NCBI GenBank assembly: GCA_017478225.1
Contig: JAFVDX010000009.1
Span: forward strand, 124,001 to 188,000
Source of the DNA: Paludibacteraceae bacterium
GTDB lineage: Bacteria > Bacteroidota > Bacteroidia > Bacteroidales > Paludibacteraceae
Length of the DNA: 64,000 bases
Reading direction: 5' to 3'
Below, one piece after another: positions 1 to 64,000 of this stretch. A program made the translations under genes and the position numbers. The notes beneath the pieces are model-generated. The model made no database searches and had not been told where the DNA came from. It worked only from the letters and a program-made list of their open reading frames with translations. Position 1 is the first letter of the stretch. The number at the start of each line of letters is the position of its first letter.

Positions 1-1
1 G

Positions 2-289
2 GGCGAATTGACACAGGCATTGAATCGTTTGATGGTTGTGGCTGAGGCGTATCCTGAGTTGAAGGCAAGTGAACAATTCAACGGACTTCGTGCTCAGTTG
101 GAAGGAGTAGCAAATCGTATAACAGTAGCCCGTAAGACTTTCAACGATTGTGCTCAAGTGTATAACACGCTTATCCGTCGTTTCCCCAATAATATTGTTG
201 CAGGTATATTTGGTTTTACCAAAAGACCATATTTCGAAGCCGAAGAAGGGGCTGAGAAAGCGCCTGAACTAAATTTCAATTTTGATTAA
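2..289 (+). CDS. lemA: LemA family protein, C-terminal part
   Basis: The reading frame is open to the left edge, so the N-terminal membrane anchor and first helices are outside the window. What is visible is the end of the LemA helical bundle: 'NRLMVVAEAYPELKAS', an amphipathic helix with 'ARKTFNDCAQVYNTLIRRFP', and a tail containing 'FGFTKRPYFEAEEGA', close to the usual LemA ending of a YFEA motif followed by an acidic segment. LemA proteins are membrane-anchored with a large soluble domain; their role is poorly defined. Only 3 bases separate its stop from the next gene, so the two are probably co-transcribed. Confidence 0.85.
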   Translation, partial: GELTQALNRLMVVAEAYPELKASEQFNGLRAQLEGVANRITVARKTFNDCAQVYNTLIRRFPNNIVAGIFGFTKRPYFEAEEGAEKAPELNFNFD

Positions 290-292
290 CGA

Positions 293-964
293 ATGGATGT
301 AAAAAGAATATTAGATTTTCTAAGCGAACTCACTCTCAACAACAACCGAGAGTGGTTCGCTTTGCATAAGGATGAATATCAAGTATGCAGGCATGACTTT
401 GAGGCTTTTGTTGAGCAGTGGATTGAGCAGATGTCAGATATAGAGCCGAGTCTTAGGGGGTTAAGTTATAAAGATTGTATTTGGCGTATATATCGAGATA
501 CTCGTTTTTCGCCGGATAAGACCCCTTATAAGGACCATTTTGGTGCTTTCTTGGCTCAAAAGGGCGGGAAAAGAAGCCAATATGCAGGCTATTATCTTCA
601 CTTGCAGCCCGACGGACATTGTATGTTTGCATCGGGTATGTGGTGTCCTGAACCAGATTTGCTCAAAGCAGTGAGAATGTCTATTTATGATAATGCCGAT
701 GAGGTGGAGGAGATAATGCAAAATCCTCATTTTCGGAAGTATTTTAGAGATTTTGACACTGACTATATGCTCAAAAAAGTACCTGCAGGCTTTCCTGCTG
801 ACTTTGAGCACGTAGATTGGCTAAAACGCAAACTCTTCACTCTCTCATGTACTATTAAAGAGAAGGATATTATCAAACCTGACTTTATGAGTCATTTGCT
901 TGATATCTGCAAAGCTGCCAAACCGATGAACGACTTTTTGAACTATGCTTTTGAGGAGATGTGA
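293..964 (+). CDS. DUF2461 family protein
   Basis: A 223-residue soluble protein matching the DUF2461 family (TIGR02453) from end to end. It begins 'ILDFLSELTLNNNREWFALHKDEY', which carries the family's NNREWF/H signature, followed by 'WRIYRDTRFSPDKTPYKDH', the most conserved block (residues about 64-82), and 'SGMWCPEPDLLKAVR'. Length is normal. The function is unknown. The start lies 3 bases after the lemA stop, which supports an operon. No signal peptide or membrane segment is present. A terminator-like hairpin follows about 110 bases downstream. Confidence 0.85.
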   Translation: MDVKRILDFLSELTLNNNREWFALHKDEYQVCRHDFEAFVEQWIEQMSDIEPSLRGLSYKDCIWRIYRDTRFSPDKTPYKDHFGAFLAQKGGKRSQYAGYYLHLQPDGHCMFASGMWCPEPDLLKAVRMSIYDNADEVEEIMQNPHFRKYFRDFDTDYMLKKVPAGFPADFEHVDWLKRKLFTLSCTIKEKDIIKPDFMSHLLDICKAAKPMNDFLNYAFEEM

Positions 965-1008
965 GTTGTTTTGTAGAAACGTTCTCGTAAACGATAAACA
1001 AAGGGGAT

Positions 1009-1030
1009 GAGCCTAATTTTGAAGAGGCTC
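1009..1030 (+). repeat. Short inverted repeat downstream of DUF2461 gene
   Basis: GAGCCT (1009-1014) pairs with AGGCTC (1025-1030) around a 10-base loop. It has no T tail, so it is probably an RNA-stabilising or chance hairpin rather than a terminator. Confidence 0.3.
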
Positions 1031-1074
1031 TGATATACAACTGAACAAGAAACGAACGGGAACACTACCCTTTA

Positions 1075-1107
1075 GACACCGTAAGCATTTTTGCTTATGG
1101 TGTTTTT
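1075..1107 (+). terminator. Intrinsic terminator of the lemA-DUF2461 unit
   Basis: An ACACC-TAAGCA arm at about 1076-1087 pairs with TGCTTA-GGTGT (about 1091-1102) around a T-rich loop, with one internal mismatch, and is followed by five T (1103-1107). Confidence 0.75.
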
Positions 1108-1474
1108 AATTGTCAAACCTTTCTCATGATTAAGCCAAAGTTATTCAAAATCAAAAAACTATATTTATGACAAATATAAATACCAACAATTACTCACAAT
1201 TATCAACAATTGGATTTTCATTTTCTCTTATGTGGGAAAGTTAAGTAAGTAAAATAAAAAGTTTTGAAACTCTAAATTTTAAGAAAAACGAGTTTGTAAA
1301 TTCTTTTTTCCCAACTAAAAGGCTTTGTCTAATACGATCTTTGACATTTTGGATTACCGTTTGCATTCGGCAAAGAATTAAGTTTTGTCTAAAAATGCTA
1401 AAATAATCAAGTTTTAGACGAAATTATTTTCATAGATTATTATTATTCTGTATCTTTGTGCCGGATTTTAAAAG
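1108..1474. other. Gene-free AT-rich stretch
   Basis: No credible reading frame. It holds an 8-base inverted repeat, GTCTAAAA (1387-1394) and TTTTAGAC (1412-1419), placed 31 bases upstream of the -7 element of the next gene and so in a possible operator position. A further TCTTTGACATTTTGG stretch near 1340-1354 resembles a Bacteroidetes promoter region but has no gene after it. I see nothing else. Confidence 0.4.
1451..1458 (+). promoter_or_regulatory. -7 element of the ATPase pseudogene
   Basis: TATCTTTG fits the Bacteroidetes TAnnTTTG consensus and lies 16 bases before the ATG at 1475. The -33 element is weak (T-rich around 1427). Confidence 0.5.
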
Positions 1475-2396
1475 ATGACATATATTGAAATCATTGGAAG
1501 AAACAGTGAAAAACAGCGTTTGGAGAGTTTGTATAACTCTCGTAGAGCTGAATTTTTAGTGGTCTATGGCAGGCGTCGTGTCGGAAAGACCTATCTTATC
1601 CGGTAGCATTTCGCGAATCGTTTTGCTTTCATAACAACAGGTTTGTACAAGAAATCCCAAGAGATGCAACTGACGCAGTTTGCGATGGCCTTGAATGAGT
1701 CTTTTGGGATAGACATGCCTGCATTCAGTACATGGTTGGAAGCCTTTGCCATGCTCAAGAAATGCTTACAGGATACCAAGCAGGACCGCAAGGTGGTTTT
1801 TATTGATGAGATATCATGGTTTGATACCACCGGCTCGGATTTCATTGGAGCATTAGAGTGGTTTTGGAACGGTTGGGCAGCATCACAAAGTGATATTTTT
1901 TTTATTGCTTGCGGCAGTGCCACTTCATGGATCACTGATAAACTGCTATCTGACAAGGCGGATTATTCAATCGCGCAACATGCCAGATGTTTCTTCTTCC
2001 TTTTACGCTAAACGAGACGGAACAATACCTTATATCACGCGGATTCCGGTGGAATAGGTACGATGTTACGGAGTGTTATATGGTTATGGGAGGCATTCCG
2101 TACTACCTGAATCAATTGGATCCTCTGCTTACTTACACAGCGAATATTGATGAGCTATTTTTCAAGAAAAACGGACGGTTGAAGGATGAGTTTGATCACT
2201 TGTATAAAATGCTATTTGAGAACTCCTCCTACTACATTAAACTTGTGGAAGCTCTGTCGGAGAAGACCATGGGCTTGACCCGAGATGAAATCAGCCGAAC
2301 AGCCAAAGTGGGCAATAACGGGCAACTGACGAAGCGCTGCGTGACTTCCAATTAGTCAATGGGTTGCCGTTTTTTGTACGTATAACAACACAATAG
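1475..2396 (+). pseudogene. AAA ATPase (PF01637/DUF234 type), decayed
   Basis: Reads as an ATPase of the 'archaeal ATPase' group common in Bacteroidales. ATG 1475 starts 'MTYIEIIGRNSEKQRLESLY', then the P-loop 'YGRRRVGKTYLIR' (residues 31-43). The next codon is TAG (1604-1606) where the family has Glu or Gln. The same frame continues with Walker B 'KVVFIDEISWFD' and 'FFIACGSATSWI'. Near 1955-1960 one base appears lost (AAGGCGG, probably once AAGGGCGG); after a shift the text becomes 'GGLFNRATCQMFLLPFTL', the expected continuation. A second one-base loss near 2331-2334 moves the frame to 'ALRDFQLVNGLPFFVR'. The C-terminal DUF234 half is missing; a DUF285 gene begins 25 bases later. Three independent lesions make it a pseudogene rather than a sequencing error. 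Confidence 0.85.
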
Positions 2397-2420
2397 AAAT
2401 TAACATAAAACAAAATTGTT

Positions 2421-3905
2421 ATGAGAAAACATTTACTTCTTTTACTCACAATATTGTCGGGTATTGGTGGATTGCAGCGTATATATGCAGAAGAAGAGAT
2501 ATATGCTGTGTTGAGCAGTGATAGCAAGACTATGACATTGTATTACGATGAACTGCGTGAAGCGCGAAATGGTGCAACCGCATGGAATAGTTATGGTTCA
2601 ACCGTAGATTCTGTAGTGCTTGACAAATCCATGCAGGCTGCCCGTCCAACAAAAACGCAAACTTGGTTCTGGCGCTTTAGCAAACTGCATACAATTACTC
2701 ATTTAGATTACCTCAACACTTCTGCTGTGACTAATATGTATGCGATGTTCTCCGGCTGCAATGTACTTAAGGCGATTGATGTTACCCATTTTAATACTGA
2801 AAAAGTAACGACTATGTCCAGTATGTTCTCTGGTTGTTATGCTCTTGAGTCAATCAATATCAATTCTTTCGATATCTCAAATGTAGCGTCTCTGAATTCG
2901 ATGTTCAAGGATTGCGTCAATCTGAAAACCATCTATTGTGATGGCGATTGGAGTGGCAGTACGGCTGCTTCGTCTTCCGCTAATATGTTTGAGGGGTGTT
3001 CTTCGCTCGTTGGCGAAAAAGGAACATACTATGATGTCTATAATGAAAAAGATGCTACTTATGCTCACCCTGATGGCGGTGCATCTAACCCGGGATACTT
3101 CACTTCTGTTACGAAGATTTATACCGAGTTTGTTGAATCTACAAACACTCTAACATACTACTATGATGATAAAATGTCGTCCAGAAAGGGAATAACGGAA
3201 ATTTACGACCCAAATAGTAATAACCTGCGTTTTACTAATTATAACGAGGAAATCGAAATAGCAGTCATTGACAAATCGATGAAAAAGGCACAACTAACTT
3301 CGACGCGGAATATGTTCTTCGGGGGGTATATAAATAATGCATTGAAGAAACTTACACACATAGTGGGCCTAAGCAATCTCAATACTTCTAATGTGACCGA
3401 TATGCGATATATGTTTGCAATGTGCATGTCTTTGGAAACCATTGACCTTAGTGAGTTCAACACTGCCAATGTAACACAAATGAACGGTATGTTCGGCGAG
3501 TGTAAGTTGTTAACATCTCTTGGTCTAAATTCATTTAATATCAGCAAGGTACAAGATATGAGCAGACTATTTTTTAATTGTATCTCGCTGGCAACTATTT
3601 ATTGCGATAGCGATTGGTATTCTATTAACCCTCAGGCGGCGTGTGAAATGATGTTTAGCGGTTGCACACAATTGGAAGGTGAAAAGGGTACTGAATGTGA
3701 TGGAACGAATAACATAGGCATCACTTATGCACGTCCTGACGATCCTGAGAATGGCAAACCCGGCTATTTCACCAAAAAAACGGCTACGACTATTGACAAT
3801 GTACAAAAAGAAGAGATACAAGCAACCAAGGTTATTAAGAATGGACAAATTCACATCCTCGTTGGTGATAAGACCTACGATGCACGCGGAGTAGAGGTGA
3901 AGTAA
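2421..3905 (+). CDS. BspA-like DUF285 surface protein
   Basis: A 494-residue secreted protein. Residues 1-23 form a signal peptide (basic start, LLLLLTIL core, cut near YAEEE). The body is built of DUF285 (PF03382) repeats with the signature 'NTSxVTNMxxMFxGCxxL'. It consists of two parallel copies of about 200 residues: each opens with 'TLYYDE' or 'TYYYDD', has 'DKSMxxA', runs through three or four repeats and ends in 'PGYFT'. The last 40 residues ('ATKVIKNGQIHILVGDKTY') are the short tail common on secreted Bacteroidales proteins. DUF285 proteins are surface-exposed, often linked to adhesion; the ligand here is unknown. It has no clear promoter of its own and sits directly behind the dead ATPase gene. 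Confidence 0.8.
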   Translation: MRKHLLLLLTILSGIGGLQRIYAEEEIYAVLSSDSKTMTLYYDELREARNGATAWNSYGSTVDSVVLDKSMQAARPTKTQTWFWRFSKLHTITHLDYLNTSAVTNMYAMFSGCNVLKAIDVTHFNTEKVTTMSSMFSGCYALESININSFDISNVASLNSMFKDCVNLKTIYCDGDWSGSTAASSSANMFEGCSSLVGEKGTYYDVYNEKDATYAHPDGGASNPGYFTSVTKIYTEFVESTNTLTYYYDDKMSSRKGITEIYDPNSNNLRFTNYNEEIEIAVIDKSMKKAQLTSTRNMFFGGYINNALKKLTHIVGLSNLNTSNVTDMRYMFAMCMSLETIDLSEFNTANVTQMNGMFGECKLLTSLGLNSFNISKVQDMSRLFFNCISLATIYCDSDWYSINPQAACEMMFSGCTQLEGEKGTECDGTNNIGITYARPDDPENGKPGYFTKKTATTIDNVQKEEIQATKVIKNGQIHILVGDKTYDARGVEVK

Positions 3906-4002
3906 TTTTTGGGATCATTTGGGATAATTTTTGACGTCAAAAAAAATTGTGTAATTTGTGTTATCTGTGAACAGATAATAAAAGTCTTGCGGTGTTCACT
4001 CG

Positions 4003-4104
4003 CTTCTATATAACAAATCTGTTATTACATGTTTTTGTTTTGGTTGCGGGCGAGGACCGGCAAGCCTACCGCGTTCCAAAAGACGGCTGTAAGGTTACAA
4101 AAAA
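4003..4104 (-). repeat. Copy A of a dispersed leader-like element
   Basis: Read on the minus strand, this stretch matches the leader of the cca gene (8967-9065). By eye, 67 of 75 aligned bases in the core agree, including 'GCAACCAAAACAAAAACA' and an ATAACA/TGTTAT hairpin. In copy A the -7 position reads TAACCTTACAG, a decayed form of TACTTTTGCAG in copy B. Six of the eight differences are transitions, and two of them keep pairing possible in a GYGG/YCGC helix, which suggests an RNA-level role. No gene follows on the minus strand. Confidence 0.6.
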
Positions 4105-4190
4105 CAAATGACTAAATAGTAAATGGTCAAATGGTAAATGAATCAATATACAAATTTTGATGCGTTTGCCGTGTGAAAGTTCGGTAATTA

Positions 4191-4221
4191 TTTGTACAAA
4201 TAAAAAATTGTTGTACCTTTG
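4191..4221 (+). promoter_or_regulatory. Promoter of the structured RNA
   Basis: TTTG (4191-4194), 19 bases, TACCTTTG (4214-4221): a near-perfect Bacteroidetes primary sigma promoter. Expected start of transcription about 4227-4230. Confidence 0.8.
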
Positions 4222-4227
4222 CGGTCG

Positions 4228-4564
4228 ATTACCACGCCGCGGAAAGTGCGGGAAGCAATCTGTACTTTTTGTAGGGCGGTGGGAAGACCTTTATAGGGTG
4301 GCGAAGTGTCGCAATGAGCCTGAAAGGTAACATAAATGGCGTTTACTGACGCTTTGTATTTTGACACACGAAAACTTAGCAACTTTTTTTGTCAGAATAG
4401 ATACAAGGTGACAATAGATGCCTATGGGTATGATTATAATACCTGCATTGTTGTATTTGACAATGCAGTAATCATATCGGCGTAGGTTTCATTGTTGTTT
4501 ATTTATTCTGACGGTATGCTAAGGCCTCGTGTGTAATGAGCAACAACGAGGTCTATGCTTTTTT
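4228..4564 (+). ncRNA. Unidentified structured RNA or attenuator leader
   Basis: About 335 bases between a strong promoter and an intrinsic terminator, with no supported reading frame. Helices seen: 4232-4238 with 4275-4282 (CCACGCC with GGC-G-GTGG); ACCTTT 4287-4292 with AAAGGT 4323-4328, enclosing GCGA/TCGC (4301-4304/4309-4312); GCGT/ACGC (4339-4342/4349-4352); and a long imperfect hairpin closed by TCAGAATA 4392-4399 and TATTCTGA 4504-4511, with ACAAT/ATTGT, CCTATG/CGTAGG, TATGATTA/TAATCATA and CTGCATTG/CAATGCAG inside. I do not recognise the family. RNase P, tmRNA and SRP signatures are absent. No TAnnTTTG promoter is visible between its terminator and the lipoprotein gene at 4641, so it may instead be a long regulated leader for that operon. 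Confidence 0.6.
4518..4564 (+). terminator. Intrinsic terminator or attenuator of the structured RNA
   Basis: GGCCTCGT (about 4523-4530) pairs with ACGAGGTC (about 4546-4553), extended imperfectly by GC/GC at 4518-4519 and 4557-4558, followed by six T (4559-4564). Confidence 0.75.
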
Positions 4565-4640
4565 ATGCTAAGCCTCAAACGATATGGAGGAAGTCGAAAA
4601 GCCATAAGTGAGTAGGCAAAACGAATTAGTTGTAACAGCA

Positions 4641-5372
4641 ATGAAAAAAGTTACATTAGTGGCTATCGCTCTTGTTTGTAGCGTAGCATTTACCGATTGT
4701 GCGGCAAAAAAGCCGGTTAAAAAAGTCAGTGAACCTGTCTCAGAGCAGAAAGTAGATCCAATGCAGGCAAAAATAGACAGCCTGAAAAAAGTTAAGGAAC
4801 TTCGCGAGTTGGAGCGTGCTATGGAGTTGGAGGATCTTAATCACCAGCAAGCGATGTCGGCTGCGGCTGCCAAAGGAACTGAAATTAGTATTCCATGTAT
4901 TGAGTCTTCGTTTGATGATGAAACATATTTCCGTGATTTAGGCATCGGAAAGGTAGCAGGAAATAACAAGCAAAGTGCTCGTTTGGATGCAGTAAATAAT
5001 GCCAAAGCGATGATTAAAGCCAGATTAGGAGAATTTGTGCAGGGTGTAACATCCAATTATTTTAATTCATACGCAGGCACCAAACCAAGTGATGATGTTC
5101 AGCGGAAGATGGAAAATAAGTTAAACGGAGTAGTTGAAAAGATGCTCAATGATGCAGACAAGGAGTGTGAAAAGAGTGTAGTTGATATTAAGGGGAACTT
5201 TGAATACTATTATGTAGTTCGTATTCCAAAAGGTGATTTGAAAAAGCAGATAACAGAGGCTCTTACATCTGATGAGAAATTAAACATAGATTTCAATGAA
5301 TCTCAGATGCAAAAATTCATGGATGAAAAGATGGAGCAAATGCTTGAGGCTAAGAAGAAAGCAGGCTATTAA
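4641..5372 (+). CDS. LPP20-like lipoprotein
   Basis: A lipoprotein of 243 residues. The ATG at 4641 is preferred over an upstream GTG (4608) because it places 'MKKVTLVAIALVCSVAF' as a signal sequence ending in the lipobox-like 'FTDC'. After a charged linker and a helical stretch (residues about 38-65) comes a domain with 'NNKQSARLDAVNNAKAMIKA', the D/N-A-rich helix typical of LPP20-like proteins, and 'YYYVVRIPKGDLKKQI'. The C-terminus is a charged helix. It is the first of four envelope genes (gaps of 5, 1 and 6 bases), which points to one operon. Its function is unknown; the paralogous neighbours suggest a shared envelope complex. Confidence 0.7.
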   Translation: MKKVTLVAIALVCSVAFTDCAAKKPVKKVSEPVSEQKVDPMQAKIDSLKKVKELRELERAMELEDLNHQQAMSAAAAKGTEISIPCIESSFDDETYFRDLGIGKVAGNNKQSARLDAVNNAKAMIKARLGEFVQGVTSNYFNSYAGTKPSDDVQRKMENKLNGVVEKMLNDADKECEKSVVDIKGNFEYYYVVRIPKGDLKKQITEALTSDEKLNIDFNESQMQKFMDEKMEQMLEAKKKAGY

Positions 5373-5377
5373 TTGAT

Positions 5378-5821
5378 ATGAGAACAAAACAAATACTTAC
5401 AGTCCTTATGCTATGTTGTGCACTGCTTTGCAGTGCGCAACAAGCAGCAGGCAATCGTCCTTATTGGATTCAAAACCGCCCTCAGACAGATAATAAAAGT
5501 ATGTATTACTATCGTGTAACGCAGGGTGAGGGTGCTAATTACGATAAGGCTTATGCTAATGCGTTTGCGAAAGCCATTTTAGAGAGTTCTTGGAAATTAG
5601 GAATAGAGGTTAATACATCTGACGATTTGCAAACTATAGAAAAGGGAGTGGTTGATAATATTTCCGTTGAGTCGTCTCGTATGGTTTTGCCACTTAATAA
5701 AGTTTGCGAATATATTGAACCTACTTCAGGAAAAATGGGTACACGCATTTATATATTGTGGCAAGTAGCCAAATATGGAAATAGAGCGCCAAATTTTGAT
5801 GAATTTACAAAATGTGAATGA
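5378..5821 (+). CDS. Exported LPP20-like protein
   Basis: A 147-residue protein with a signal peptide (MRTKQILTVLMLCCALLCSAQ, cut near Gln21). The mature part 'RPYWIQNRPQTDNKSMYYYRV' and the helix 'YDKAYANAFAKAILESSWKL' match the first half of the next gene product, as does the end 'ILWQVAKYGNRAPNFDEFTKC'. It is therefore a short paralogue, made of one LPP20-like domain without the membrane segments. It probably sits in the periplasm. Five bases follow the preceding stop, and its own stop is one base from the next ATG. Function unknown. Confidence 0.7.
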   Translation: MRTKQILTVLMLCCALLCSAQQAAGNRPYWIQNRPQTDNKSMYYYRVTQGEGANYDKAYANAFAKAILESSWKLGIEVNTSDDLQTIEKGVVDNISVESSRMVLPLNKVCEYIEPTSGKMGTRIYILWQVAKYGNRAPNFDEFTKCE

Positions 5822-5822
5822 T

Positions 5823-6755
5823 ATGAAGAGATACATTATTATTTTAATATCACTATATGTATGTAGTTTAGGCGTATTGAATGCTCAAAACAGTTCGTCG
5901 TATAGGTATGAGGGAAAGCCATTGCCTGATTGGATTCTTGGTCCGACGCCGGAGCCACATAATGATACATATTATTATAAAGTTTTTGATGGAGTTAGTC
6001 AAGACAGAGAGGAGGCACGCAATTTGGCTATCAAAAAAGCCTTTCAACAAGCGATGACATTTATTTCAACCACAGTTAATTCTGCAGATGTCTTTGCTGC
6101 TTTAGAGAGTGGAAAGGATTTGAATGTTATTTCAGAGACATTTAGTATTCCTATTTATTTTACTTGTGAGTGTTCAAAAAAATCGCCTGATGGTATGCAT
6201 TGGAATTATTGGATACTATGCCAAATTGCAGTTAGAGGCAATATAGTTCCTCAGTTTGATCTTCACTTTGTTGATTGTAAGACCAATGAGATATGGGATA
6301 AAAAAAAGGAAGAGTATAATAGAGGAATCAAAACTGCGAAAGTGAAATCGAATGCTCGATCACTTGTTGCTTCCACTTTTATTCCAGGTTTGGGTCAGAT
6401 GTTGAAAAAGCAAGGAGGTTCAGGTGTTGCGTTTCTGCTGAGTGAAGTAGTATTGTTTGGTGGTGGTACTGCTTGTTATTTTTTAGGCCAGGAACAGGTT
6501 AAAACGATGAAGGCAACCGGTACTACATACGAGCAATATGCTAATGCCAAAAGCATGAAGAACATATATGATATTGCCATGTACACTGCTTTTGGTGTAG
6601 GTGCAGCAGTGCATGTGGGAAATATGGTACATGCTTGGGTTGTGAAGGACAAGCATTTGAGCGAGGATGTAACCTTGGTGCCGGTTATAATTCCTACAAA
6701 CGAATATATCCAACCCTCGTACGCCTATGGTGCGGGACTAAAAATTAAATTCTAA
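5823..6755 (+). CDS. LPP20-like exported protein with membrane C-terminus
   Basis: Start chosen at ATG 5823 (310 residues), because 'MKRYIIILISLYVCSLGVLNAQ' is a clear signal peptide; a longer frame would overlap the previous gene. Residues about 22-155 repeat the domain of the upstream gene ('LPDWILGP', 'YYYKVFDGVSQDREEARNLA', 'ILCQIAVRGNIVPQFD'). Residues about 175-270 contain 'STFIPGLGQMLKKQGGSG' followed by hydrophobic helices, similar to the PGxGQ membrane motif of DUF5683/TM2-like proteins. It may anchor the set in a membrane. Function unknown; no homologue is named with confidence. Confidence 0.65.
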   Translation: MKRYIIILISLYVCSLGVLNAQNSSSYRYEGKPLPDWILGPTPEPHNDTYYYKVFDGVSQDREEARNLAIKKAFQQAMTFISTTVNSADVFAALESGKDLNVISETFSIPIYFTCECSKKSPDGMHWNYWILCQIAVRGNIVPQFDLHFVDCKTNEIWDKKKEEYNRGIKTAKVKSNARSLVASTFIPGLGQMLKKQGGSGVAFLLSEVVLFGGGTACYFLGQEQVKTMKATGTTYEQYANAKSMKNIYDIAMYTAFGVGAAVHVGNMVHAWVVKDKHLSEDVTLVPVIIPTNEYIQPSYAYGAGLKIKF

Positions 6756-6761
6756 ACAACA

Positions 6762-8702
6762 ATGAAAACGAGATTCGCATGGCTCGGTATTGTAGCCGCA
6801 TGTATTTTAGGTATAAGTACTTTTTTTGTCAGTTGTAAGGATGAACTGAACTCTATTGTAGATTATGTGGGTAAAGTTGTTTATGCCGGTACAACAAATC
6901 CCTTTGCCAATTTGGAGGTAAAAGTAACTAATGGTGAAAAGATTCATGTGCTGACTCATACGAATGAGAGCGGCAATTTTTCGCTTAAGGTGAAGGTTGG
7001 AGATATAGATGGCAGTTATTATGTTTTGGTAGGTGATTCATCTTGTGCAACAAAAAAGGTGGACCTTTCGGGTTTTGGTCAGACCCAAGTGGATTTAGGA
7101 ACGATTGAGATAGAAGGTCCCGGATTACCGAGTGTAACGACAGCCCCGATAACAGACATATCAGACGATAAGGCTAATTGTGGTGGGAATGTAACCTCGG
7201 ATGGTCGTTCAACCGTCAGTGCCCGTGGTGTGTGCTGGTCGAAAACGGAATATCCTACGACAAGCGACAGTCATACTATCAATGGTTCAGGCACGGGTGA
7301 GTTCAAGAGCCAAATAACGGGGTTGGAAGCGGGAGCAACTTATTATGTTAGAGCGTATGCAACTAATCGTATAGGAACAGCATACGGTGAACAACGAGTT
7401 ATGTTTTCTCTGACAGGTTTGCCACAAGTGACAACAGATACAATAAGCAGTATTTCAGCGACATCGGCGGTTTGTGGAGGAGAGGTGGCTGCAAATTCAG
7501 GGCATGCAATTACTGCGCGAGGAATTTGTTGGAGTGACAAGACCGCTACTCCCACTACTAATAATGATCATACAGAAGAAGTGGCTACAGTAGGACATTT
7601 TACATCGATGATGATAGGTCTGGAGCGCAATACCACTTATTATGTGCGCGCTTATGCTGTAAATGAAAAAGGTAGTAACTATGGAGAAACAAGGATATTC
7701 ACCACTTTGTCGGGTTTGCCTACGATAATTACTTCAGAGGTGATTGATATTAAAACTACGACTGCTTTAGGTGGAGGAAATGTTACGAGCAATGGTGGTT
7801 ATGTGATAACAGCACGAGGTGTATGCTGGAGTAGCGTTTCATCTACTCCAACTACAGAAGATAGCCATACAAACGAGGTGGCGGACAATGGTGTGTTTAG
7901 TAGTTTAATGACTGACTTGGAGGCAAATGCCACTTATTATGTAAGAGCGTATGCAACCAACGAGGTTGGAACGGCTTATGGAGAAAGTGTAATTTTTAAA
8001 ACAGGCAGTGGACTTCCGATAGTTGAAACCATTGATCCTGGAGAAAATATCACTTCCGGGTCGATTGGTGCTATGGGCAATGTAACAGATGATGGAGGAT
8101 ATGATATAATTGAACGCGGTTTTGTTTATAGCACACTTCCTTATCCTACATTAGGCAATGGAAACAAATTAGAAAGCGGGAAGGGAGTAGGCTATTTTTC
8201 TGCCAATATCACGGATATATTACCAACAATGTACACATATTATATTCGTGCTTATGCAACCAATATAAAAGGAACATCATACGGTGATCAAGTAGTAATC
8301 ACTCCGGAAAGGTCAGAATACTTAAGTTTGAAAACGATGAATTATAGTGGTTATACCTATAAGATAAAGTTCATAGGTTCAATGTCGTGGGAAGATGGTA
8401 AAAAAGCATGCGACAATATGACTTATGGTGGATATTCTGATTGGTTCATGCCTAATGAAGGAGAGGTGCAGGGTATATTAGAGGCATACGGTGTATGGGA
8501 TAAGTCTGTGACAAGTTCTTATTCGATATATGTACATAATGTAAGTGAATTATGGACGAGTAAAGAATCTGGCAGTTCTTATGCATATTACTATTATATC
8601 TACACAGGTTCATATAATAAATATTGGTCTTATGCAAACAGTAGTGCTAGTAAATCACACATTTATGGAGTCTTTGCTGTTCGTAAGTATCGGACGGAGT
8701 AA
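6762..8702 (+). CDS. Repeat lipoprotein with DUF1566-like C-terminus
   Basis: A 646-residue lipoprotein with the lipobox 'TFFVSC' (Cys about 25). Residues about 35-110 resemble a carboxypeptidase-regulatory-like beta domain ('NPFANLEVKVTNGEKIHVL', 'NESGNFSLKV'). Four tandem repeats of about 98 residues follow (nucleotides about 7122-8310), each with 'ARGVCWS', 'PTT', 'GLExxxTYYVRAYATNxxGTAYGE', a fibronectin-III-like module common in Bacteroidales. The last 125 residues fit DUF1566: 'SWEDGKKACDNMTYGGYSDW' then 'MPNEGEV'. It is probably displayed on the cell surface. It is the last gene of the operon, and a strong terminator follows. Confidence 0.75.
   Translation: MKTRFAWLGIVAACILGISTFFVSCKDELNSIVDYVGKVVYAGTTNPFANLEVKVTNGEKIHVLTHTNESGNFSLKVKVGDIDGSYYVLVGDSSCATKKVDLSGFGQTQVDLGTIEIEGPGLPSVTTAPITDISDDKANCGGNVTSDGRSTVSARGVCWSKTEYPTTSDSHTINGSGTGEFKSQITGLEAGATYYVRAYATNRIGTAYGEQRVMFSLTGLPQVTTDTISSISATSAVCGGEVAANSGHAITARGICWSDKTATPTTNNDHTEEVATVGHFTSMMIGLERNTTYYVRAYAVNEKGSNYGETRIFTTLSGLPTIITSEVIDIKTTTALGGGNVTSNGGYVITARGVCWSSVSSTPTTEDSHTNEVADNGVFSSLMTDLEANATYYVRAYATNEVGTAYGESVIFKTGSGLPIVETIDPGENITSGSIGAMGNVTDDGGYDIIERGFVYSTLPYPTLGNGNKLESGKGVGYFSANITDILPTMYTYYIRAYATNIKGTSYGDQVVITPERSEYLSLKTMNYSGYTYKIKFIGSMSWEDGKKACDNMTYGGYSDWFMPNEGEVQGILEAYGVWDKSVTSSYSIYVHNVSELWTSKESGSSYAYYYYIYTGSYNKYWSYANSSASKSHIYGVFAVRKYRTE
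7122..8310 (+). repeat. Four fibronectin-III-like coding repeats
   Basis: Units begin near 7122, 7416, 7712 and 8010 (period about 294-298 bases). The first three are close to each other; the fourth has drifted ('ERGFVYS' in place of 'ARGVCWS'). Confidence 0.75.
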
Positions 8703-8728
8703 TGCTAAAGCATAATTACTGAAGTTTT

Positions 8729-8779
8729 CCACATATTTCGCGTTGAAGTAGAATTTTGGGCGAAATATGTGGTTTTTTT
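8729..8779 (+). terminator. Strong intrinsic terminator of the envelope operon
   Basis: CCACATATTTCGC (8729-8741) pairs perfectly with GCGAAATATGTGG (8760-8772), followed by seven T (8773-8779). Confidence 0.9.
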
Positions 8780-8966
8780 ATTATGGTAGAATAGAGGTCT
8801 TAGAGGACTTAGACCGCTGCGCTGATTTAGAGGTCTTAGAGGATTATGCAGGTTAGATGAAAATTATCACTTAAAAATCATTGCAACGCTTGGAGGCGTT
8901 GCCTGCTTTTATAATCGTAGGCGTTGCTTGCTTCTACGGGGTGTTATTTGTAGTAATGAAAAAGAA
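8780..8966. other. Gene-free stretch with short repeats
   Basis: Contains a 16-base direct repeat, TAGAGGTCTTAGAGGA, at 8792-8807 and 8828-8843, then two neighbouring hairpins: GCAACGC/GCGTTGC (8883-8889/8896-8902) and CGTAG/CTACG (8916-8920/8934-8938). GGCGTTGC occurs in both hairpins. This looks like a small palindromic intergenic element. A frame that would extend the cca protein upstream through it is not supported. Confidence 0.5.
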
Positions 8967-8978
8967 ATTGTACTTTTG
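8947..8978 (+). promoter_or_regulatory. Promoter of cca
   Basis: TTTG (8947-8950), 20 bases, TACTTTTG (8971-8978). The expected start near 8985 lies inside the repeated leader element, giving a leader of about 88 bases. Confidence 0.75.
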
Positions 8979-9065
8979 CAGCCATCATTTGGAGCGTGGT
9001 AGGCATGTCGGTTCTTGCTCGCAACCAAAACAAAAACAGGTAATAACAGATTTGTTATATAGAAG
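8967..9065 (+). repeat. Copy B of the dispersed leader-like element
   Basis: Forms the -7 region and most of the 5' leader of cca. It pairs with copy A (4003-4104, opposite strand). Shared parts are GGTAGGC, the A-rich GCAACCAAAACAAAAACA and the hairpin ATAACA-gatt-TGTTAT. Identity stops 7 bases before the cca ATG. Confidence 0.6.
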
Positions 9066-9072
9066 TAGAATA

Positions 9073-10482
9073 ATGATAATAGAATCTAAGAAAATACATG
9101 ATGAGATATTACATCTGGTAGGTCAGGTGGCTGACGAGATGCAATTGGAGTGTTATGTAATAGGTGGGTGGGTAAGAGATTTGCTACTTCATCGCCCTTC
9201 AAAAGATATAGATATTGTGTGTGTTGGTTCAGGTATAGAATTGGCACGGGCGGTAGCCAAACGATTGGGTAGGTCGTCTCATTTATCAGTGTTTAAGACA
9301 TACGGCACTGCTCAAGTGAAGCGTGAAGATTTAGAATTGGAATTTGTGGGTGCAAGGAAAGAGAGTTATCGCCGTGAGAGCAGGAATCCTATTGTGGAAA
9401 ATGGAACATTACAAGATGACCAGAATAGGCGTGATTTTACCATCAATGCACTTGCTATATGTTTGAATAAGGAGCGTTATGGCGAGTTGCTTGATCCTTT
9501 TGGTGGTGTTTTGGATATGGAGGAATGTATTATTCGCACTCCGCTTTCTCCGGATATTACTTTTTCTGATGATCCACTTCGTATGATGCGTGCAATAAGA
9601 TTTGCCACTCAACTTGGTTTTTATTTATATCCTGAGACATACGATGCGATTGTTCGCAACAAGGAGCGTATAAGAATAATCACAAAAGAGCGTATAAATG
9701 ATGAATTGTGTAAGATAATGCTTTCCCGGAAGCCATCTGTGGGTTGGTTGTTATTATACAAGACGGGTTTGTTGGAGATTATTTTTCCTGAATTGTATGC
9801 GTTGAAGGGTGTTGAAGTAAGAGAAGGAAAGGCTCATAAAGATGTGTTTTTGCATACGCTGCAAGTAGTTGATAATTTGTCGGAACATTCGGATGATTTA
9901 TGGCTTCGTTGGGCGGCGTTATTACATGATATAGGTAAGCCACGGACGAAGCAATGGGAAAATGGAGTGGGTTGGACTTTCTATAATCACAATTACGTAG
10001 GTGCCAAGATGGTACCTCGCATATTTCAGCGCATGAAGTTGCCATTGAATGAAAAGATGCAGTTTGTACAGAAGATGGTGGATTTGCACATGCGTCCAAT
10101 AAATCTTATTGAGGATACGGTGACGGATTCGGCTGTTAGGCGGTTGCTTTTTGAGGCAGGTGATGATATAGAGAGTTTGATGCTTTTATGCGATGCGGAT
10201 ATTACTTCTCGTAATGAACAGAAAGTGCAACGCTTTCATGATAATTACCAATTGGTGCGGCAGAAGATGAAAGACATTGAGGAGAAAGATAGAATTAGAA
10301 ATTTTCAACCACCCGTTAAAGGAGACGAGATAATGCAATTGCTTTCTCTTCCACCTTGTCAGATAGTGGGTGATTTGAAATCAGCCATAAAAGATGCCAT
10401 TCTTGATGGGGTTATCCCCAATGAGTATGAGCCTGCAAAAGAATATCTGATGAAACTTGCAAAGGAGAAAGGGCTTATTTGA
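9073..10482 (+). CDS. cca: CCA tRNA nucleotidyltransferase with HD domain
   Basis: Adds or repairs the 3' CCA of tRNAs, using CTP and ATP. ATG 9073 (469 residues) is chosen because the promoter and leader rule out the longer frame. The class II polymerase head has 'GGWVRDLLLHRPSKDIDIV' (residues 31-49: the GG motif and the catalytic DxD), then 'RRDFTINALAI' and 'DDPLRMMRAIRFATQLGF'. A C-terminal HD domain carries 'WAALLHDIGKP' (about 280-290) and 'DLHMRPI', as in many Bacteroidetes enzymes of this family. It is soluble and of normal length. The next gene begins 1 base after its stop. Confidence 0.92.
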   Translation: MIIESKKIHDEILHLVGQVADEMQLECYVIGGWVRDLLLHRPSKDIDIVCVGSGIELARAVAKRLGRSSHLSVFKTYGTAQVKREDLELEFVGARKESYRRESRNPIVENGTLQDDQNRRDFTINALAICLNKERYGELLDPFGGVLDMEECIIRTPLSPDITFSDDPLRMMRAIRFATQLGFYLYPETYDAIVRNKERIRIITKERINDELCKIMLSRKPSVGWLLLYKTGLLEIIFPELYALKGVEVREGKAHKDVFLHTLQVVDNLSEHSDDLWLRWAALLHDIGKPRTKQWENGVGWTFYNHNYVGAKMVPRIFQRMKLPLNEKMQFVQKMVDLHMRPINLIEDTVTDSAVRRLLFEAGDDIESLMLLCDADITSRNEQKVQRFHDNYQLVRQKMKDIEEKDRIRNFQPPVKGDEIMQLLSLPPCQIVGDLKSAIKDAILDGVIPNEYEPAKEYLMKLAKEKGLI

Positions 10483-10483
10483 T

Positions 10484-12049
10484 ATGTCTAAATGGGTGAA
10501 GATATCAGTTTTGTCCTTTTTAAGGCAGAAAATGCAGTTGTGGAAATTTGCAATGCTGATGAGCATTGTAAATTTGTTATTGTATAATATTCCATTTTTT
10601 GTTTTTGTTTCAAACCATAGTGAATTAACTATATTTTGGTATATATTTTTGCAGTTGAGTTTGTTAATAGTTATGTTATTAGCAAATTTTTTGGCATGTT
10701 ATATACTTGTTTTTTTATTTAGGTATTTTGGTCGTGTTCTAATAGCCATAGGTCATATTATAAGTTCTATTTGTGTTTATTTTGTGTATGTATATAGCAC
10801 AATTATCGACGATAGTATGATAAAGAATGTGCTCAACACTCGTTCTTCTGAGGCGTTGCCATTTGTTAGTTGGCCGTTGTTGTTGACAATCTTATTGATA
10901 GGCGTAGTGCCTGCTATATATGTGCTTGTGCAGAAAATAGATTATGGTACATGGAAGCGTTTTGGAATAGTTTTGGGCAGTGTGATAGGGGTAGTAGGTT
11001 TATTTATCCTACTTAATTTTAACAGGATACTTTGGATAAGTAAATATGATACGGAGTTAGGTGGTTTGCTTATGCCTTGGTCCTATACGGTAAATACGGG
11101 TCGTGTGTTGTCGGCAATGCATAAAGCAAATAAGAAGGAGATTTTATTGCCTGATGGCAGGATAAGGAATGAGGATGAGAAGACTGCTGTGGTATTGGTG
11201 ATAGGTGAGTCGGCGCGGCGGGCAAATTTTTCGCTATATGGTTATGAGAAGCATACCAATCCTTGTTTGGAGTCAATAGGTGGTGTGTATGCTTTGCCGG
11301 CGCGTTCGTGTGCTACATATACAACAGCAGGTACGAAAGCCATTCTTGAATATAAGTCCCAGCGTACTCTATATGAGATTTTGCCTAATTATCTTTATCG
11401 TATGGGAGTGGATGTGGTGTGGAGGACATCTAATTGGGGCGAGCCGCCTGTGCATATAGATGAATATGAGACGAGAGGAAAATTAGCAAAAAGGTATAAA
11501 GAATATATAGATAAAGATTATGATGGGGTGTTGTTTTATAACATCAAGCAAAGAATTATAGATAGTCAGAAAAATAAGGTATTTATAGTTTTGCATACGA
11601 GTACGAGTCATGGTCCGAGTTATAACAGTCATTATCCCAATCGTTTTCAAAAGTTTGTGCCTATAGCAGAGAGTGTGGAGGAGGGTAGGAGTTCAAAGGA
11701 GAAACTTTTTAATGCTTATGACAATACTATTCTTTATACTGATTATTTGTTAGCCAATCTGATAGATAGTCTTAATAGTATAGATCAATGGAAAACTGCG
11801 ATGTTGTTTGTGAGCGATCATGGTGAGTCATTGGGTGAGAATGGTCTTTATATGCATGGTGTGCCTATGAAAGTGGCACCCAAAGAACAATATGAGATAC
11901 CATTTATTGTGTGGACGAAAAATGACTTCCGCACAATAAAGAATTTATCGGATGAGATAGAGCAACATTCTGTATTTCATAGTGTGCTTAATTTGTTTGA
12001 TATAGAGAGTGAGGTATATGATGCAGAGTTGGATATTTTCGAGCGATGA
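10484..12049 (+). CDS. Phosphoethanolamine transferase-like sulfatase-fold enzyme
   Basis: A 521-residue inner-membrane enzyme of the EptA/YhjW family. These proteins transfer phosphoethanolamine from phosphatidylethanolamine to lipid A or other glycans. About five N-terminal membrane helices (residues 1-190) precede a periplasmic domain with 'VLVIGESARRANFSLYGY' (metal-binding Glu near 241), 'CATYTTAGTKAI' (expected nucleophile Thr near 279-283) and 'VSDHGESLGENGLYMHG' (about 443-459). The start at ATG 10484 follows the cca stop by one base. Whether lipid A is the true acceptor cannot be read from sequence. Confidence 0.85.
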   Translation: MSKWVKISVLSFLRQKMQLWKFAMLMSIVNLLLYNIPFFVFVSNHSELTIFWYIFLQLSLLIVMLLANFLACYILVFLFRYFGRVLIAIGHIISSICVYFVYVYSTIIDDSMIKNVLNTRSSEALPFVSWPLLLTILLIGVVPAIYVLVQKIDYGTWKRFGIVLGSVIGVVGLFILLNFNRILWISKYDTELGGLLMPWSYTVNTGRVLSAMHKANKKEILLPDGRIRNEDEKTAVVLVIGESARRANFSLYGYEKHTNPCLESIGGVYALPARSCATYTTAGTKAILEYKSQRTLYEILPNYLYRMGVDVVWRTSNWGEPPVHIDEYETRGKLAKRYKEYIDKDYDGVLFYNIKQRIIDSQKNKVFIVLHTSTSHGPSYNSHYPNRFQKFVPIAESVEEGRSSKEKLFNAYDNTILYTDYLLANLIDSLNSIDQWKTAMLFVSDHGESLGENGLYMHGVPMKVAPKEQYEIPFIVWTKNDFRTIKNLSDEIEQHSVFHSVLNLFDIESEVYDAELDIFER

Positions 12050-12064
12050 AAAAACTGAGAAGTT

Positions 12065-12604
12065 ATGAGTAGATATGATGATATTAGCCAAAGTATTGGC
12101 AATGTTGGTTTTGAGCGAAAGATGTATGATTTGCTCAATAGTGAGGAGTATCGGAAAATGCCGTATCAGACTGTAGATTTAGGTGAAGAGATGTCGGTAA
12201 TAAATCAGAATATATATGGTTGGTGGAAGATGCGTTATTTGTTGGATCATCGCACAAGGTGTGCTTATGAGTTTATGGATGAGTCAAAAAAATTAGTTAC
12301 GGTAACAGATGAAAATATTGCTTGGACAACTCTTAGGAAATTGCCTGAAGAAATTGTTACATTTGCCAAGCGGCATAGTGGTATTTTCCCTACATTTATA
12401 AGAGGCGGATATAAGGATGGCCTTGCGATGGTAGAGTGGCAAATCAATCCCGATGGGAGTTATTATATGGACGATGATGGTTTTGGTATGTCGGACGATG
12501 AGAGGGTATCTTTGTATGGAATAATAGACCGCACGGGCAAAGTGGTTCATAAGTTCCGTTATTTTAGTAAGATGCCTACTCCTGATGGAAATTATTGGCC
12601 ATAA
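12065..12604 (+). CDS. Hypothetical protein
   Basis: A 179-residue soluble protein that I do not recognise. It has no signal peptide or membrane helix. It is rich in aromatic and acidic residues, with 'NIYGWWKMRYLLDHRTRCAY' in the middle and an acidic loop 'YYMDDDGFGMSDDERVSLYG' followed by 'IIDRTGKVVHKFRYF'. It lies 15 bases after the phosphoethanolamine-transferase-like gene on the same strand, so it probably belongs to that transcript. Base composition is like that of its neighbours. Confidence 0.6.
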   Translation: MSRYDDISQSIGNVGFERKMYDLLNSEEYRKMPYQTVDLGEEMSVINQNIYGWWKMRYLLDHRTRCAYEFMDESKKLVTVTDENIAWTTLRKLPEEIVTFAKRHSGIFPTFIRGGYKDGLAMVEWQINPDGSYYMDDDGFGMSDDERVSLYGIIDRTGKVVHKFRYFSKMPTPDGNYWP

Positions 12605-12621
12605 GTCGTATGGTAGTAGTC

Positions 12622-13770
12622 TTATAGATTTTGATATACGGCATTGATAAAGGCTTGTTTATGGTTGTGTCCTGAATGGTTGGGGCGGCAGTTGGTGTAG
12701 AGGATTAAGATAAGTTGGTTTTGCATGTCAATAATATAGTCGGTGCCGTACATACCTCCCCATCTGACAGTATTTTTGTTGAATTGTTTAGAGTCAAGAA
12801 AGACATCCCATGCGAAACCGAATCCTAAGGTATCGGATCTGATAGTGCCAACATGATTTTGCTTGATGAGTTGAAGGGTATGCGGTTGAAGTATTTGAAT
12901 GGTTTTTTGAGGCTGTTGGTGAGTAATGTATGAGCCGTTGTTGAGAACCATTTGGCAGAAGTGTGCATAATCTTCGATTGTACCGCAAAGTCCTGCTGAG
13001 GGAGATGGATATGAGTCGGGAGCAAAAAGATTTTCGGTTTCTTCTACTTTCTTGATACCGCATGTGTCAGCCTGATAAAGGGTTACTAAACGGGTTTGGA
13101 GTGAGTCGGGCAGATAGAAAAAAGTATTTGTCATTTCCAGTGGTGTGAGGATATGTTTTTGTATATATTCTACATAGTTTTCTTCGGATATGATTTCGAT
13201 GAGTCTGCCGATAATATCTGTATTATTAGCATAAGTGAATTTCTCTCCGGGTTGGTGTGCGAGTGGTAATTGCGCCATTCGCTCAACATTTTCTTGAAGA
13301 GAGATTTTTTCTCCGGAGTTATGTGCGAGTGCTTGTATGTTATCGAATTTTTTTTCCCATAAGTTGTCATAGCAGATGCCTGAGGTATGTGTGAGCAAAT
13401 GGAAAATAGTGATTCCTTTTCCTGCGTATTGTGGAATATATTTTTCTACAGGGTCATTTAGGTTGACGAGTCCTTTTTCATAGAGTTGCATGAATGCAAC
13501 AACTGTGATGGCTTTGGTTTGTGAGGCGAGTCTGAAAAGGTTGTTGGTTTGGCATTTTTGTTGGTGTTCGATATTGCTATATCCATAGGCTTTACAATGA
13601 ATTATTTTACCATCTTTTTCGACATAGGCGACTGCATTAGGTAGCCAACAACTATCGATGAATTGTTGAATTGTGGAGTCAACAGAGTGAGATAATTGTT
13701 GGTTGGAGCATGCGGTGGAAAATAGCGTAAATAAAGCGAGTAGGTAATATAAGTGCGGTTTGAAGGACAT
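12622..13770 (-). CDS. Serine hydrolase of the beta-lactamase (class C/EstB) family
   Basis: A 382-residue lipoprotein with the lipobox 'LFSTAC' (Cys21). The fold is that of class C beta-lactamases and related esterases or peptidases. It has the S-x-x-K motif 'SQTK' (Ser83, Lys86), Y-x-N at 'YAN' (Tyr180, Asn182), and near the C-terminus 'WGGMYGTDYIID' in the place of the KTG/HTG box. The substrate is unknown; such lipoproteins are usually esterases or D-amino peptidases, and this is not evidence for drug resistance. It converges on the upstream hypothetical gene with 17 bases between them. Confidence 0.85.
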   Translation of the reverse strand: MSFKPHLYYLLALFTLFSTACSNQQLSHSVDSTIQQFIDSCWLPNAVAYVEKDGKIIHCKAYGYSNIEHQQKCQTNNLFRLASQTKAITVVAFMQLYEKGLVNLNDPVEKYIPQYAGKGITIFHLLTHTSGICYDNLWEKKFDNIQALAHNSGEKISLQENVERMAQLPLAHQPGEKFTYANNTDIIGRLIEIISEENYVEYIQKHILTPLEMTNTFFYLPDSLQTRLVTLYQADTCGIKKVEETENLFAPDSYPSPSAGLCGTIEDYAHFCQMVLNNGSYITHQQPQKTIQILQPHTLQLIKQNHVGTIRSDTLGFGFAWDVFLDSKQFNKNTVRWGGMYGTDYIIDMQNQLILILYTNCRPNHSGHNHKQAFINAVYQNL

Positions 13771-13800
13771 AAGTTAAAATAAATTAGAGAATTGATATGG

Positions 13801-13832
13801 CAAAGTTACGTGATAGTTTTAAGATATGCAAA
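13801..13832 (-). promoter_or_regulatory. Promoter of the serine hydrolase gene
   Basis: On the minus strand TTTG (13832-13829), 20 bases, TAACTTTG (13808-13801), about 30 bases before the ATG at 13770. Confidence 0.7.
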
Positions 13833-13904
13833 TAGTTATTTGGCACAAAAATTGTAAAATAGTGGAGTGTTATATAATCAATTGTAAAAAAATACTTTAT
13901 AGAT

Positions 13905-14897
13905 ATGCAACAAGTAGATATTCGTCAACTTCAGGAACTCATAGATCGCGAGAGTTCTTTTGTAGATGCCCTTCAGATGGGTATGAATAAAGTTATAGTA
14001 GGTCAGAAACATTTGATAGAGAGTTTGTTGATAGGTTTGCTCAGCGATGGTCATATATTGCTTGAGGGTGTTCCCGGATTGGCAAAGACTCTTGCTATCA
14101 AGACTCTTGCGGATTTGATTAAGGCTGATTTCAGTCGTATTCAGTTTACACCTGATTTGCTCCCTGCAGATGTTCTTGGAACTCAGATATATTCGCAGAA
14201 GACGGAAGAATTTAAGATTAAGCGTGGTCCTATATTTGCTAATTTTGTATTAGCCGATGAGATTAACCGTGCTCCTGCAAAAGTTCAGTCGGCTTTGCTT
14301 GAGGCGATGCAAGAGCGTCAGATAACTATAGGTGATGACACATTCAAATTGCAGGAACCTTTTTTGGTTTTAGCCACTCAAAACCCTATTGAGCAAGAAG
14401 GAACTTACCCATTGCCTGAGGCCCAAACAGATCGTTTTATGTTGAAGGTAGTGATAGGTTATCCAAAGAAGGAAGAGGAGCAACAGATAATTCGTCAGCA
14501 AATAGCCTCAGAGAAGGTGCAAGTGTTGCCTATATTGGCCAAGGAGGATATACTCAAAGCACGCAAAATAGTTCAGCAGGTGTATATAGATGAAAAGATA
14601 GAAAAGTATATTGTAGATATAGTATTTGCGACTCGTGAGCCGGCCCAATATGGTTTAGAAAAGTTGAGGAATATGATTAGTTTTGGTGCGTCTCCTCGTG
14701 CAAGTATAAATTTAGCGTTGGCTGCTCGTGCATACGCGTTTATACATCGCAGGGGTTATGTTATACCAGAGGATATCCGTGCTATATGTTATGATGTATT
14801 GCGTCATAGAATAGGTTTGACATACGAGGCAGAGGCTCAGAATATTACTTCCGAAGATATAATAACAGAGATATTGAATAAAGTAGAAGTGCCCTAA
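13905..14897 (+). CDS. MoxR family AAA ATPase
   Basis: A 330-residue MoxR ATPase, which acts as a chaperone-like partner of von Willebrand-type proteins. Walker A 'GVPGLAKT' (residues 55-62), Walker B 'FVLADEINRAP' (Asp118-Glu119), sensor 1 'VLATQNPIEQEGTYPLPEAQ' and the C-terminal lid with 'ASPRASINLALAARAYA' are all intact. Its last base is the first base of the ATG of the DUF58 gene, the usual coupling of this pair in Bacteroidetes Bat operons. No convincing promoter was found in the 134 bases upstream. Confidence 0.93.
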   Translation: MQQVDIRQLQELIDRESSFVDALQMGMNKVIVGQKHLIESLLIGLLSDGHILLEGVPGLAKTLAIKTLADLIKADFSRIQFTPDLLPADVLGTQIYSQKTEEFKIKRGPIFANFVLADEINRAPAKVQSALLEAMQERQITIGDDTFKLQEPFLVLATQNPIEQEGTYPLPEAQTDRFMLKVVIGYPKKEEEQQIIRQQIASEKVQVLPILAKEDILKARKIVQQVYIDEKIEKYIVDIVFATREPAQYGLEKLRNMISFGASPRASINLALAARAYAFIHRRGYVIPEDIRAICYDVLRHRIGLTYEAEAQNITSEDIITEILNKVEVP

Positions 14898-15787
14898 TGA
14901 CAAGTGAAGAATTACTACAAAAGGTTCGCAAGATTGAGATAAAGACTCATGGATTGAGTAAGCAGATTTTTGCGGGCGAGTACCATAGCCAGTTTAAGGG
15001 GAAGGGTATGGCATTTAGCGAGGTGCGTGAATATCAACTTGGTGACGATGTGCGTCAGATTGATTGGAATGTAACTGCTCGTTTGAACAAGCCATATATC
15101 AAAGTGTTTGAAGAGGAGCGTGAGTTGACGGTTATGTTGCTTGTGGATGTGTCTGGTAGTAGGAATTTTGGTACAATAGGTCAGCAGAAGCGTGATATGA
15201 TAGCCGAGATAGCGGCAACATTGGCATTCTCCACGATAGAAAATAATGACAAAGTGGGTGTGGTGTTTTTTTCTGATAAGATAGAGAAATATATTCCTGC
15301 AAAGAAGGGTAAGCAGCATGTGCTTCGAATTATTCGTGAGTTGATAGAATATGAGCCTGAGTCTTCGGGAACAGATATTGCCGCAGCGTTAGAGTATTTT
15401 GCGAATGCTCAGAAGCGCAGGTGTACGGCATTTTTGATATCTGATTTGATACTGACAGGTAATTTCAGTCAGAAGTCAGGAAAGTTACGACTTGAGCAGC
15501 CGCTTATGATAGCCCAAAACAAGCATGATTTGCAGGTGATACAAGTATATGATTGTCGTGATGCCGAGATGCCAGATGTAGGTCTTTTGAAAGTTAAAGA
15601 TGCAGAGACCGGAAAGCGGATATGGGTGGATACTTCAAGTGAGGATGTCAGGCTCGGTTATTCTACATCATGGCAGGCGCAGCAGAAGGCACTTGAGCAA
15701 CTTTTTACTCGTACAGGCACGCGAAGTATTAGTGTAAGAACGGATGAAGATTATGTGAAAGCACTGATGCGACTTTTTAAAAGATAG
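14897..15787 (+). CDS. DUF58 domain protein
   Basis: A 296-residue soluble protein of the DUF58 family. It has the family signature 'GDDVRQIDWNVTARLNKPYIKVFEEERE' region (residues about 49-76) and a VWA-like metal site 'LLVDVSGSRNFG' (Asp84, Ser86, Ser88). It usually works with the MoxR ATPase encoded just upstream, with which it overlaps by one base. The role is not settled; Bat-type systems are linked to aerotolerance and envelope stress. A 37-base gap leads to the BatD-like gene. Confidence 0.92.
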   Translation: MTSEELLQKVRKIEIKTHGLSKQIFAGEYHSQFKGKGMAFSEVREYQLGDDVRQIDWNVTARLNKPYIKVFEEERELTVMLLVDVSGSRNFGTIGQQKRDMIAEIAATLAFSTIENNDKVGVVFFSDKIEKYIPAKKGKQHVLRIIRELIEYEPESSGTDIAAALEYFANAQKRRCTAFLISDLILTGNFSQKSGKLRLEQPLMIAQNKHDLQVIQVYDCRDAEMPDVGLLKVKDAETGKRIWVDTSSEDVRLGYSTSWQAQQKALEQLFTRTGTRSISVRTDEDYVKALMRLFKR

Positions 15788-15824
15788 ATTTTATAGAATA
15801 ATATTAGTCAATAAGAATTCATAT

Positions 15825-16745
15825 ATGAGTATTTTATCCGTTATACTTGCAGTAGTAGTGTCGGCACAGTTGGATTCGACACAATTGAAGATAGGAGACC
15901 AATGTGATTTGCACTTGAAGGCTATAGTTGAGAATGAGCAGGTGCAGTTTCCTGTGTTTGGCGAGGAATTGATAAATGGTGTAGAGGTTGTTGGCCGCAG
16001 TAAAATAGATACGACTCAACTAAAAGATGGCAGACAGGAGTTGTCTCAGTCGCTGACTATTACTTCTTTCAAAGATTCGCTTTTCTTGCTTCCACCAATG
16101 GGATTTGTTTCAGGAGAAGATACTTTTTTGACAGAACAGTTGGCATTGAATGTGATTCAGCCATTTGAAATGGACACCACTCAGAATGCAATTACTGATA
16201 TAAAAGATATATATAAAGCGCGTATATGGTGGTGGGGAATTATAAGGTGGATATTGTTGGGTTTGTTGATAGTGGGAGTGTTAATAGGTGTGTATTATTT
16301 GGTTGTCTATCTGAAAAAGCATAAAAAGAATGAGGAAGAAATTGTAGAGCCTGAGTTGTTGCGTCCTGCAGAAGAAGTGGCATTGGAGAAATTGGATAAT
16401 ATAAAGTCAGAAAAAATATGGCAACAAGGTAGGCAAAAAGAGTATCACACGCAACTGACAGACACGATAAGGGAATATATATCGCGCAGGTTTGAGATAT
16501 CGTCGCAGGAGCAGACTTCGGAGGAGATATTATCAGATATAAAGCCAATGCTTAGCGAGCAAAGAGAGTTGTATCAGAAACTCAAACAAATGCTTGGTTT
16601 AGCAGATTTGGTAAAGTTTGCAAAATGGAATCCGTTGCCTGATGAGAACGAAAAATCATTAACAGATGCTTACGATTTTGTTGTAAATACTATTCCGTCA
16701 AAGGAAGAGCAACTGGAGGAAACAAAAGAAAATGCTGAATCATGA
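15825..16745 (+). CDS. BatD-like membrane protein
   Basis: A 306-residue protein with a short signal peptide (MSILSVILAVVVSAQ), a beta-rich extracytoplasmic part with 'SLTITSFKDSLFLLPPM', one membrane helix (residues about 134-160, 'ILLGLLIVGVLIGVYYLVV') and a cytoplasmic helical domain with 'YHTQLTDTIREYISRRF' and 'LADLVKFAKWNPLPDENE'. This arrangement is seen in the third gene of MoxR-DUF58 operons in Bacteroidetes. No VWA genes (batA, batB) follow, so the operon is shorter than usual. Its 3' end lies in a perfect palindrome shared with the convergent rfbD. Confidence 0.75.
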   Translation: MSILSVILAVVVSAQLDSTQLKIGDQCDLHLKAIVENEQVQFPVFGEELINGVEVVGRSKIDTTQLKDGRQELSQSLTITSFKDSLFLLPPMGFVSGEDTFLTEQLALNVIQPFEMDTTQNAITDIKDIYKARIWWWGIIRWILLGLLIVGVLIGVYYLVVYLKKHKKNEEEIVEPELLRPAEEVALEKLDNIKSEKIWQQGRQKEYHTQLTDTIREYISRRFEISSQEQTSEEILSDIKPMLSEQRELYQKLKQMLGLADLVKFAKWNPLPDENEKSLTDAYDFVVNTIPSKEEQLEETKENAES

Positions 16746-16761
16746 TTCAGCATTTTCTTTT
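16724..16761. terminator. 38-base perfect palindrome, two-way terminator
   Basis: All 38 bases are self-complementary, with AAAAG at each 5' end and CTTTT at each 3' end and TCATGA in the centre. As RNA it forms a near-20-bp hairpin followed by T on either strand. It also codes the last residues (KENAES) and stop codons of both convergent genes. Confidence 0.9.
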
Positions 16762-17609
16762 AGTTTATCCATACATGCTTTTAGGGCTACTTGCCAATGG
16801 GGTATTTGTACTGAGAAAGTAGTTTTGAATTTTTGTTTATCCAAAACACTATAGTGAGGACGGGGAGTTTTGTATGTGTATTGTTCGCTCAAGATTGGCA
16901 TTACATTGCAGTTGATGTTTGCTATCCGATGTATTTCTTTTGTAAAGTCGTACCAAGAGCATACTCCTTCGTTAGTGAAATGGAATATAAGGTGTTGTCC
17001 TTGAGGCGGGTGATTGACGACTAACATAATAGCCCATGCAAGGTCGGCGGCATAAGTGGGTGAGCCTATTTGATCAAAGACTACATTGAGTTGGTCTTTT
17101 TCTTTACCCAGTCTGAGCATTGTTTTTACGAAGTTGTTTCCGAATGAAGAATATAGCCAAGCGGTGCGTATGACGACGGCTTGTGGGCAGACTTGATGAA
17201 GTAGTTGTTCGCCTTTGAGTTTTGTGCGTCCGTATGCCGTTTGCGGGTCGGTAGGGTCAGACTCTTTGTAAGGCTTGAAGGCTTTGCCGTTGAAGACATA
17301 GTCAGTGGAGATGTGAACGAGTAGTAGGTTGTGTGTTGCCGCCACTTTTCCTAAGTTACTTACGGCTGTAGCATTGATTAAAAAGGCTGTTGGCTCATCT
17401 TCCTCGGCTCGGTCAACATTGGTATAGGCAGCGCAATTGACAATACAATTTATATTATTGCTTGTAACAAATTGTTCTATTGCCTCTATATTGGTGATAT
17501 CCAACTCCTCCACATCAGTAAAGAAAAAACGATGTTGAGCATGAAGAGCGGAAAGGACTCGCATCTCATTGCCTAATTGTCCATTGCTGCCTGTAACTAA
17601 GATATTCAT
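16740..17609 (-). CDS. rfbD: dTDP-4-dehydrorhamnose reductase
   Basis: Catalyses the last step of dTDP-L-rhamnose synthesis, NAD(P)H-dependent reduction of dTDP-4-keto-L-rhamnose. 289 residues with the Rossmann motif 'GSNGQLGNEM' (residues 7-16), 'NCAAYTNVDRAEEDE', 'STDYVFNG' and the catalytic 'TAYGRTKLKGE' (YxxxK). Its ATG overlaps the rfbC stop (ATGA type), so the two are translated together. rfbA and rfbB are not in this window. The stop overlaps the convergent BatD-like gene by six bases. Confidence 0.93.
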   Translation of the reverse strand: MNILVTGSNGQLGNEMRVLSALHAQHRFFFTDVEELDITNIEAIEQFVTSNNINCIVNCAAYTNVDRAEEDEPTAFLINATAVSNLGKVAATHNLLLVHISTDYVFNGKAFKPYKESDPTDPQTAYGRTKLKGEQLLHQVCPQAVVIRTAWLYSSFGNNFVKTMLRLGKEKDQLNVVFDQIGSPTYAADLAWAIMLVVNHPPQGQHLIFHFTNEGVCSWYDFTKEIHRIANINCNVMPILSEQYTYKTPRPHYSVLDKQKFKTTFSVQIPHWQVALKACMDKLKENAES

Positions 17610-18151
17610 AGCGAAATAGAATTATCGAAATAAGGATGTTTTTTGTCTTTTTCTGATAAAATCATCTTGTCCTCTGGTATTTTCCAGTCGATATTGAGAT
17701 TTTTATCGAGCAGGTAGATGCCTCCTTCTGCTTGTGGGGCATAGAGGTTATCGCATTTATACGCGAAAAGTGCCTTTTGGGAGAGTACACTGAATCCATG
17801 TGCAAAGCCTCGTGGAATAAGAAATTGCAGGTGGTTTTGGTCGGAGAGTTCTACTCCGTACCACTTGCCATAAGTAGGGCTACCTTTACGCAAATCAACT
17901 GCTACATCCCATACTCTTCCTTGTAGGCACCATACCAATTTGGCTTGAGTATAAGGGGCTTTCTGGAAGTGTAGTCCACGAACTACTCCGTATGATGAAG
18001 ACGAAAGATTGTCTTGTACGAATGTATTAATGACGCCTGCTTTATGGTAGCGTTCTGTGTTGTAGGTCTCGTAAAAGAAGCCCCTTTGGTCGTGAAATAC
18101 CTGTGGTTCAATAACAAGCAGACCATTTATCCCTGTTTCTATGATATTCAT
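17606..18151 (-). CDS. rfbC: dTDP-4-dehydrorhamnose 3,5-epimerase
   Basis: Epimerises C3 and C5 of dTDP-4-keto-6-deoxyglucose in dTDP-L-rhamnose synthesis. The start at ATG 18151 (181 residues, 'MNIIETGINGLLVIEPQVF') gives the usual family length; the longer frame would cross its own promoter. Conserved parts are 'DQRGFFYETYN', 'RGLHFQKAPYTQAKLV' with the catalytic His, 'VAVDLRKGSPTYGKW' and 'IPRGFAHGFSVLS'. It overlaps rfbD by four bases. Confidence 0.93.
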   Translation of the reverse strand: MNIIETGINGLLVIEPQVFHDQRGFFYETYNTERYHKAGVINTFVQDNLSSSSYGVVRGLHFQKAPYTQAKLVWCLQGRVWDVAVDLRKGSPTYGKWYGVELSDQNHLQFLIPRGFAHGFSVLSQKALFAYKCDNLYAPQAEGGIYLLDKNLNIDWKIPEDKMILSEKDKKHPYFDNSISL

Positions 18152-18172
18152 TTTGAAAGAATTTGCAGTGTG

Positions 18173-18203
18173 CAAAGTTATGTAAAACTTATCAATTAGG
18201 CAA
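18173..18203 (-). promoter_or_regulatory. Promoter of rfbC-rfbD
   Basis: Minus strand TTG (18203-18201), 20 bases, TAACTTTG (18180-18173). Its -33 element lies only two bases from that of the divergent promoter. Confidence 0.7.
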
Positions 18204-18205
18204 GT

Positions 18206-18236
18206 TTTGTTAAAAAGATAAAAAATTGTAATTTTG
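18206..18236 (+). promoter_or_regulatory. Promoter of the DUF5063-exonuclease unit
   Basis: TTTG (18206-18209), 19 bases, TAATTTTG (18229-18236), about 20 bases before ATG 18256. Confidence 0.75.
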
Positions 18237-18255
18237 CACTCAAATTCTACGATAT

Positions 18256-18795
18256 ATGGAAACACTACCTAAGCACTATGTGTATGAGCAAGAAGTGATT
18301 GATTTTGTTACTATTGCGGTGCAGACATGCTTGCTGTTAGAACATACGGCTGAGCAAGAAAAACATGAATTTGTTGAAAAGTTGCTTAATTATTTGCCGC
18401 TTTTATATTTGAAGACCCGCCTACTCAAGATGCCTGAGCAGATGCTTGATGGTTATCCTCAGACTTTTGTTGAAGAAGATGATTATGTATTTATTGAGCA
18501 AGGGGTGAAGCAGTTGTTGGGAACAGACGATGCGTATCTTGAGGTATTTATGGAAGATATGAAATTCTCTGATGAACCGATTACGGCCTTTATTTCTGAG
18601 AATTTAGCGGATATATATCAAGAACTCAAAGATATGGCATTTAATTATCAGCAGCAACAAGAGGCGGTGATGAACGATGCAGTACTTGCTTGTTTAGAGT
18701 CATTTAGAGAGCATTGGTCGCAGAAGTTGTTGAATGTGTTAAGAGCGTTGAATGCATTATGGTTGAGCGAAGATTTTCAGCAGAAAGATGAATGA
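18256..18795 (+). CDS. DUF5063 family protein
   Basis: A 179-residue, all-helical, acidic soluble protein consistent with the DUF5063 family of Bacteroidetes ('YVYEQEVIDFVTIAVQTCLL', 'LNYLPLLYLKTRLL', 'CLESFREHWSQKLLNVLRAL'). Function unknown. Its end overlaps the exonuclease gene by eight bases; this pairing with a 3'-5' exonuclease gene supports a shared transcript. Confidence 0.7.
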   Translation: METLPKHYVYEQEVIDFVTIAVQTCLLLEHTAEQEKHEFVEKLLNYLPLLYLKTRLLKMPEQMLDGYPQTFVEEDDYVFIEQGVKQLLGTDDAYLEVFMEDMKFSDEPITAFISENLADIYQELKDMAFNYQQQQEAVMNDAVLACLESFREHWSQKLLNVLRALNALWLSEDFQQKDE

Positions 18796-19483
18796 TTTGA
18801 AAGAAAATAGTTTTCAGCATAGAATAGAAAAAGAAGAGGTGAATAAAATGCCTCTTACTGCGTTTGAGGGTGAGGTAATAGTTGTGCGTACAAAGATGGG
18901 TTTGTGGAAAGCAATGAGATACCTTAACAAGCAGACCTGTGTAGGAGTAGATACAGAAACCAGGCCTGCGTTTGAGCATGGTCAGCATTTTCCCACGGCA
19001 CTAGTGCAGATAGCAACTTTAGAAAAATGTTTTTTATTTCAGTTGAGGCACATAGGCTTTCCCAAGATGCTTGCCGATTTTTTTGCTAACCCCGGTATCT
19101 GCAAGGTGGGATTGGCGTTCAGGGACGACTTGACAGGACTGAAAAGGCTTAGATATTTTGAACCTCACAACTGCTTGGATGTGCAGAAAATGGTTGTAAA
19201 GTACGGAATACTTGACTTGGGGCTGCAAAAGATATTTGCTATTATATTTGGAAAAAAAATAAGTAAGAGTCAACAGTTGACCAATTGGGATATACCCACC
19301 TTAACTGCTGAACAGGCGCGATATGCCTCTACTGATGCTTGGGCAACACTTATGATATACAAAGAACTGTTAAATACTCAAATGCTGCCAACGGACCAAG
19401 TAGAAGCATTGTGCCAAGCAGATAAACAACGGTTAATAGAACATCAACAGCAAGTGTTAGCACAAAGAAATGGAGAAAATTAA
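18788..19483 (+). CDS. 3'-5' exonuclease, RNase D/WRN type
   Basis: A 231-residue DEDDy exonuclease. ExoI is 'GVDTETRPAF' (Asp and Glu), ExoII 'KVGLAFRDDLTGLKRL', and ExoIII 'YASTDAWATLMIYKEL' with the Tyr-x3-Asp spacing of the y subtype. It has no HRDC domain, unlike RNase D, so the natural substrate (RNA or DNA) is open. The start at 18788 overlaps the upstream gene; an internal ATG at 18848 is a weaker alternative. A strong terminator follows directly. Confidence 0.88.
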   Translation: MNDLKENSFQHRIEKEEVNKMPLTAFEGEVIVVRTKMGLWKAMRYLNKQTCVGVDTETRPAFEHGQHFPTALVQIATLEKCFLFQLRHIGFPKMLADFFANPGICKVGLAFRDDLTGLKRLRYFEPHNCLDVQKMVVKYGILDLGLQKIFAIIFGKKISKSQQLTNWDIPTLTAEQARYASTDAWATLMIYKELLNTQMLPTDQVEALCQADKQRLIEHQQQVLAQRNGEN

Positions 19484-19514
19484 AAAGTGTGTCGGTATTT
19501 TGACACACTTTTTT
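19482..19514 (+). terminator. Intrinsic terminator after the exonuclease gene
   Basis: AAAAAGTGTGTC pairs with GACACACTTTTTT around an 8-base loop; five or more T follow. The stem begins one base before the stop codon ends. Confidence 0.88.
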
Positions 19515-19577
19515 GTGTTTTATGAAGGCAATTAATAATAAAACACGATGTTAATTTAACCTGTAAAGAAAATGTAC

Positions 19578-19588
19578 GGGGGGGGGGG
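19578..19588 (+). repeat. 11-G homopolymer tract
   Basis: Eleven consecutive G in an otherwise AT-rich intergenic region, 54 bases upstream of the -33 element of the surface-protein operon. Such tracts are prone to slippage. It is the only G run of this size in the window. Confidence 0.9.
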
Positions 19589-19642
19589 TAACTGCAAGAA
19601 TATCAATAACATACAAACGTTACACTTTTTTAACTTTATATA

Positions 19643-19674
19643 TTTGTGAGAATAAATTATTTGTAGTAATTTTG
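19643..19674 (+). promoter_or_regulatory. Promoter of the surface-protein operon
   Basis: TTTG (19643-19646), 20 bases, TAATTTTG (19667-19674). The expected transcript has a leader of about 107 bases. The rest of the 304-base intergenic stretch holds only the terminator and G tract listed separately. Confidence 0.75.
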
Positions 19675-19787
19675 CAGCGTGTTATGATACGCTTATTGTG
19701 TATATAGCAGAATGACAAAAAAGCAAACCTTTTGTTATGAGGAATATAAGGAAAAAGGTATAAATGTTTTGATAAGTATAAAAAAGA

Positions 19788-20633
19788 ATGATGCGCAATA
19801 GTGTAATTTTGTATATTGTGTTTGCTGTTGTGCTCAGTGTTGTTATTTTTATTTTGCCAAAAGATAAAGTTGTTGAAAGCCATATTTTGTATAGTTATGT
19901 GCCGGAATACAACATGGCTGGTCTGGGATATGGAGGTAAGGCGTATGAAGATGGTAAGAGCAGCGTTCAGAATTTTGTGGCTTCTAAACCTATAGTGAAG
20001 TCGGCAGGCAGAACTACAACGCGAGTCAGTGGTTTGTCGCATGGAAATGCGGCAAATAAAGCAGCAAGACAATACAAAGAAATAGTTTTGATGAACGGTG
20101 TTTCGTCGCAACAAATGAAGATAAAGACCACTTCGTCTGAGATAAGCCATTCTTATGGTTATTATCAGACAGGAACGGGGACTTCTTATTCATCTTTGAA
20201 ACCGGCAAATGCATCAAGAGGTTCAGAATCGGGTAATTCAGTGGGTTATGTTGGGGTTGTAGCATATAACAGGGGATATGGTTATGGTGCAGTAGGTGCG
20301 ATAGGTCGAAGAAATGCAGGTCCTGGTGGAATTGGAGGTGATGACTCGCAGCCGGGGGATGGAAGTGTGTGGTCTGATTGGTTAGAGGGATTTATTGATG
20401 AAAATGGCAATCAATATCTTGATAGCGAATTAGCAACCAACGACTTATGGGCATGGTGGAAAACTAATAATACTGATGGTCCCATGCCATTTGATGAAGA
20501 CTATACGGAGTCGTGGGTTAATTGGGCGCTACCTTATGTTTTGCCAATTGATAATGCTTGGGGATTTGTGTTGATGCTATTAGCGGGATATGTAGTTGTG
20601 GTTAGAATGAAATTTAAAAGAAAAAAATCATGA
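19788..20633 (+). CDS. Exported protein with PID-CTERM-like sorting tail
   Basis: 281 residues with an N-terminal hydrophobic segment (residues 4-23), a low-complexity Ser/Gly/Tyr-rich middle, and an acidic, Trp-rich region ('VWSDWLEGF', 'NDLWAWWKTNN'). The end is tripartite: 'LPIDNAWGF', a hydrophobic stretch 'VLMLLAGYVVVV', then the basic tail 'RMKFKRKKS'. This matches the layout of the PID-CTERM sorting signals described for Bacteroidetes. If correct, it would be processed by a dedicated membrane enzyme not found here. It overlaps the next gene by four bases (ATGA), so it belongs to the surface operon. Function unknown. Confidence 0.6.
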   Translation: MMRNSVILYIVFAVVLSVVIFILPKDKVVESHILYSYVPEYNMAGLGYGGKAYEDGKSSVQNFVASKPIVKSAGRTTTRVSGLSHGNAANKAARQYKEIVLMNGVSSQQMKIKTTSSEISHSYGYYQTGTGTSYSSLKPANASRGSESGNSVGYVGVVAYNRGYGYGAVGAIGRRNAGPGGIGGDDSQPGDGSVWSDWLEGFIDENGNQYLDSELATNDLWAWWKTNNTDGPMPFDEDYTESWVNWALPYVLPIDNAWGFVLMLLAGYVVVVRMKFKRKKS

Positions 20634-23600
20634 AACGATATATAAATATATTACTGATTGTATTTTGTGCATGTGTATGTATAAATGCGCAAAACATAAA
20701 TGATTTTTATATAACTGCAGAAGGTGTGTCTATTAAGTACACTTATACTCTTGAATCGGGTAATGATACGACTATATATGTTCATAATTCTGAGATTGAG
20801 GTATATGAAAATTTGATGAATCAAATGTCGGGTTTCACTATGTCTGATTCGCTTTCTACTTGGTTTAATAGCGATGGCGAAGCCACGCAAAGTGAAATTA
20901 AATTCTTTATATATCTTACTGATGCTGTAATTTCTCAGTTTAATCTTTCAGGTGCGAGTGCTGGTTTTTATGAATTGACTTATTCATCATACAAATTATA
21001 TGATAAAGAGGATGCATACATAATGTCTGCCACACCTCGTGAATTAGGGACGAGCGATATGCTGAATAATATGGCATTTTCACCTACAGGTTTTGGATGT
21101 GTGATAAATTATGCGGGTGGAACATTTGTCCCAATATCAGATTTTGATAATGCGCTACCTTCGCTACCTTTGATGATGAATTCATCATTTAACTTATCTG
21201 ACTTTCTTAATACGGTTTATGATAGTAATAGCCTTCCTTTGATGCATGTTGTGGGTATGGCTATAAATGTGAGTAGCGTTGTTGCTGCACAGATGAATGT
21301 ACCTGAGGGTAATTTTATGTTTATGTTTATTCCCTCTCAACTTAAGGGTAATGTTTATTTCAGGTTGGCAGGTTCAATTGATGTTACAAGTCAAAATGTG
21401 AATAGTGCCGCATTGGGATCTGTAAATGGTTTAAAGATATATTTAACAGGCGATGTAACTAATGCTTTTCCGGGAAAAAGTGTCGAGGAAGACAATTCAG
21501 AAGGTTTTATACATTTACAAGGATATGAAGGTGAGAGTGTAGATTTGTATTTGGATAATTTTAATATATGGTCGGTTCAGGATAGAAATACAAACATGTC
21601 ATTCAATGACATAACTGCCGGCTATTTCCCCGGTGGAGCAAGCGCTATTGCTATATGTCCTACTCGCGAAGATGTTAATAATCCGGGTTCTGTCCCATTT
21701 ACAGCCAATATACATATAAAAGGAGAAAATACAATTGTAGGTGGCAACAAACGGAGATTAAATTCGTCAGGAGCAATAAACAAAATTTTTTCTGAATTGT
21801 TGGATTTAGGATCTGCAAGTATATCAATATCTCCTGTAGTGTTACATAAAGCAGATGGTCAGTCAGAATATGAATCACTATTAGGAAAATTGGTGTTTGA
21901 TGATGTTTGGAATACAAGTTATCTCGATCCGTCTCAAACTATCAACACTGGTGGAACACTGAATTTACCTGTGCAGGGAGAGTGGAATGAAGATGATCCT
22001 TTGCCTCGTGATTCAAGTATATGTTATCCGAGTATTGATTTGGGAAATGCAAGAAGTCAGTGTGTGTTTAATAGTGGAAATTATAAACTTCGTTGTCCTG
22101 CAAGTAACTCGATGTTTTATGTAAGTTCATTGTCCATTTGCTATAGGTATATGGACATGTTGGGCAATGCAATATATGGTGCGGGTTCATCTGCTTCGCG
22201 TGCACAGGCGGATAGCGAAAATAGTTCAGACCTCATACCAGAAGTGGTTATCAATGGTGGGCATTTCTCCACTTATGGAACAGAAGTGTATGGTGACCCG
22301 CGTTATAATATTGATGTGGTTTCTCATGGTTGGTATAATGATTATACAGATATGCGTTTGCCATATAATTCGCGTATCAATGGTGGCACATTTGATTGTA
22401 ATGTATATGTAACCGATGACGCTACAGATGGTGGCTGTAATCCGACAAATAATGCAGGTGAGATATTGTGCAAGGATTCTAATACGGGAGAATATGCGCA
22501 TGATGATAGTTGTGATGATATATGCAGCAAATATACTCGAAATTGGGTAACAGTTATTCCTACAATGGGTGTGAACGGACTATTGACAATGGGTGGAAGT
22601 CAGGAGGTTCGTTATATAACTGCAGCCACTAATCCCAAACCTATGGAAAATGCTTATTTGTTTTATTGCAATTTGAATGATTATACCAAAGAGTACGGAA
22701 CGATAAATTTAAGTGGACTTACAGCAGGAATAGGACAGGCAATCCGTATGGGTGGATATGATGAATTTACGGAAATTACTAATACGGAGAACTATACAAT
22801 ACAGCATGGGTTGTATATGATGCGTTCGTTTGAAACCAACAAGTGGTACACGCTCAGTATGCCATTTGATGTGGCAAATATATATGTGATAGAAACTTTG
22901 CCTGCAAGCGATTGGAAAAGTGGTACAAAAACGGATGGGACTTCTTATTCGTCGCTTGAAGAGTATTTGCAAGATCAAGGTTTGGCAGATGCTACTTTGG
23001 CTAAGACTATTGTAACGAGTCTTTGTCCGAGTATATTGTCGAAAAGAGGATATGGGGTGAAATTGGATTTGATAAAAATAATACAAAATCAACTGACCAA
23101 TGCAGCAGGTCAAGTCGCTTATTACGAACCTATATATCACTATAACCCCAATTGGAACGGACCTCTAAAAGAAAAACATACATCTCGAAAAGCAAGTTTT
23201 TATTTATATGAGATGTCTGATTTGAAAGAAGGTGATGTGGATGGCTATGATAATATATCAATGCCGTATGGTTTTGCTTCGTGGACCAAGGGTGACAGCA
23301 TAGGTGCTTATTCCAAAAAATGGACATACGCAACTGATAGGACAGAGCAGGTGAATCAGTTATATGATGAAGAAGCCACAATTGATATTAATGGCAACGT
23401 AACGGGAGGAAATTTTTCCGGCCGAACAACTAATTATGTTTATTATGATGGTATCACAAAGCAGAAAAGTCCTATAACTCCTCCGGATGGAATTGTGATG
23501 CAGAGGGGTGTAACATATTCGTTGTATTTGCCTGATGGTCCGCAAAGATATTGGGATGGTAAGTATTTGATTTTCGAAGGTTATGGACCACAGAATATCT

Positions 23601-24169
23601 TGGGCAAAAATAGTTATAAACCACTTAGGCCAATAAATGAAGATGATTGGGAAGATGATGAAGCGGCAAATTATCAGTTTATTATGGGTGATGGTGTGGG
23701 AATGCAAGCCAATATTACTTTCAGTAATGATACGGTTGACGCTAAATATCCAGTGTTTAAACCTACTCGTACTGTGATGAATAGCACTGATAGATTTGAT
23801 TTTGTAAAAACTTCAGGTGAGGAGGTGTTTTTACCGGGCGAGGTATATGCAGTGTTGAGTAAGGAGATGACTGCAATAGCCAATTCTATCGCCACCTCTG
23901 GGGCAATTTCTTTAGACAGAACAATAGAAGAAGAGGATAAAACCACACATGCTCCTAATGTAGATGGTGGAAAAAGTTTATTTGCGTGGAGCGATAATGG
24001 GATATACATGAAAGCATTTGCGGAGCAGTTGGTGACAATATATAATCTGACTGGACAACAGATATTCAGTGAGAATTTGAAAGATGGTGACGATAGATAT
24101 GTAAATGTTGATAAAGGTGTATATATAATAAAAGGGAAAACTGATGTATGTAAAATAGTAGTTGAATAA
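20630..24169 (+). CDS. Large secreted protein with T9SS-like tail (1179 aa)
   Basis: Signal peptide at residues 1-20 (MKRYINILLIVFCACVCINAQ). The body is beta-rich with many Asn, Asp and Gly residues and no catalytic motif that I recognise. Segments such as 'NDITAGYFPGGASAIAICP', 'NIHIKGENTIVGGN' and 'VINGGHFSTYG...RINGGTFDCNVYV' suggest beta-helix-like turns. The last 60 residues ('QLVTIYNLTGQQIFSENL', 'VDKGVYIIKGKTDVCKIVVE') have the pattern of a type A T9SS sorting domain. Second gene of the six-gene operon; 24 bases to the next gene. Confidence 0.7.
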   Translation: MKRYINILLIVFCACVCINAQNINDFYITAEGVSIKYTYTLESGNDTTIYVHNSEIEVYENLMNQMSGFTMSDSLSTWFNSDGEATQSEIKFFIYLTDAVISQFNLSGASAGFYELTYSSYKLYDKEDAYIMSATPRELGTSDMLNNMAFSPTGFGCVINYAGGTFVPISDFDNALPSLPLMMNSSFNLSDFLNTVYDSNSLPLMHVVGMAINVSSVVAAQMNVPEGNFMFMFIPSQLKGNVYFRLAGSIDVTSQNVNSAALGSVNGLKIYLTGDVTNAFPGKSVEEDNSEGFIHLQGYEGESVDLYLDNFNIWSVQDRNTNMSFNDITAGYFPGGASAIAICPTREDVNNPGSVPFTANIHIKGENTIVGGNKRRLNSSGAINKIFSELLDLGSASISISPVVLHKADGQSEYESLLGKLVFDDVWNTSYLDPSQTINTGGTLNLPVQGEWNEDDPLPRDSSICYPSIDLGNARSQCVFNSGNYKLRCPASNSMFYVSSLSICYRYMDMLGNAIYGAGSSASRAQADSENSSDLIPEVVINGGHFSTYGTEVYGDPRYNIDVVSHGWYNDYTDMRLPYNSRINGGTFDCNVYVTDDATDGGCNPTNNAGEILCKDSNTGEYAHDDSCDDICSKYTRNWVTVIPTMGVNGLLTMGGSQEVRYITAATNPKPMENAYLFYCNLNDYTKEYGTINLSGLTAGIGQAIRMGGYDEFTEITNTENYTIQHGLYMMRSFETNKWYTLSMPFDVANIYVIETLPASDWKSGTKTDGTSYSSLEEYLQDQGLADATLAKTIVTSLCPSILSKRGYGVKLDLIKIIQNQLTNAAGQVAYYEPIYHYNPNWNGPLKEKHTSRKASFYLYEMSDLKEGDVDGYDNISMPYGFASWTKGDSIGAYSKKWTYATDRTEQVNQLYDEEATIDINGNVTGGNFSGRTTNYVYYDGITKQKSPITPPDGIVMQRGVTYSLYLPDGPQRYWDGKYLIFEGYGPQNILGKNSYKPLRPINEDDWEDDEAANYQFIMGDGVGMQANITFSNDTVDAKYPVFKPTRTVMNSTDRFDFVKTSGEEVFLPGEVYAVLSKEMTAIANSIATSGAISLDRTIEEEDKTTHAPNVDGGKSLFAWSDNGIYMKAFAEQLVTIYNLTGQQIFSENLKDGDDRYVNVDKGVYIIKGKTDVCKIVVE

Positions 24170-24193
24170 GGAGATGATAAAAAACACTATGGA

Positions 24194-26800
24194 ATGATGA
24201 AGAAATTTATTACTTTTTTAAGTTTGTTTTTGTTAGCAGGTTTTGTTTCTGCGACCTCACAGCGTCAATATAAAGATACCTTATGCAATGGTCATGAGTT
24301 TATTTATGTTCAGGATAGTTATTTTGAGGCATTTGAAGCAGGTGAATATTATTTCATGTCAGATACATGGCAGTTGCCGCTGACAGTATATTATTATCCT
24401 GAAGATGAGAGTGTAAAAGCGCCTTATATACTTCTTGATTTAACATGTCAGATGGATGGTAAGAGTTATGATGACGAAAAGGTGGCTGATATGATTTCTC
24501 ATGCACAAGAATATCACTTGGAATTTCCTATGGTAGAGGAGTTGAAAAAAGAGTATGACGAAAATGGGAAATTAAGATACAGAATCACTTATGATGTGAA
24601 TTATCGTAATATGCTTTATGGGCAGGGGGTAACATATTCTGTTCCTGCCTATGTTTATTTAATATGCTATGGTTCGGCAGAGGTAGAGATTGTTTCTCGT
24701 TCGGTGGCAAGTCGTTGCAGGGATTATGTAAATACGCTGCCAATGAATGCCTCGTTGAAATTTGTTCCGGAAGACAGCGAGAGCATATATCTATGGCAAA
24801 TAGGTGAGTGGATTGATTTGAAATACAGGTTCAAATGGGAAAGTAATGGGAATATGACTATGGTTGATGGAAAAGATTGCTTGGTTGGATTGGATAATGG
24901 ATATATGATCAACAAGACCATTTTCCCGACGACATTTGTTATGGATCGCTCAATTGCGTTGGAGCAATATATGGAAAAGCACCATCAGTCAGATTTTTAT
25001 GTGCGTGTATATCCTGAAGAAGAAGGTATTTTGACAATAGAAGAGTACAAAGAAATATCACATATAAAAGAAATACAACTTGCCGGTGTGAAAGCGGCCA
25101 TAGATACGGCTGAAAGTGGTAGATTGCAGATTGTGGCTGTTTTGCCTGAAGGTTCTGTAAAGAAAACCGTACTTCAAGAAGCATTGAAAAATGCAAATAA
25201 TCCAAGTAAAGAGAGTTATATCATTTACGAAGGTTTTAATGGAGAAACTCTGAAATCGGGTAATGCAAGTTATACTTACTATCAGTTAGGTGATCAAAAA
25301 TACTATACTTCTACGGTTACTATTGCAGCAGCAGAAGGCAATACGGATGCTACCTTGCAAAGCGTAAGCATAGATGGTATTGATTATTCTGACTTTGACA
25401 GAAAAGTGCTTTCTTATTATGAAGTAGAGGTAAATACCGAATACCCTGTATTTGCTGCTGTAACTACCTCTGACAAAGCATCATATAAGGTAACGAGCGA
25501 ACAAACAGTTCCTGGTAAAGTGACTATTGAAGTAACAGCAGAGGCTGGTAATACACTCACTTATACTTTCAATGTGATAGCCGGCAGAAGCAGTGATGCT
25601 ACATTGAAAAATATATGGCTTGATGGCAAACCTTTGATTGGATTTGAGTCAGGTGAGTTGTACTACAGAGTAGAGGTGACAAAAATACCTCAAGTAACAG
25701 CCGAGGTTAACGACCCAAAATCTAAGTTGGAAATACTACCTGTAAAGACCTTACCGGGTTATTCTACTATCATTGTAACATCAGAGCGCGGAAACCAACT
25801 GAAGTATTCTATCAACTTTGCTCTTGACAACACTCTGAAGACTTGTGCTCAAAACACAGATTCTCTTGTTGTAGGCAAGTCGATAAATGTAGTAGAAGGT
25901 GAAGACCAAGTGCGTTTGTTGCCTGTAAGAGACTTGAGTATTGACTCTGCGTTTGTACGCTTGATGTGGATGGGTGCGCAAGAGTTACAAATAGTTGTAG
26001 CCACAACATGCGATTACTCAAGAGAAGATATTGAGGACAATATAATAGATACTATTACTCTAGTCAGTGAGCGAGGCTACGACAATTTCAAATATGACCT
26101 GCGCCCACAAGACTTGAAAGCATATAATCGTCTTTCTGCAGATGGTAATGTGTATATGAAGATTATAGGAAGTCAGACAGGGGTACTTGTAGTAGAAGAA
26201 TTTGAAGAAGACTGCCTTACACGAAGCAACTTCTTTGAATTGGGTGAGCAGTATAATGTTACTAATCGCTCGTTCAGTGATATGTATAAAGTGTATGCAC
26301 CTGATTGGAGAAATCATGATGTCAAATTCACATGGTCAGGGTTGGAACCATTGCGTTTGTGGTTTGGTACAACCTGCAATTTCAACCTAAACGAGAAGAG
26401 TTCGCTTGTAATTAAACCTGTATTGAACTTTGAGTCAGGTGAGGACGTGGTGATTGAGAAGACCGAGTCGGAGATGAAGGACTATTTAGATTATGAAGAG
26501 AACAACTTTATCTTTGCTCGTTTACAGTGCAACGGAAACGGTGTGCTGAGGACAGAGGTGGTCAAGAAACAAGATATTGATACTAAGTTGAATGATATTG
26601 AGTTATTCAGTGCAAGGGGCGAGCAGGGTAGAATAGTTATCAATTCTGTTGGAAGTCAGCAGATGAGTATATATAGTGTGTCTGGTGTGTTATTGTGGAA
26701 CGGAATGGTAATAGGAGGCGAACGGACAATGGTTGAACTCGCATCGGGCTTGTATATAGTAAAAGGCGTGCATACGACTAAGAAAGTAATTGTAGAGTAA
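24194..26800 (+). CDS. Secreted protein with cadherin-like beta-sandwich repeats (868 aa)
   Basis: Signal peptide at residues 1-20 ('LSLFLLAGFVSATS'). The opening 'YKDTLCNGHEFIY' resembles the CxGxxY module of the next two proteins. Around residues 385-550 are two related units, 'ATLQSVSIDGIDYSDFDRKV' and 'ATLKNIWLDGKPLIGFESGE', each followed by a V-rich segment ending 'GNTLTYTFNV' or 'GNQLKYSINF'; this fits the cadherin-like beta-sandwich family (PF12733-like). The C-terminus 'MSIYSVSGVLLWNGMV' to 'LASGLYIVKGVHTTKKVIVE' is a type A T9SS-like tail. Probably a surface protein; no enzyme motif seen. Confidence 0.7.
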   Translation: MMKKFITFLSLFLLAGFVSATSQRQYKDTLCNGHEFIYVQDSYFEAFEAGEYYFMSDTWQLPLTVYYYPEDESVKAPYILLDLTCQMDGKSYDDEKVADMISHAQEYHLEFPMVEELKKEYDENGKLRYRITYDVNYRNMLYGQGVTYSVPAYVYLICYGSAEVEIVSRSVASRCRDYVNTLPMNASLKFVPEDSESIYLWQIGEWIDLKYRFKWESNGNMTMVDGKDCLVGLDNGYMINKTIFPTTFVMDRSIALEQYMEKHHQSDFYVRVYPEEEGILTIEEYKEISHIKEIQLAGVKAAIDTAESGRLQIVAVLPEGSVKKTVLQEALKNANNPSKESYIIYEGFNGETLKSGNASYTYYQLGDQKYYTSTVTIAAAEGNTDATLQSVSIDGIDYSDFDRKVLSYYEVEVNTEYPVFAAVTTSDKASYKVTSEQTVPGKVTIEVTAEAGNTLTYTFNVIAGRSSDATLKNIWLDGKPLIGFESGELYYRVEVTKIPQVTAEVNDPKSKLEILPVKTLPGYSTIIVTSERGNQLKYSINFALDNTLKTCAQNTDSLVVGKSINVVEGEDQVRLLPVRDLSIDSAFVRLMWMGAQELQIVVATTCDYSREDIEDNIIDTITLVSERGYDNFKYDLRPQDLKAYNRLSADGNVYMKIIGSQTGVLVVEEFEEDCLTRSNFFELGEQYNVTNRSFSDMYKVYAPDWRNHDVKFTWSGLEPLRLWFGTTCNFNLNEKSSLVIKPVLNFESGEDVVIEKTESEMKDYLDYEENNFIFARLQCNGNGVLRTEVVKKQDIDTKLNDIELFSARGEQGRIVINSVGSQQMSIYSVSGVLLWNGMVIGGERTMVELASGLYIVKGVHTTKKVIVE

Positions 26801-26809
26801 TAAAGTACT

Positions 26810-28558
26810 ATGAGATATATCCTAAACCTTATTTTAGCACTCCTATGCAGCGTACTGGCTGTAGCAGATGTGATGCTGTCTTCTGAGTCGGTGTGTGAGA
26901 AGTTTATTCGCACTCAGACCCGCGAGGATTGCGAGGCTTGTGCAGCGGCACAAACTGAGTCCACAATACCTGAATATTATTGTGATTGTCAGTTAGGTAG
27001 CAAATTTGTTTATGGTATGGACACCACTATCAGTAGCACTACTTGGTTCCAATCTACTATAGGAGAAATTGCTTATACCGGTATGACTGCTTATTGGTTT
27101 TCTACCGGCTCAGCAACATTGTCTATCTATACTTCATGTTTGAGTCAGGCACCTATTATGACTTTGACTGTATATTCGTATCGTTCTGAGTCGTTTGATT
27201 CGAATGGAATGGTACAAATGATGGAAAAATATGGCTTTTCACCATCGTTGTATAGTTTCTTGCCTGTGTATATAAAAGTGACTCCTAAAGGTGATGGTCG
27301 AGTATTGGGTTATGAATATGGTGAAGGTTTTCACTCCGATTGTGATGATATGTTTCAGTTGTATTATGGCATGAGACTTTATCATTCTAATGATACGGAT
27401 GTTTACGAGTTGCCAGCGAGCAGAATAGTACCACAGTTTTTTGTGCGATGGAAGCAAGAAAATCAGGATAGTGTGTGGGTGAGTATGATGGATAATTGTG
27501 ATGGCGAGAATGTACTTGAGAGTGCTGTACTTACTGATTCGATTCATCTGTATTTTCCTGACAGCACAAAACTCAAACAGTTGAAGGCAGAGAATAAATC
27601 AGCATATTTTAGGTTTGTGAGCAAAAGCAGAAAAGGCAGGATTGAGTTTATTCGCCCAAGTAGGTTTGAAGAAGCAACTGAGAATATAAATATATGCTAT
27701 GGTTCTTCGTATGAGTTGAATGGGAAGAAATACGAGGAGAGTGCTGTTATAAAGGATACAACTTTTTTGGTGTCAGATACTTGTTTGGTTACCACTTACA
27801 AACTACAAGTATCAAGCCAACAGACCAAGAAAGAAACGATACAACTATTGCAGTCGGAGTTTGACAAAGGATATAAATTCCACGATTGGTATTTGATAAA
27901 GAAATGGGGTCAGGATGAGTGTGTGGAGCAAGACGATCAGTCTGGTTGCATAACTCATTATCAGTTGAATGTAGTTCAGAAATGGAATTGGCATACTACC
28001 ACGATAGAAGAGACTTTATGTCATGGTAAGACTTATCAAAGTGAGAATGGGAAGGTGAAACTGACAGAAACGGCTACGGTGAGGGATACTATAAAGACGG
28101 GTGATGATGCGTATGTTACCGTATATAAGATTACTTTCACTGCTCCTGAACCTGAGGCTGATATAATTTATTGTGAGCAATTGCCGTGTAATTATTCGTG
28201 GAAGGGTAATGCTTATAAGATAAATCATTATGGAGATACGGTATTATTGTACACTGCTCGAAACAAATGTGATGAGGCTATAAGAGTGAGTGTTGTGAAC
28301 CCTGTGGTTACTACAGACGACAAGATAGAAAAAAGTGGTTGGAAAGTAGTGCCAACAATAAGTTCAAAGGGAGAGACGATTAGAGTGATTACACCTCAAG
28401 ATGGTGTACTGACAGTGATGGATATATTGGGAAGAATAGTATATACGAGTGATGTTGAGCGAGGGGAGTTAGTGTTACCGCAGTTGCAAACAGGGCAGTA
28501 TTTAGTAAGATTACAAACTACAAACGAAAGATATAACAATAGAATAATAATTAAGTAA
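26810..28558 (+). CDS. Secreted protein with CxGxxY modules (582 aa)
   Basis: Signal peptide at residues 1-20. A Cys-rich N-terminal region ('TREDCEACAAAQTES', 'YYCDCQLGSKFVYG') follows. Three modules of the Bacteroidales type with Cys, Gly, Tyr, 'NGK' and 'DT' occur from about residue 296: 'ICYGSSYELNGKKYEES', 'LCHGKTYQSENGKVKL' and 'YCEQLPCNYSWKGNAYKI'. The C-terminus 'GVLTVMDILGRIVYTSDV' to 'LQTGQYLVRLQ' is a T9SS type A-like tail ending 'NNRIIIK'. Nine bases separate it from the preceding gene and 21 from the next. Confidence 0.7.
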   Translation: MRYILNLILALLCSVLAVADVMLSSESVCEKFIRTQTREDCEACAAAQTESTIPEYYCDCQLGSKFVYGMDTTISSTTWFQSTIGEIAYTGMTAYWFSTGSATLSIYTSCLSQAPIMTLTVYSYRSESFDSNGMVQMMEKYGFSPSLYSFLPVYIKVTPKGDGRVLGYEYGEGFHSDCDDMFQLYYGMRLYHSNDTDVYELPASRIVPQFFVRWKQENQDSVWVSMMDNCDGENVLESAVLTDSIHLYFPDSTKLKQLKAENKSAYFRFVSKSRKGRIEFIRPSRFEEATENINICYGSSYELNGKKYEESAVIKDTTFLVSDTCLVTTYKLQVSSQQTKKETIQLLQSEFDKGYKFHDWYLIKKWGQDECVEQDDQSGCITHYQLNVVQKWNWHTTTIEETLCHGKTYQSENGKVKLTETATVRDTIKTGDDAYVTVYKITFTAPEPEADIIYCEQLPCNYSWKGNAYKINHYGDTVLLYTARNKCDEAIRVSVVNPVVTTDDKIEKSGWKVVPTISSKGETIRVITPQDGVLTVMDILGRIVYTSDVERGELVLPQLQTGQYLVRLQTTNERYNNRIIIK

Positions 28559-28579
28559 ATTTAATAACCATTAAAAAAG

Positions 28580-31500
28580 ATGAAGAAAATCGTACTTTTT
28601 CTGACGATGTTGTTGTCTTCGGCGGTTATGTTTGCCGCTCAAGATGGTAAGTCGGCCGAGACGGCATTTGACTTCAAGTGGGAAGACGACAACTATGTAG
28701 AAGCGACTTCAACTGATGTGTGGTTCAAGGTGGATTTAAGCACTAAGAATGTGGCATCAGATGAGAATGTGTTGCTTTATTTGAACAATCTGACAGGCGA
28801 AGCGGCAACTGTAGTAGTTACTGCATATTCTGTTACAGATGGTGGTTCGAAACTAAAATTGCAAGGGCCTGAGACGAAGCAAATTTTGGCTAACCGAAAT
28901 TATGCTATCGAATTGTCTCACTCGCTATTCAAGAATTTGGATGCAGTGTATATTGCAATGCAGACTACCAAGCGTCTTAATTTCAAAGCGAGTGCAGTAG
29001 AGCCGGGCGAAAATGATTTGGACTGCTTGAATGCTCCCCAGTTTAATGAGGCTGGCCAGACTTTTGCTGCCGGTGAGGGTAAGTGGTATATGGTTGATAT
29101 GTCTGATGTGATGGCAACTAACGACCAAACCAAAGAAGTTACAGTTGAAAATATCGGCTCTGCCACAGCAACTGTGACAGTTGGAGTTAGTTTTGACTGT
29201 CCATCTACTGGTGTAACCTCTAAGACCCAAACTATTGCTGCCAAAGAAATTAAGAAGATTAAAATCAATCGTTCTTATTTCCAGATGCTTCCTGCTGATG
29301 GTAAGGTTTATGTCAAGGTTACTACAAATCAGCCATTAAGAGTGTCTGCAAAGAATATAACAGTTGAGGCTGATCAGACTATTACCGCTCCGGATGATGC
29401 TATAGAGGTTGAACTTGACAAGACAACTCTTAAAACTGCTGTATATACAGTAAATGCAGAGAACAAGTGGTTCAAAGTAAAAGTGGCAGATTGGATTGTA
29501 AAGGGTCAGTTGCCGGAAGTTACTTTGGAGAACAAGAGTACTGTAAAGGCCTCTTTGAAGGGTAAAATGCTTTATACAAAAACAGGTGTGCCTGTAGAGC
29601 GTTCACTTTCTCTTGCTGCCGGTGATATTATGATAAAAGAAGTGGCTAAGAATGTATTGGAGACAGCAGAACAGAATGTAACAGACGGATATGTTTATGT
29701 ATATGTTGAGACTGCTCAAAGTGTACAATTCTCTGCTCGTTTGAAGTCTCGTACAGAGGGTTTGGATTGTGGTAAAGCCAAAGAATTTGATCCTTTCGTT
29801 GCCGGTGCTAAGATGCAACAAGCAGCAGGTACAAGCGAGTGGTATGCAATAGTATTGAAAACAGCCCAGCAGACTACTCCTGCTAAGGATATTATGTTGT
29901 ATGTTGAGAATTTGCAAGATAAGACTGCTTCAGTTATTGCTGAGGTCTCTGCTGAAGGCAATTGCGTTGCATCTAACTCAAGGAAAGCAACTCTATCTGC
30001 TAAGGAAAAGAAACAAAGGCGTGTTTTATATTCGCTTTATCAGGGCATGGGTGATACCATTTGGGTTAAGGTTACAACCGACCGCAATATTGAGTTCTCA
30101 GCAGAGTTGGTTGATCCGGAACCATGGGAAGATGATAAACCATGTGGTGAAGACAAAGTGAAAGAGACCATTTCGTTTGTAAATGCAGATAGTTGGACAG
30201 GAACTCTTGTGGCAAACGATACCGTTTGGTATATAGTTGACTTATGGTCTATAAGAGACAAGAATAAAGTTCCTACAATAAAATTGGAGAACAATACAGC
30301 AGTTGCAGCAAAAGTATTGGCAGGTTATTCACTTGATTGTCCTGCTAATACTCAGTATGAGTTGCGCACTTTCACTGCTCCTTACGAGAAAGCGGCAACA
30401 AGCGACATCATGAACAAATTGTCAGACATGCAGCAATTTGCTTATGTTCGCGTAAGTGCTACTGCTCCTATTACCATTACCGTAAGTCTTGCATTTGAGG
30501 ACGAGGGTGAGGTGTGCGGAAAGGCAAAATTATTTGATTGGGTAAATTGCGAAAATCTTGATGCAGACACTGCCGTTTGGTATGCTGTTGCTCTCAATGA
30601 TATTAAAGATCCTGCAGGTGATGGTTCTCAACCGGCACAAGGAATTCGTTTGCATTTGACCAACAGAGAAAATAAGGTTTCTAAGATAGTGGCAGAAATT
30701 TCATACGAGTGCCCGGTTAAGAATTTGACCAAATATACATATAAACTATCTGCAAATGCAAGCGATGTAACAAAAGAAATCAGTAGTGCATTGCTTCCTA
30801 CAGAAGATACAGTATATGTTCGTTTGAAATCAGAAACTGCTATTCGTTTCTGTGCTGAAGGTTTTGATGAGCCTCGCATAAATATATGCGACAGAAATTG
30901 GGATGAATTCAATTGGAAAGACACTTTGAATATAGTAGCCAAAGCAGATAGTCAGTGGGTAAAGATTCCATTGGACACATTGCGTGGTGAGTTTGTACCT
31001 GAGGTGGTTGTACTGAATGGTGCTACTGCTCAAAAGATCAAGGCTCTTGTAGCGTTTGAATGTGCAAATGCTGCTTTCCAAGCACGGACCAAGAATATGA
31101 CTGCAAATCAGAAACTGACCAAGAAACTTGAGAAAGACATGACTGACGCTTATGTTAATAAGAGCGATACAGCCTATGTTTGTATCATTGCGCAGTCAGA
31201 TGCTAAGTTGTTTATCAATTTGGTTAATCCTAACGATGGTAGCGAGTGCTTGAAGGCAAAAGACTTTGACGAGAAAGGTCAAGTACAAGAGGCAGATGCA
31301 ACAGTTTGGTATAAGGTTGATATAAAATCAATAAAAGAAGATCCAAATGCTTACTTGCGTCTCTACATTAAGAACTTAGATGGTTTTGCCGGTAATGTAT
31401 CAGCCCGTGTTTATTTCGATTGTCCTGATAATAATGGAGAAGCAGTATTTGAGCGTACACAAAAGTTAGGTAAGAACCTGACTCGCGATGTAGTTGTTCT

Positions 31501-34500
31501 CCGTGAGGAGTTGATGGGCTTGAATGCTGATTATGTACTTGTAGAACTTTATACTGCTCAACAAGATAGCATTTGGGCTGTAAGAGAATACAAACCTCTT
31601 GATTTTGATGATTTGAGTGGTTGCGAACAGAGCAAGCCTTTGCAACTCAATATTGATATTACTCAAGAGGCTAATACCCCGACATGGTATGAGATTGACT
31701 TAGACTTCCTGAAGCAACATACTTATAGCGAGGCTACACTTACCGTATATAATCCTTCGGTAGATACAAAGATAGATGCTTATTTGACATACGAATGTCC
31801 AATAGTAGAGCAACCTTCACACCGTTCAAGAACCTTCAAGGCAGGTAGCGGAGATTTTGTTCGCTCGGTTGGTCAAGAGTTTATTCAACACCAAAAAGAC
31901 GGCAAGGCTTGGGTAAAATTAGTTTCAGAGCAAGAATTCATATTCCGCGTAAGTATTGTTGACTCGATGGGTTATGCTTGCGACAAGAATCCTATTGAAT
32001 TTAATTGGGTTGCCAATTATGATTTGAATGGTGAATTGGTTAATGGTAATGATCATCCTGCAGATACAGCACTTTGGTATATAGTTCGTTTGGATACATT
32101 GTATGCAAATGGTGAGGATAAAGGTCATGATATCCGTGTACATATTGATAATATCTCCAATATAGATATCAATGCAACAGCACAGATTACTGCTGATTGC
32201 GGTACTGCAGCATGGCAAAGTTCAACATATACTATTGCAGCAGGTCAGGGCAAAGAGAAAGAGATTTCTCGCGCTGCTATTGAAGCACAAGGTGCAGGTA
32301 AACAACCGGATAACTCTATCAACCCATTGTATATCAAACTTGCCACCTCGGCTGCAAATGCTGGCGAATTGCACGGAAATGTACATTTGTGGGCAGAAAT
32401 TATTCCGCTTGAGATACTTAAAGATACCGTATTCATAAATGACACGCTTTGTGCAGTAAGTGAGAATATGACATGGTCTCCAAAACAGATATTTGTGGAT
32501 CGTGCAGCAGAATTTAAGGATTCAGTGCTTTGGTCCGCTTCTAAACTGAGAGACACAACAGTTACGGTAGAAAATAGGTTGAACTTTGTATATATGGATA
32601 GCGTTCGTGGTTTCTTCGAGAACACTCAAGAGATTGATTCAATATTTGTATTCAATGTTACTCGCAAGACTCTACCTGATGCTATACCATTTGTAACGAA
32701 AGATAGTATTCCTGTAGTTATTGGTGGTCAGGCTATGGACTTTGATTTGGCAACTAAATGGCTTGAGAAAATGTACGAAGCAGCCAAACTCGATACTATT
32801 ATAGGTATAAACAACATCAAATGGGCATGGCATCTTGAGGGTACAAATGCCTATAAGGACTATAACAATGAGGTTGTACCTGATGTAGAAGATTCAGTTT
32901 ACTTGCGTTACAAGTATTTGCTTGATGATTGTGTAAATTCAACAGATGACTACTATGATGGTGATGATATCAAACTTCCTGTTTTGCACCCGAATCGTGA
33001 TACAACTGCTACTCGCTCATATATATGCGAGGGTGCAGCCTATGACAATTCAAACTTACCAAATCGTAAAGGTGAAGTAATTACTCAAGAGCCTACGATT
33101 TTGTATGATACAGTATGGGTAGCAGGAGGAACAGATGTGATACAGACATTGTTAGTTGATACTGTATATTTCTTCAAGAAACTGACCGCTGCAGATTTGC
33201 TTGATCCTATTGTAAATGTTCCTGTTGCAACTGCAGGTGAGGCTCTTGATTTCTCAGCAGCAGAAGCCGAGATACTGGCTGCTTATACTCCTGCAGTAGA
33301 TCAACCTCAATTGGATACAGTGATTTGGATGATTCAAGAATTGAATGAGTATAATGAGCATACTGCTGATTACACTGTTCCGTTCGACAAGACTCAACTC
33401 ACCATGTATTATGTAGCAATTACCGCTTGTGGTGATAGTATTGAACAAGCCAATGACTTCACAATTGATGTTGCGCATAATTATGTGAATGAGTCAAGTA
33501 AGACCTTTATGTGCCTTGGTTCAGAGTACTCGCTCCGTGAAGGTACAGAATTTGAGCACAAAGGTATATTGAATCAAGATACTTTGGTATTTAACGATAC
33601 AATAGTTGAGGCATCGGCTGCCGGTGTAATGCAAGAGGTAGCACATGCAGATACTTTGATTGCTTATACAGAATGGACAGTACCTGCTTATTCAGCATTG
33701 TCAGATACTGTTGTAGCAAAAGTAGATTCTCCAATAGATGTAACAGCGGCAGATGCTTCATTGCAGACCTTAATCAATGCAGCGGCTGCAGCAGATGCAA
33801 CACTTAAACCTCTGGATATGACCAATGGTCCTACAGCATGGCAGATAAAGAATGCAGATGGTTCTTATTCTGAAATTCCTGCTACAGCATTAACCAATGA
33901 GAATCCTACAATAACTGTTCGTTATGCAGTAGTAACAGAGTGTGATAGTGTATGGAGTGCAGATGTAACTATAGATGTAGATGGTTTGAAGGAGCGTGAG
34001 ACCTTTGTAGGTGACTCTATTAAAGAGACCGTATGTGTAGGTACTGCTTACATCAGCCGCACTCAGAAAGTAGTTATCACAAAAGATACTATTTGGCAGG
34101 AGGTAGTTGCTTTGGACGACCAAGATATTTATGGTGATTCGATATACAACTATCATATAGGTGTATATAGCGCTCAAACATTGCCTGAGAGTGTAAGTGC
34201 TCAACCGATTGCTATTTGTGGTCATGAAATAGACACAAAGGATGTAACTGCAGAGATTGAAAAAGCATTTGATGCTAATGAAAGCAATGGTGCTGAGGCT
34301 GTAGAATCAGTAGTTTGGGAAGTTCTCAACGGTGAAAGTTGGACAGCATTAAGTGCAAGTTATAAGATACCTGCAAATGTAAGTGAGTTGACTCTGCGTT
34401 ATGTTGCAACAACTGCTTGTGGAAATACTTTGATTGATACAGTGGATGTAGTTGTAGAGCAACCAACACCTGAGAATGTAGCAGAATTAGGTCAGTTCCC

Positions 34501-35113
34501 TGCAGCATCGCTTTATGGAGGCAAATTGCTTGTTGTAAACTATAAAGAGATGAAAGAGAAGTATGCCGGCTACTTGGTTGGTGACACTCTCAAACCTGAA
34601 GATATTCATTGGTACAAAGTAAATGGCACAGCCGATACTCAGTTTGTTGATGGTATTCCAAATGGTCCTGATGCAAAAGACGAGGCTGCATTAGATGCAA
34701 GTGGAAATCCTGCTACCGGATACTACTATACAATCAATGTAGAGCAAGATGGAATACTTGCGGCTCAAACTCTAACGGGTCAATACTATGCAGTAATCAA
34801 TTTAGCAACTTCTGAAGAAGAGCCTTGTGGTGCTGTGGCTCGTACAACGGTATTGACAACTAACACAACAGCCAATGTAATAGGTTTGGCTCCAAGTTAT
34901 GTTCGTCAAGGTGAGTCATTGTCAATCTATGGTTTGGATCCTCAAACTACATACAGAGTAAGCATATATAACACTATGGGTACTTTGGTAGAAGAGTTCC
35001 GCATAGAAGGTGAGAATATTCATACGATGGTAGTTAAGGAAGATCAAGGCTACTTTATGATGAATGTTCAGTCAGAAAATGACCACACAGGACTTAAATT
35101 CATAGTTAAATAA
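28580..35113 (+). CDS. Giant modular secreted protein with T9SS-like tail (2177 aa)
   Basis: Signal peptide 'MKKIVLFLTMLLSSAVMFA'. Residues about 20-1290 are ten diverged modules of some 130 residues, each opening with a Cys or an Asp/Phe block, then 'WYxVDL' or 'WFKVKV' ('WFKVDLST', 'WYMVDMSD', 'WYAIVLK', 'WYIVDLW', 'WYAVALND', 'WVKIPLD', 'WYKVDIKS', 'WYEIDLDF', 'WYIVRLDT'), an 'L-x-N' strand and a paired-Cys 'F[DE]CP' segment. Four CxGxxY-type modules follow (about 1290-1970: 'LCAVSENMTW', 'ICEGAAYDN', 'MCLGSEYSL', 'VCVGTAYIS'). The end 'SIYNTMGTLVEEFRIEGENI' to 'GLKFIVK' is a sorting-like tail. It is likely a long surface fibre or stalk. No enzyme motif was seen. Confidence 0.75.
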   Translation: MKKIVLFLTMLLSSAVMFAAQDGKSAETAFDFKWEDDNYVEATSTDVWFKVDLSTKNVASDENVLLYLNNLTGEAATVVVTAYSVTDGGSKLKLQGPETKQILANRNYAIELSHSLFKNLDAVYIAMQTTKRLNFKASAVEPGENDLDCLNAPQFNEAGQTFAAGEGKWYMVDMSDVMATNDQTKEVTVENIGSATATVTVGVSFDCPSTGVTSKTQTIAAKEIKKIKINRSYFQMLPADGKVYVKVTTNQPLRVSAKNITVEADQTITAPDDAIEVELDKTTLKTAVYTVNAENKWFKVKVADWIVKGQLPEVTLENKSTVKASLKGKMLYTKTGVPVERSLSLAAGDIMIKEVAKNVLETAEQNVTDGYVYVYVETAQSVQFSARLKSRTEGLDCGKAKEFDPFVAGAKMQQAAGTSEWYAIVLKTAQQTTPAKDIMLYVENLQDKTASVIAEVSAEGNCVASNSRKATLSAKEKKQRRVLYSLYQGMGDTIWVKVTTDRNIEFSAELVDPEPWEDDKPCGEDKVKETISFVNADSWTGTLVANDTVWYIVDLWSIRDKNKVPTIKLENNTAVAAKVLAGYSLDCPANTQYELRTFTAPYEKAATSDIMNKLSDMQQFAYVRVSATAPITITVSLAFEDEGEVCGKAKLFDWVNCENLDADTAVWYAVALNDIKDPAGDGSQPAQGIRLHLTNRENKVSKIVAEISYECPVKNLTKYTYKLSANASDVTKEISSALLPTEDTVYVRLKSETAIRFCAEGFDEPRINICDRNWDEFNWKDTLNIVAKADSQWVKIPLDTLRGEFVPEVVVLNGATAQKIKALVAFECANAAFQARTKNMTANQKLTKKLEKDMTDAYVNKSDTAYVCIIAQSDAKLFINLVNPNDGSECLKAKDFDEKGQVQEADATVWYKVDIKSIKEDPNAYLRLYIKNLDGFAGNVSARVYFDCPDNNGEAVFERTQKLGKNLTRDVVVLREELMGLNADYVLVELYTAQQDSIWAVREYKPLDFDDLSGCEQSKPLQLNIDITQEANTPTWYEIDLDFLKQHTYSEATLTVYNPSVDTKIDAYLTYECPIVEQPSHRSRTFKAGSGDFVRSVGQEFIQHQKDGKAWVKLVSEQEFIFRVSIVDSMGYACDKNPIEFNWVANYDLNGELVNGNDHPADTALWYIVRLDTLYANGEDKGHDIRVHIDNISNIDINATAQITADCGTAAWQSSTYTIAAGQGKEKEISRAAIEAQGAGKQPDNSINPLYIKLATSAANAGELHGNVHLWAEIIPLEILKDTVFINDTLCAVSENMTWSPKQIFVDRAAEFKDSVLWSASKLRDTTVTVENRLNFVYMDSVRGFFENTQEIDSIFVFNVTRKTLPDAIPFVTKDSIPVVIGGQAMDFDLATKWLEKMYEAAKLDTIIGINNIKWAWHLEGTNAYKDYNNEVVPDVEDSVYLRYKYLLDDCVNSTDDYYDGDDIKLPVLHPNRDTTATRSYICEGAAYDNSNLPNRKGEVITQEPTILYDTVWVAGGTDVIQTLLVDTVYFFKKLTAADLLDPIVNVPVATAGEALDFSAAEAEILAAYTPAVDQPQLDTVIWMIQELNEYNEHTADYTVPFDKTQLTMYYVAITACGDSIEQANDFTIDVAHNYVNESSKTFMCLGSEYSLREGTEFEHKGILNQDTLVFNDTIVEASAAGVMQEVAHADTLIAYTEWTVPAYSALSDTVVAKVDSPIDVTAADASLQTLINAAAAADATLKPLDMTNGPTAWQIKNADGSYSEIPATALTNENPTITVRYAVVTECDSVWSADVTIDVDGLKERETFVGDSIKETVCVGTAYISRTQKVVITKDTIWQEVVALDDQDIYGDSIYNYHIGVYSAQTLPESVSAQPIAICGHEIDTKDVTAEIEKAFDANESNGAEAVESVVWEVLNGESWTALSASYKIPANVSELTLRYVATTACGNTLIDTVDVVVEQPTPENVAELGQFPAASLYGGKLLVVNYKEMKEKYAGYLVGDTLKPEDIHWYKVNGTADTQFVDGIPNGPDAKDEAALDASGNPATGYYYTINVEQDGILAAQTLTGQYYAVINLATSEEEPCGAVARTTVLTTNTTANVIGLAPSYVRQGESLSIYGLDPQTTYRVSIYNTMGTLVEEFRIEGENIHTMVVKEDQGYFMMNVQSENDHTGLKFIVK

Positions 35114-35130
35114 CGAAAGGAGGAATGATT

Positions 35131-36564
35131 ATGAAAAACAATATTAAATTTTTAGCTCTTATAGCTATAGTGATGATTTCCTCTTTTGCCGTAGCTGAGG
35201 AAACACCCAGAAAAACTTTTGCAGATTACCAAGTAGGTGACACGGTAGTTATCCGCGATGATAACACCGTGTACCTAACCGGTGAGAAACCCAGTTCGTG
35301 GGTATATGGTAAGAAATTTACAATTATGCAGAAAGGAACAAAGCGTTTTCCTGAAGGTTTGCTTATCAAGGAAATCTATTCATGGATTGATTCTTATTAC
35401 CTTGGTTTAGAAGAGAAGGAAGAGCCTGTACAACAGGAAGAAACTGAAGAGGAAAAGGCCGCTCGTTTGGCAGGTCAAAAGAAAGGTGCCGTTGGTGGAG
35501 AGAAAGAAGAACAACCTCAAGACACAGTACCTGTTCAACCACAAGACACAGTACCTGCTCAGCCACAAGACACAGTGCCTGTTCAACCACAAGACACCGT
35601 TGTTTCTCAGCCTCAAGATACAGTTCCTGCTCAACCACAAGATACCGTACAGAAACAAGGTCCGGTTAATCAAGGTGCTGCAGAGACGGTAGAAGAGAAG
35701 AAAAAGAAAGAAAATGTAGATTTGGCATACGCCACATACGGTTCTTTGACCCAGAAGATGGATCGTTTCTCAATAGGTATTCGTGGAGGTGCTGCCTCTT
35801 TGATGCAGAAAGAGAATGATAAGAGCGATTGGGGCGGCAAATGGAATCTGGGATATGATGCTTTGCTCGATTTGCAATATGCTCACTACTTCGGTGCAAA
35901 ATTCGGCAAGAAAGTAAATCATGGTATTTTGACCGGAGTATCCATTGGTTGGGCTCAATCAGGTTGGAACTCGGATGTTGTATCAGATACGACCGTTACT
36001 ACCGAGGCAGGTAAGGTTGATTATTCAATCAATGCCAAGGGAGTAAAGGAAAAAGATGGTCAGTTGATGTTGGAAATACCATTGATGTATTCAATGATTA
36101 CCTCTAAAGGATTCTTCTTGAATGTTGGTCCTAAGATTCAGATACCGGTATGGAGTCATTACAATCAGAACATTGCTGAGGCTGATGTTAAGGCTACATT
36201 GCAGGATTATGGTGTTACTTTGGACAATGAGGCTGTGATGGGTCTTGTTCAAGATAATCAAGTAAAGACCAAAGGTAAATGGAGTAATAGTAAACTTAAA
36301 GTAATGCTCTCAGCCGATTTAGGCTATGAGTGGTTCTTTAGGGAGAAGAACTCTTCATTAGGTTTAGGTGTATTTGCAAACTATTCACTCTTTGACCTAT
36401 ATAAGAATAATAACACCAATCAACTTGTAGGTTTGGATAGTGCTCCAACCGCAACAAAAGATGGTGTATTGAATGTGTTCTCTGCTACTGATTCTTATAA
36501 CGACCGTTTGGGTTATTTCGATGCAGGTGTGAAACTGATTTATCATTTCAACTTCTTCAAATAA
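35131..36564 (+). CDS. Outer-membrane beta-barrel protein with proline-rich linker
   Basis: Start at ATG 35131 (477 residues) rather than ATG 35125, because AAAGGAGG at 35116-35123 is at proper distance only from 35131; such a strong Shine-Dalgarno site is unusual in Bacteroidetes. Signal peptide 'FLALIAIVMISSFAVAEE' is followed by a small SH3-like stretch, a Glu-rich helix, six 8-residue repeats 'PQDTVPVQ' (residues about 129-176) and a barrel of about 270 residues with alternating strands and the terminal 'AGVKLIYHFNFFK'. It is the last gene of the operon and probably the outer-membrane anchor or pore for it; this role is inferred from position. Confidence 0.75.
   Translation: MKNNIKFLALIAIVMISSFAVAEETPRKTFADYQVGDTVVIRDDNTVYLTGEKPSSWVYGKKFTIMQKGTKRFPEGLLIKEIYSWIDSYYLGLEEKEEPVQQEETEEEKAARLAGQKKGAVGGEKEEQPQDTVPVQPQDTVPAQPQDTVPVQPQDTVVSQPQDTVPAQPQDTVQKQGPVNQGAAETVEEKKKKENVDLAYATYGSLTQKMDRFSIGIRGGAASLMQKENDKSDWGGKWNLGYDALLDLQYAHYFGAKFGKKVNHGILTGVSIGWAQSGWNSDVVSDTTVTTEAGKVDYSINAKGVKEKDGQLMLEIPLMYSMITSKGFFLNVGPKIQIPVWSHYNQNIAEADVKATLQDYGVTLDNEAVMGLVQDNQVKTKGKWSNSKLKVMLSADLGYEWFFREKNSSLGLGVFANYSLFDLYKNNNTNQLVGLDSAPTATKDGVLNVFSATDSYNDRLGYFDAGVKLIYHFNFFK
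35512..35655 (+). repeat. Six 24-base coding repeats
   Basis: Units of CAACCACAAGACACAGTACC-type sequence coding 'QPQDTVPV/A'. The first three units are almost identical, while units 4 and 6 have changed. Copy number could vary by slippage or recombination. Confidence 0.85.
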
Positions 36565-36574
36565 ACAAAATATG

Positions 36575-36613
36575 AAAAAAATAGGGAGCATTTATGTTGC
36601 TCCCTATTTTTTT
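36575..36613. terminator. Two-way terminator at the end of the surface operon
   Basis: A6 with ATAGGGAGCA (36581-36590) pairs with TGCTCCCTAT and T7 around a 6-7 base loop. The A and T tracts allow it to work for both the + operon and the convergent DUF4294 gene. Confidence 0.88.
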
Positions 36614-36615
36614 GT

Positions 36616-37200
36616 TTATAATTGTCCTGCTTCTACCAGAAGAATGATCCGTTCGGTTATTTGGTCTTTGTCAGACCCATCATAGTTTTCTTTCAGGTCG
36701 TTTCCGAATAATTTGGCTATTCCTTGCCAAAATCCTGCTACGAATGAGCCTTTGTATTTTTTTATTACATTAAAAGAGGTAACACCTGATTGTCGATCTA
36801 TGAGTTTCATTAGCATTTGACCTTGTGCGGCCGTCATATTTCTAAATTGGTCTTCGTATCGTTTGTATAATACCTTTTCGTATTGTTTCCAGAATGTGCG
36901 TCTTTCTTTTTTAGTCATGTTAGCCATCACATCATCTACACGAATCATTTCTTTTGATAATTCACAGGCTATTGGGTATGTTTTTTTTACATCTCTAACC
37001 GTTCTCCAATAGAATCGTTCTTGCTTTTTGTTTTTGAATTTCATTTTCGGAAAGACATAAATTTCATGTAGGTAAGCAAGAAAAATAGTATCGTTGCCTC
37101 TAATTTGTACTGCAACAGAGTCAGTATGCTTTATTGCTGATAAATGCTGAAAGCAAAAGATACATAGCAACAGAACAATATGTTTTTTGTTTATTCGCAT
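36616..37200 (-). CDS. DUF4294 family exported protein
   Basis: A 194-residue protein with a signal peptide ('KKHIVLLLCIFCFQHLSA'). It has the DUF4294 layout: 'DTIFLAYLHEIYVFPKMKFK' then 'RFYWRTVRDVKKTYPIACEL', an all-helical stretch 'KKERRTFWKQYEKVLYKRYE' and 'LMKLIDRQSGVTSFNVIKKY'. These are uncharacterised Bacteroidetes periplasmic proteins. It converges on the surface operon; the two share a terminator. Confidence 0.8.
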   Translation of the reverse strand: MRINKKHIVLLLCIFCFQHLSAIKHTDSVAVQIRGNDTIFLAYLHEIYVFPKMKFKNKKQERFYWRTVRDVKKTYPIACELSKEMIRVDDVMANMTKKERRTFWKQYEKVLYKRYEDQFRNMTAAQGQMLMKLIDRQSGVTSFNVIKKYKGSFVAGFWQGIAKLFGNDLKENYDGSDKDQITERIILLVEAGQL

Positions 37201-37312
37201 GATGTAATTGCATAACCTGCTTATTTATATCTTTATAAGTACAACATTTATGCCAGATAAATATGATATACTACGAATGAAGGAATTAAAAAATAATGAA
37301 AAGAAAAATAAA

Positions 37313-37344
37313 TTTGTGAGAGTAAAAATTTTCTTTTATCTTTG
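37313..37344 (+). promoter_or_regulatory. Promoter of the barrel protein at 37366
   Basis: TTTG (37313-37316), 20 bases, TATCTTTG (37337-37344). Transcription would start near 37351, which excludes the upstream TTG and leaves ATG 37366 as the start. Confidence 0.75.
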
Positions 37345-37365
37345 CACGTCTTAATGTACCCAAAT

Positions 37366-38175
37366 ATGAAGCGACTCAAATCTACTATCACTATTGGGCT
37401 GTTAATATGTATGTTGATGCCCGTAGGTGTAATGGCTGTCAATCCATCCCAAAGGAATAGGGTTGATGTTATATGGTCAAGTCGAACGAACAGCCGAGGG
37501 TTATACACCCGCGGTTCAACGACTGCCAACTATGTGTCAAACGGTTTGACTATATCAGTTGCAGCATTGTATTACTATGGTGATGTTGACCTGCCGGGAA
37601 TAGCGTTTAATGGTGGTTTTCAGACTACTAACTTGTTTATTGGTGGTACTGCTTCGTTTGCATATACTATGCCGTTGACGAATCACTGCAATTGGCGTTT
37701 TGGCTTATCATTAGGAGCATTAAGAGGTGATAATAGAGGCAAGCAAATGGATGATTCCGGAAGATTGGGTACGAGGATGTTCCGTTCGTTCTTTTTTGAG
37801 CCAGCGGCGGGTATAGAATATTATCCTTTTTCGAGAGCCGGTTTTTATTTGTATGCCGGTGTTGCACTTAATGCAAGTATAATATTGCGATCGTCATATA
37901 ATGGCGTAGAAGGCAATCCTTTTGGAATACTGCCTATGATTCCGTTAGAGATAGGTTACGATTTTCGTTTAGGCAGAAGTTGGTTGCTTCGTATATATGC
38001 GAATGTTCATCAAGGAATTGTAGATGTTCCCTATATGAACTTGGATGGTTTCCCAATATCTAAAGGTGAGGGTACAGGAGGCGGAAACAAATGGGCTGAT
38101 GGTTATTTCTCTGTAGGTTTGAGTTTGTCGTACAAGTGGCATAACTGCGAGAAGTGTCGTCAGTATAAGTGGTAG
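37366..38175 (+). CDS. Outer-membrane beta-barrel protein
   Basis: 269 residues starting 'MKRLKSTITIGLLICMLMPVGVMAVN', a clear signal peptide. The rest alternates amphipathic strands ('GLTISVAALYYYGDVDLPG', 'FGLSLGALRGDNRG', 'AGFYLYAGVALNASIIL', 'WLLRIYANVHQGIVDVPY', 'GYFSVGLSLSYKW'), which fits a small barrel of about eight strands. An unusual 'CEKCRQYKW' follows the last strand. No family can be named with confidence. Confidence 0.65.
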   Translation: MKRLKSTITIGLLICMLMPVGVMAVNPSQRNRVDVIWSSRTNSRGLYTRGSTTANYVSNGLTISVAALYYYGDVDLPGIAFNGGFQTTNLFIGGTASFAYTMPLTNHCNWRFGLSLGALRGDNRGKQMDDSGRLGTRMFRSFFFEPAAGIEYYPFSRAGFYLYAGVALNASIILRSSYNGVEGNPFGILPMIPLEIGYDFRLGRSWLLRIYANVHQGIVDVPYMNLDGFPISKGEGTGGGNKWADGYFSVGLSLSYKWHNCEKCRQYKW

Positions 38176-38214
38176 AGAAGTAGAGGAAAAGGGTAAAAGA
38201 GAAAATCAAAGAAA

Positions 38215-38222
38215 TACTTTTG
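38215..38222 (+). promoter_or_regulatory. -7 element directly before the HD hydrolase start
   Basis: TACTTTTG lies seven bases before the GTG at 38230; transcription from it would begin at or near the start codon. No TTTG is found at the -33 distance, so support is partial. Confidence 0.4.
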
Positions 38223-38229
38223 TGAATAA

Positions 38230-39441
38230 GTGCCTGGCAAACGCAAGATAATCAACGATCCTGTTTTTGGGTTTATTAGTATCCCGAACGAATTATTATT
38301 TGATTTGCTTCAGCATCCGTATTTACAACGCCTCAACCGCATAAGGCAGTTGGGGCTTTCGTTTTATGTATATCCCGGTGCGACTCATACTCGTTTGTTA
38401 CATTCGCTTGGTGCGATGCATTTGATGCAAGAGGCGATAGGTGTTTTAAGGCAAAAGAATATAGATATAAGTCATGACGAGGGCATAGCAGCACAAGCGG
38501 CTATATTGCTTCATGATGCCGGACATGGTCCGTTTTCGCATGTATTGGAGCATACATTGGTTAATGGTATTTCGCATGAGCAGATTTCATTGTTGATGAT
38601 GGAAGATATAAATAGTCAGATGGGAGGTAAACTGACAGATGCAATAAGACTATTTCGTGATGAGTATCCGCGTCGTTTTTTGCATCAGTTGATTTCTTCT
38701 CAATTGGATGTGGATAGGCTGGACTATTTGTCTCGAGATTCGTTCTTTTGTGGAGTTCAAGAGGGTACGGTGGCTTCTGCACGCATATTGAAAATGCTGA
38801 ATGTGGTAGATGATAAATTGGTGGTTGATAACAAAGGAATATATTCGGTAGAGAAATTTTTGGTGGCTCGTAGGTTGATGTATTGGCAGGTTTATTTGCA
38901 TAAGACTTCTGTGGCAGCGGAGCAGTTGTTGATAAAGATTCTTACTCGTGCTAAAGAATTAGCCCGTAGAGGAGAAAATCTTTTTTGTAGTCCTGCTTTG
39001 CATTATTTCCTATATAATGACATTGTAAAATTTGATACTTATTCATTAAAGCAATATGCGTTGTTGGATGATTCAGATATTTTGTCGGCAATCAAAGTGT
39101 GGATGAGTATGGATGATAAAGTTATGCAACTTCTTTGTACGGCATTTACTAACAGGACTCTATTTAAGGTAAAGATGTTAGAGCAGAAGATGTCGGCAGA
39201 AGAGGATTTGCAGCAAGTAGAATATTACAAAAAGAAATTAGGAGTTTCAGGGGAAGATGCTCGGTATTTTTATTCTGCTCATTCTTCGGTGACAAACACA
39301 TATTCAGCCAAGGATGATAGTATAGGAATACTATATAAGGATGGTACGGTGAGGGATATATCAGAGGCGAGCGATATGCTCAATTTGCAGGTATTAACCA
39401 AGAAAGTAGAGAAAAATTATTTATTTTACTACAAGATATGA
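38230..39441 (+). CDS. HD superfamily phosphohydrolase
   Basis: 403 residues, GTG start fixed by an in-frame TAA at 38227. It opens 'PGKRKIINDPVFGFISIPNE', typical of these dGTPase-like HD proteins. Metal-binding residues are in 'HTRLLHSLGAMHLM' (His), 'AILLHDAGHGPFSHVLEH' (HD) and 'QLDVDRLDYLSRDSFFCG' (Asp). The substrate is unknown; related enzymes hydrolyse nucleotides. It overlaps lpxD by four bases (ATGA) and is the first gene of the lipid A operon, a common arrangement in Bacteroidetes. Confidence 0.88.
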   Translation: MPGKRKIINDPVFGFISIPNELLFDLLQHPYLQRLNRIRQLGLSFYVYPGATHTRLLHSLGAMHLMQEAIGVLRQKNIDISHDEGIAAQAAILLHDAGHGPFSHVLEHTLVNGISHEQISLLMMEDINSQMGGKLTDAIRLFRDEYPRRFLHQLISSQLDVDRLDYLSRDSFFCGVQEGTVASARILKMLNVVDDKLVVDNKGIYSVEKFLVARRLMYWQVYLHKTSVAAEQLLIKILTRAKELARRGENLFCSPALHYFLYNDIVKFDTYSLKQYALLDDSDILSAIKVWMSMDDKVMQLLCTAFTNRTLFKVKMLEQKMSAEEDLQQVEYYKKKLGVSGEDARYFYSAHSSVTNTYSAKDDSIGILYKDGTVRDISEASDMLNLQVLTKKVEKNYLFYYKI

Positions 39442-40460
39442 AACTGACAGCAAATCAAATAGCACAAATGGTGCAAGGTGAGGTGGTTGGAAATGGTGAG
39501 GTGGAGATAAGCGATGTATGTACAATAGAGGATGGCAAGCAGGGTTGTATAACCTTTTTGTACGATAAGCGTTATTTGCAGTATTTGCCTCATACGAGAG
39601 CAAGTGTAGTGTTGCTTAGTCGTTCGCTTGAGTTTGAAGGTAGCACATCAGCCACATTGATTATGGTGGATAATGCTCGTGCAGCGGTAGCCATGTTATT
39701 AAAAATGGTGGAGGAAGTGCTTGCTCCCAAAAGAAGAGGTATAGAGCAACCTGTATTTATTGCTTCTGATGTAGAAGTGCCGGAAGATGCGTATGTAGGT
39801 GCATTTGCATATATAGGTAAGAATGTGCGTTTGGGTAAAGGGGTGCAGATATATCCGCAGGTTTATATAGGTGATGATGTGGAGATAGGAGATAATACTG
39901 TGTTATATGCCGGTGTAAAGGTATATCATCATTGTAAGATAGGAAATAATTGTATAATTCAGGCAGGTGCTGTGATAGGTGCTGATGGTTTTGGTTTTGA
40001 GGCAGACAATACAGGGGTTAATCAAAAGATATCGCAGGTGGGAATAGTTGTGATAGAAGATGATGTAGAGATAGGAGCGAATGCTACGGTAGATCGTGCG
40101 ATGATGGGCAAGACTATAGTTCACAATAATGTAAAGATAGATAATTTGGTTCAAGTGGCACACAGTGTAGAGGTAGGTGAGGGAACGGTTTTATGTGCTC
40201 AAGTTGGTATAGCAGGTTCGAGCAAGGTAGGTGCACATTGTATCTTGGCGGGTCAGGTGGGTATGGCAGGTCACATAGAGGTTGTAGATAATTGTATTTT
40301 AGGTGCGAAGACCGGTGTACCTGGGTCTATATTGAAGTCGGGAGTGTATTTAGGAAGTCCTGCTCAACCCATAAGTGAGTTCAAGCGTTGTATAGCAGTG
40401 TTTAGGAATTTACCGGAACTTAGGCGTTTGGTACGAGAATTGCAATCAGGTAAGAAGTAA
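39438..40460 (+). CDS. lpxD: UDP-3-O-(3-hydroxyacyl)glucosamine N-acyltransferase
   Basis: Third step of lipid A synthesis: transfers the second hydroxyacyl chain, from acyl-ACP, to UDP-3-O-acyl-glucosamine. 340 residues: an N-terminal uridine-binding domain ('GDVCTIEDGKQGCITFLYDK'-like block, residues about 25-50), then a left-handed beta-helix of hexapeptides from about residue 105 ('IYPQVYIGDDVEIGDNTVLY') with the conserved 'GADGFGFE' and 'HSVEVGEGT', and a C-terminal helix. Part of the HD-lpxD-lpxC/fabZ-lpxA operon. Confidence 0.95.
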   Translation: MKLTANQIAQMVQGEVVGNGEVEISDVCTIEDGKQGCITFLYDKRYLQYLPHTRASVVLLSRSLEFEGSTSATLIMVDNARAAVAMLLKMVEEVLAPKRRGIEQPVFIASDVEVPEDAYVGAFAYIGKNVRLGKGVQIYPQVYIGDDVEIGDNTVLYAGVKVYHHCKIGNNCIIQAGAVIGADGFGFEADNTGVNQKISQVGIVVIEDDVEIGANATVDRAMMGKTIVHNNVKIDNLVQVAHSVEVGEGTVLCAQVGIAGSSKVGAHCILAGQVGMAGHIEVVDNCILGAKTGVPGSILKSGVYLGSPAQPISEFKRCIAVFRNLPELRRLVRELQSGKK

Positions 40461-40471
40461 TTAAGCAAGAG

Positions 40472-41857
40472 GTGAAGCAACATACAATAAATAGTGAATT
40501 TTCTTTTACAGGCAAAGGTCTGCATACCGGTTTGAACATTACTGCTCGTTTTCTTCCTGCGGAAGATAACACGGGTGTGAGGTTGTGTCGTGTGGATTTG
40601 CCTGACAGACCATGTTATGAGGCATTAGCAGATTATGTAACGGCAACAGAGCGAGGTACGGTATTGCAGCAAGGAGAATGGAAAGTAAGTACAGTGGAAC
40701 ATGCCTTGTCGGCTCTTTATGCGATGGGTGTGGATAACTGCCTTATAGAGGTAGATGCTCCGGAAATGCCTATATTAGATGGTTCAGCAAAATATTATGT
40801 TGAGGCGATTGAAAAAGTAGGGTTAAAGGAACAGACTGCCGAGCAAAAAGTGTTTGTGGTACGCCGTCGGATGGAGTTTGACAACAAGAACGGAAGTAAG
40901 ATAGTGCTTTTGCCTGATGATGAATATAGTTTGGATGTACATATTGGTTTTCAGTCCATGATACTTAATAATCAGTTTGCGTCCTTAGAGTCGTTGAGTG
41001 ATTATGGGTTGGAGATAGCCTCTGCGCGTACTTTTGTTTTTCTGCGTGAGATACAGCCACTTTTGCAGATGGGCCTGATTAAGGGTGGTGATTTGAAGAA
41101 TGCAATAGTGATATATGACGAGCCACTTGCTCAAGATGTGTTTGATGAGATAGCAGATCGTATGGGTCAGCCCCGCCAAGATGCTTCTAAGTTGGGGTAT
41201 TTATGTACTTTGAATTATGATAACGAGCCTGCAAGGCATAAGTTATTGGATTTGATAGGTGATTTATCTCTTTTGGGCTATAGGATTCAAGGTCGTGTAA
41301 TTGCTACTCGCCCCGGTCATGGTATAAATACAGCCTTTTGTCGCCAACTGCGTCAGGAGTTGAAGAGAATAGATATATTGCCTCCTGTCTATAAAAAAGA
41401 CCATAAACCGATTTATGAAACTACCGATATTATAAAGATTTTGCCTCATAGATATCCGATGTTGCTTGTGGATAAGATATTGAGTATGGACGAAAAGTCG
41501 GTAGTGGGGATAAAAAATTTCACTTCCAATGAGCCATTCTTTCAGGGTCATTTCCCTAAAGAGCCGGTGGTTCCCGGGGTGTTGCTTATAGAGGCAATGG
41601 CTCAAACAGGCGGGGTGCTGGTGTTGCATGAGAAAGAAAATCCTAATGACTATATGGCCTATTTGGTGAAAGTAGATAAGGCCAAGTTTAGGCAGAAAGT
41701 GAAGCCAGGTGATACCATATTGCTCAAACTGACTATCACTGAGCCTATAAGAAGGGGATTTATAACAATGCAGGGTTATTGTTTTGTAAATGAGAGAATA
41801 GTATGTGAGGCTGAATTAACGGCACAGATAACAAATATTAAAAACATAAATAGGTGA
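40472..41857 (+). CDS. lpxC-fabZ: Bifunctional LpxC deacetylase / FabZ dehydratase
   Basis: A 461-residue fusion typical of Bacteroidetes. Residues 1 to about 305 are LpxC, the zinc deacetylase that commits UDP-acyl-GlcNAc to lipid A: 'GKGLHTG' at the start, 'VSTVEHALSALYAMGVDN' (His77, zinc ligand), 'LGYLCTLNYDNEPARHKLLD' and 'PGHGINTAFCRQL'. Residues about 318-461 are FabZ, the beta-hydroxyacyl-ACP dehydratase: 'ILPHRYPMLLVDKIL' and 'FFQGHFPKEPVVPGVLLIEA' (catalytic His and Glu). The fusion ties lipid A and fatty acid flux. GTG start at 40472, 11 bases after lpxD. Confidence 0.96.
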   Translation: MKQHTINSEFSFTGKGLHTGLNITARFLPAEDNTGVRLCRVDLPDRPCYEALADYVTATERGTVLQQGEWKVSTVEHALSALYAMGVDNCLIEVDAPEMPILDGSAKYYVEAIEKVGLKEQTAEQKVFVVRRRMEFDNKNGSKIVLLPDDEYSLDVHIGFQSMILNNQFASLESLSDYGLEIASARTFVFLREIQPLLQMGLIKGGDLKNAIVIYDEPLAQDVFDEIADRMGQPRQDASKLGYLCTLNYDNEPARHKLLDLIGDLSLLGYRIQGRVIATRPGHGINTAFCRQLRQELKRIDILPPVYKKDHKPIYETTDIIKILPHRYPMLLVDKILSMDEKSVVGIKNFTSNEPFFQGHFPKEPVVPGVLLIEAMAQTGGVLVLHEKENPNDYMAYLVKVDKAKFRQKVKPGDTILLKLTITEPIRRGFITMQGYCFVNERIVCEAELTAQITNIKNINR

Positions 41858-41880
41858 GTTATAATTATTTATCATAACTC
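41856..41880 (+). repeat. Hairpin between lpxC-fabZ and lpxA
   Basis: GAGTTAT (41856-41862) pairs with ATAACTC (41874-41880). It overlaps the lpxC-fabZ stop codon and has no T tail, so it may affect mRNA stability or coupling rather than termination. Confidence 0.45.
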
Positions 41881-41904
41881 AATAAGTAATAAAAAAGTAA
41901 ATAT

Positions 41905-42687
41905 ATGAGACAACCATTAGCGTATATTCATCCTGGAGCAAAGATAGATTCATCTGTTGTGATAGATCCGTTTGTAAGTATAGACAATAATGTAGAGATA
42001 GGGGCTGGTTGCAAGATAGGTTCAAATGTAACTATATGCGAGGGTGTAAGGATAGGAAAGAATGTAACGATATTTCCGGGTGCGGTGATAGGTGCCATAC
42101 CTCAAGATTTAAAATTCAAAGGTGAGGAGACGCTTGTTTATATAGGTGACAATACGGTGATAAGAGAATTTGTTACTATTCATCGAGGCACAGCAAGCAA
42201 GGGTAAGACCGTTGTTGGTAAGAATTGTTTGCTGATGGCATATTGTCATGTGGCTCATGATTGTGTATTAGGTGATAATATTATTATGTCGAATGCCACA
42301 CAACTTGCCGGTGAAGTTCAGGTGGGTGATTATGCTGTTTTAGGTGGTGGTACTTTGATTCATCAATTCACTCATATAGGTGCGCATGTGATGATTCAAG
42401 GCGGAAGTAGGATAAGCAAGGATGTGCCTCCATATATCACTGCGGCTCGTGAGCCGATTCAATTCTGCGGGGTAAATTCTATAGGTTTAAGGCGCAGAGG
42501 CTTTACAAACGAGCAAATAAGGGCTATTCAAGATTGCTATCGTTTAATTTTCCAATCAGGACTTAATGTTAGTCAGGCCATGGAGCGTATCGAAGCAGAA
42601 TTGCCTTCGTCTCAAGAAAGAGATGAGATTATACTTTTTGTTCGCAATGCTCCGCGAGGAATCCTCAAGGGCTATTTAGACAAATAA
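41905..42687 (+). CDS. lpxA: UDP-N-acetylglucosamine O-acyltransferase
   Basis: First step of lipid A synthesis: transfers a hydroxyacyl chain from ACP to UDP-GlcNAc. 260 residues with the start 'LAYIHPGAKIDSSVVIDPFV', hexapeptide beta-helix, the family motif 'GAIPQDLKFKGEET' and catalytic His in 'LMAYCHVAHDCVLGD', followed by the helical 'SIGLRRRGFTNEQIRAIQDC' domain. Its last 16 bases overlap the convergent msrC gene. Confidence 0.96.
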   Translation: MRQPLAYIHPGAKIDSSVVIDPFVSIDNNVEIGAGCKIGSNVTICEGVRIGKNVTIFPGAVIGAIPQDLKFKGEETLVYIGDNTVIREFVTIHRGTASKGKTVVGKNCLLMAYCHVAHDCVLGDNIIMSNATQLAGEVQVGDYAVLGGGTLIHQFTHIGAHVMIQGGSRISKDVPPYITAAREPIQFCGVNSIGLRRRGFTNEQIRAIQDCYRLIFQSGLNVSQAMERIEAELPSSQERDEIILFVRNAPRGILKGYLDK

Positions 42688-43136
42688 GAAACAACTTGCT
42701 CAAGATATTTCTTGTCGGTTTGGTCAAAGGTATTGTATTGGTTGCTGTCGATATCAAGTACAGCCACTACAATACCTTCTTTTATTATAGGTACCACAAT
42801 TTCACTTTTTGATTCTGAAGAGCATGCAATATGTCCTCTGAACTGATATACATTGGGAACGATGATAGTTTGTGCTTGTAACCATGCCGTGCCGCACACA
42901 CCTTTGCCTTTTTCGATTCGAGTACATGCTATAGGTCCTTGAAACGGACCGAGTAGTAATTCTTCTCTTTGGGCCTTGACAGAATATTTAACGATATAAA
43001 ATCCTGTCCACCAAAAATTGAAGGTAGAGTGAAGTATGGCTGCGGTATTGGCCATATTAGCAATCATGTCTTCTTCGCTACTTGTTAAATATCTGATATT
43101 AGTTAAGACTTCTTCGTATGTTTCTTGTTTTGTCAT
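42672..43136 (-). CDS. msrC: Free methionine-R-sulfoxide reductase (GAF domain)
   Basis: Reduces free Met-R-sulfoxide, with thioredoxin as the usual reductant. 154 residues, one GAF domain: 'STFNFWWTGFYIVK', 'LLLGPFQGPIACTRI', 'GKGVCGTAW' and 'GHIACSSESKSEIVVPI'. Cysteines 71, 81 and 105 have the same spacing (10 and 24) as the catalytic set of the yeast enzyme, so it should be active. Cytosolic. Convergent with lpxA, sharing 16 bases. Confidence 0.92.
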   Translation of the reverse strand: MTKQETYEEVLTNIRYLTSSEEDMIANMANTAAILHSTFNFWWTGFYIVKYSVKAQREELLLGPFQGPIACTRIEKGKGVCGTAWLQAQTIIVPNVYQFRGHIACSSESKSEIVVPIIKEGIVVAVLDIDSNQYNTFDQTDKKYLEQVVSYLSK

Positions 43137-43221
43137 AGTGTTATATGAAAGATGTGTTTATAATTATGTATGTGTTCTTTGTGGATTCCGCGAGTGAGGA
43201 TGCTCGATATTCTGATGGTTG

Positions 43222-43253
43222 CAAAGATAGTTATATTTTCTTTAGTGTGCAAA
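43222..43253 (-). promoter_or_regulatory. Promoter of msrC
   Basis: Minus strand TTTG (43253-43250), 20 bases, TATCTTTG (43229-43222); about 80 bases of leader, with a CGAG/CTCG hairpin near 43185-43205. Confidence 0.75.
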
Positions 43254-43307
43254 AGTAGAGGATAGAATGTGAAAAATCTCTTGTCAAATAGAGTGTAGTG
43301 AATAGTT

Positions 43308-43339
43308 ATTGTGAGTATTGCTTTTTTTGCCTAACTTTG
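43308..43339 (+). promoter_or_regulatory. Promoter of the barrel protein and ychF
   Basis: ATTG ending at 43311, 20 bases, TAACTTTG (43332-43339), about 30 bases before ATG 43371. Confidence 0.7.
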
Positions 43340-43370
43340 CACGGTCGAAAAACAACTATATAGATTTGTA

Positions 43371-44132
43371 ATGAAGCGTTGTTTATTTATATTGTGTTTA
43401 TGTTATTTAGTAATGCCATTGTTTGCTCAAGAGGCTAAAGATGAGATAAACTTTGCGGCAGAGGACGCTGCTCGTGAGAAAGAGCAATTGAAGAGTTATA
43501 AGTTTTCTGTTGGTTATCGTATAGAGGCAGGATTTGTGCAAGATTGGCAGCATAGTAAAGACAATAGTTATCCGAATACTTATTTCAATGGTGGCAGATT
43601 AGGTGTTACTTTTGATTTTAACTTACCATTAGATTTCACGATTCAAACGGGTATATTATATAGTTTGACATACGGTTCTAACGACCAACATTGGCGTAAT
43701 GTAAGTACAGAGGATACATATAAGCAGTGGTTGCATCATGATATACTGAGGCATCATTTGGTGGTGCCAGTCAGAGCCACTTATACTCAGAAGTTATGGC
43801 GCAAGTTGGGGATGTATTTTTATGGAGGTCCACAAATGCAAATAGGTATTGCGTATTCAGACTATATAACTGATCATTTGAATGATGCAACTCGTGCATG
43901 GGTACAGTCGGTTGGAGTAAATACAGTTTCTTACGACAGATATTCAGAAAAGCAACTAAATAGGTTTAATATACAATTGGGTTTTGGAATAGGTCTGCAG
44001 TGGGACAATTATCGTTTACAAGGAGGGTATGATTTTGGTGTGAATGATTTGGTAAAAGGTAGTTTCCATTCGTGGGACTGGGGATGGAATGTATGTTTTT
44101 CGTATGGTATAAAGACTAAATCAAAAAAATAA
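43371..44132 (+). CDS. Outer-membrane beta-barrel protein (PorT-like fold)
   Basis: 253 residues with signal peptide 'RCLFILCLCYLVMPLFAQ', an acidic linker and a barrel: 'YKFSVGYRIEAGFVQDW', 'LGVTFDFNLPLDFTIQTGIL', 'HHLVVPVRATYTQKLW', 'LGMYFYGGPQMQIGIAYSD', 'FNIQLGFGIGLQWDNYRLQG', ending 'NVCFSYGIKTK'. It fits the outer-membrane beta-barrel family PF13568 used by many small Bacteroidetes proteins; the cargo or role is unknown. One base separates it from ychF. Confidence 0.75.
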   Translation: MKRCLFILCLCYLVMPLFAQEAKDEINFAAEDAAREKEQLKSYKFSVGYRIEAGFVQDWQHSKDNSYPNTYFNGGRLGVTFDFNLPLDFTIQTGILYSLTYGSNDQHWRNVSTEDTYKQWLHHDILRHHLVVPVRATYTQKLWRKLGMYFYGGPQMQIGIAYSDYITDHLNDATRAWVQSVGVNTVSYDRYSEKQLNRFNIQLGFGIGLQWDNYRLQGGYDFGVNDLVKGSFHSWDWGWNVCFSYGIKTKSKK

Positions 44133-44133
44133 T

Positions 44134-45240
44134 ATGTCACTTCAATGTGGAATAGTAGGGTTGCCTAATGTTGGCAAATCTACCTTATTCAATTGCTTGA
44201 GCAATGCAAAAGCGCAGTCAGCAAATTTTCCTTTTTGCACAATAGAGCCTAATGTTGGTGTGATAACGGTTCCGGATGAGCGTCTGAACAAATTGGCGGA
44301 TATATGTCATCCTGAGCGTGGTGTTATTCCCACTACGGTAGAGATAGTGGATATAGCAGGTCTAGTTCAGGGGGCTTCAAGAGGAGAGGGTTTAGGAAAT
44401 AAGTTTTTGGCTAATATTCGTCAAACAGATGCTATTATTCATGTGCTTCGTTGTTTTGATGATGATAATGTGGTACATGTAGATGGTTCTGTTAATCCTG
44501 TACGGGATAAAGAGATAATAGATACTGAACTTCAACTGAAAGATTTAGAGACGATAGAGTCTCGTATTCAGAAGACAGAAAAACAGGCTCGTGCCGGTGG
44601 TGATAAACAGGCTAAAGCCACATTAGAGGTTTTGCTCAAGTATAAGTCTGCATTGGAACAAGGTTTATCAGCCCGTACGGTGGAGTTGTCAAACAAAGAT
44701 GAAGAGGCTATTGCTCATGATTTGTTTTTGCTTACGACCAAACCGGTATTATATGTTTGTAATGTGGATGAGGCATCGGCAGTAAGTGGAAATAAGTATG
44801 TAAATGCAGTGCGTGATGCAGTGAAAAACGAGAATGCGCAAGTGTTGGTAGTTGCTGCTAAAATAGAAGCCGAAATTGCTGAGTTGGAAACATACGAAGA
44901 GCGTCAGATGTTTTTGGAAGAATTAGGTTTGGAGGAGTCAGGTGTAAATAGGCTTATAAAGGCTGCATATTCTCTTTTGAACCTTCGCACATTTCTAACG
45001 GCTGGTTCTGATGAGGTGCGTGCATGGACTTTCCGTGAAGGCATGAAAGCCCCGCAGTGCGCAGGTGTGATACATACAGATTTTGAGCGAGGTTTCATTA
45101 GAGCAGAGGTGATAAAATATGATGATTTTATTGCTCTTGGTGGTGAAAGTCAATGTCGTGCGGCTGGAAAATTAGGTGTAGAAGGTAAAGATTATCTGGT
45201 GCAAGATGGTGATATAATGCACTTCTTGTTTAATGTATAG
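44134..45240 (+). CDS. ychF: Ribosome-binding ATPase YchF
   Basis: Obg-like P-loop ATPase that binds ribosomes. 368 residues: G1 'GLPNVGKSTLFNCLS' (residues 8-22), G3 'DIAGLVQGASRGEGLGN', and the G4 site 'VCNVDEA' with Glu in place of the usual Asp, the mark of the ATP-specific YchF group. A coiled coil with 'IESRIQKTEKQARAGGDKQA' and a C-terminal TGS domain 'AWTFREGMKAPQCAGVIHTD' complete it. Full length. Confidence 0.96.
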   Translation: MSLQCGIVGLPNVGKSTLFNCLSNAKAQSANFPFCTIEPNVGVITVPDERLNKLADICHPERGVIPTTVEIVDIAGLVQGASRGEGLGNKFLANIRQTDAIIHVLRCFDDDNVVHVDGSVNPVRDKEIIDTELQLKDLETIESRIQKTEKQARAGGDKQAKATLEVLLKYKSALEQGLSARTVELSNKDEEAIAHDLFLLTTKPVLYVCNVDEASAVSGNKYVNAVRDAVKNENAQVLVVAAKIEAEIAELETYEERQMFLEELGLEESGVNRLIKAAYSLLNLRTFLTAGSDEVRAWTFREGMKAPQCAGVIHTDFERGFIRAEVIKYDDFIALGGESQCRAAGKLGVEGKDYLVQDGDIMHFLFNV

Positions 45241-45258
45241 AAATATTTTATGAAAATG

Positions 45259-45294
45259 AAAGAGTGTGCTTTTTGTTTGGCACACTCTTTTTTT
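45259..45294. terminator. Two-way terminator between ychF and the SDR gene
   Basis: AGAGTGTGC (45261-45269) pairs with GCACACTCT (45280-45288), with A on the left and seven T (to 45294) on the right. Confidence 0.85.
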
Positions 45295-45296
45295 GT

Positions 45297-46085
45297 TTAT
45301 AGTGGTATATTTTTGTATTGTGGTAATCGTTTCATAGCGAAGAATATAGCCCAGTCCGGCAAGTGATTGATAAGAGGTACTGCTAAATGGTTGATCCATC
45401 CCGGCATGGCTTTCTTTTTCCCTTTGAACATGCGTTTTAGTGCTACTTGTGTGAAATGCTCCGGTGTGAAACTTATACCAAAGCGAACAAGTAATCTGCG
45501 CTTTTTGTCATCAAGTCCGTAGAGAGGGGTGTCGATAGCACCCGGTGTGAGGGTCAGTACCTTTACTCCAAAAGGTTTTAATTCGTACCAAAGCGATTTA
45601 CTGAAATTATTGACATAGGCTTTGGTGGCGTTATAGCATTGTATTCCCGGCATTGACATCCATGCAGTCATACTCGCCATATTAATTATCCAGCCTTTAC
45701 GACGCAATGTCATATCTTTAGCAAAATATCGACAAAGCATAGTAAGAGTGAACATGTGTAGATTCATGATTGTGGCAATTTTTTCGGGTGCGACATCAAT
45801 CAGTGGTTGCCAAAAAAACATACCTGCGTTATTGATGAGTATATCTACCTCTATCTTATTTTCATTGCACCAATCATATATTTCTTTTGCTGCATCTTGA
45901 TTTGCCAAATTGCAGTAGTATGGCACGGCCTTTACTGAGAATTTGGTTTGAATGTCTTGTGCTACTTGTTCTAATTCTGCCTTCTGATTGCTGATGAGCA
46001 AAACATCGTGTCTATAATGTTCTGCTAATGTGAAAGCATAGGCTTTCCCGATGCCTGAAGAGGCTCCTGTAATAAGTGCGTACAT
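45297..46085 (-). CDS. Short-chain dehydrogenase/reductase
   Basis: 262 residues, classical SDR. NAD(P)-binding 'TGASSGIGKAYAF' (residues 5-17), 'NNAGMFF', active-site Ser in 'INMASMTAWMSMPG' and 'YNATKAYVNNFSKSLWYEL' (YxxxK). The C-terminal region 'MPGWINHLAVPLINHLPDWA' is hydrophobic, as in lipid-acting SDRs. Substrate unknown. It lies 10 bases after the TonB receptor and probably shares its transcript, which would place it under the TPP riboswitch. Confidence 0.85.
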   Translation of the reverse strand: MYALITGASSGIGKAYAFTLAEHYRHDVLLISNQKAELEQVAQDIQTKFSVKAVPYYCNLANQDAAKEIYDWCNENKIEVDILINNAGMFFWQPLIDVAPEKIATIMNLHMFTLTMLCRYFAKDMTLRRKGWIINMASMTAWMSMPGIQCYNATKAYVNNFSKSLWYELKPFGVKVLTLTPGAIDTPLYGLDDKKRRLLVRFGISFTPEHFTQVALKRMFKGKKKAMPGWINHLAVPLINHLPDWAIFFAMKRLPQYKNIPL

Positions 46086-46095
46086 CTTATAAATA

Positions 46096-48300
46096 TTAAA
46101 ATTTAACTACTATTCCTGCATGAGCATTTATTCCTGCTTGTGCATAGTACCATGGTGTATAGTATCGGCTGCCGTCAGTAAATTGGCAAAACCAATTGCC
46201 ACCATTGGATTCATATTGTTGATTGAAGAGATTGTTCACTTGTGCTAAAAGTCTGATTTCTGGAAATTTCTCAGGTAAAGGTAAAGAATACTGAAGAGTA
46301 AGGTTAGTGACGGTATATGGCTTAAGCACTGCTTGTTCTGACATGGTGTTGTCTAAGTATTGCTTACTTACAACTTGCGTGTGTATGTCTGCGGTGAATC
46401 CTTTGTATTCAAAAGAGAAGTTATTGCTAAAAGTAACAGCAGGCGAGAAGGCTATTTGTACATCGCCAAAATTGATTTCTTGTTGCTCAAGTTCGTTCCA
46501 ATCGGTGTCATAAATAGCCACCCAGTCGGTATAGTTTTTTATTCTGCTTCTGCTTATAGTAATTGCTGCTTGCCATGTAAACCAAGATGTTGGGCGCCAT
46601 GCTCCTGACAATTCTATACCCATTCTGTAACTATTAGGAACATTTCGTGTCAGATAAGCACCGGTGTCTGAGTATTTTCCAGTTAAGACGAGTTGATTCT
46701 TATAATCCATGTAGTAAAGATTCAGTCCTATGTTCCATTTTTGGGAGTTATAGGTATAACCTAATTCATAGTCAAAGAGTCTTTCTGCTTTAGGAATGTC
46801 ATGTTCTCCTGCTTCTGTGAAGTTTTTCCTTGTCGGCTCGCGGTTGGCAATAGCAAAATTGAAATATACTTGATGTCCGTGATCTTGGTATGTTATCCCT
46901 GCTTTAGGATTGAAGAAATGGTAGTTTTTAGTAATATATAGTTTTTGCAGATCTTCATCATTGATACCTCCTAAATGATAATAGACATACCTATACTGCA
47001 AATCACCATATAATGTGAGTGTTTGATTTGCTTTATTAATAACTCTATAGTTAGTTTTAGCATAGATATTTGCATCTAATTTATCAGCCTCGGAACGATA
47101 GTATTCATGTGCTTCGATGGTGTGATAATTAAAGTCGGAAACTAATCCGTAGTGTTGTCCAAGGTAATGGTTGACGGCTCCTCCTATAGTAAGGTCAGCG
47201 GGTTCTGAACGATAGTTGATACTAAATACTCCGCCATAGAAATGGTTGTTGAGGTGTTTTTGGCGGATAAAATTAGAGCGTTTGATGATATTTCCGTCGG
47301 CGTCTTCGTAGTTTTCCAAACCAAAAGAAGAATATTTTTTGTCGGCCTTCATTTGTTCATAATATCCCCCTCCATGCGTATAATGAAGTGTCATTGCTAA
47401 GTTCCATTGCGGAGCGAGTCTTTGTCTGAAATGTAGTTGATAGTGTTGTTGTCTATAGTTGTCGGTTTGGTTATTGTAATAAGCCACATTGCCGTCTTTG
47501 TCTATATATTCTCCCGCTGGGTTATATCTTCTGTCTGTTTTTAAGTTGTCATCAGAAACTCCATCCCAAGCCATATAAGTCTTCTCTGAACCTCCAAAGG
47601 CAGTGAGTGATACTTCTGTTTTGCGCGTGTAGTAACCTATAGAACCATGATAAGAAAACAGGTCGGAAAACGCCCTATAGAGATATCCGTCGGAGTTGAC
47701 TTTAGAAAGTCGCATGTTCAACCTCCAATGCTTTGGCAGAAGAACATCTGCTTTAATCATCTCGTGGAAAGTTTTGTACATTCCTCCATTGAAGAGCATT
47801 TCTACATTTACTCGTTTGGGTAGTATGGTGTCGGGGGTGGTTTCCATGTTTATTGAGGCTCCAAATGCAGAACTCCCGTTGGTAGATGTGCCCACACCGC
47901 GTTGGACATTCAAATTGGTCATACTATTAGACATATCTGTCATATTAACCCAAAATACGGTTTGAGATTCAGAGTCGTTGAGAGGAACATCATTAATGGT
48001 CATATTGATTCGAGTATGGTCAGTTCCTCGTACTCGGAAATAGGTATAACCGATTCCTAATCCATCGTCACTTGTTGCAATAAGCGAGGGTGTGTTTTGT
48101 AGTAGAAAAGGTAAGTTTTGACCTGTATTGCATTTGTTTAGTGTTTGTCCATCAATAACACTGCGGGTGGCAGTATGTTGGACTACAGGAGCAATTACAA
48201 AAATGGTATCGGCCTCTTCCATAAGAGTGATAGTATCATTTTGGGCTACCATGCCAATACTGAAAGGTAAGAAGAGTAAAAATAAAAAATGTTTTGACAT
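46096..48300 (-). CDS. TonB-dependent receptor under TPP riboswitch (probable thiamine uptake)
   Basis: 734 residues from ATG 48300 ('MSKHFLFLLFLPFSIGMVAQ' signal peptide); the longer frame runs into the riboswitch. Plug domain: 'FLLQNTPSLIATSDDGLGIG', 'FRVRGTDHTRINMTINDVPL', 'NLNVQRGVGTSTNGSSAFGA'. A 22-strand-type barrel follows, ending 'QAGINAHAGIVVKF'. Because its leader is a TPP riboswitch, it should be made when thiamine pyrophosphate is low. THI-regulated TonB receptors are known in Bacteroidetes as outer-membrane thiamine transporters (Omr1/OMthi). Substrate is thus inferred from regulation, not from the protein alone. No thiamine synthesis gene or PnuT lies beside it. Confidence 0.85.
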   Translation of the reverse strand: MSKHFLFLLFLPFSIGMVAQNDTITLMEEADTIFVIAPVVQHTATRSVIDGQTLNKCNTGQNLPFLLQNTPSLIATSDDGLGIGYTYFRVRGTDHTRINMTINDVPLNDSESQTVFWVNMTDMSNSMTNLNVQRGVGTSTNGSSAFGASINMETTPDTILPKRVNVEMLFNGGMYKTFHEMIKADVLLPKHWRLNMRLSKVNSDGYLYRAFSDLFSYHGSIGYYTRKTEVSLTAFGGSEKTYMAWDGVSDDNLKTDRRYNPAGEYIDKDGNVAYYNNQTDNYRQQHYQLHFRQRLAPQWNLAMTLHYTHGGGYYEQMKADKKYSSFGLENYEDADGNIIKRSNFIRQKHLNNHFYGGVFSINYRSEPADLTIGGAVNHYLGQHYGLVSDFNYHTIEAHEYYRSEADKLDANIYAKTNYRVINKANQTLTLYGDLQYRYVYYHLGGINDEDLQKLYITKNYHFFNPKAGITYQDHGHQVYFNFAIANREPTRKNFTEAGEHDIPKAERLFDYELGYTYNSQKWNIGLNLYYMDYKNQLVLTGKYSDTGAYLTRNVPNSYRMGIELSGAWRPTSWFTWQAAITISRSRIKNYTDWVAIYDTDWNELEQQEINFGDVQIAFSPAVTFSNNFSFEYKGFTADIHTQVVSKQYLDNTMSEQAVLKPYTVTNLTLQYSLPLPEKFPEIRLLAQVNNLFNQQYESNGGNWFCQFTDGSRYYTPWYYAQAGINAHAGIVVKF

Positions 48301-48341
48301 AATCGTTGCAACCGGCAGGAATAATGCCAAAACTCTTAATT

Positions 48342-48474
48342 TTGAACTTCCGTTGCGGAATTGCCCGTCACGGTTCAAAGGGTATATTCTCAGCCAAATA
48401 GGATAGTATTGTTTACGTAAATAGAATTTATTACCGCTCAAGTATTCTCAATTCCAAGTTGGCACCCCTGTCAA
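48342..48474 (-). promoter_or_regulatory. TPP riboswitch
   Basis: Minus-strand leader of the TonB receptor gene. It has 'GACAGGGGTGCC' (48472-48461), an enlarged variable P3 arm, the hallmark 'GGCTGAGAATATACCC' (48395-48380) followed by TTTGAACC, and a divergent 3' part, 'GACGGGCAATTCCGCAACGG', in the place of the usual CTGGATAATGCCAGC-type P4/P5. The closing pairing uses GAAC/GTTC near 48344. Downstream a GGCA/TGCC hairpin and CCGGTTGC, able to pair with part of the 3' aptamer, lie before the start codon; control is therefore more likely at translation. Confidence 0.87.
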
Positions 48475-48483
48475 TTGCGCTGG

Positions 48484-48514
48484 CAAAAGTACAGTTTTTT
48501 TTATAAATACGCAA
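48484..48514 (-). promoter_or_regulatory. Promoter of the riboswitch-TonB receptor transcript
   Basis: Minus strand TTG (48514-48512), 20 bases, TACTTTTG (48491-48484). The -33 element lies inside the last codons of comF. Leader of about 177 bases. Confidence 0.75.
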
Positions 48515-49232
48515 TAGGAGAATTGTTTTGTTGGCGTGCACAACCAAGAGTGAATACACTTATTTTTGTTTGTCTTATGGGTGTAATGGCTGCAATTGCT
48601 GCTCTCATGGTAGCGCCGGTGGTTATAATATCATCAACAAGCAGAATATGTTTTCCTCGCCACTGTTGCGGATTGTTTACTGCAAAGAGGTTAATAGTAT
48701 TTTTTGCGCGTTCTGCTGCGGTTTTTTGAGTTTGTGTTTCATTGTCTCGTGTGCGATAAAGATGTTGATTATCCATGGGTATAGATGTACTTTTTGAAAG
48801 CCCGATTGCTATTTCTTCGGCTTGATTGAAGCCCCTTTGTTTAAGTCGTTTCTTATGCAAGGGAATAGGAACTATTATGTCGATACCTTCAAAAAAACCT
48901 TTTTTATCAAATTCTTTTCCTGCCAACTCGCCCAAAAACACACCTATTTGAGGCTGATTTTTATATTTGAAGTGGTGGATAATGTTGCGGAAATTGGAAG
49001 TATAGTAGCAAAAAGAACCGCCTTTGTCGAATTTCTTTATATCCCAAAACAGATTTTCCACGCTATTGTCTCTATGGTCAGCCATCTCTGTCTTCGGCAA
49101 TTGATTGAGGCAATTGTCACAGATGATGTCCTTGTTTGAGGCAAGTCTGCTGCCACAAGAGCAACACAAAGGTGGATAAAACAAATCTAAAAGACCGTTC
49201 CATCCACCTTTAATTATGTTGATAAATGTCAT
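48501..49232 (-). CDS. comF: ComF family phosphoribosyltransferase-fold protein
   Basis: 243 residues. An N-terminal zinc finger 'LCCSCGSRLASNKDIICDNC' (two CxxC pairs) is followed by a type I phosphoribosyltransferase domain: 'IIVPIPLHKKRLKQRGFNQA' and the PRPP loop 'ILLVDDIITTGAT'. ComF proteins support DNA uptake or recombination in other bacteria; in Bacteroidetes the role is inferred. It lies 10 bases after the Wzz-like gene. Confidence 0.9.
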   Translation of the reverse strand: MTFINIIKGGWNGLLDLFYPPLCCSCGSRLASNKDIICDNCLNQLPKTEMADHRDNSVENLFWDIKKFDKGGSFCYYTSNFRNIIHHFKYKNQPQIGVFLGELAGKEFDKKGFFEGIDIIVPIPLHKKRLKQRGFNQAEEIAIGLSKSTSIPMDNQHLYRTRDNETQTQKTAAERAKNTINLFAVNNPQQWRGKHILLVDDIITTGATMRAAIAAITPIRQTKISVFTLGCARQQNNSPIAYL

Positions 49233-49242
49233 TTGATAGATA

Positions 49243-50214
49243 TTATAAATCTTTCATAAGCCAATTATGAATTTGCTTGCGTCTTAGGCATAATAATGCC
49301 ACTAAGCAACCCAAAATATAGCCGCAGATTAGGCATGTGGGATACCATACTCGGCGTTTGTTCTGAGCGATAGGAATAATCAAGAACCCTTTGTCTGAAA
49401 CCACAGGTGCGCTATAGGTCGCCAATTCACGCTCTATTTTTTTCTGATGTAGCAAGAGTTCGAACATATTGTCGTAAAGAGGATCAATTTTTCGAGTACC
49501 AACAATTGTCCCTGAATATCTACCTAGATGTATGTTAGTTGGGTCGGCTGCAGAAGTTTGGAAATAGAAAACAGATGTAAGCGAATCAAGTTTTTCTATT
49601 TGAGTTTTGCAGAAGAGTTGTTCTCTTTCCAATACTGCTTTTTTAGCATTGTATTGTGCTTGCAATCGAGGGTCATTATTAAGATAGTCTATAATGGCAT
49701 TACCTACGATATAAGCGTTCTGAGGGCGGCGTGTTACAAACTGTATGCATGCCTCGTCTTGTTTAATAACCGAAACAGTATCCTGACGATTATATCCGAA
49801 TCCGTAATCCACATAGTCGGCAGTTGAGTCATTCTTGCTGTCAATAATGTTGATAGTAGAAAAGGCAAAAGTGGTAACGGCATCCGAGAATGAAATACCA
49901 AGAATTTCATGGACAGTTTGTTCCGGTTTGATAGTACCATCGTTACAATATCTTAAAGGAAGCATTGCTTCTTCGATATCAGCCACTTGCGGCCCATTAA
50001 GATGAAGGCGTGCTTCAACTTTGTATTTCAAGTTGCTTTGTCTTGTTTCGAATGCTGCCAAACCAATGCCTAATGCCACAAAGGGCAGTACTATATACCA
50101 TAGCCTGATTGACAAACGAATAGTATTGAGACAAAAGGTAAATAAGTACTCTACTGCTTGCCAAATCTTTTGACAACAAACTGCTATCAACTCCCAAAGA
50201 TTATAGTCTTTCAT
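49243..50214 (-). CDS. Membrane protein with Wzz-like topology
   Basis: 323 residues: one membrane helix at about 35-53 ('LWYIVLPFVALGIGLAAFE'), a periplasmic domain of about 240 residues with a helical stretch 'QYNAKKAVLEREQLFCKTQI', and a second helix near 292-312 ('TCLICGYILGCLVALLCL') with a short basic tail. This two-helix layout is that of chain-length determinant (Wzz) proteins. The conserved Pro-rich motif before the last helix is not clear, so the assignment is by topology. It lies between a transporter gene and comF, with gaps of 6 and 10 bases. Confidence 0.55.
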   Translation of the reverse strand: MKDYNLWELIAVCCQKIWQAVEYLFTFCLNTIRLSIRLWYIVLPFVALGIGLAAFETRQSNLKYKVEARLHLNGPQVADIEEAMLPLRYCNDGTIKPEQTVHEILGISFSDAVTTFAFSTINIIDSKNDSTADYVDYGFGYNRQDTVSVIKQDEACIQFVTRRPQNAYIVGNAIIDYLNNDPRLQAQYNAKKAVLEREQLFCKTQIEKLDSLTSVFYFQTSAADPTNIHLGRYSGTIVGTRKIDPLYDNMFELLLHQKKIERELATYSAPVVSDKGFLIIPIAQNKRRVWYPTCLICGYILGCLVALLCLRRKQIHNWLMKDL

Positions 50215-50220
50215 ATATGA

Positions 50221-51591
50221 TTATAGGAATATTAGTTGTACAAGGATATAAACGGGCAATAGTATTATTAGTGAGAATTTGATCATATAGCCAAAGAACG
50301 ATGGCATTTTGATTCCGCTTTCTTCGGCGATAGCCTTTACCATAAAGTTAGGTCCGTTGCCGATATATGTCATAGCGCCGAACATAACGGCACCGAGAGA
50401 TATGGCTTTGAGCAGGAGTTCAGGTATTCCTGCAACGAAAGTAGTGCCATTTACCACCCCGTCGGCATGTACGAGCAAACCGCTGGCTGCGGCTTCAAGC
50501 GATTCAGGAAGTCCTGAGGCTACACCATGGAAGGCCACTGCAGTAGGTGTGTTGTCGAGGAAGGATGAGAGCAAACCTGTAGAATAATAGAATTGCCAGG
50601 CATGTGTAAAGCCTAAGTCTGCTGCATGCGCTTTCAGATAAGCTAAAGCAGGTGTCATGGTGGTGAATATACCAAGGAACAACACAGCAACTTCAACAAT
50701 AGGCGTCCATGTAAATTTGTTATCCTTAAATCTAACCTCTTTATTGGTCGTGTAGAGCGACAACAAAGTGAGAGATAACAATACTATTTCACGAAGATAT
50801 TTGAGCCAAAGAGGAGCATGATATCCTGTTTGAGGGTCGTCTGCCATTTGAGGTATAGTGCCTTCGTTGATAAATGCAACTGCCAAAATCACTCCTATAA
50901 GGTACAAGAAGTTTATTTTACCTTTAGTAACAAGTGGAGTTGCTTCTCTGGCGTCTGCTGAAAGTGCAGTCCAATGCTCTCGCTTGTAGTAATAAGTATC
51001 AAAGCAGAAATATATAAGAAGCAGGATGAGTCCTGTAAAAGCCCATTCCGGTACTAATTTCAAGAACCAAGTGAAACTTGCGCCGCGAAGGAAAAGCATG
51101 AACAATGGTGGATCTCCAAGTGGGGTAAGCAATCCGCCACAGTTGGCAACAAGAGCAATAAAGAACAGAATTGTATGTACCTTATATTTTCTTTGCTGAT
51201 TGGTTTCTATTACCGGACGAATCAGAAGCATGGCAGCACCTGTAGTTCCCATAAATGACGCTAAAATCCAGCCAAGACCCAAAAAACATGTGTTTACCCA
51301 TGGCTTGGCCTTCAAGTCACCGGAGAAATGTATGCCGCCCGTAATAACAAATAGGGCTAACAAAAGAATAATGAATGGTACATAGTCAAAGAAAATCTGG
51401 TGCTCTAACTCATGCATCATTCCGCCTATGATGAGGCAAACGGCTACGGGAACGCCTAAAACAAGAGAAACGATAAGTTTGTTTAGATTTTTTTCCCACC
51501 AATGTTCGGCTATCAATGGGCCAATAGCAATCATAAGTAGCATCAAACCAAAAGGTATCATGCTCCATGCAGAATGTACAAGTTGTTCCAT
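50221..51591 (-). CDS. Na+/H+ antiporter or carboxylate transporter (NhaD/CitM type)
   Basis: 456 residues with about 11-12 membrane helices. Features of the ion transporter superfamily are present: 'LALFVITGGIHFSGDL', 'GTTGAAMLLIRPVIETNQQR', 'ANCGGLLTPLGDPPLFML' and in the second half 'LSSFLDNTPTAVAFHG' and 'AMTYIGNGPNFMVKAIAEES'. The NT/D and GD motifs fit NhaD sodium-proton antiporters, but citrate carriers share them. First gene of a three-gene operon with the Wzz-like gene and comF. Confidence 0.8.
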   Translation of the reverse strand: MEQLVHSAWSMIPFGLMLLMIAIGPLIAEHWWEKNLNKLIVSLVLGVPVAVCLIIGGMMHELEHQIFFDYVPFIILLLALFVITGGIHFSGDLKAKPWVNTCFLGLGWILASFMGTTGAAMLLIRPVIETNQQRKYKVHTILFFIALVANCGGLLTPLGDPPLFMLFLRGASFTWFLKLVPEWAFTGLILLLIYFCFDTYYYKREHWTALSADAREATPLVTKGKINFLYLIGVILAVAFINEGTIPQMADDPQTGYHAPLWLKYLREIVLLSLTLLSLYTTNKEVRFKDNKFTWTPIVEVAVLFLGIFTTMTPALAYLKAHAADLGFTHAWQFYYSTGLLSSFLDNTPTAVAFHGVASGLPESLEAAASGLLVHADGVVNGTTFVAGIPELLLKAISLGAVMFGAMTYIGNGPNFMVKAIAEESGIKMPSFFGYMIKFSLIILLPVYILVQLIFL

Positions 51592-51687
51592 AATATTATA
51601 TATTTTTCATTGATATTTCTAACTAATGAAAAATGAGAAATAAGAAAAAATGATTGTCTGGCAAGACAAATCTTACATCTCAAAGCG

Positions 51688-51718
51688 CAAAAGTAAAGTT
51701 TTTTTTTTACATGGCAAA
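51688..51718 (-). promoter_or_regulatory. Promoter of the transporter operon
   Basis: Minus strand TTTG (51718-51715), 19 bases, TACTTTTG (51695-51688). The leader of about 90 bases contains a TGTCT/AGACA hairpin near 51655-51670. Confidence 0.75.
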
Positions 51719-51792
51719 ATTTTGTACTGCTTTTAAGAAAATTCAATGTATGCGCTTTAATAATGTCTTTTATCTCATGAATATAATATTAT

Positions 51793-54054
51793 TTAGGCAT
51801 AACTATGTAAACCTCCGAGTATGAAATTGACTCCAAAATAAGTGAATAGTACAAAAAGAAAAGCAAGAACACTGTATATATGGAAATAGAGTGGTTTTTG
51901 TAGGAACTTAACAGAAGAAGTGTGCAGCAGAACGGCATAGACGAGCATGGTAATCAATGCCCAAACTTCTTTCGGGTCCCATCCCCAATACCTTCCCCAA
52001 CTGATATTTGCCCATATAGCACCTAAAAATATACCAATGGTAAGGCAGAAAATAGCAGGATAGAGCAATATCTGACTTATCGCTTGTAAATGTTTTATTT
52101 GTGCTTCTTTGTTGTAATATATGTTTTGTGCTTTTTTGCTTGTTTCTGCTAAGGAACCGTCAAGAAGTCTTCCACCGGAATATATTGTTTCTTTTTTTTG
52201 AGTGCAACGGATGATGAGTGCCATTATTCCATTTAGAGTGATGAATGCTAAGAGGCAATAGGCAATCATGATTATTGCCACATGCAGAGTAAGTAGTGGC
52301 GATTGCAGCACGGGCATAAGATTGGTAATTTGCGGATTGGCCTGCGACATCATACTAACCATCATAGTCATTCCGCATATCAAAAAGCCGAATGGCAAAT
52401 AGAGAGATGCCCCAAGCGAACGGGATGGAACATTACGAATACATAATACTGCCGTTATAAAGGCAGAAATCCATGACATGAATTGCATCGTTTCATAGCC
52501 GTTGCTCAAAGGTATATGTCCGCTTACAAGCCATCTTAAAGAAAGCGATAAGGTTAAATATAGCCATATCATAATCATTATACCCGTTAGTGTGAAGTGA
52601 GCCCAAGTATTGAGGGACTTACCATTAGAAAGCAGTGCACAAGCCACGATAAAAAGAATAATACCCAATGTGGCACAAGTCATAGCAAGAGGGCGAGTTA
52701 GATTGACAGAATTATATATTTTTTCTGCCTTAAAGCGCGACTCTGAAGGAAGATTATCATTTGCTTTTGTTTGTTGCCATGCTCTAATTTTTTTCAAAGC
52801 GTCTTGCGCATCTGATTGAGCCTGACGAGCAACACATAGAAAAACAAAATCCATACTTCTATATACGAATTGCCAATCGTCTTGACTAACATCAGGCGGC
52901 AGAATATCCGACCATGAATACCAATAGATATTGTTTTTGTCGTCTAATATAGGATATATTCTCATTAGTGTACCTGTGCATACCATGCTGATAAGTTGAA
53001 ATTTCTCATCCGCTGCACGGGCATTTTTGTTGCCTAAAGAGAGGGCATTTTCTAATTTGTATTTCCCATTTCCCACAAAATCGTTCAAGCATGCATATTT
53101 GCCATCAATTCCGAGAATGTTTCTTATATCTTTTCCTTTGATTTTGATGCAATCTTCTTTAGCCCAATCGTCATAATAGAATAACCACCCGCAGAGTACT
53201 TGTTCTGCATTCATACCTTTGTAAGTTGGTTTTCCATAGAGTTTGGTGGTAAATTCTGTGGCAAGAGTTTGCATCGGGCATACTCGGTCGTTATAATACA
53301 GATACAAGTTGCAAAAGTCGCTTGCCGTTTGAGCACTTACAGTGCGTGGAGAAGCCTGAAGAGACAAAGGTAAGAGAAGCAGAATAATTACGCTTGCGCC
53401 TTTAATGTGGTTAATAAGCGAGCGGAAGTAAGTGCGTTTTTGAAAGAAAAAGAATATCATAGAAAGTAGTAAGAGCGCATATCCTGCATAAGTGATTCCT
53501 ATTCCCCAAGGGTCATAACTGATACGGAGAGTAACACCTCTCATGTCGCTATCATATTGTGCCTGATAAAAACGATAATTCTTATATGTATAGATATTAT
53601 TCATAGAAACGACCCCGTTTTTGTCGGCTGTGGTTATTTCACTGACAAAATCCATTGGGGCTTGTGTGCCGGGATAGTATTCTAAATGGAAAGCATTTAG
53701 TTTGATGGGGAAGGGTAGGCTGATGTCGGTTAGTTCTGTATTGGTATTATCAAGCCTTAGATGAACTTCGCCTTGCTTGCCAAAGAGATGTGTGACCATT
53801 GCACCTGCAAGTATAACTACAAAAGAGAAGTGCAGTGTGAAAGTGAATATCTGGTTTTTCCACATCTTAATGGTGAAAATATATGTTATTGCGCTTATTG
53901 CCGTTGCAAACCACAGTGCTATAGTCCATGGTGCTGTGTAAAAATACTTAGCCACAAATTCGCTGCCGTATATTTGTTCAACGAACGAGGCTATTATAAG
54001 CAGTAAAACAATAATTCCCATAAGGGAAAAACTAAGCGGGCGAAGAATTTTCAT
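51793..54054 (-). CDS. ccsBA: Cytochrome c biogenesis protein CcsBA (fused ResB-CcsA)
   Basis: System II haem transport and ligation to apocytochrome c. 753 residues: an N-terminal ResB/Ccs1 part with helices at about 10-30, 40-60 and 70-90 and a periplasmic segment, then from about residue 480 the CcsA part with 'SNGYETMQFMSWISAFITAV', 'LHVAIIMIAYCLLAFI' and the tryptophan-rich haem-binding 'WGRYWGWDPKEVWALITM', followed by His in 'LLHTSSVKF'. A transcription terminator from the upstream unit ends 12 bases before its ATG. The neighbouring di-haem protein is a plausible client. Confidence 0.9.
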   Translation of the reverse strand: MKILRPLSFSLMGIIVLLLIIASFVEQIYGSEFVAKYFYTAPWTIALWFATAISAITYIFTIKMWKNQIFTFTLHFSFVVILAGAMVTHLFGKQGEVHLRLDNTNTELTDISLPFPIKLNAFHLEYYPGTQAPMDFVSEITTADKNGVVSMNNIYTYKNYRFYQAQYDSDMRGVTLRISYDPWGIGITYAGYALLLLSMIFFFFQKRTYFRSLINHIKGASVIILLLLPLSLQASPRTVSAQTASDFCNLYLYYNDRVCPMQTLATEFTTKLYGKPTYKGMNAEQVLCGWLFYYDDWAKEDCIKIKGKDIRNILGIDGKYACLNDFVGNGKYKLENALSLGNKNARAADEKFQLISMVCTGTLMRIYPILDDKNNIYWYSWSDILPPDVSQDDWQFVYRSMDFVFLCVARQAQSDAQDALKKIRAWQQTKANDNLPSESRFKAEKIYNSVNLTRPLAMTCATLGIILFIVACALLSNGKSLNTWAHFTLTGIMIMIWLYLTLSLSLRWLVSGHIPLSNGYETMQFMSWISAFITAVLCIRNVPSRSLGASLYLPFGFLICGMTMMVSMMSQANPQITNLMPVLQSPLLTLHVAIIMIAYCLLAFITLNGIMALIIRCTQKKETIYSGGRLLDGSLAETSKKAQNIYYNKEAQIKHLQAISQILLYPAIFCLTIGIFLGAIWANISWGRYWGWDPKEVWALITMLVYAVLLHTSSVKFLQKPLYFHIYSVLAFLFVLFTYFGVNFILGGLHSYA

Positions 54055-54066
54055 AGTGTGATAATT

Positions 54067-54110
54067 AAAAAAATGTAAGTTGATATACCTTAGTGATATA
54101 CCAACTTACA
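54067..54110 (-). terminator. Terminator after the di-haem oxidoreductase gene
   Basis: Minus strand TGTAAGTTG (54110-54102) pairs with CAACTTACA (54082-54074), with an inner TATA/TATA extension, followed by seven T (54073-54067). Confidence 0.8.
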
Positions 54111-54126
54111 AAATTAAGTTTGTGAT

Positions 54127-55779
54127 TTATATAGCATTGATAAAGGTAACAATTGCATCTCTGTCTGCTTTGGGCAGATTATAGAAGAGTTGTGTGGGAT
54201 AGTAAGCGTCGCTTTCTTTCGAATACCCATGCCACATAATTGCTTCGATCACATTTCGTGCTCTGGTATCGTGTAGGCGTGCCTCGCTTGCGTCTCCTGT
54301 GGCTTTTTTGTGCAGTCCTCTACCCCAAAGTGGTGTGGTACGGCACCAACCGGTTCGAATATCATTTACCATGCAGAGTTTATGTTGCACCATGTCAGTA
54401 TATGGCCAAATCTTCTGATTAGGATAGCGCGGCATATCACCATTGCTTTTGAAGAATCCGTTGGGGTCACGAAGTTCATCAGAGCCGGTGGTCCATGACG
54501 GACGATGGCAATAGTCGCAACCAAGTTGTGTAAACAATTCTTTTCCTCTAATCACCTCAAGGTTATTAACATCTCTGGCTGCGGGAACTGCCAAACCTCT
54601 GTGCCAAACCATTACTTGGGTATATTCAGCGTCAGACATCTCAGCCGGAAGTTCTTTGCTTGTCAGGTAATTGTATATATTAGCCTCTTTGTCGTCGGTC
54701 CACCAGTCGGTATGCTCTTTTTGGGGGTCTATCTGTGAGATATACGCTTCAAATCCTGCTTGTACCTCAGGGTCTTTGGATGCGTATGTGGCATAAATAG
54801 TACCATTGAGGTCAAGATAATGTGAGCGGCGGTCAGAACGAGTAACATTGGTTATGTTCCAAATGGCATTTGCGCCGGCAGCGTCCAACAAAGGACCGCG
54901 CGTAAGGGCGTATGTAAAACGTTTGGGGCCCCATTGAGCATCGTTTTTATAGTATCCGCTTTCTTGAAAAGTACCATTGTAAAAAGCAGGGTTTAGACCA
55001 TTTTTCATACGCTGGTCGTTGTATTCTTTTTCGTATTGAGCAATGATATCTTTGTCAGGTATAGCGTCCAATAGACCTGTACCATATACTCCAATTGTGT
55101 TTTCAAGTACAACTACATATCCTTCGCTCTCCAACAAACCATCTTCATCTCTGAAACCTTGATTATAAACATATACCGCCTCTTTAGGCATTTTTACTTC
55201 CGGATATTGCAGTTCGTAAGTTTCGCCATCGGGGAATTTATTGCCATGCTCATCTTGTGCCACTTTCCATTCCACTGTTATCATATCAGGATTTAGTGGA
55301 GCCTTGAATGGCTCAGCGCCGAAGAGTTGCGGCATTCCTGCCAACCAAGGTACATAGGCATTGGTTTGTGGGTTATAAACAACCAATAATGTACCATTAC
55401 CTTGATTCTTGGCATCATAAGTTCCGGCAGGAACTGATGTACCATGAGAATAATTAGGATGGCAGTGTTGGCATGATTCGCGTACATATATAGGACCTAA
55501 TCCATGTTGTCTGCCGGAGTGTGAGGTAATAAACGACTTCTCGGCAATCTGGTCGCCTTGACTGAACGAAATACTCATGCCGGCATTGTCTGTAGCAGGT
55601 GTAGGTTGGCGAAAACACATTGCAGAAGTGTTGCTCACTGTACCTAATTTGCCACCTGTATAGTACCACTCTGGCAGGTCAGTTTTAGGATCCTGACTCT
55701 CGGAAGGCTCGGTCTTGCAACTGCTCAATAAAGAGGTTGCAAACAACGCAATTAGTAAAAGATAATTTATTCGTTTCAT
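54127..55779 (-). CDS. Di-haem oxidoreductase lipoprotein (DUF1111)
   Basis: 550 residues, lipobox 'TSLLSSC' (Cys21). Two c-type haem sites: 'CQHCH' (103-107) and 'CDYCH' (421-425). The family blocks 'GLGPIYVRESCQHCHPNY', 'TRGPLLDAAGANAIWNITN'-like middle part, 'GKELFTQLGCDYCHRPSW' and 'TPLWGRGLHKKATGDASEAR' with 'HDTRARNVIEAIMWHG' match DUF1111 proteins, which often sit beside imelysin and are thought to act in metal or oxidative chemistry at the envelope. It has its own promoter at 55799-55829. CcsBA next door would attach the haems. Confidence 0.9.
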   Translation of the reverse strand: MKRINYLLLIALFATSLLSSCKTEPSESQDPKTDLPEWYYTGGKLGTVSNTSAMCFRQPTPATDNAGMSISFSQGDQIAEKSFITSHSGRQHGLGPIYVRESCQHCHPNYSHGTSVPAGTYDAKNQGNGTLLVVYNPQTNAYVPWLAGMPQLFGAEPFKAPLNPDMITVEWKVAQDEHGNKFPDGETYELQYPEVKMPKEAVYVYNQGFRDEDGLLESEGYVVVLENTIGVYGTGLLDAIPDKDIIAQYEKEYNDQRMKNGLNPAFYNGTFQESGYYKNDAQWGPKRFTYALTRGPLLDAAGANAIWNITNVTRSDRRSHYLDLNGTIYATYASKDPEVQAGFEAYISQIDPQKEHTDWWTDDKEANIYNYLTSKELPAEMSDAEYTQVMVWHRGLAVPAARDVNNLEVIRGKELFTQLGCDYCHRPSWTTGSDELRDPNGFFKSNGDMPRYPNQKIWPYTDMVQHKLCMVNDIRTGWCRTTPLWGRGLHKKATGDASEARLHDTRARNVIEAIMWHGYSKESDAYYPTQLFYNLPKADRDAIVTFINAI

Positions 55780-55798
55780 ATCGTATGGTTTATTTGTG

Positions 55799-55829
55799 CA
55801 AAATTATGAAAATAATTGTAAAAGCCAAA
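55799..55829 (-). promoter_or_regulatory. Internal promoter before the di-haem oxidoreductase gene
   Basis: Minus strand TTTG (55829-55826), 19 bases, TAATTTTG (55806-55799), 20 bases before ATG 55779. Confidence 0.7.
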
Positions 55830-55837
55830 ATAACTGT

Positions 55838-57007
55838 TTATTTTGCTAAGATAGCCATTACTTCGTCATCAAGGATTTCCTCTAATTCACTTACTTTGTC
55901 AATAGCAGCCTTTACTGCACTATTACCTTGTGCAGTGTTTTCAAAATCAGATATTTTACCAATCAAGTCAATGGATTCTTCAATAGTTTTTATAACTTTC
56001 TGGTCTAATTCTGAATCTACACTTTTCACATAGTCTGAAATACTATTATCATATGTGTTTGCTCCTAAATATGCATTTTGAATAGAGATGATATTATCGA
56101 TGAAATCGGTGGTTGAGGTGCGGCTATAAGGTGATTCTAAGTATTCGCTATCACCACCATTATCACTACCTCGATAAGGATTGCCCAATTTCAAGTCTGC
56201 CACTTCATCTGCAATATCTACACAACCGGCAATGATTTCTTCTGCTGCATCTTGGTAAGTTTTGTAGATTGATCCTGCTTTGCCTGCATTGATGAAGTAT
56301 TCGCCATAATTCTCATTATAACTCATCGATTCGCCTTCATCATCGGTGACGACAGCCTCTTTTTCTGAACTTACTTCTCCTGCCCAACTGTCTTCCAACA
56401 ACACTGCTTGTTGTGCCAAGTCTTCAACGATGCCTAATAGATAGACTGCCTGAGCATGTGTCAAATTAGTTTTGTGCGGTTGTCCTTCTTCAAACAAGAA
56501 ATATTCAGCGGCATGGAATCCTTTAAGAGCATAACCTAATTTATCTCCTACATAAGCGCCACCTTCCTCTTCTATCTGACTCATTTGAGCCTGATTGGAG
56601 AGCAATGAATTCATTGCATTGTAGTCAAGAGGCCAAGAGTCAATATGTGGGTCAATGTTGTGAGCGGCTGCGGGTCCAAACAAAAACGCCTCCGACTGCT
56701 CCCAGTACTTACGCATTTGGCGCCAGGTAATGCCTGCTTGCTTCATCAGGTCTGTGTAGTCATTATCCTCATTCACTGCTTTAAGGATAGACTCACACTG
56801 CTCTAACAATTTTAGACCTTCTGTTGCCATATTACTATAAGTGGCAATAACAGTGTTTTCTACATAAGGCTTCATGGCTCCTGCAAGAGCAACTTCTTTT
56901 TCTGATGGTTGTTGTGGATCGCTTGGAACATTTTTTTCTTCTTTGTCACAAGCAATAAATGCCATGCCTATTAAGGCAATAAACATTAAATTAAAAATTT
57001 TTCTCAT
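55838..57007 (-). CDS. Imelysin family lipoprotein
   Basis: 389 residues, lipobox 'GMAFIAC' (Cys20). The imelysin/insulin-cleaving family is now regarded as metal-binding rather than proteolytic in many members. It has 'WEQSEAFLFGPAAAHNIDP' and the GxHxxE motif 'GFHAAEYFLFEEGQPH' (residues about 162-177), and a second helical bundle with 'NGGDSEYLESPYSRTSTTDF'. Only 11 bases follow the porin-like gene, so the two share a transcript. Iron is the likely metal by family knowledge; nothing in the sequence proves it. Confidence 0.88.
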   Translation of the reverse strand: MRKIFNLMFIALIGMAFIACDKEEKNVPSDPQQPSEKEVALAGAMKPYVENTVIATYSNMATEGLKLLEQCESILKAVNEDNDYTDLMKQAGITWRQMRKYWEQSEAFLFGPAAAHNIDPHIDSWPLDYNAMNSLLSNQAQMSQIEEEGGAYVGDKLGYALKGFHAAEYFLFEEGQPHKTNLTHAQAVYLLGIVEDLAQQAVLLEDSWAGEVSSEKEAVVTDDEGESMSYNENYGEYFINAGKAGSIYKTYQDAAEEIIAGCVDIADEVADLKLGNPYRGSDNGGDSEYLESPYSRTSTTDFIDNIISIQNAYLGANTYDNSISDYVKSVDSELDQKVIKTIEESIDLIGKISDFENTAQGNSAVKAAIDKVSELEEILDDEVMAILAK

Positions 57008-57018
57008 TGTATAATTAT

Positions 57019-58560
57019 TTATAGGTTATATAATCCTGCATATACTATTCCCAATGATATTTGAGGCTCGTCGTTGTAGAGTTTACCTTTCGTCCCGTCT
57101 GAAAGTATGCCTTTATTCAGTATCCCGTATGCAAACTCTGCTTTAATTGCGATTTCTTTTATAGGGAAATAATTTATTCCTACTGCTGCTCTTTGTCTGC
57201 CGCACCATGCATAGGTGTAATCTCTTTTACCATAAGGATTGCGGAGCATGCTATCATAATAATCATATCGTGCAAAAAGATAAAATCTATGGTTGCGGTC
57301 TCTTAATTTCTGATTTAATGAGAAGAAATCATAACCAACTTCTATTCCGGCAGCAATAGCATCACTTCCCACCCACTGTTTACTGCTTACACTGCCTTTC
57401 CTCATGCCTATATTATACTGAGTGATTTTATCTGCATCTGATAAATGGCCGTATGTAGCACTACCTCTCAAAATAACATTATAATCATTGTAGCAAAAGT
57501 CAAAAGAGCCTATTGTTACAGTGCCTTTGATATCCTTAAGGTTTTTATTATTGCTGATTTCCTGATTACTCAAACTCAGAGTATTTCTAAAGGAATTGCC
57601 CGAATATCCGCTCAACGACAATCGCAAACCTTTTACACCGGTATAATCTATTCTTGCAGCACCTGCAAAAACATTTGCGAGTTTGAATTCATAAGGACTT
57701 CCTGCACCTGGCTTTACCCAGTTTTTTCTGTTGAATCGGTCGCTATCAAGTCCTGGTAAAAACATTGCTTGGTAGTGCAATCCCCACGGGGTGGAACCCA
57801 TGAAAGTAAGCGATACTTCGTGCCATGTGGAGGGGATGATAGAGAATTCTCCTTCAGGACGATAGACTCCGAAAAACTCAATTGGCTCGTGGCGAGCATT
57901 CAATCCTCCAACAGGTACCACTTGCATACCTGCTCTTATGATAGCATAATCGTTAAATTTCTTTTGTAGCCAAAATTGTTCAAGCGCAACCTCACCGCCT
58001 CTCTCAATCTCGCTTTCATATTCGCCGCCTTCTTCTTCTTCAATTTCTACTGCCGATTCGGTTCCTCCATGCTCAAACTCTATTTCTGTCCCCATTGACC
58101 AACCCTTACTAAAATCATAACCTAAATAGATAACTACATGGGGCAAATCAAACTCGCCATAATGATCGCCTTTGAATTTCTCAGGATTTTTGCCATATCT
58201 GAGGTAGTTGTTCGAAAAAAAACAATGTTTAGCAGTGATTTCACCATACCCACCAATGGTTAAATGATTATGAATCCATTTAGGACGCTCTTTGACTTTT
58301 TTGTCGCTTTCCGAAGCCTTAGTAGAGTGATTTTTATCTATCAATACAGAGTCTTTTTTTGTAGTTGCTCCGCTCTTAGCATCCACTCGAGTTGTTGCTC
58401 CGCTCTTAGCATCTATGGTTTGCTTTTCTAATGCCTCAAGTCTCTGTAATATAGATTGATATTCTTCTCTTGTGAGGGTTATGCTATCGCTTTGGGCATA
58501 GCCTTCTGAAAAGAAAACGACACTAAAGAAAACGAAAGACAAGATAATATTTTTGTTCAT
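57019..58560 (-). CDS. Porin-like outer-membrane protein
   Basis: 513 residues: signal peptide 'NIILSFVFFSVVFFSEGYAQ', a coiled coil 'TREEYQSILQRLEALEKQ' (about 29-47), a linker with the duplicated 'DAKSGATT', and a barrel of about 16 strands ('WIHNHLTIGGYGEITAKHCF', 'HVVIYLGYDFSKGWSMGTEI', 'FWLQKKFNDYAIIRAGMQVV', 'ISLGIVYAGLYNL' at the end). The coiled coil plus barrel resembles trimeric phosphate-selective porins, though it is not close enough to name. A highly acidic stretch 'VEIEEEEGGEYESEIERGGE' forms one loop, possibly cation-binding. First gene of the metal-related unit. Confidence 0.78.
   Translation of the reverse strand: MNKNIILSFVFFSVVFFSEGYAQSDSITLTREEYQSILQRLEALEKQTIDAKSGATTRVDAKSGATTKKDSVLIDKNHSTKASESDKKVKERPKWIHNHLTIGGYGEITAKHCFFSNNYLRYGKNPEKFKGDHYGEFDLPHVVIYLGYDFSKGWSMGTEIEFEHGGTESAVEIEEEEGGEYESEIERGGEVALEQFWLQKKFNDYAIIRAGMQVVPVGGLNARHEPIEFFGVYRPEGEFSIIPSTWHEVSLTFMGSTPWGLHYQAMFLPGLDSDRFNRKNWVKPGAGSPYEFKLANVFAGAARIDYTGVKGLRLSLSGYSGNSFRNTLSLSNQEISNNKNLKDIKGTVTIGSFDFCYNDYNVILRGSATYGHLSDADKITQYNIGMRKGSVSSKQWVGSDAIAAGIEVGYDFFSLNQKLRDRNHRFYLFARYDYYDSMLRNPYGKRDYTYAWCGRQRAAVGINYFPIKEIAIKAEFAYGILNKGILSDGTKGKLYNDEPQISLGIVYAGLYNL
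58364..58413 (-). repeat. 30-base tandem duplication in the porin-like gene
   Basis: GTTGCTCCGCTCTTAGCATC occurs at 58364-58383 and again at 58394-58413, giving 'DAKSGATTRV' then 'DAKSGATTKK'. The 20 shared bases are identical, so the duplication is recent. Confidence 0.85.
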
Positions 58561-58588
58561 CCTTTGAGACTATTTTATTTTCTTGACG

Positions 58589-58619
58589 CAAAAGTATCTT
58601 TAGTTTTATAATGCTACAA
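58589..58619 (-). promoter_or_regulatory. Promoter of the porin-imelysin unit
   Basis: Minus strand TTG (58619-58617), 20 bases, TACTTTTG (58596-58589), about 30 bases before ATG 58560. Confidence 0.72.
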
Positions 58620-58649
58620 TCCCAATTTATAGGGAATTTGGTTAAGAAT

Positions 58650-58679
58650 TTTGTATTCAAATCTTTTTTTGTAATTTTG
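58650..58679 (+). promoter_or_regulatory. Promoter of pepD
   Basis: TTTG (58650-58653), 18 bases, TAATTTTG (58672-58679), 30 bases before ATG 58709. Confidence 0.72.
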
Positions 58680-58708
58680 CACCGACAATTAAATAAATTT
58701 AGGTAATT

Positions 58709-60160
58709 ATGCAGGTAAAAGATTTGCAACCTTATGAGGTGTTTGGTATTTTTGATATGATAACCAAAGTGCCTCGTCCGTCAAAACGTGAAGAAAAGAT
58801 AGGTGCATGGCTCGTTGACTTTGCTAAGGCGCATGGATTAGAATATATCCAAGACAAAGCAGGAAATGTGATAATGCGTGTTCCCGCAACTAATGGCTAT
58901 GAAAACCATGAAGGAGTGATTCTGCAAGCGCACATGGATATGGTTTGTGAGAAAAATAATGATATCGTTCATGATTTTATGAATGATTCGATACAAACAT
59001 ATATTGATGGTGATTTTATAAAGGCGCGCGGTACTACACTTGGTGGAGATGACGGAATAGGTATGGCTATGGCATTGGCTGCACTTACATCTAAAACACT
59101 CAAACATCCAAACTTAGAAGCCTTATTTACAGTTGATGAGGAAACAGGTCTAACAGGTGCCTTCAAACTTGAGGATGGTTTATTAAGGGGCAAAAAACTA
59201 ATCAATCTTGACTCAGAGGACGATGGGCAACTCTTCATCGGCTGCGCAGGCGGAATAGATACTCTTGCTAAATTATATTTTACTTTTGAAAATGTTAATA
59301 ATGAGGATAATTGGTTCGCCGCAAGAGTTAAGGTATCGGGGCTAATGGGCGGACATTCAGGTGATGATATCAATAAAGGAAGAGCAAATGCAAATAAATT
59401 GTTAGTCCGTTTCCTGTTCAATGAATCGAAAAAGACAACGCTTAGAATAGCCACCATTGAAGGCGGAAATCTCAGAAATGCTATAGCAAGAGAAGCAGAG
59501 GCATTGGTGTTAGTTCCTTTTGAGTATAAAGAACAATTAAGAATTGATTTTAATAATTATGTGTCGGAGATTGAGTCTGAGTATAAGGATGTGGAAAAAG
59601 GTATGGTTTTGAGTCTTGAATCAGAGACTTTACCTTCTCAAATTATGCCACATATCATAAGTGAAAGGCTCTTACTTTCGCTTTACGCATGTCCCCACGG
59701 AGTACAGTCCATGTCGAAAGATATGCCCGGATTAGTACAAACAAGCACTAATCTTGCAAGTGTTAAAATGCGCGATGGATTCGTGGAAATCAATACATCA
59801 CAAAGGTCTTCGGTAGAAAGTGAGAAACATGATATAAAAAATATGGTAGAGTGTGCCCTGCGCCTGTCAGGAGCAAAAGTTAGCCATGGCGATGGATATC
59901 CTGGTTGGAAACCAAATATCAACTCTCTTTTGCTCGATAAAGCCAAAGAAGCATATATAGAAATAACCGGTCAAGAGCCGGAAGTGAAGGCTATTCATGC
60001 TGGACTTGAATGTGGACTTTTCCTTGAGAAATATCCATGGTTGGATATGGTTTCAATAGGGCCTCAAATGTCTGGCGTACATTCGCCAACCGAACAACTC
60101 AGCATCTCTTCTACTCAGAAAACATGGCTTTGGCTACAAAAAACAATTGAAAAACTATAA
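58709..60160 (+). CDS. pepD: Aminoacyl-histidine dipeptidase (PepD, M20)
   Basis: Zinc dipeptidase that cleaves Xaa-His and other dipeptides. 483 residues, usual length. Metal ligands: 'ILQAHMDMVCEKNND' (His75; Asp77 catalytic), 'GTTLGGDDGIGMA' (bridging Asp near 114), 'FTVDEETGLTGA' (Glu144-Glu145), 'INLDSEDDG' and C-terminal 'KAIHAGLECGLF' (His). The lid domain has 'VKVSGLMGGHSGDDINKGRA'. No signal peptide, so it is cytosolic. It is followed 13 bases later by a metallophosphoesterase gene. Confidence 0.95.
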   Translation: MQVKDLQPYEVFGIFDMITKVPRPSKREEKIGAWLVDFAKAHGLEYIQDKAGNVIMRVPATNGYENHEGVILQAHMDMVCEKNNDIVHDFMNDSIQTYIDGDFIKARGTTLGGDDGIGMAMALAALTSKTLKHPNLEALFTVDEETGLTGAFKLEDGLLRGKKLINLDSEDDGQLFIGCAGGIDTLAKLYFTFENVNNEDNWFAARVKVSGLMGGHSGDDINKGRANANKLLVRFLFNESKKTTLRIATIEGGNLRNAIAREAEALVLVPFEYKEQLRIDFNNYVSEIESEYKDVEKGMVLSLESETLPSQIMPHIISERLLLSLYACPHGVQSMSKDMPGLVQTSTNLASVKMRDGFVEINTSQRSSVESEKHDIKNMVECALRLSGAKVSHGDGYPGWKPNINSLLLDKAKEAYIEITGQEPEVKAIHAGLECGLFLEKYPWLDMVSIGPQMSGVHSPTEQLSISSTQKTWLWLQKTIEKL

Positions 60161-60173
60161 AATATAGATTATT

Positions 60174-62153
60174 ATGAAAATACGTCTGTTCGTGTCTAAT
60201 ATCTTGCTTATTTGCTCCTATGTATGTTTTGCAGTCAACATAACTATTAGTGGGCAATTGCAACCATTTAAGAATACAACTATCAACTACTCGCAGGCTC
60301 CTATCGGGTCCCGTATTTGTCTTTATCAAGATGTTGCGTCTCTTCCCTTGATAGTATATGTAGATATAACCGAAGAATCAATACAAGATGGCGTGTTAAA
60401 TACCCTTTCGCTGCTTGAACCGGGGAAATACAAGGCCGTTTGTGAACAAAATGGTACGATATTGTCTGAGAGTGATTTCAGTATAAATGAATTAGGACTG
60501 GTAGGGCAGGCAAAGCGTATAGCGCTGCTTACGGATATTCATGTTATGGCAAAACAACTTATCGTAAGTCCCGGCTCGGCCTTCTATGAGGCAATGGATG
60601 CTGATAGAAAAATGCTCGATAAAAGCGAGGAAATTTTTGCGGCTGTAGTTGATACCTTAATCAAAGAAAAAATAGATTTAGTACTCATTACAGGCGATTT
60701 AACCAAAGATGGTGAGTATGTAAGCCATCTCTCCGTTGCTCAGCAATTGCAAAAACTGAAAGAAGCCGGTATTACTCCGCTTGTTATACCGGGTAATCAT
60801 GATTTGCTAAATCCTTATGCATATAGTTATGATGGCGATTCAAAATCATCGGTGAAATCGATAACTTATGAAGAATTTGCTGAGTTGTATAAAGATTTTG
60901 GATATGGTGAAAATTCGCTTCGTGACGCTGCATCTCTAACATACATGACTGAACCTATTGACGGATTAGTAGTAATAGGCATAGACGCAACTCGTGCAGA
61001 TGAAAACACCTCGAGCAACCGTCAGGACTATGGACGAATCCGCCAGCAAACACTTGATTGGATTTTTAGCAAAGCAGATAGTGTTGTTAAAGAAGGAAAA
61101 CAAATAATCGCTTTGCAGCATCATCAACTTGTACAGCATTACAACGACCAGGCTTCTTTTATTAAGTCGGCAGCAGTGGAAAATGGAGATAGCATCGCCT
61201 TAGAAATGGTAAAACACGGGATAAGACTTGTTATGACAGGACACATGCATATCAGCAATAACACGGTGCTGTATAATGAAGAAAAAACGGATAGTTTAAT
61301 AGAAATTTCTACAGGCGCAACTGTTAGTTATCCTGTGCCATACAGATTGATGACTATTAATGAAACTTGTGATAAAATTGACCTTCAGACAAGATATATA
61401 AGAGCCATAGCATCATGTGACGATTTGCAAACAGCCTCCAAAAAGCATACATCTGATAGGTCCGACGGATATCTGAAATCACTCGTAAGACAACAATCCG
61501 GTAAATTGGATTCTTTCGAAGAAAAACTAAAGAATAAATTAGGTAATATAGTTGGGCCTACTATCGCTGAGAAATTAGTTGCCACTTTACCTAAGACAGC
61601 TTCTGCAAGAGCCGATTTTGTAGTAGAGTATTTTAGCGAACCATTTCGTCAAACACTCTTGCTCACAAGCGAAGCAAATGAGAATCGGAAACTGACAGAT
61701 ACTATTAGCCAAATGTCTATTAGCGGATTAGAAAGAGTCTTTAATTATATGTTTGAAAATGCTCAGTTTAGTACTTTGGAACAAATGCAAGCAAATGTTT
61801 TCAAACAAGTAATAGCAACTATGATGTCTCAACTACGCAAAGGTAATACTCAAGCACTTGAGATGTTGTTAGGTTCTGACGATAGTGAAGGGGCAGGCGG
61901 TATGGTGAATATGCTGAATAGTATGTTGGAAGATTGCTCCTATTGTGGCACTCAAAATGAAAATCAAACAAATGATTTGTTCCTTACAATCAACTTGCCT
62001 ACTCCGAAAAAAGATGTTGATACGAGTATTGAAAATCTCGATGAAAACGGAGATTTTGAAGGCTGGTGGGATGTGTTGGGAAGATATTATTCAACAAAAC
62101 CTCAACAAAGTGGAATCTATTTGCATAGTGGCAAAAAAGTATTGATATATTAA
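60174..62153 (+). CDS. Secreted calcineurin-type metallophosphoesterase
   Basis: 659 residues with signal peptide 'MKIRLFVSNILLICSYVCFA'. A beta-rich N-terminal part (about 20-115) is followed by the phosphoesterase core with all metal motifs: 'ALLTDIHVMA' (D-x-H), 'VLITGDLTKDGEY' (GD), 'LVIPGNHDLLNPY' (GNHD), 'IALQHHQLVQ' (H) and 'LVMTGHMHISN' (GHxH). The C-terminal third (about 420-659) is helical and unassigned. The substrate is unknown. It is probably in the periplasm or at the surface, and no T9SS tail is evident. Confidence 0.85.
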   Translation: MKIRLFVSNILLICSYVCFAVNITISGQLQPFKNTTINYSQAPIGSRICLYQDVASLPLIVYVDITEESIQDGVLNTLSLLEPGKYKAVCEQNGTILSESDFSINELGLVGQAKRIALLTDIHVMAKQLIVSPGSAFYEAMDADRKMLDKSEEIFAAVVDTLIKEKIDLVLITGDLTKDGEYVSHLSVAQQLQKLKEAGITPLVIPGNHDLLNPYAYSYDGDSKSSVKSITYEEFAELYKDFGYGENSLRDAASLTYMTEPIDGLVVIGIDATRADENTSSNRQDYGRIRQQTLDWIFSKADSVVKEGKQIIALQHHQLVQHYNDQASFIKSAAVENGDSIALEMVKHGIRLVMTGHMHISNNTVLYNEEKTDSLIEISTGATVSYPVPYRLMTINETCDKIDLQTRYIRAIASCDDLQTASKKHTSDRSDGYLKSLVRQQSGKLDSFEEKLKNKLGNIVGPTIAEKLVATLPKTASARADFVVEYFSEPFRQTLLLTSEANENRKLTDTISQMSISGLERVFNYMFENAQFSTLEQMQANVFKQVIATMMSQLRKGNTQALEMLLGSDDSEGAGGMVNMLNSMLEDCSYCGTQNENQTNDLFLTINLPTPKKDVDTSIENLDENGDFEGWWDVLGRYYSTKPQQSGIYLHSGKKVLIY

Positions 62154-62172
62154 AGTTGAAAGTGATTGCTAC

Positions 62173-63078
62173 TTGAAGCGTTTTATAAAAAATATCACAC
62201 AAATCGGTTGGGGATGGATAGCCTTATTGGCGCTTTCAACCTATGTGATGTGGATTCCACAGTTCCTTTCTGATAATTGGTTGGAAGCAGTGGCCACTGC
62301 AGTGTTGACTCTTGTTAATGCAGTTGTCCTGATGTTTATAGCCTATAAAACAGGTGCCACTCATAGCCACTCGGCAATTCCGGTTCTGATGTATCTGCTG
62401 TTTATAGGTGTTTTTGCCGAACTTCATTTCGATTGGCAAATACAGGTCGTAACTATTGCCTTTCAAACTATTATTGCATTACAGATACGCTCTTATAGAA
62501 ATAATAATGCAGTAGAAGAAAGTTTCCTTATAGGCGTTATTTTAGCATTGACCATGTTGCTTGAGCCTGATGTGATATTCTTTCTGCCTTTTGTTTGGTT
62601 TGGGTTTTCGTGGCAAAGAGCACTTAATGGTAAGGTTATACTTGCTTCCATCATTGGCATGGCTTTAGTTGCTTTATATCTTGCTCTATTAGTGTGGATG
62701 CAATATGTATGTATTTATTCTTTTGTGGAAATATGCAAACACTCTTGGATTAATACAAGTATGTTGCCCCGTTTGTTATATGTAATTGTATGGACTGTTT
62801 TCTTTTTTGTAACTACAGCCTTTAATTTTACTCGTGCTAATTCCAGCGTACAATCGTATATTGTATTGTATGTGCTTTTACTTCCCGTAGTATTATTTTT
62901 CTCACTATTGCAACCTAATAAGTTTTCGCCTACCACATCTCTGCTTGCCTTGTCTGCATCAGCACTTGCTACTTACTATTTTTCAAGCAAGCAGACGATG
63001 ATGAGTGGAATAAGTTTTGTGCTGTTTATATTGCTATCAGTGGCAATATCTCTTATGACATATTTCGGCGTTCTCTGA
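62173..63078 (+). CDS. Polytopic membrane protein (DUF6427-like)
   Basis: 301 residues with eight or nine membrane helices and short loops ('WGWIALLALSTYVMWIPQFL', 'AVLTLVNAVVLMFIAYKTG', 'LIGVILALTMLLEPDVIFFL', 'IIGMALVALYLALLVWMQYV', 'LPRLLYVIVWTVFFFVTTAF'). It starts with TTG (62173) since no ATG fits before the first helix. The layout resembles DUF6427 proteins of Bacteroidetes, which I state only tentatively. Its last 26 bases overlap the convergent small membrane protein gene. Confidence 0.6.
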   Translation: MKRFIKNITQIGWGWIALLALSTYVMWIPQFLSDNWLEAVATAVLTLVNAVVLMFIAYKTGATHSHSAIPVLMYLLFIGVFAELHFDWQIQVVTIAFQTIIALQIRSYRNNNAVEESFLIGVILALTMLLEPDVIFFLPFVWFGFSWQRALNGKVILASIIGMALVALYLALLVWMQYVCIYSFVEICKHSWINTSMLPRLLYVIVWTVFFFVTTAFNFTRANSSVQSYIVLYVLLLPVVLFFSLLQPNKFSPTTSLLALSASALATYYFSSKQTMMSGISFVLFILLSVAISLMTYFGVL

Positions 63079-63460
63079 CTATCATGAGAGCCTCTTCTCT
63101 TATATTCAGCGGAAGAGATATATTTCTCATCTGAAGACTTCTGCACCAACTTGCTACTTCCTCTTCTTTGAGAGTGGTAAAAATATCGTTGAAAACGGCG
63201 ATTTCAGCATCGTTGTAACTCTCAGCATCTCTACCAGCATATTGGTCTAACTCTTCATCATCAAAATACTCTATTTGCATGTTAGTGTTAAGAAGAGTCT
63301 CTTTCTCGCAAACCAAATGCTCTCCACAACAACCTTCAGGGCGCTGTGGGGCAGGTGTAGTATTATTATCAGAATTGTCCGATTGCCTCTTGCGCTCCCG
63401 AATCTCTATTAAAATAACAATAGTAATAGCAAGTAATATGAAAACAACTAATGCTACCAT
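63053..63460 (-). CDS. Small single-pass membrane protein
   Basis: 135 residues: one membrane helix at 2-19 ('VALVVFILLAITIVILI'), a basic/polar linker, 'PEGCCGEHLVCEKE' with three Cys, and an acidic helical tail ('YFDDEELDQYAGRDAESYND', 'EEEVASWCRSLQMRNISLPL'). The Cys cluster could bind metal. Related small proteins lie next to parE in Bacteroidales, with no known role. The gap to the downstream side of parE is 9 bases, so the two are probably co-transcribed (parE first). Confidence 0.7.
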   Translation of the reverse strand: MVALVVFILLAITIVILIEIRERKRQSDNSDNNTTPAPQRPEGCCGEHLVCEKETLLNTNMQIEYFDDEELDQYAGRDAESYNDAEIAVFNDIFTTLKEEEVASWCRSLQMRNISLPLNIREEALMIVRERRNMS

Positions 63461-63469
63461 TGTGTGATT

Positions 63470-64000
63470 TTAGTTAGTCTCGTCTTCTTCTATTCTAAGA
63501 TTGTCTATAATAAATTGTTGTCTTTCGGAAGTGTTTTTACCCATGTAGTATTCTAACAATTCATTTACAGTATCTTCTTTTCTCAAAGTTACTTGGTCTA
63601 AACGAATCCCATTACCTATAAAACCCTTGAATTCATCGGGAGAAATTTCTCCTAAACCTTTGAATCGGGTAATTTCAGGGTTGGGCTTTAAGTCTTCTAA
63701 TGCCTTCAGACGTTCATCTTCGTTGTAGCAATATCTAATTTCTTTTTTGTTTTTTACTCTGAAAAGAGGGGTCTGTAAAATATATACATGTCCTTTTTTG
63801 ACCAAATCGGGGAAGAATTGTAAAAAGAATGTAAGCATTAATAAGCGAATGTGCATTCCATCTACATCGGCATCGGTTGCGATAATCACTTTGTTATATC
63901 TCAAATTATCCAAGCCGTCTTCTATATTCAATGCCGATTGCAGACAGAAAAATTCTTCGTTTTCATATACAATTTCTTTTGTAAGCCCGAAAGTGTTTTT
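63470..64000 (-). CDS. parE: DNA topoisomerase IV subunit B, C-terminal part
   Basis: The frame is open at the right edge, so only the last 177 residues are seen. Toprim acidic motif '[19 protein letters not shown]' (DxDxD), then '[18 protein letters not shown]' and the C-terminal '[20 protein letters not shown]', where GyrB proteins have a longer 'MGxxVxPRRxFIE'. The phrase '[12 protein letters not shown]' is typical of ParE in Bacteroidetes. It supplies the ATPase/Toprim subunit that decatenates chromosomes. Confidence 0.92.

Follow-up and report, generated by a model that had tools for sequence, protein, structure and literature searches.

Positions 4338 to 4564 of the 64,000-nucleotide stretch of Paludibacteraceae DNA analysed here (the window) are read, with moderate confidence, as the conserved core shared by a family of 5'-leader RNAs that occurs in multiple copies in the Bacteroidia, likely a transcription attenuator in which the folded core would keep a long terminator stem, HL, from forming. 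This reading is built on features found in the sequence itself, namely a promoter, a leader position, a gene on the same strand, covarying helices HC, HA, HD and H3 together with a kiss between the loops of HA and HD, a strand shared by two stems, and a tract of six U residues (U6) abutting HL. The initial annotation had described an unrecognised structured RNA, and that description holds for a core that has no Rfam match and carries many compensatory changes. Its boundaries are better drawn as a core at 4338-4564 preceded by a 5' domain that starts near 4226 and is less conserved.

The RNA lies in a gene-free stretch of 735 bases (3906-4640), as originally noted, with a DUF285 ORF (2421-3905) on the left and the ATG at 4641 on the right; the program-made ORF list begins the downstream ORF at GTG 4608 instead. 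The left-hand neighbour is a protein of the BspA-like kind, and BspA-type LRR proteins are also seen behind copies of the RNA elsewhere. The promoter matches its earlier description, with TTTG at 4191-4194, a 19-nt spacer and TACCTTTG at 4214-4221, and a sigma-70 scan of the locus returned matches at shuffled level only. The features of the locus are given below; pairing percentages refer to the cells of alignment A1, which was made from 53 representatives sharing under 82% identity by excluding six that have long inserts, leaving 47.

4191-4221, + strand: Bacteroidetes-type promoter, TTTG-N19-TACCTTTG, from the sequence and the family-wide bipartite motif; predicted transcription start ~4226
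4226-4329, + strand: variable 5' domain of the leader; such a domain lies between promoter and core in copies inspected by eye
4330-4337, + strand: linker just 5' of the core, beginning ACATA, from the recurrence of ACAT
4338-4564, + strand: conserved RNA core of the family (covariance-model match 4338-4568; 197.2 bits and E 1.6e-54 with model R2, which was built from copies that include this one)
4339-4352, + strand: hairpin H0, GCGU/ACGC; 100% paired; of the four pairs, two show one-sided variation and two none
4353-4356 with 4404-4407, + strand: pseudoknot K; 97.3% paired, without double changes
4364-4371 (ACACACGA) with 4527-4534 (TCGTGTGT), + strand: closing helix HC, register of the window copy read from the fold
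4371-4387, + strand: hairpin HA (4371-4374/4384-4387) with loop CTTAGCAAC; 4/4 pairs with double changes, 97.9% paired
4375-4381, + strand: HB kissing strand CTTAGCA, partner TGCTAAG at 4517-4523; 98.2% paired
4391-4512, + strand: H3, base of the long hairpin (4391-4399/4504-4512); 9/11 pairs with double changes, 77.1% paired
4406-4502, + strand: hairpin H4 (H4a, H4b, H4c and, at the tip, a variable hairpin), putative antiterminator and core of the receptor; -36.8 kcal/mol when the apical part is included
4479-4558, + strand: stem HL, proposed terminator (HX 4480-4490/4548-4558, HT 4494-4503/4535-4544); strand 4479-4503 common with H4
4513-4527, + strand: hairpin HD (4513-4514/4526-4527), whose loop kisses HA; 99.4% paired, 3/4 pairs double-changed
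4522-4554, + strand: alternative local terminator hairpin T (4522-4529/4547-4554), overlapping the 3' strands of HB, HD and HC
4559-4564, + strand: U6 tract abutting HL, from the sequence
4584-4618, + strand: DUF805b RNA (RF02914), a previously described short motif placed after the terminator and before the start codon; 34.9 bits against a gathering score of 35.6, E 4.8e-8
4641-5372, + strand: downstream ORF from the ORF list, predicted lipoprotein or secreted protein (by eye)

When 4191-4564 was compared with 200 relatives by BLAST, the part 4334-4564 came up again in many genomes of the genus, the long matches sharing about 68-85% identity. A pattern taken from its most conserved part occurs in at least 119 stretches in named genomes. 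Among the matches listed, 79 of 80 titles are Paludibacteraceae, Bacteroidales, Colicola or Bacteroidia bins. The remaining one is a Holosporaceae bin, in which the copy sits on a short contig (L097, 5470 bases) that is perhaps a misbinned Bacteroidales contig. The 155 nhmmer hits yielded 121 distinct near-full-length copies. With E up to 1e-3, model R1 matches in all 26 sampled genus genomes, 1 to 21 times each, one genome having a match at E 2.0e-4 only; across the order, model R2 matches 95 of 295 genomes, representing 63 of 183 genera. With E up to 1e-4, R2 reaches 18 of 395 genomes of the phylum, 14 of them in other orders of the class, where the forms are short (about 160-190 nt). It should be noted that the E-values of both models are rough and that copy numbers are approximate, since the genome searches score 3 to 150 candidates per genome and some matches are possibly antisense echoes of the palindrome. 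Ten short forms were read out, one of which (L291) belongs to the same order. Six of the short forms (L284, L287-L289, L291 and L293) lie near HTH, excisionase-like or SusC-like genes by eye, and some are perhaps on mobile elements.

Covariance models find 13 copies in the source genome, although a BLAST search with the window copy detects no other near-full copy there, which argues that the copies are old. The suggestion of a housekeeping-size RNA is not supported at this copy number, the more so as the copies examined precede different genes. Multiplicity could also be the mark of mobile palindromic DNA, a MITE- or attC-like element with inverted repeats that mimic RNA helices. The core is near-palindromic (it gives weak antisense matches), part of the copies carry an imperfect terminal inverted repeat ACATA...TATGT, and some copies are on plasmids. 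The age of the copies speaks against such an element, as do an orientation fixed relative to gene and promoter, a 5' domain that, by eye, separates promoter and core in many copies, and kissing loops and pseudoknots that indicate a folded RNA. Further, among 156 loci only one (L154) holds two full copies, 2.2 kb apart. We find the mobile element hardly credible and retain the leader RNA. Copies are carried by plasmids of Phocaeicola dorei (E 1.1e-33), where strain CL06T03C03 has one on NZ_CP072250.1, and of Bacteroides finegoldii (2.6e-25); the PLSDB gene table, itself incomplete, shows no annotation under either match. To these blastn adds plasmids of Rhizosphaericola mali (80% over 73%, E 4e-21) and, weakly, Chryseobacterium shandongense (E 1e-3). 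Phage origin was rejected: the core pattern has no match in viral_contigs, and the window copy has no phage match, one relative giving a single partial match (38% of query). A retron or intron was likewise discarded, a scan of the 7 neighbouring ORFs having matched no reverse transcriptase family.

The position of the RNA relative to genes was counted in a set of 219 distinct copies. A loosely defined bipartite promoter lies upstream of the core in 157/217 copies, against 3.5 expected from shuffles, and downstream of it in 7/214 only. An ORF of at least 70 aa on the same strand begins within 300 nt after the core in 195 of 205 cases; before the core, 47 of 201 cases show an ORF directed away from it. 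Median distances are 70 nt from TTTG to the core among family copies and 80 nt from the core to the start codon (106 copies), and ACAT occurs within 22 nt upstream of the core in 97 of the 121 type I copies, as compared with 7 after one letter shuffle each. The leader half of the proposed 'ligand-sensing leader' is thus borne out by fixed orientation, shared promoter layout and the ORF and downstream-promoter counts, and ligand sensing by such a leader is plausible. The same counts bear on the idea of a stand-alone small RNA of ~335 nt that is ended by the terminator and acts in trans, the downstream gene being expressed separately. Being bracketed by a promoter and a terminator-like end suits such an RNA, but the same-strand ORF, the rarity of a bipartite promoter after the core and the 13 diverged copies in one genome make it improbable.

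The genes behind the leader are diverse. The ORF at 4641-5372 gave no match in a Pfam scan and is perhaps the first of an operon continuing with 5378-5821, 5775-6755 and 6762-8702. Among 178 distinct downstream proteins, 121 show a crude signal-peptide or lipobox signature, and Pfam, applied to 148 of the 178, returned 8 BspA-type LRR_5, 5 CsgG and 4 VWA_2 among 76 families. In the source genome, the 12 of 13 copies examined precede lipoprotein-like, CsgG-like, BspA-like, glycosyltransferase-like, zinc-ribbon and other proteins (by eye).

The region 4225-4564 folds at -124.7 kcal/mol, compared with -85.8 (sd 4.6) for 100 dinucleotide shuffles, none of which was as good (z = -8.4). The 16-base arm at 4461-4476 pairs as initially drawn, with 4443-4450 and 4429-4436 around a 6-base bulge at 4437-4442 (by eye and in the MFE fold), and the long hairpin placed at 4392-4511 turns out to be part of helices H3 and H4, supported across the 47 copies. 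Compensatory changes, the check suggested for the helices, are abundant in A1: 53 pairs in 9 helices are formed in 92.5% of cells, with double changes in 26 pairs and 265 cells. None of 500 shuffles was as good on any measure, and slid versions paired 37-47.5%. When mutual information was computed from A1 without a structure, 12 of the 15 top column pairs fell in named helices; the other three are not base pairs and resemble lineage signal.

The helices form a junction in which HC closes around hairpin HA, the long hairpin H3-H4 and hairpin HD. HC carries double changes in 5/5 counted pairs of A1 with 76.8% of cells paired, and in both HC and H3 about 23% of cells lack pairing. H4b and H4c are paired in 100% of A1 cells and mostly invariant, H4a shows no excess over shuffled partners, and HD of the window copy is short (2 bp). 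Diverged copies were collected in the model-fitted alignments A2 (71 copies), A3, A4 (19 copies, 2 of 21 rows removed) and A6 (10 short copies, 6 of 16 removed), antisense rows and three long forms having been dropped from A4 and A6. These alignments lean to the model; HB, K, HT and HX are absent from the models.

The loops of HA and HD are complementary and can kiss. In 72 copies aligned by R1, a model from which the kissing helix is absent, the kiss averages 7.4 contiguous bp, whereas shuffled partners average 4.2 and reach at most 4.8 in 500 trials. The kissing pairs are highly unlike one another, as in CTTCGCA/TGCGAAG, TCTGGTA/TACCAGA and CCTAGGAAA/TTTCCTAGG, and the loop has been rewritten into 16 six-base cores among the 72 copies, with a run below six in 3/72. 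Six-base cores were counted because the 34 kissing runs listed include different lengths of one loop. The kissing loops exceed shuffled partners in all three diverged sets and are kept in the ten short forms read out. Pseudoknot K is near invariant in A1; its run in A2 is 7.34 against a shuffled-partner maximum of 7.07, and it is not above control in A4 and A6.

A terminator had been claimed and is present by sequence, but the strongest stem is 4479-4558, which closes directly on U6 at 4559-4564 and exceeds the local hairpin. This stem, HL, has 24 pairs and one mismatch and runs into U6, its outermost pair being a G-U with the first U; its energy is -29.3 kcal/mol for 4479-4565 and -25.0 as a duplex. 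A simple terminator scanner did not list HL, being limited to loops of 3-8. The strand 4479-4503, GGCGUAGGUUUCAUUGUUGUUUAUU, is able to close H4 or to pair downstream as HL, so that, judged by base pairing, formation of the folded core and of the terminator would be mutually exclusive. When just the pairing strands are compared, leaving out the apical hairpin, HL reaches -25.0 and H4 -17.6 in the window copy, with medians of -26.5 and -21.7 over the 47 copies. As HL is the stronger, read-through would require the remainder of the fold. Among diverged long forms the two are of similar strength, the medians for H4 and HL being -28.2 vs -29.1 (A2) and -29.9 vs -33.8 (A4), and in the short forms HL is weaker than H4 (-23.2 vs -28.9). 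The 5' domain is a possible third partner for the switching strand: by eye, such domains (e.g. L013, L023) often contain CCTACGCCG-like letters, ACGCCG in the window copy, that are complementary to TCGGCGTAGG of the core.

The 21 counted pairs of HL form in 99.1% of A1 cells (slid controls 42-49%), with no excess of double changes in that alignment (187 of 500 shuffles as good). In A2, HT averages 10.3 bp against 8.0 with shuffled partners (maximum 8.5-8.7), with diverged examples such as TTGCTTATTCG/CGGATAAGCAA and CGTTGTCATTCT/AGAATGGCAATG, and HX 8.5 against 7.7 (maximum 8.0). In A4 and A6, which are smaller, neither leaves the range of shuffled partners, so covariation of HL beyond control is seen in only one tested set, A2. 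HL is at least 5 kcal/mol better than letter-shuffled versions in 71/71, 19/19 and 9/10 diverged copies (99/100 in total), and a U-rich tail, which is part of the model, follows in 71/71, 19/19 and 10/10. Hairpin T is paired in 90.6% of A1 cells and is weaker than -6 kcal/mol in 18/71, 2/19 and, among short copies, 9/10; it was dropped as a universal terminator for its weakness in the short forms. In some diverged types T overlaps HC by a few bases only (by eye).

The letters past the U tract are conserved as well (UaUgu in the model), which a plain terminator would not need. They suit a different account, in which the leader serves mRNA stability or translation, or is a self-cleaving ribozyme, with the U tract lying in a closing helix and not in a terminator; the short forms, 9/10 of which have no strong local hairpin T, can be cited for it too. 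A candidate for that closing helix, P0, would pair the linker ACATA (4330-4334) with TATG-like letters at 4565-4568 past the U tract. P0 rose above the letter-shuffled control in two sets and never above shuffled partners, giving no covariation beyond control, and was not counted. Each of the 100 diverged copies examined has a strong stem with a U-rich tail behind it, and the fold does not cover the ribosome site, given the median distance from core to start codon. This account has, in our judgement, only a small chance of being right, and attenuation is the reading carried forward.

Under attenuation, an RNA would be made from the promoter at 4191-4221, and the knotted core would hold strand 4479-4503 in H4. 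Once formed, HL (4479-4558 with U6) would stop RNA polymerase ahead of the downstream genes. If HC, the kissing loops, K and H4 were held together, HL could not form, nor could T, whose 5' arm lies in HB, HD and HC, and transcription would continue into 4641 and beyond. The attenuator is probably riboswitch-like and ON when folded. With the RNA just ahead of many different genes and predicted to decide read-through, these genes likely answer to a shared signal. More tentatively, one shared small signal molecule might stabilise the fold, and the 13 copies in the genome might then switch largely secreted or lipoprotein genes together. In its fullest form, which we put forward as a possibility falling short of even confidence, the family would be a novel class of riboswitch with a knot built around a kissing loop that can be rewritten, through which one signal molecule in gut Bacteroidales switches secreted and lipoprotein genes genome-wide, with 1-21 matches per genus genome and short forms in other Bacteroidia families.

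The signal might instead be delivered by an RNA-binding or antitermination protein that binds the core and chooses between H4 and HL. One leader before diverse genes fits a trans-acting regulator as well as a ligand, and Bacteroidales use antitermination proteins of the UpxY type. However, the fold resembles receptors in its size, its pseudoknots and the conservation of its loops and junctions, and we consider control by a protein unlikely, preferring an attenuator that is probably riboswitch-like.

If this reading is right, the Bacteroidales, which are abundant members of the mammalian gut microbiota, possess a frequent and uncatalogued leader RNA whose many copies before unlike genes point to a shared, as yet unnamed signal. 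It would also give a reading for many leaders now regarded as empty intergenic space. Several helices are defined well enough for compensatory tests and ligand searches.

The comparison with known RNAs begins with Rfam. No Rfam 15 family reaches gathering score over the core or anywhere in the window. A scan at gathering score of 20 related loci found two tRNAs beside one core only, and 11 further loci gave none. When 3900-4680 and one short form were scanned by E-value, the core drew no more than weak microRNA-type matches (E 4.1, 7.8 and 0.91). The earlier remark that RNase P, tmRNA and SRP signatures are lacking agrees with the absence of an Rfam match and with ARAGORN, which reported 0 tmRNA or tRNA in the window; 6S RNA likewise has no Rfam match there. 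A passage in PMC2864571 presents Bacteroidales-1, Bacteroid-trp, Flavo-1 and 6S-flavo as structured RNAs of Bacteroidetes, and none of these reaches gathering score in the window or in the 31 related loci. Among the papers listed by a literature search, largely without subscription journals and without the supplements of PMC8040213, none describes the knotted RNA, and a term search of PMC11109978 and PMC8632094 found no mention of Bacteroides and relatives. PMC8040213 reports thousands of unnamed RNA candidates in its supplements, so a fragment of the RNA may be in print unnamed.

DUF805b is an Rfam cis-regulatory motif that occurs in part of the same leaders. It has no match inside the core; its match in the window falls after the core, 0.7 bits under gathering. 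Its exact box, GAGTAGGC, lies within 400 nt downstream in 43/219 copies and upstream in 0. In the source genome, 4/5 best DUF805b matches follow a copy of the RNA, the fifth-ranked match being weak (19.9 bits), and the two may therefore act together. Unlike the core, DUF805b is a 35-nt motif past the terminator, and 176/219 copies are without an exact GAGTAGGC within 400 nt.

Leader RNAs of other kinds offer partial parallels. The epsC/EAR element (RF01735) is a processive antitermination RNA that lets polymerase pass terminators and, like the RNA described here, is a large structured leader. In contrast to it, the core has no Rfam match, and its proposed terminator lies inside the conserved element with strands common with the fold. 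The element is listed as epsC in Table 1 of PMC2864571.

The core differs from known transcription-attenuating riboswitches, among them ON types such as the adenine pbuE riboswitch, in having no Rfam match and in a junction with kissing hairpins and further pseudoknots. Control of many dissimilar surface genes is also seen in riboswitch classes with multiple copies, c-di-GMP riboswitches being one example. As in the attenuating riboswitches, there is a 5' leader between promoter and gene, a strand common to the predicted receptor and the proposed terminator, a U tract, and a conserved fold with compensatory changes.
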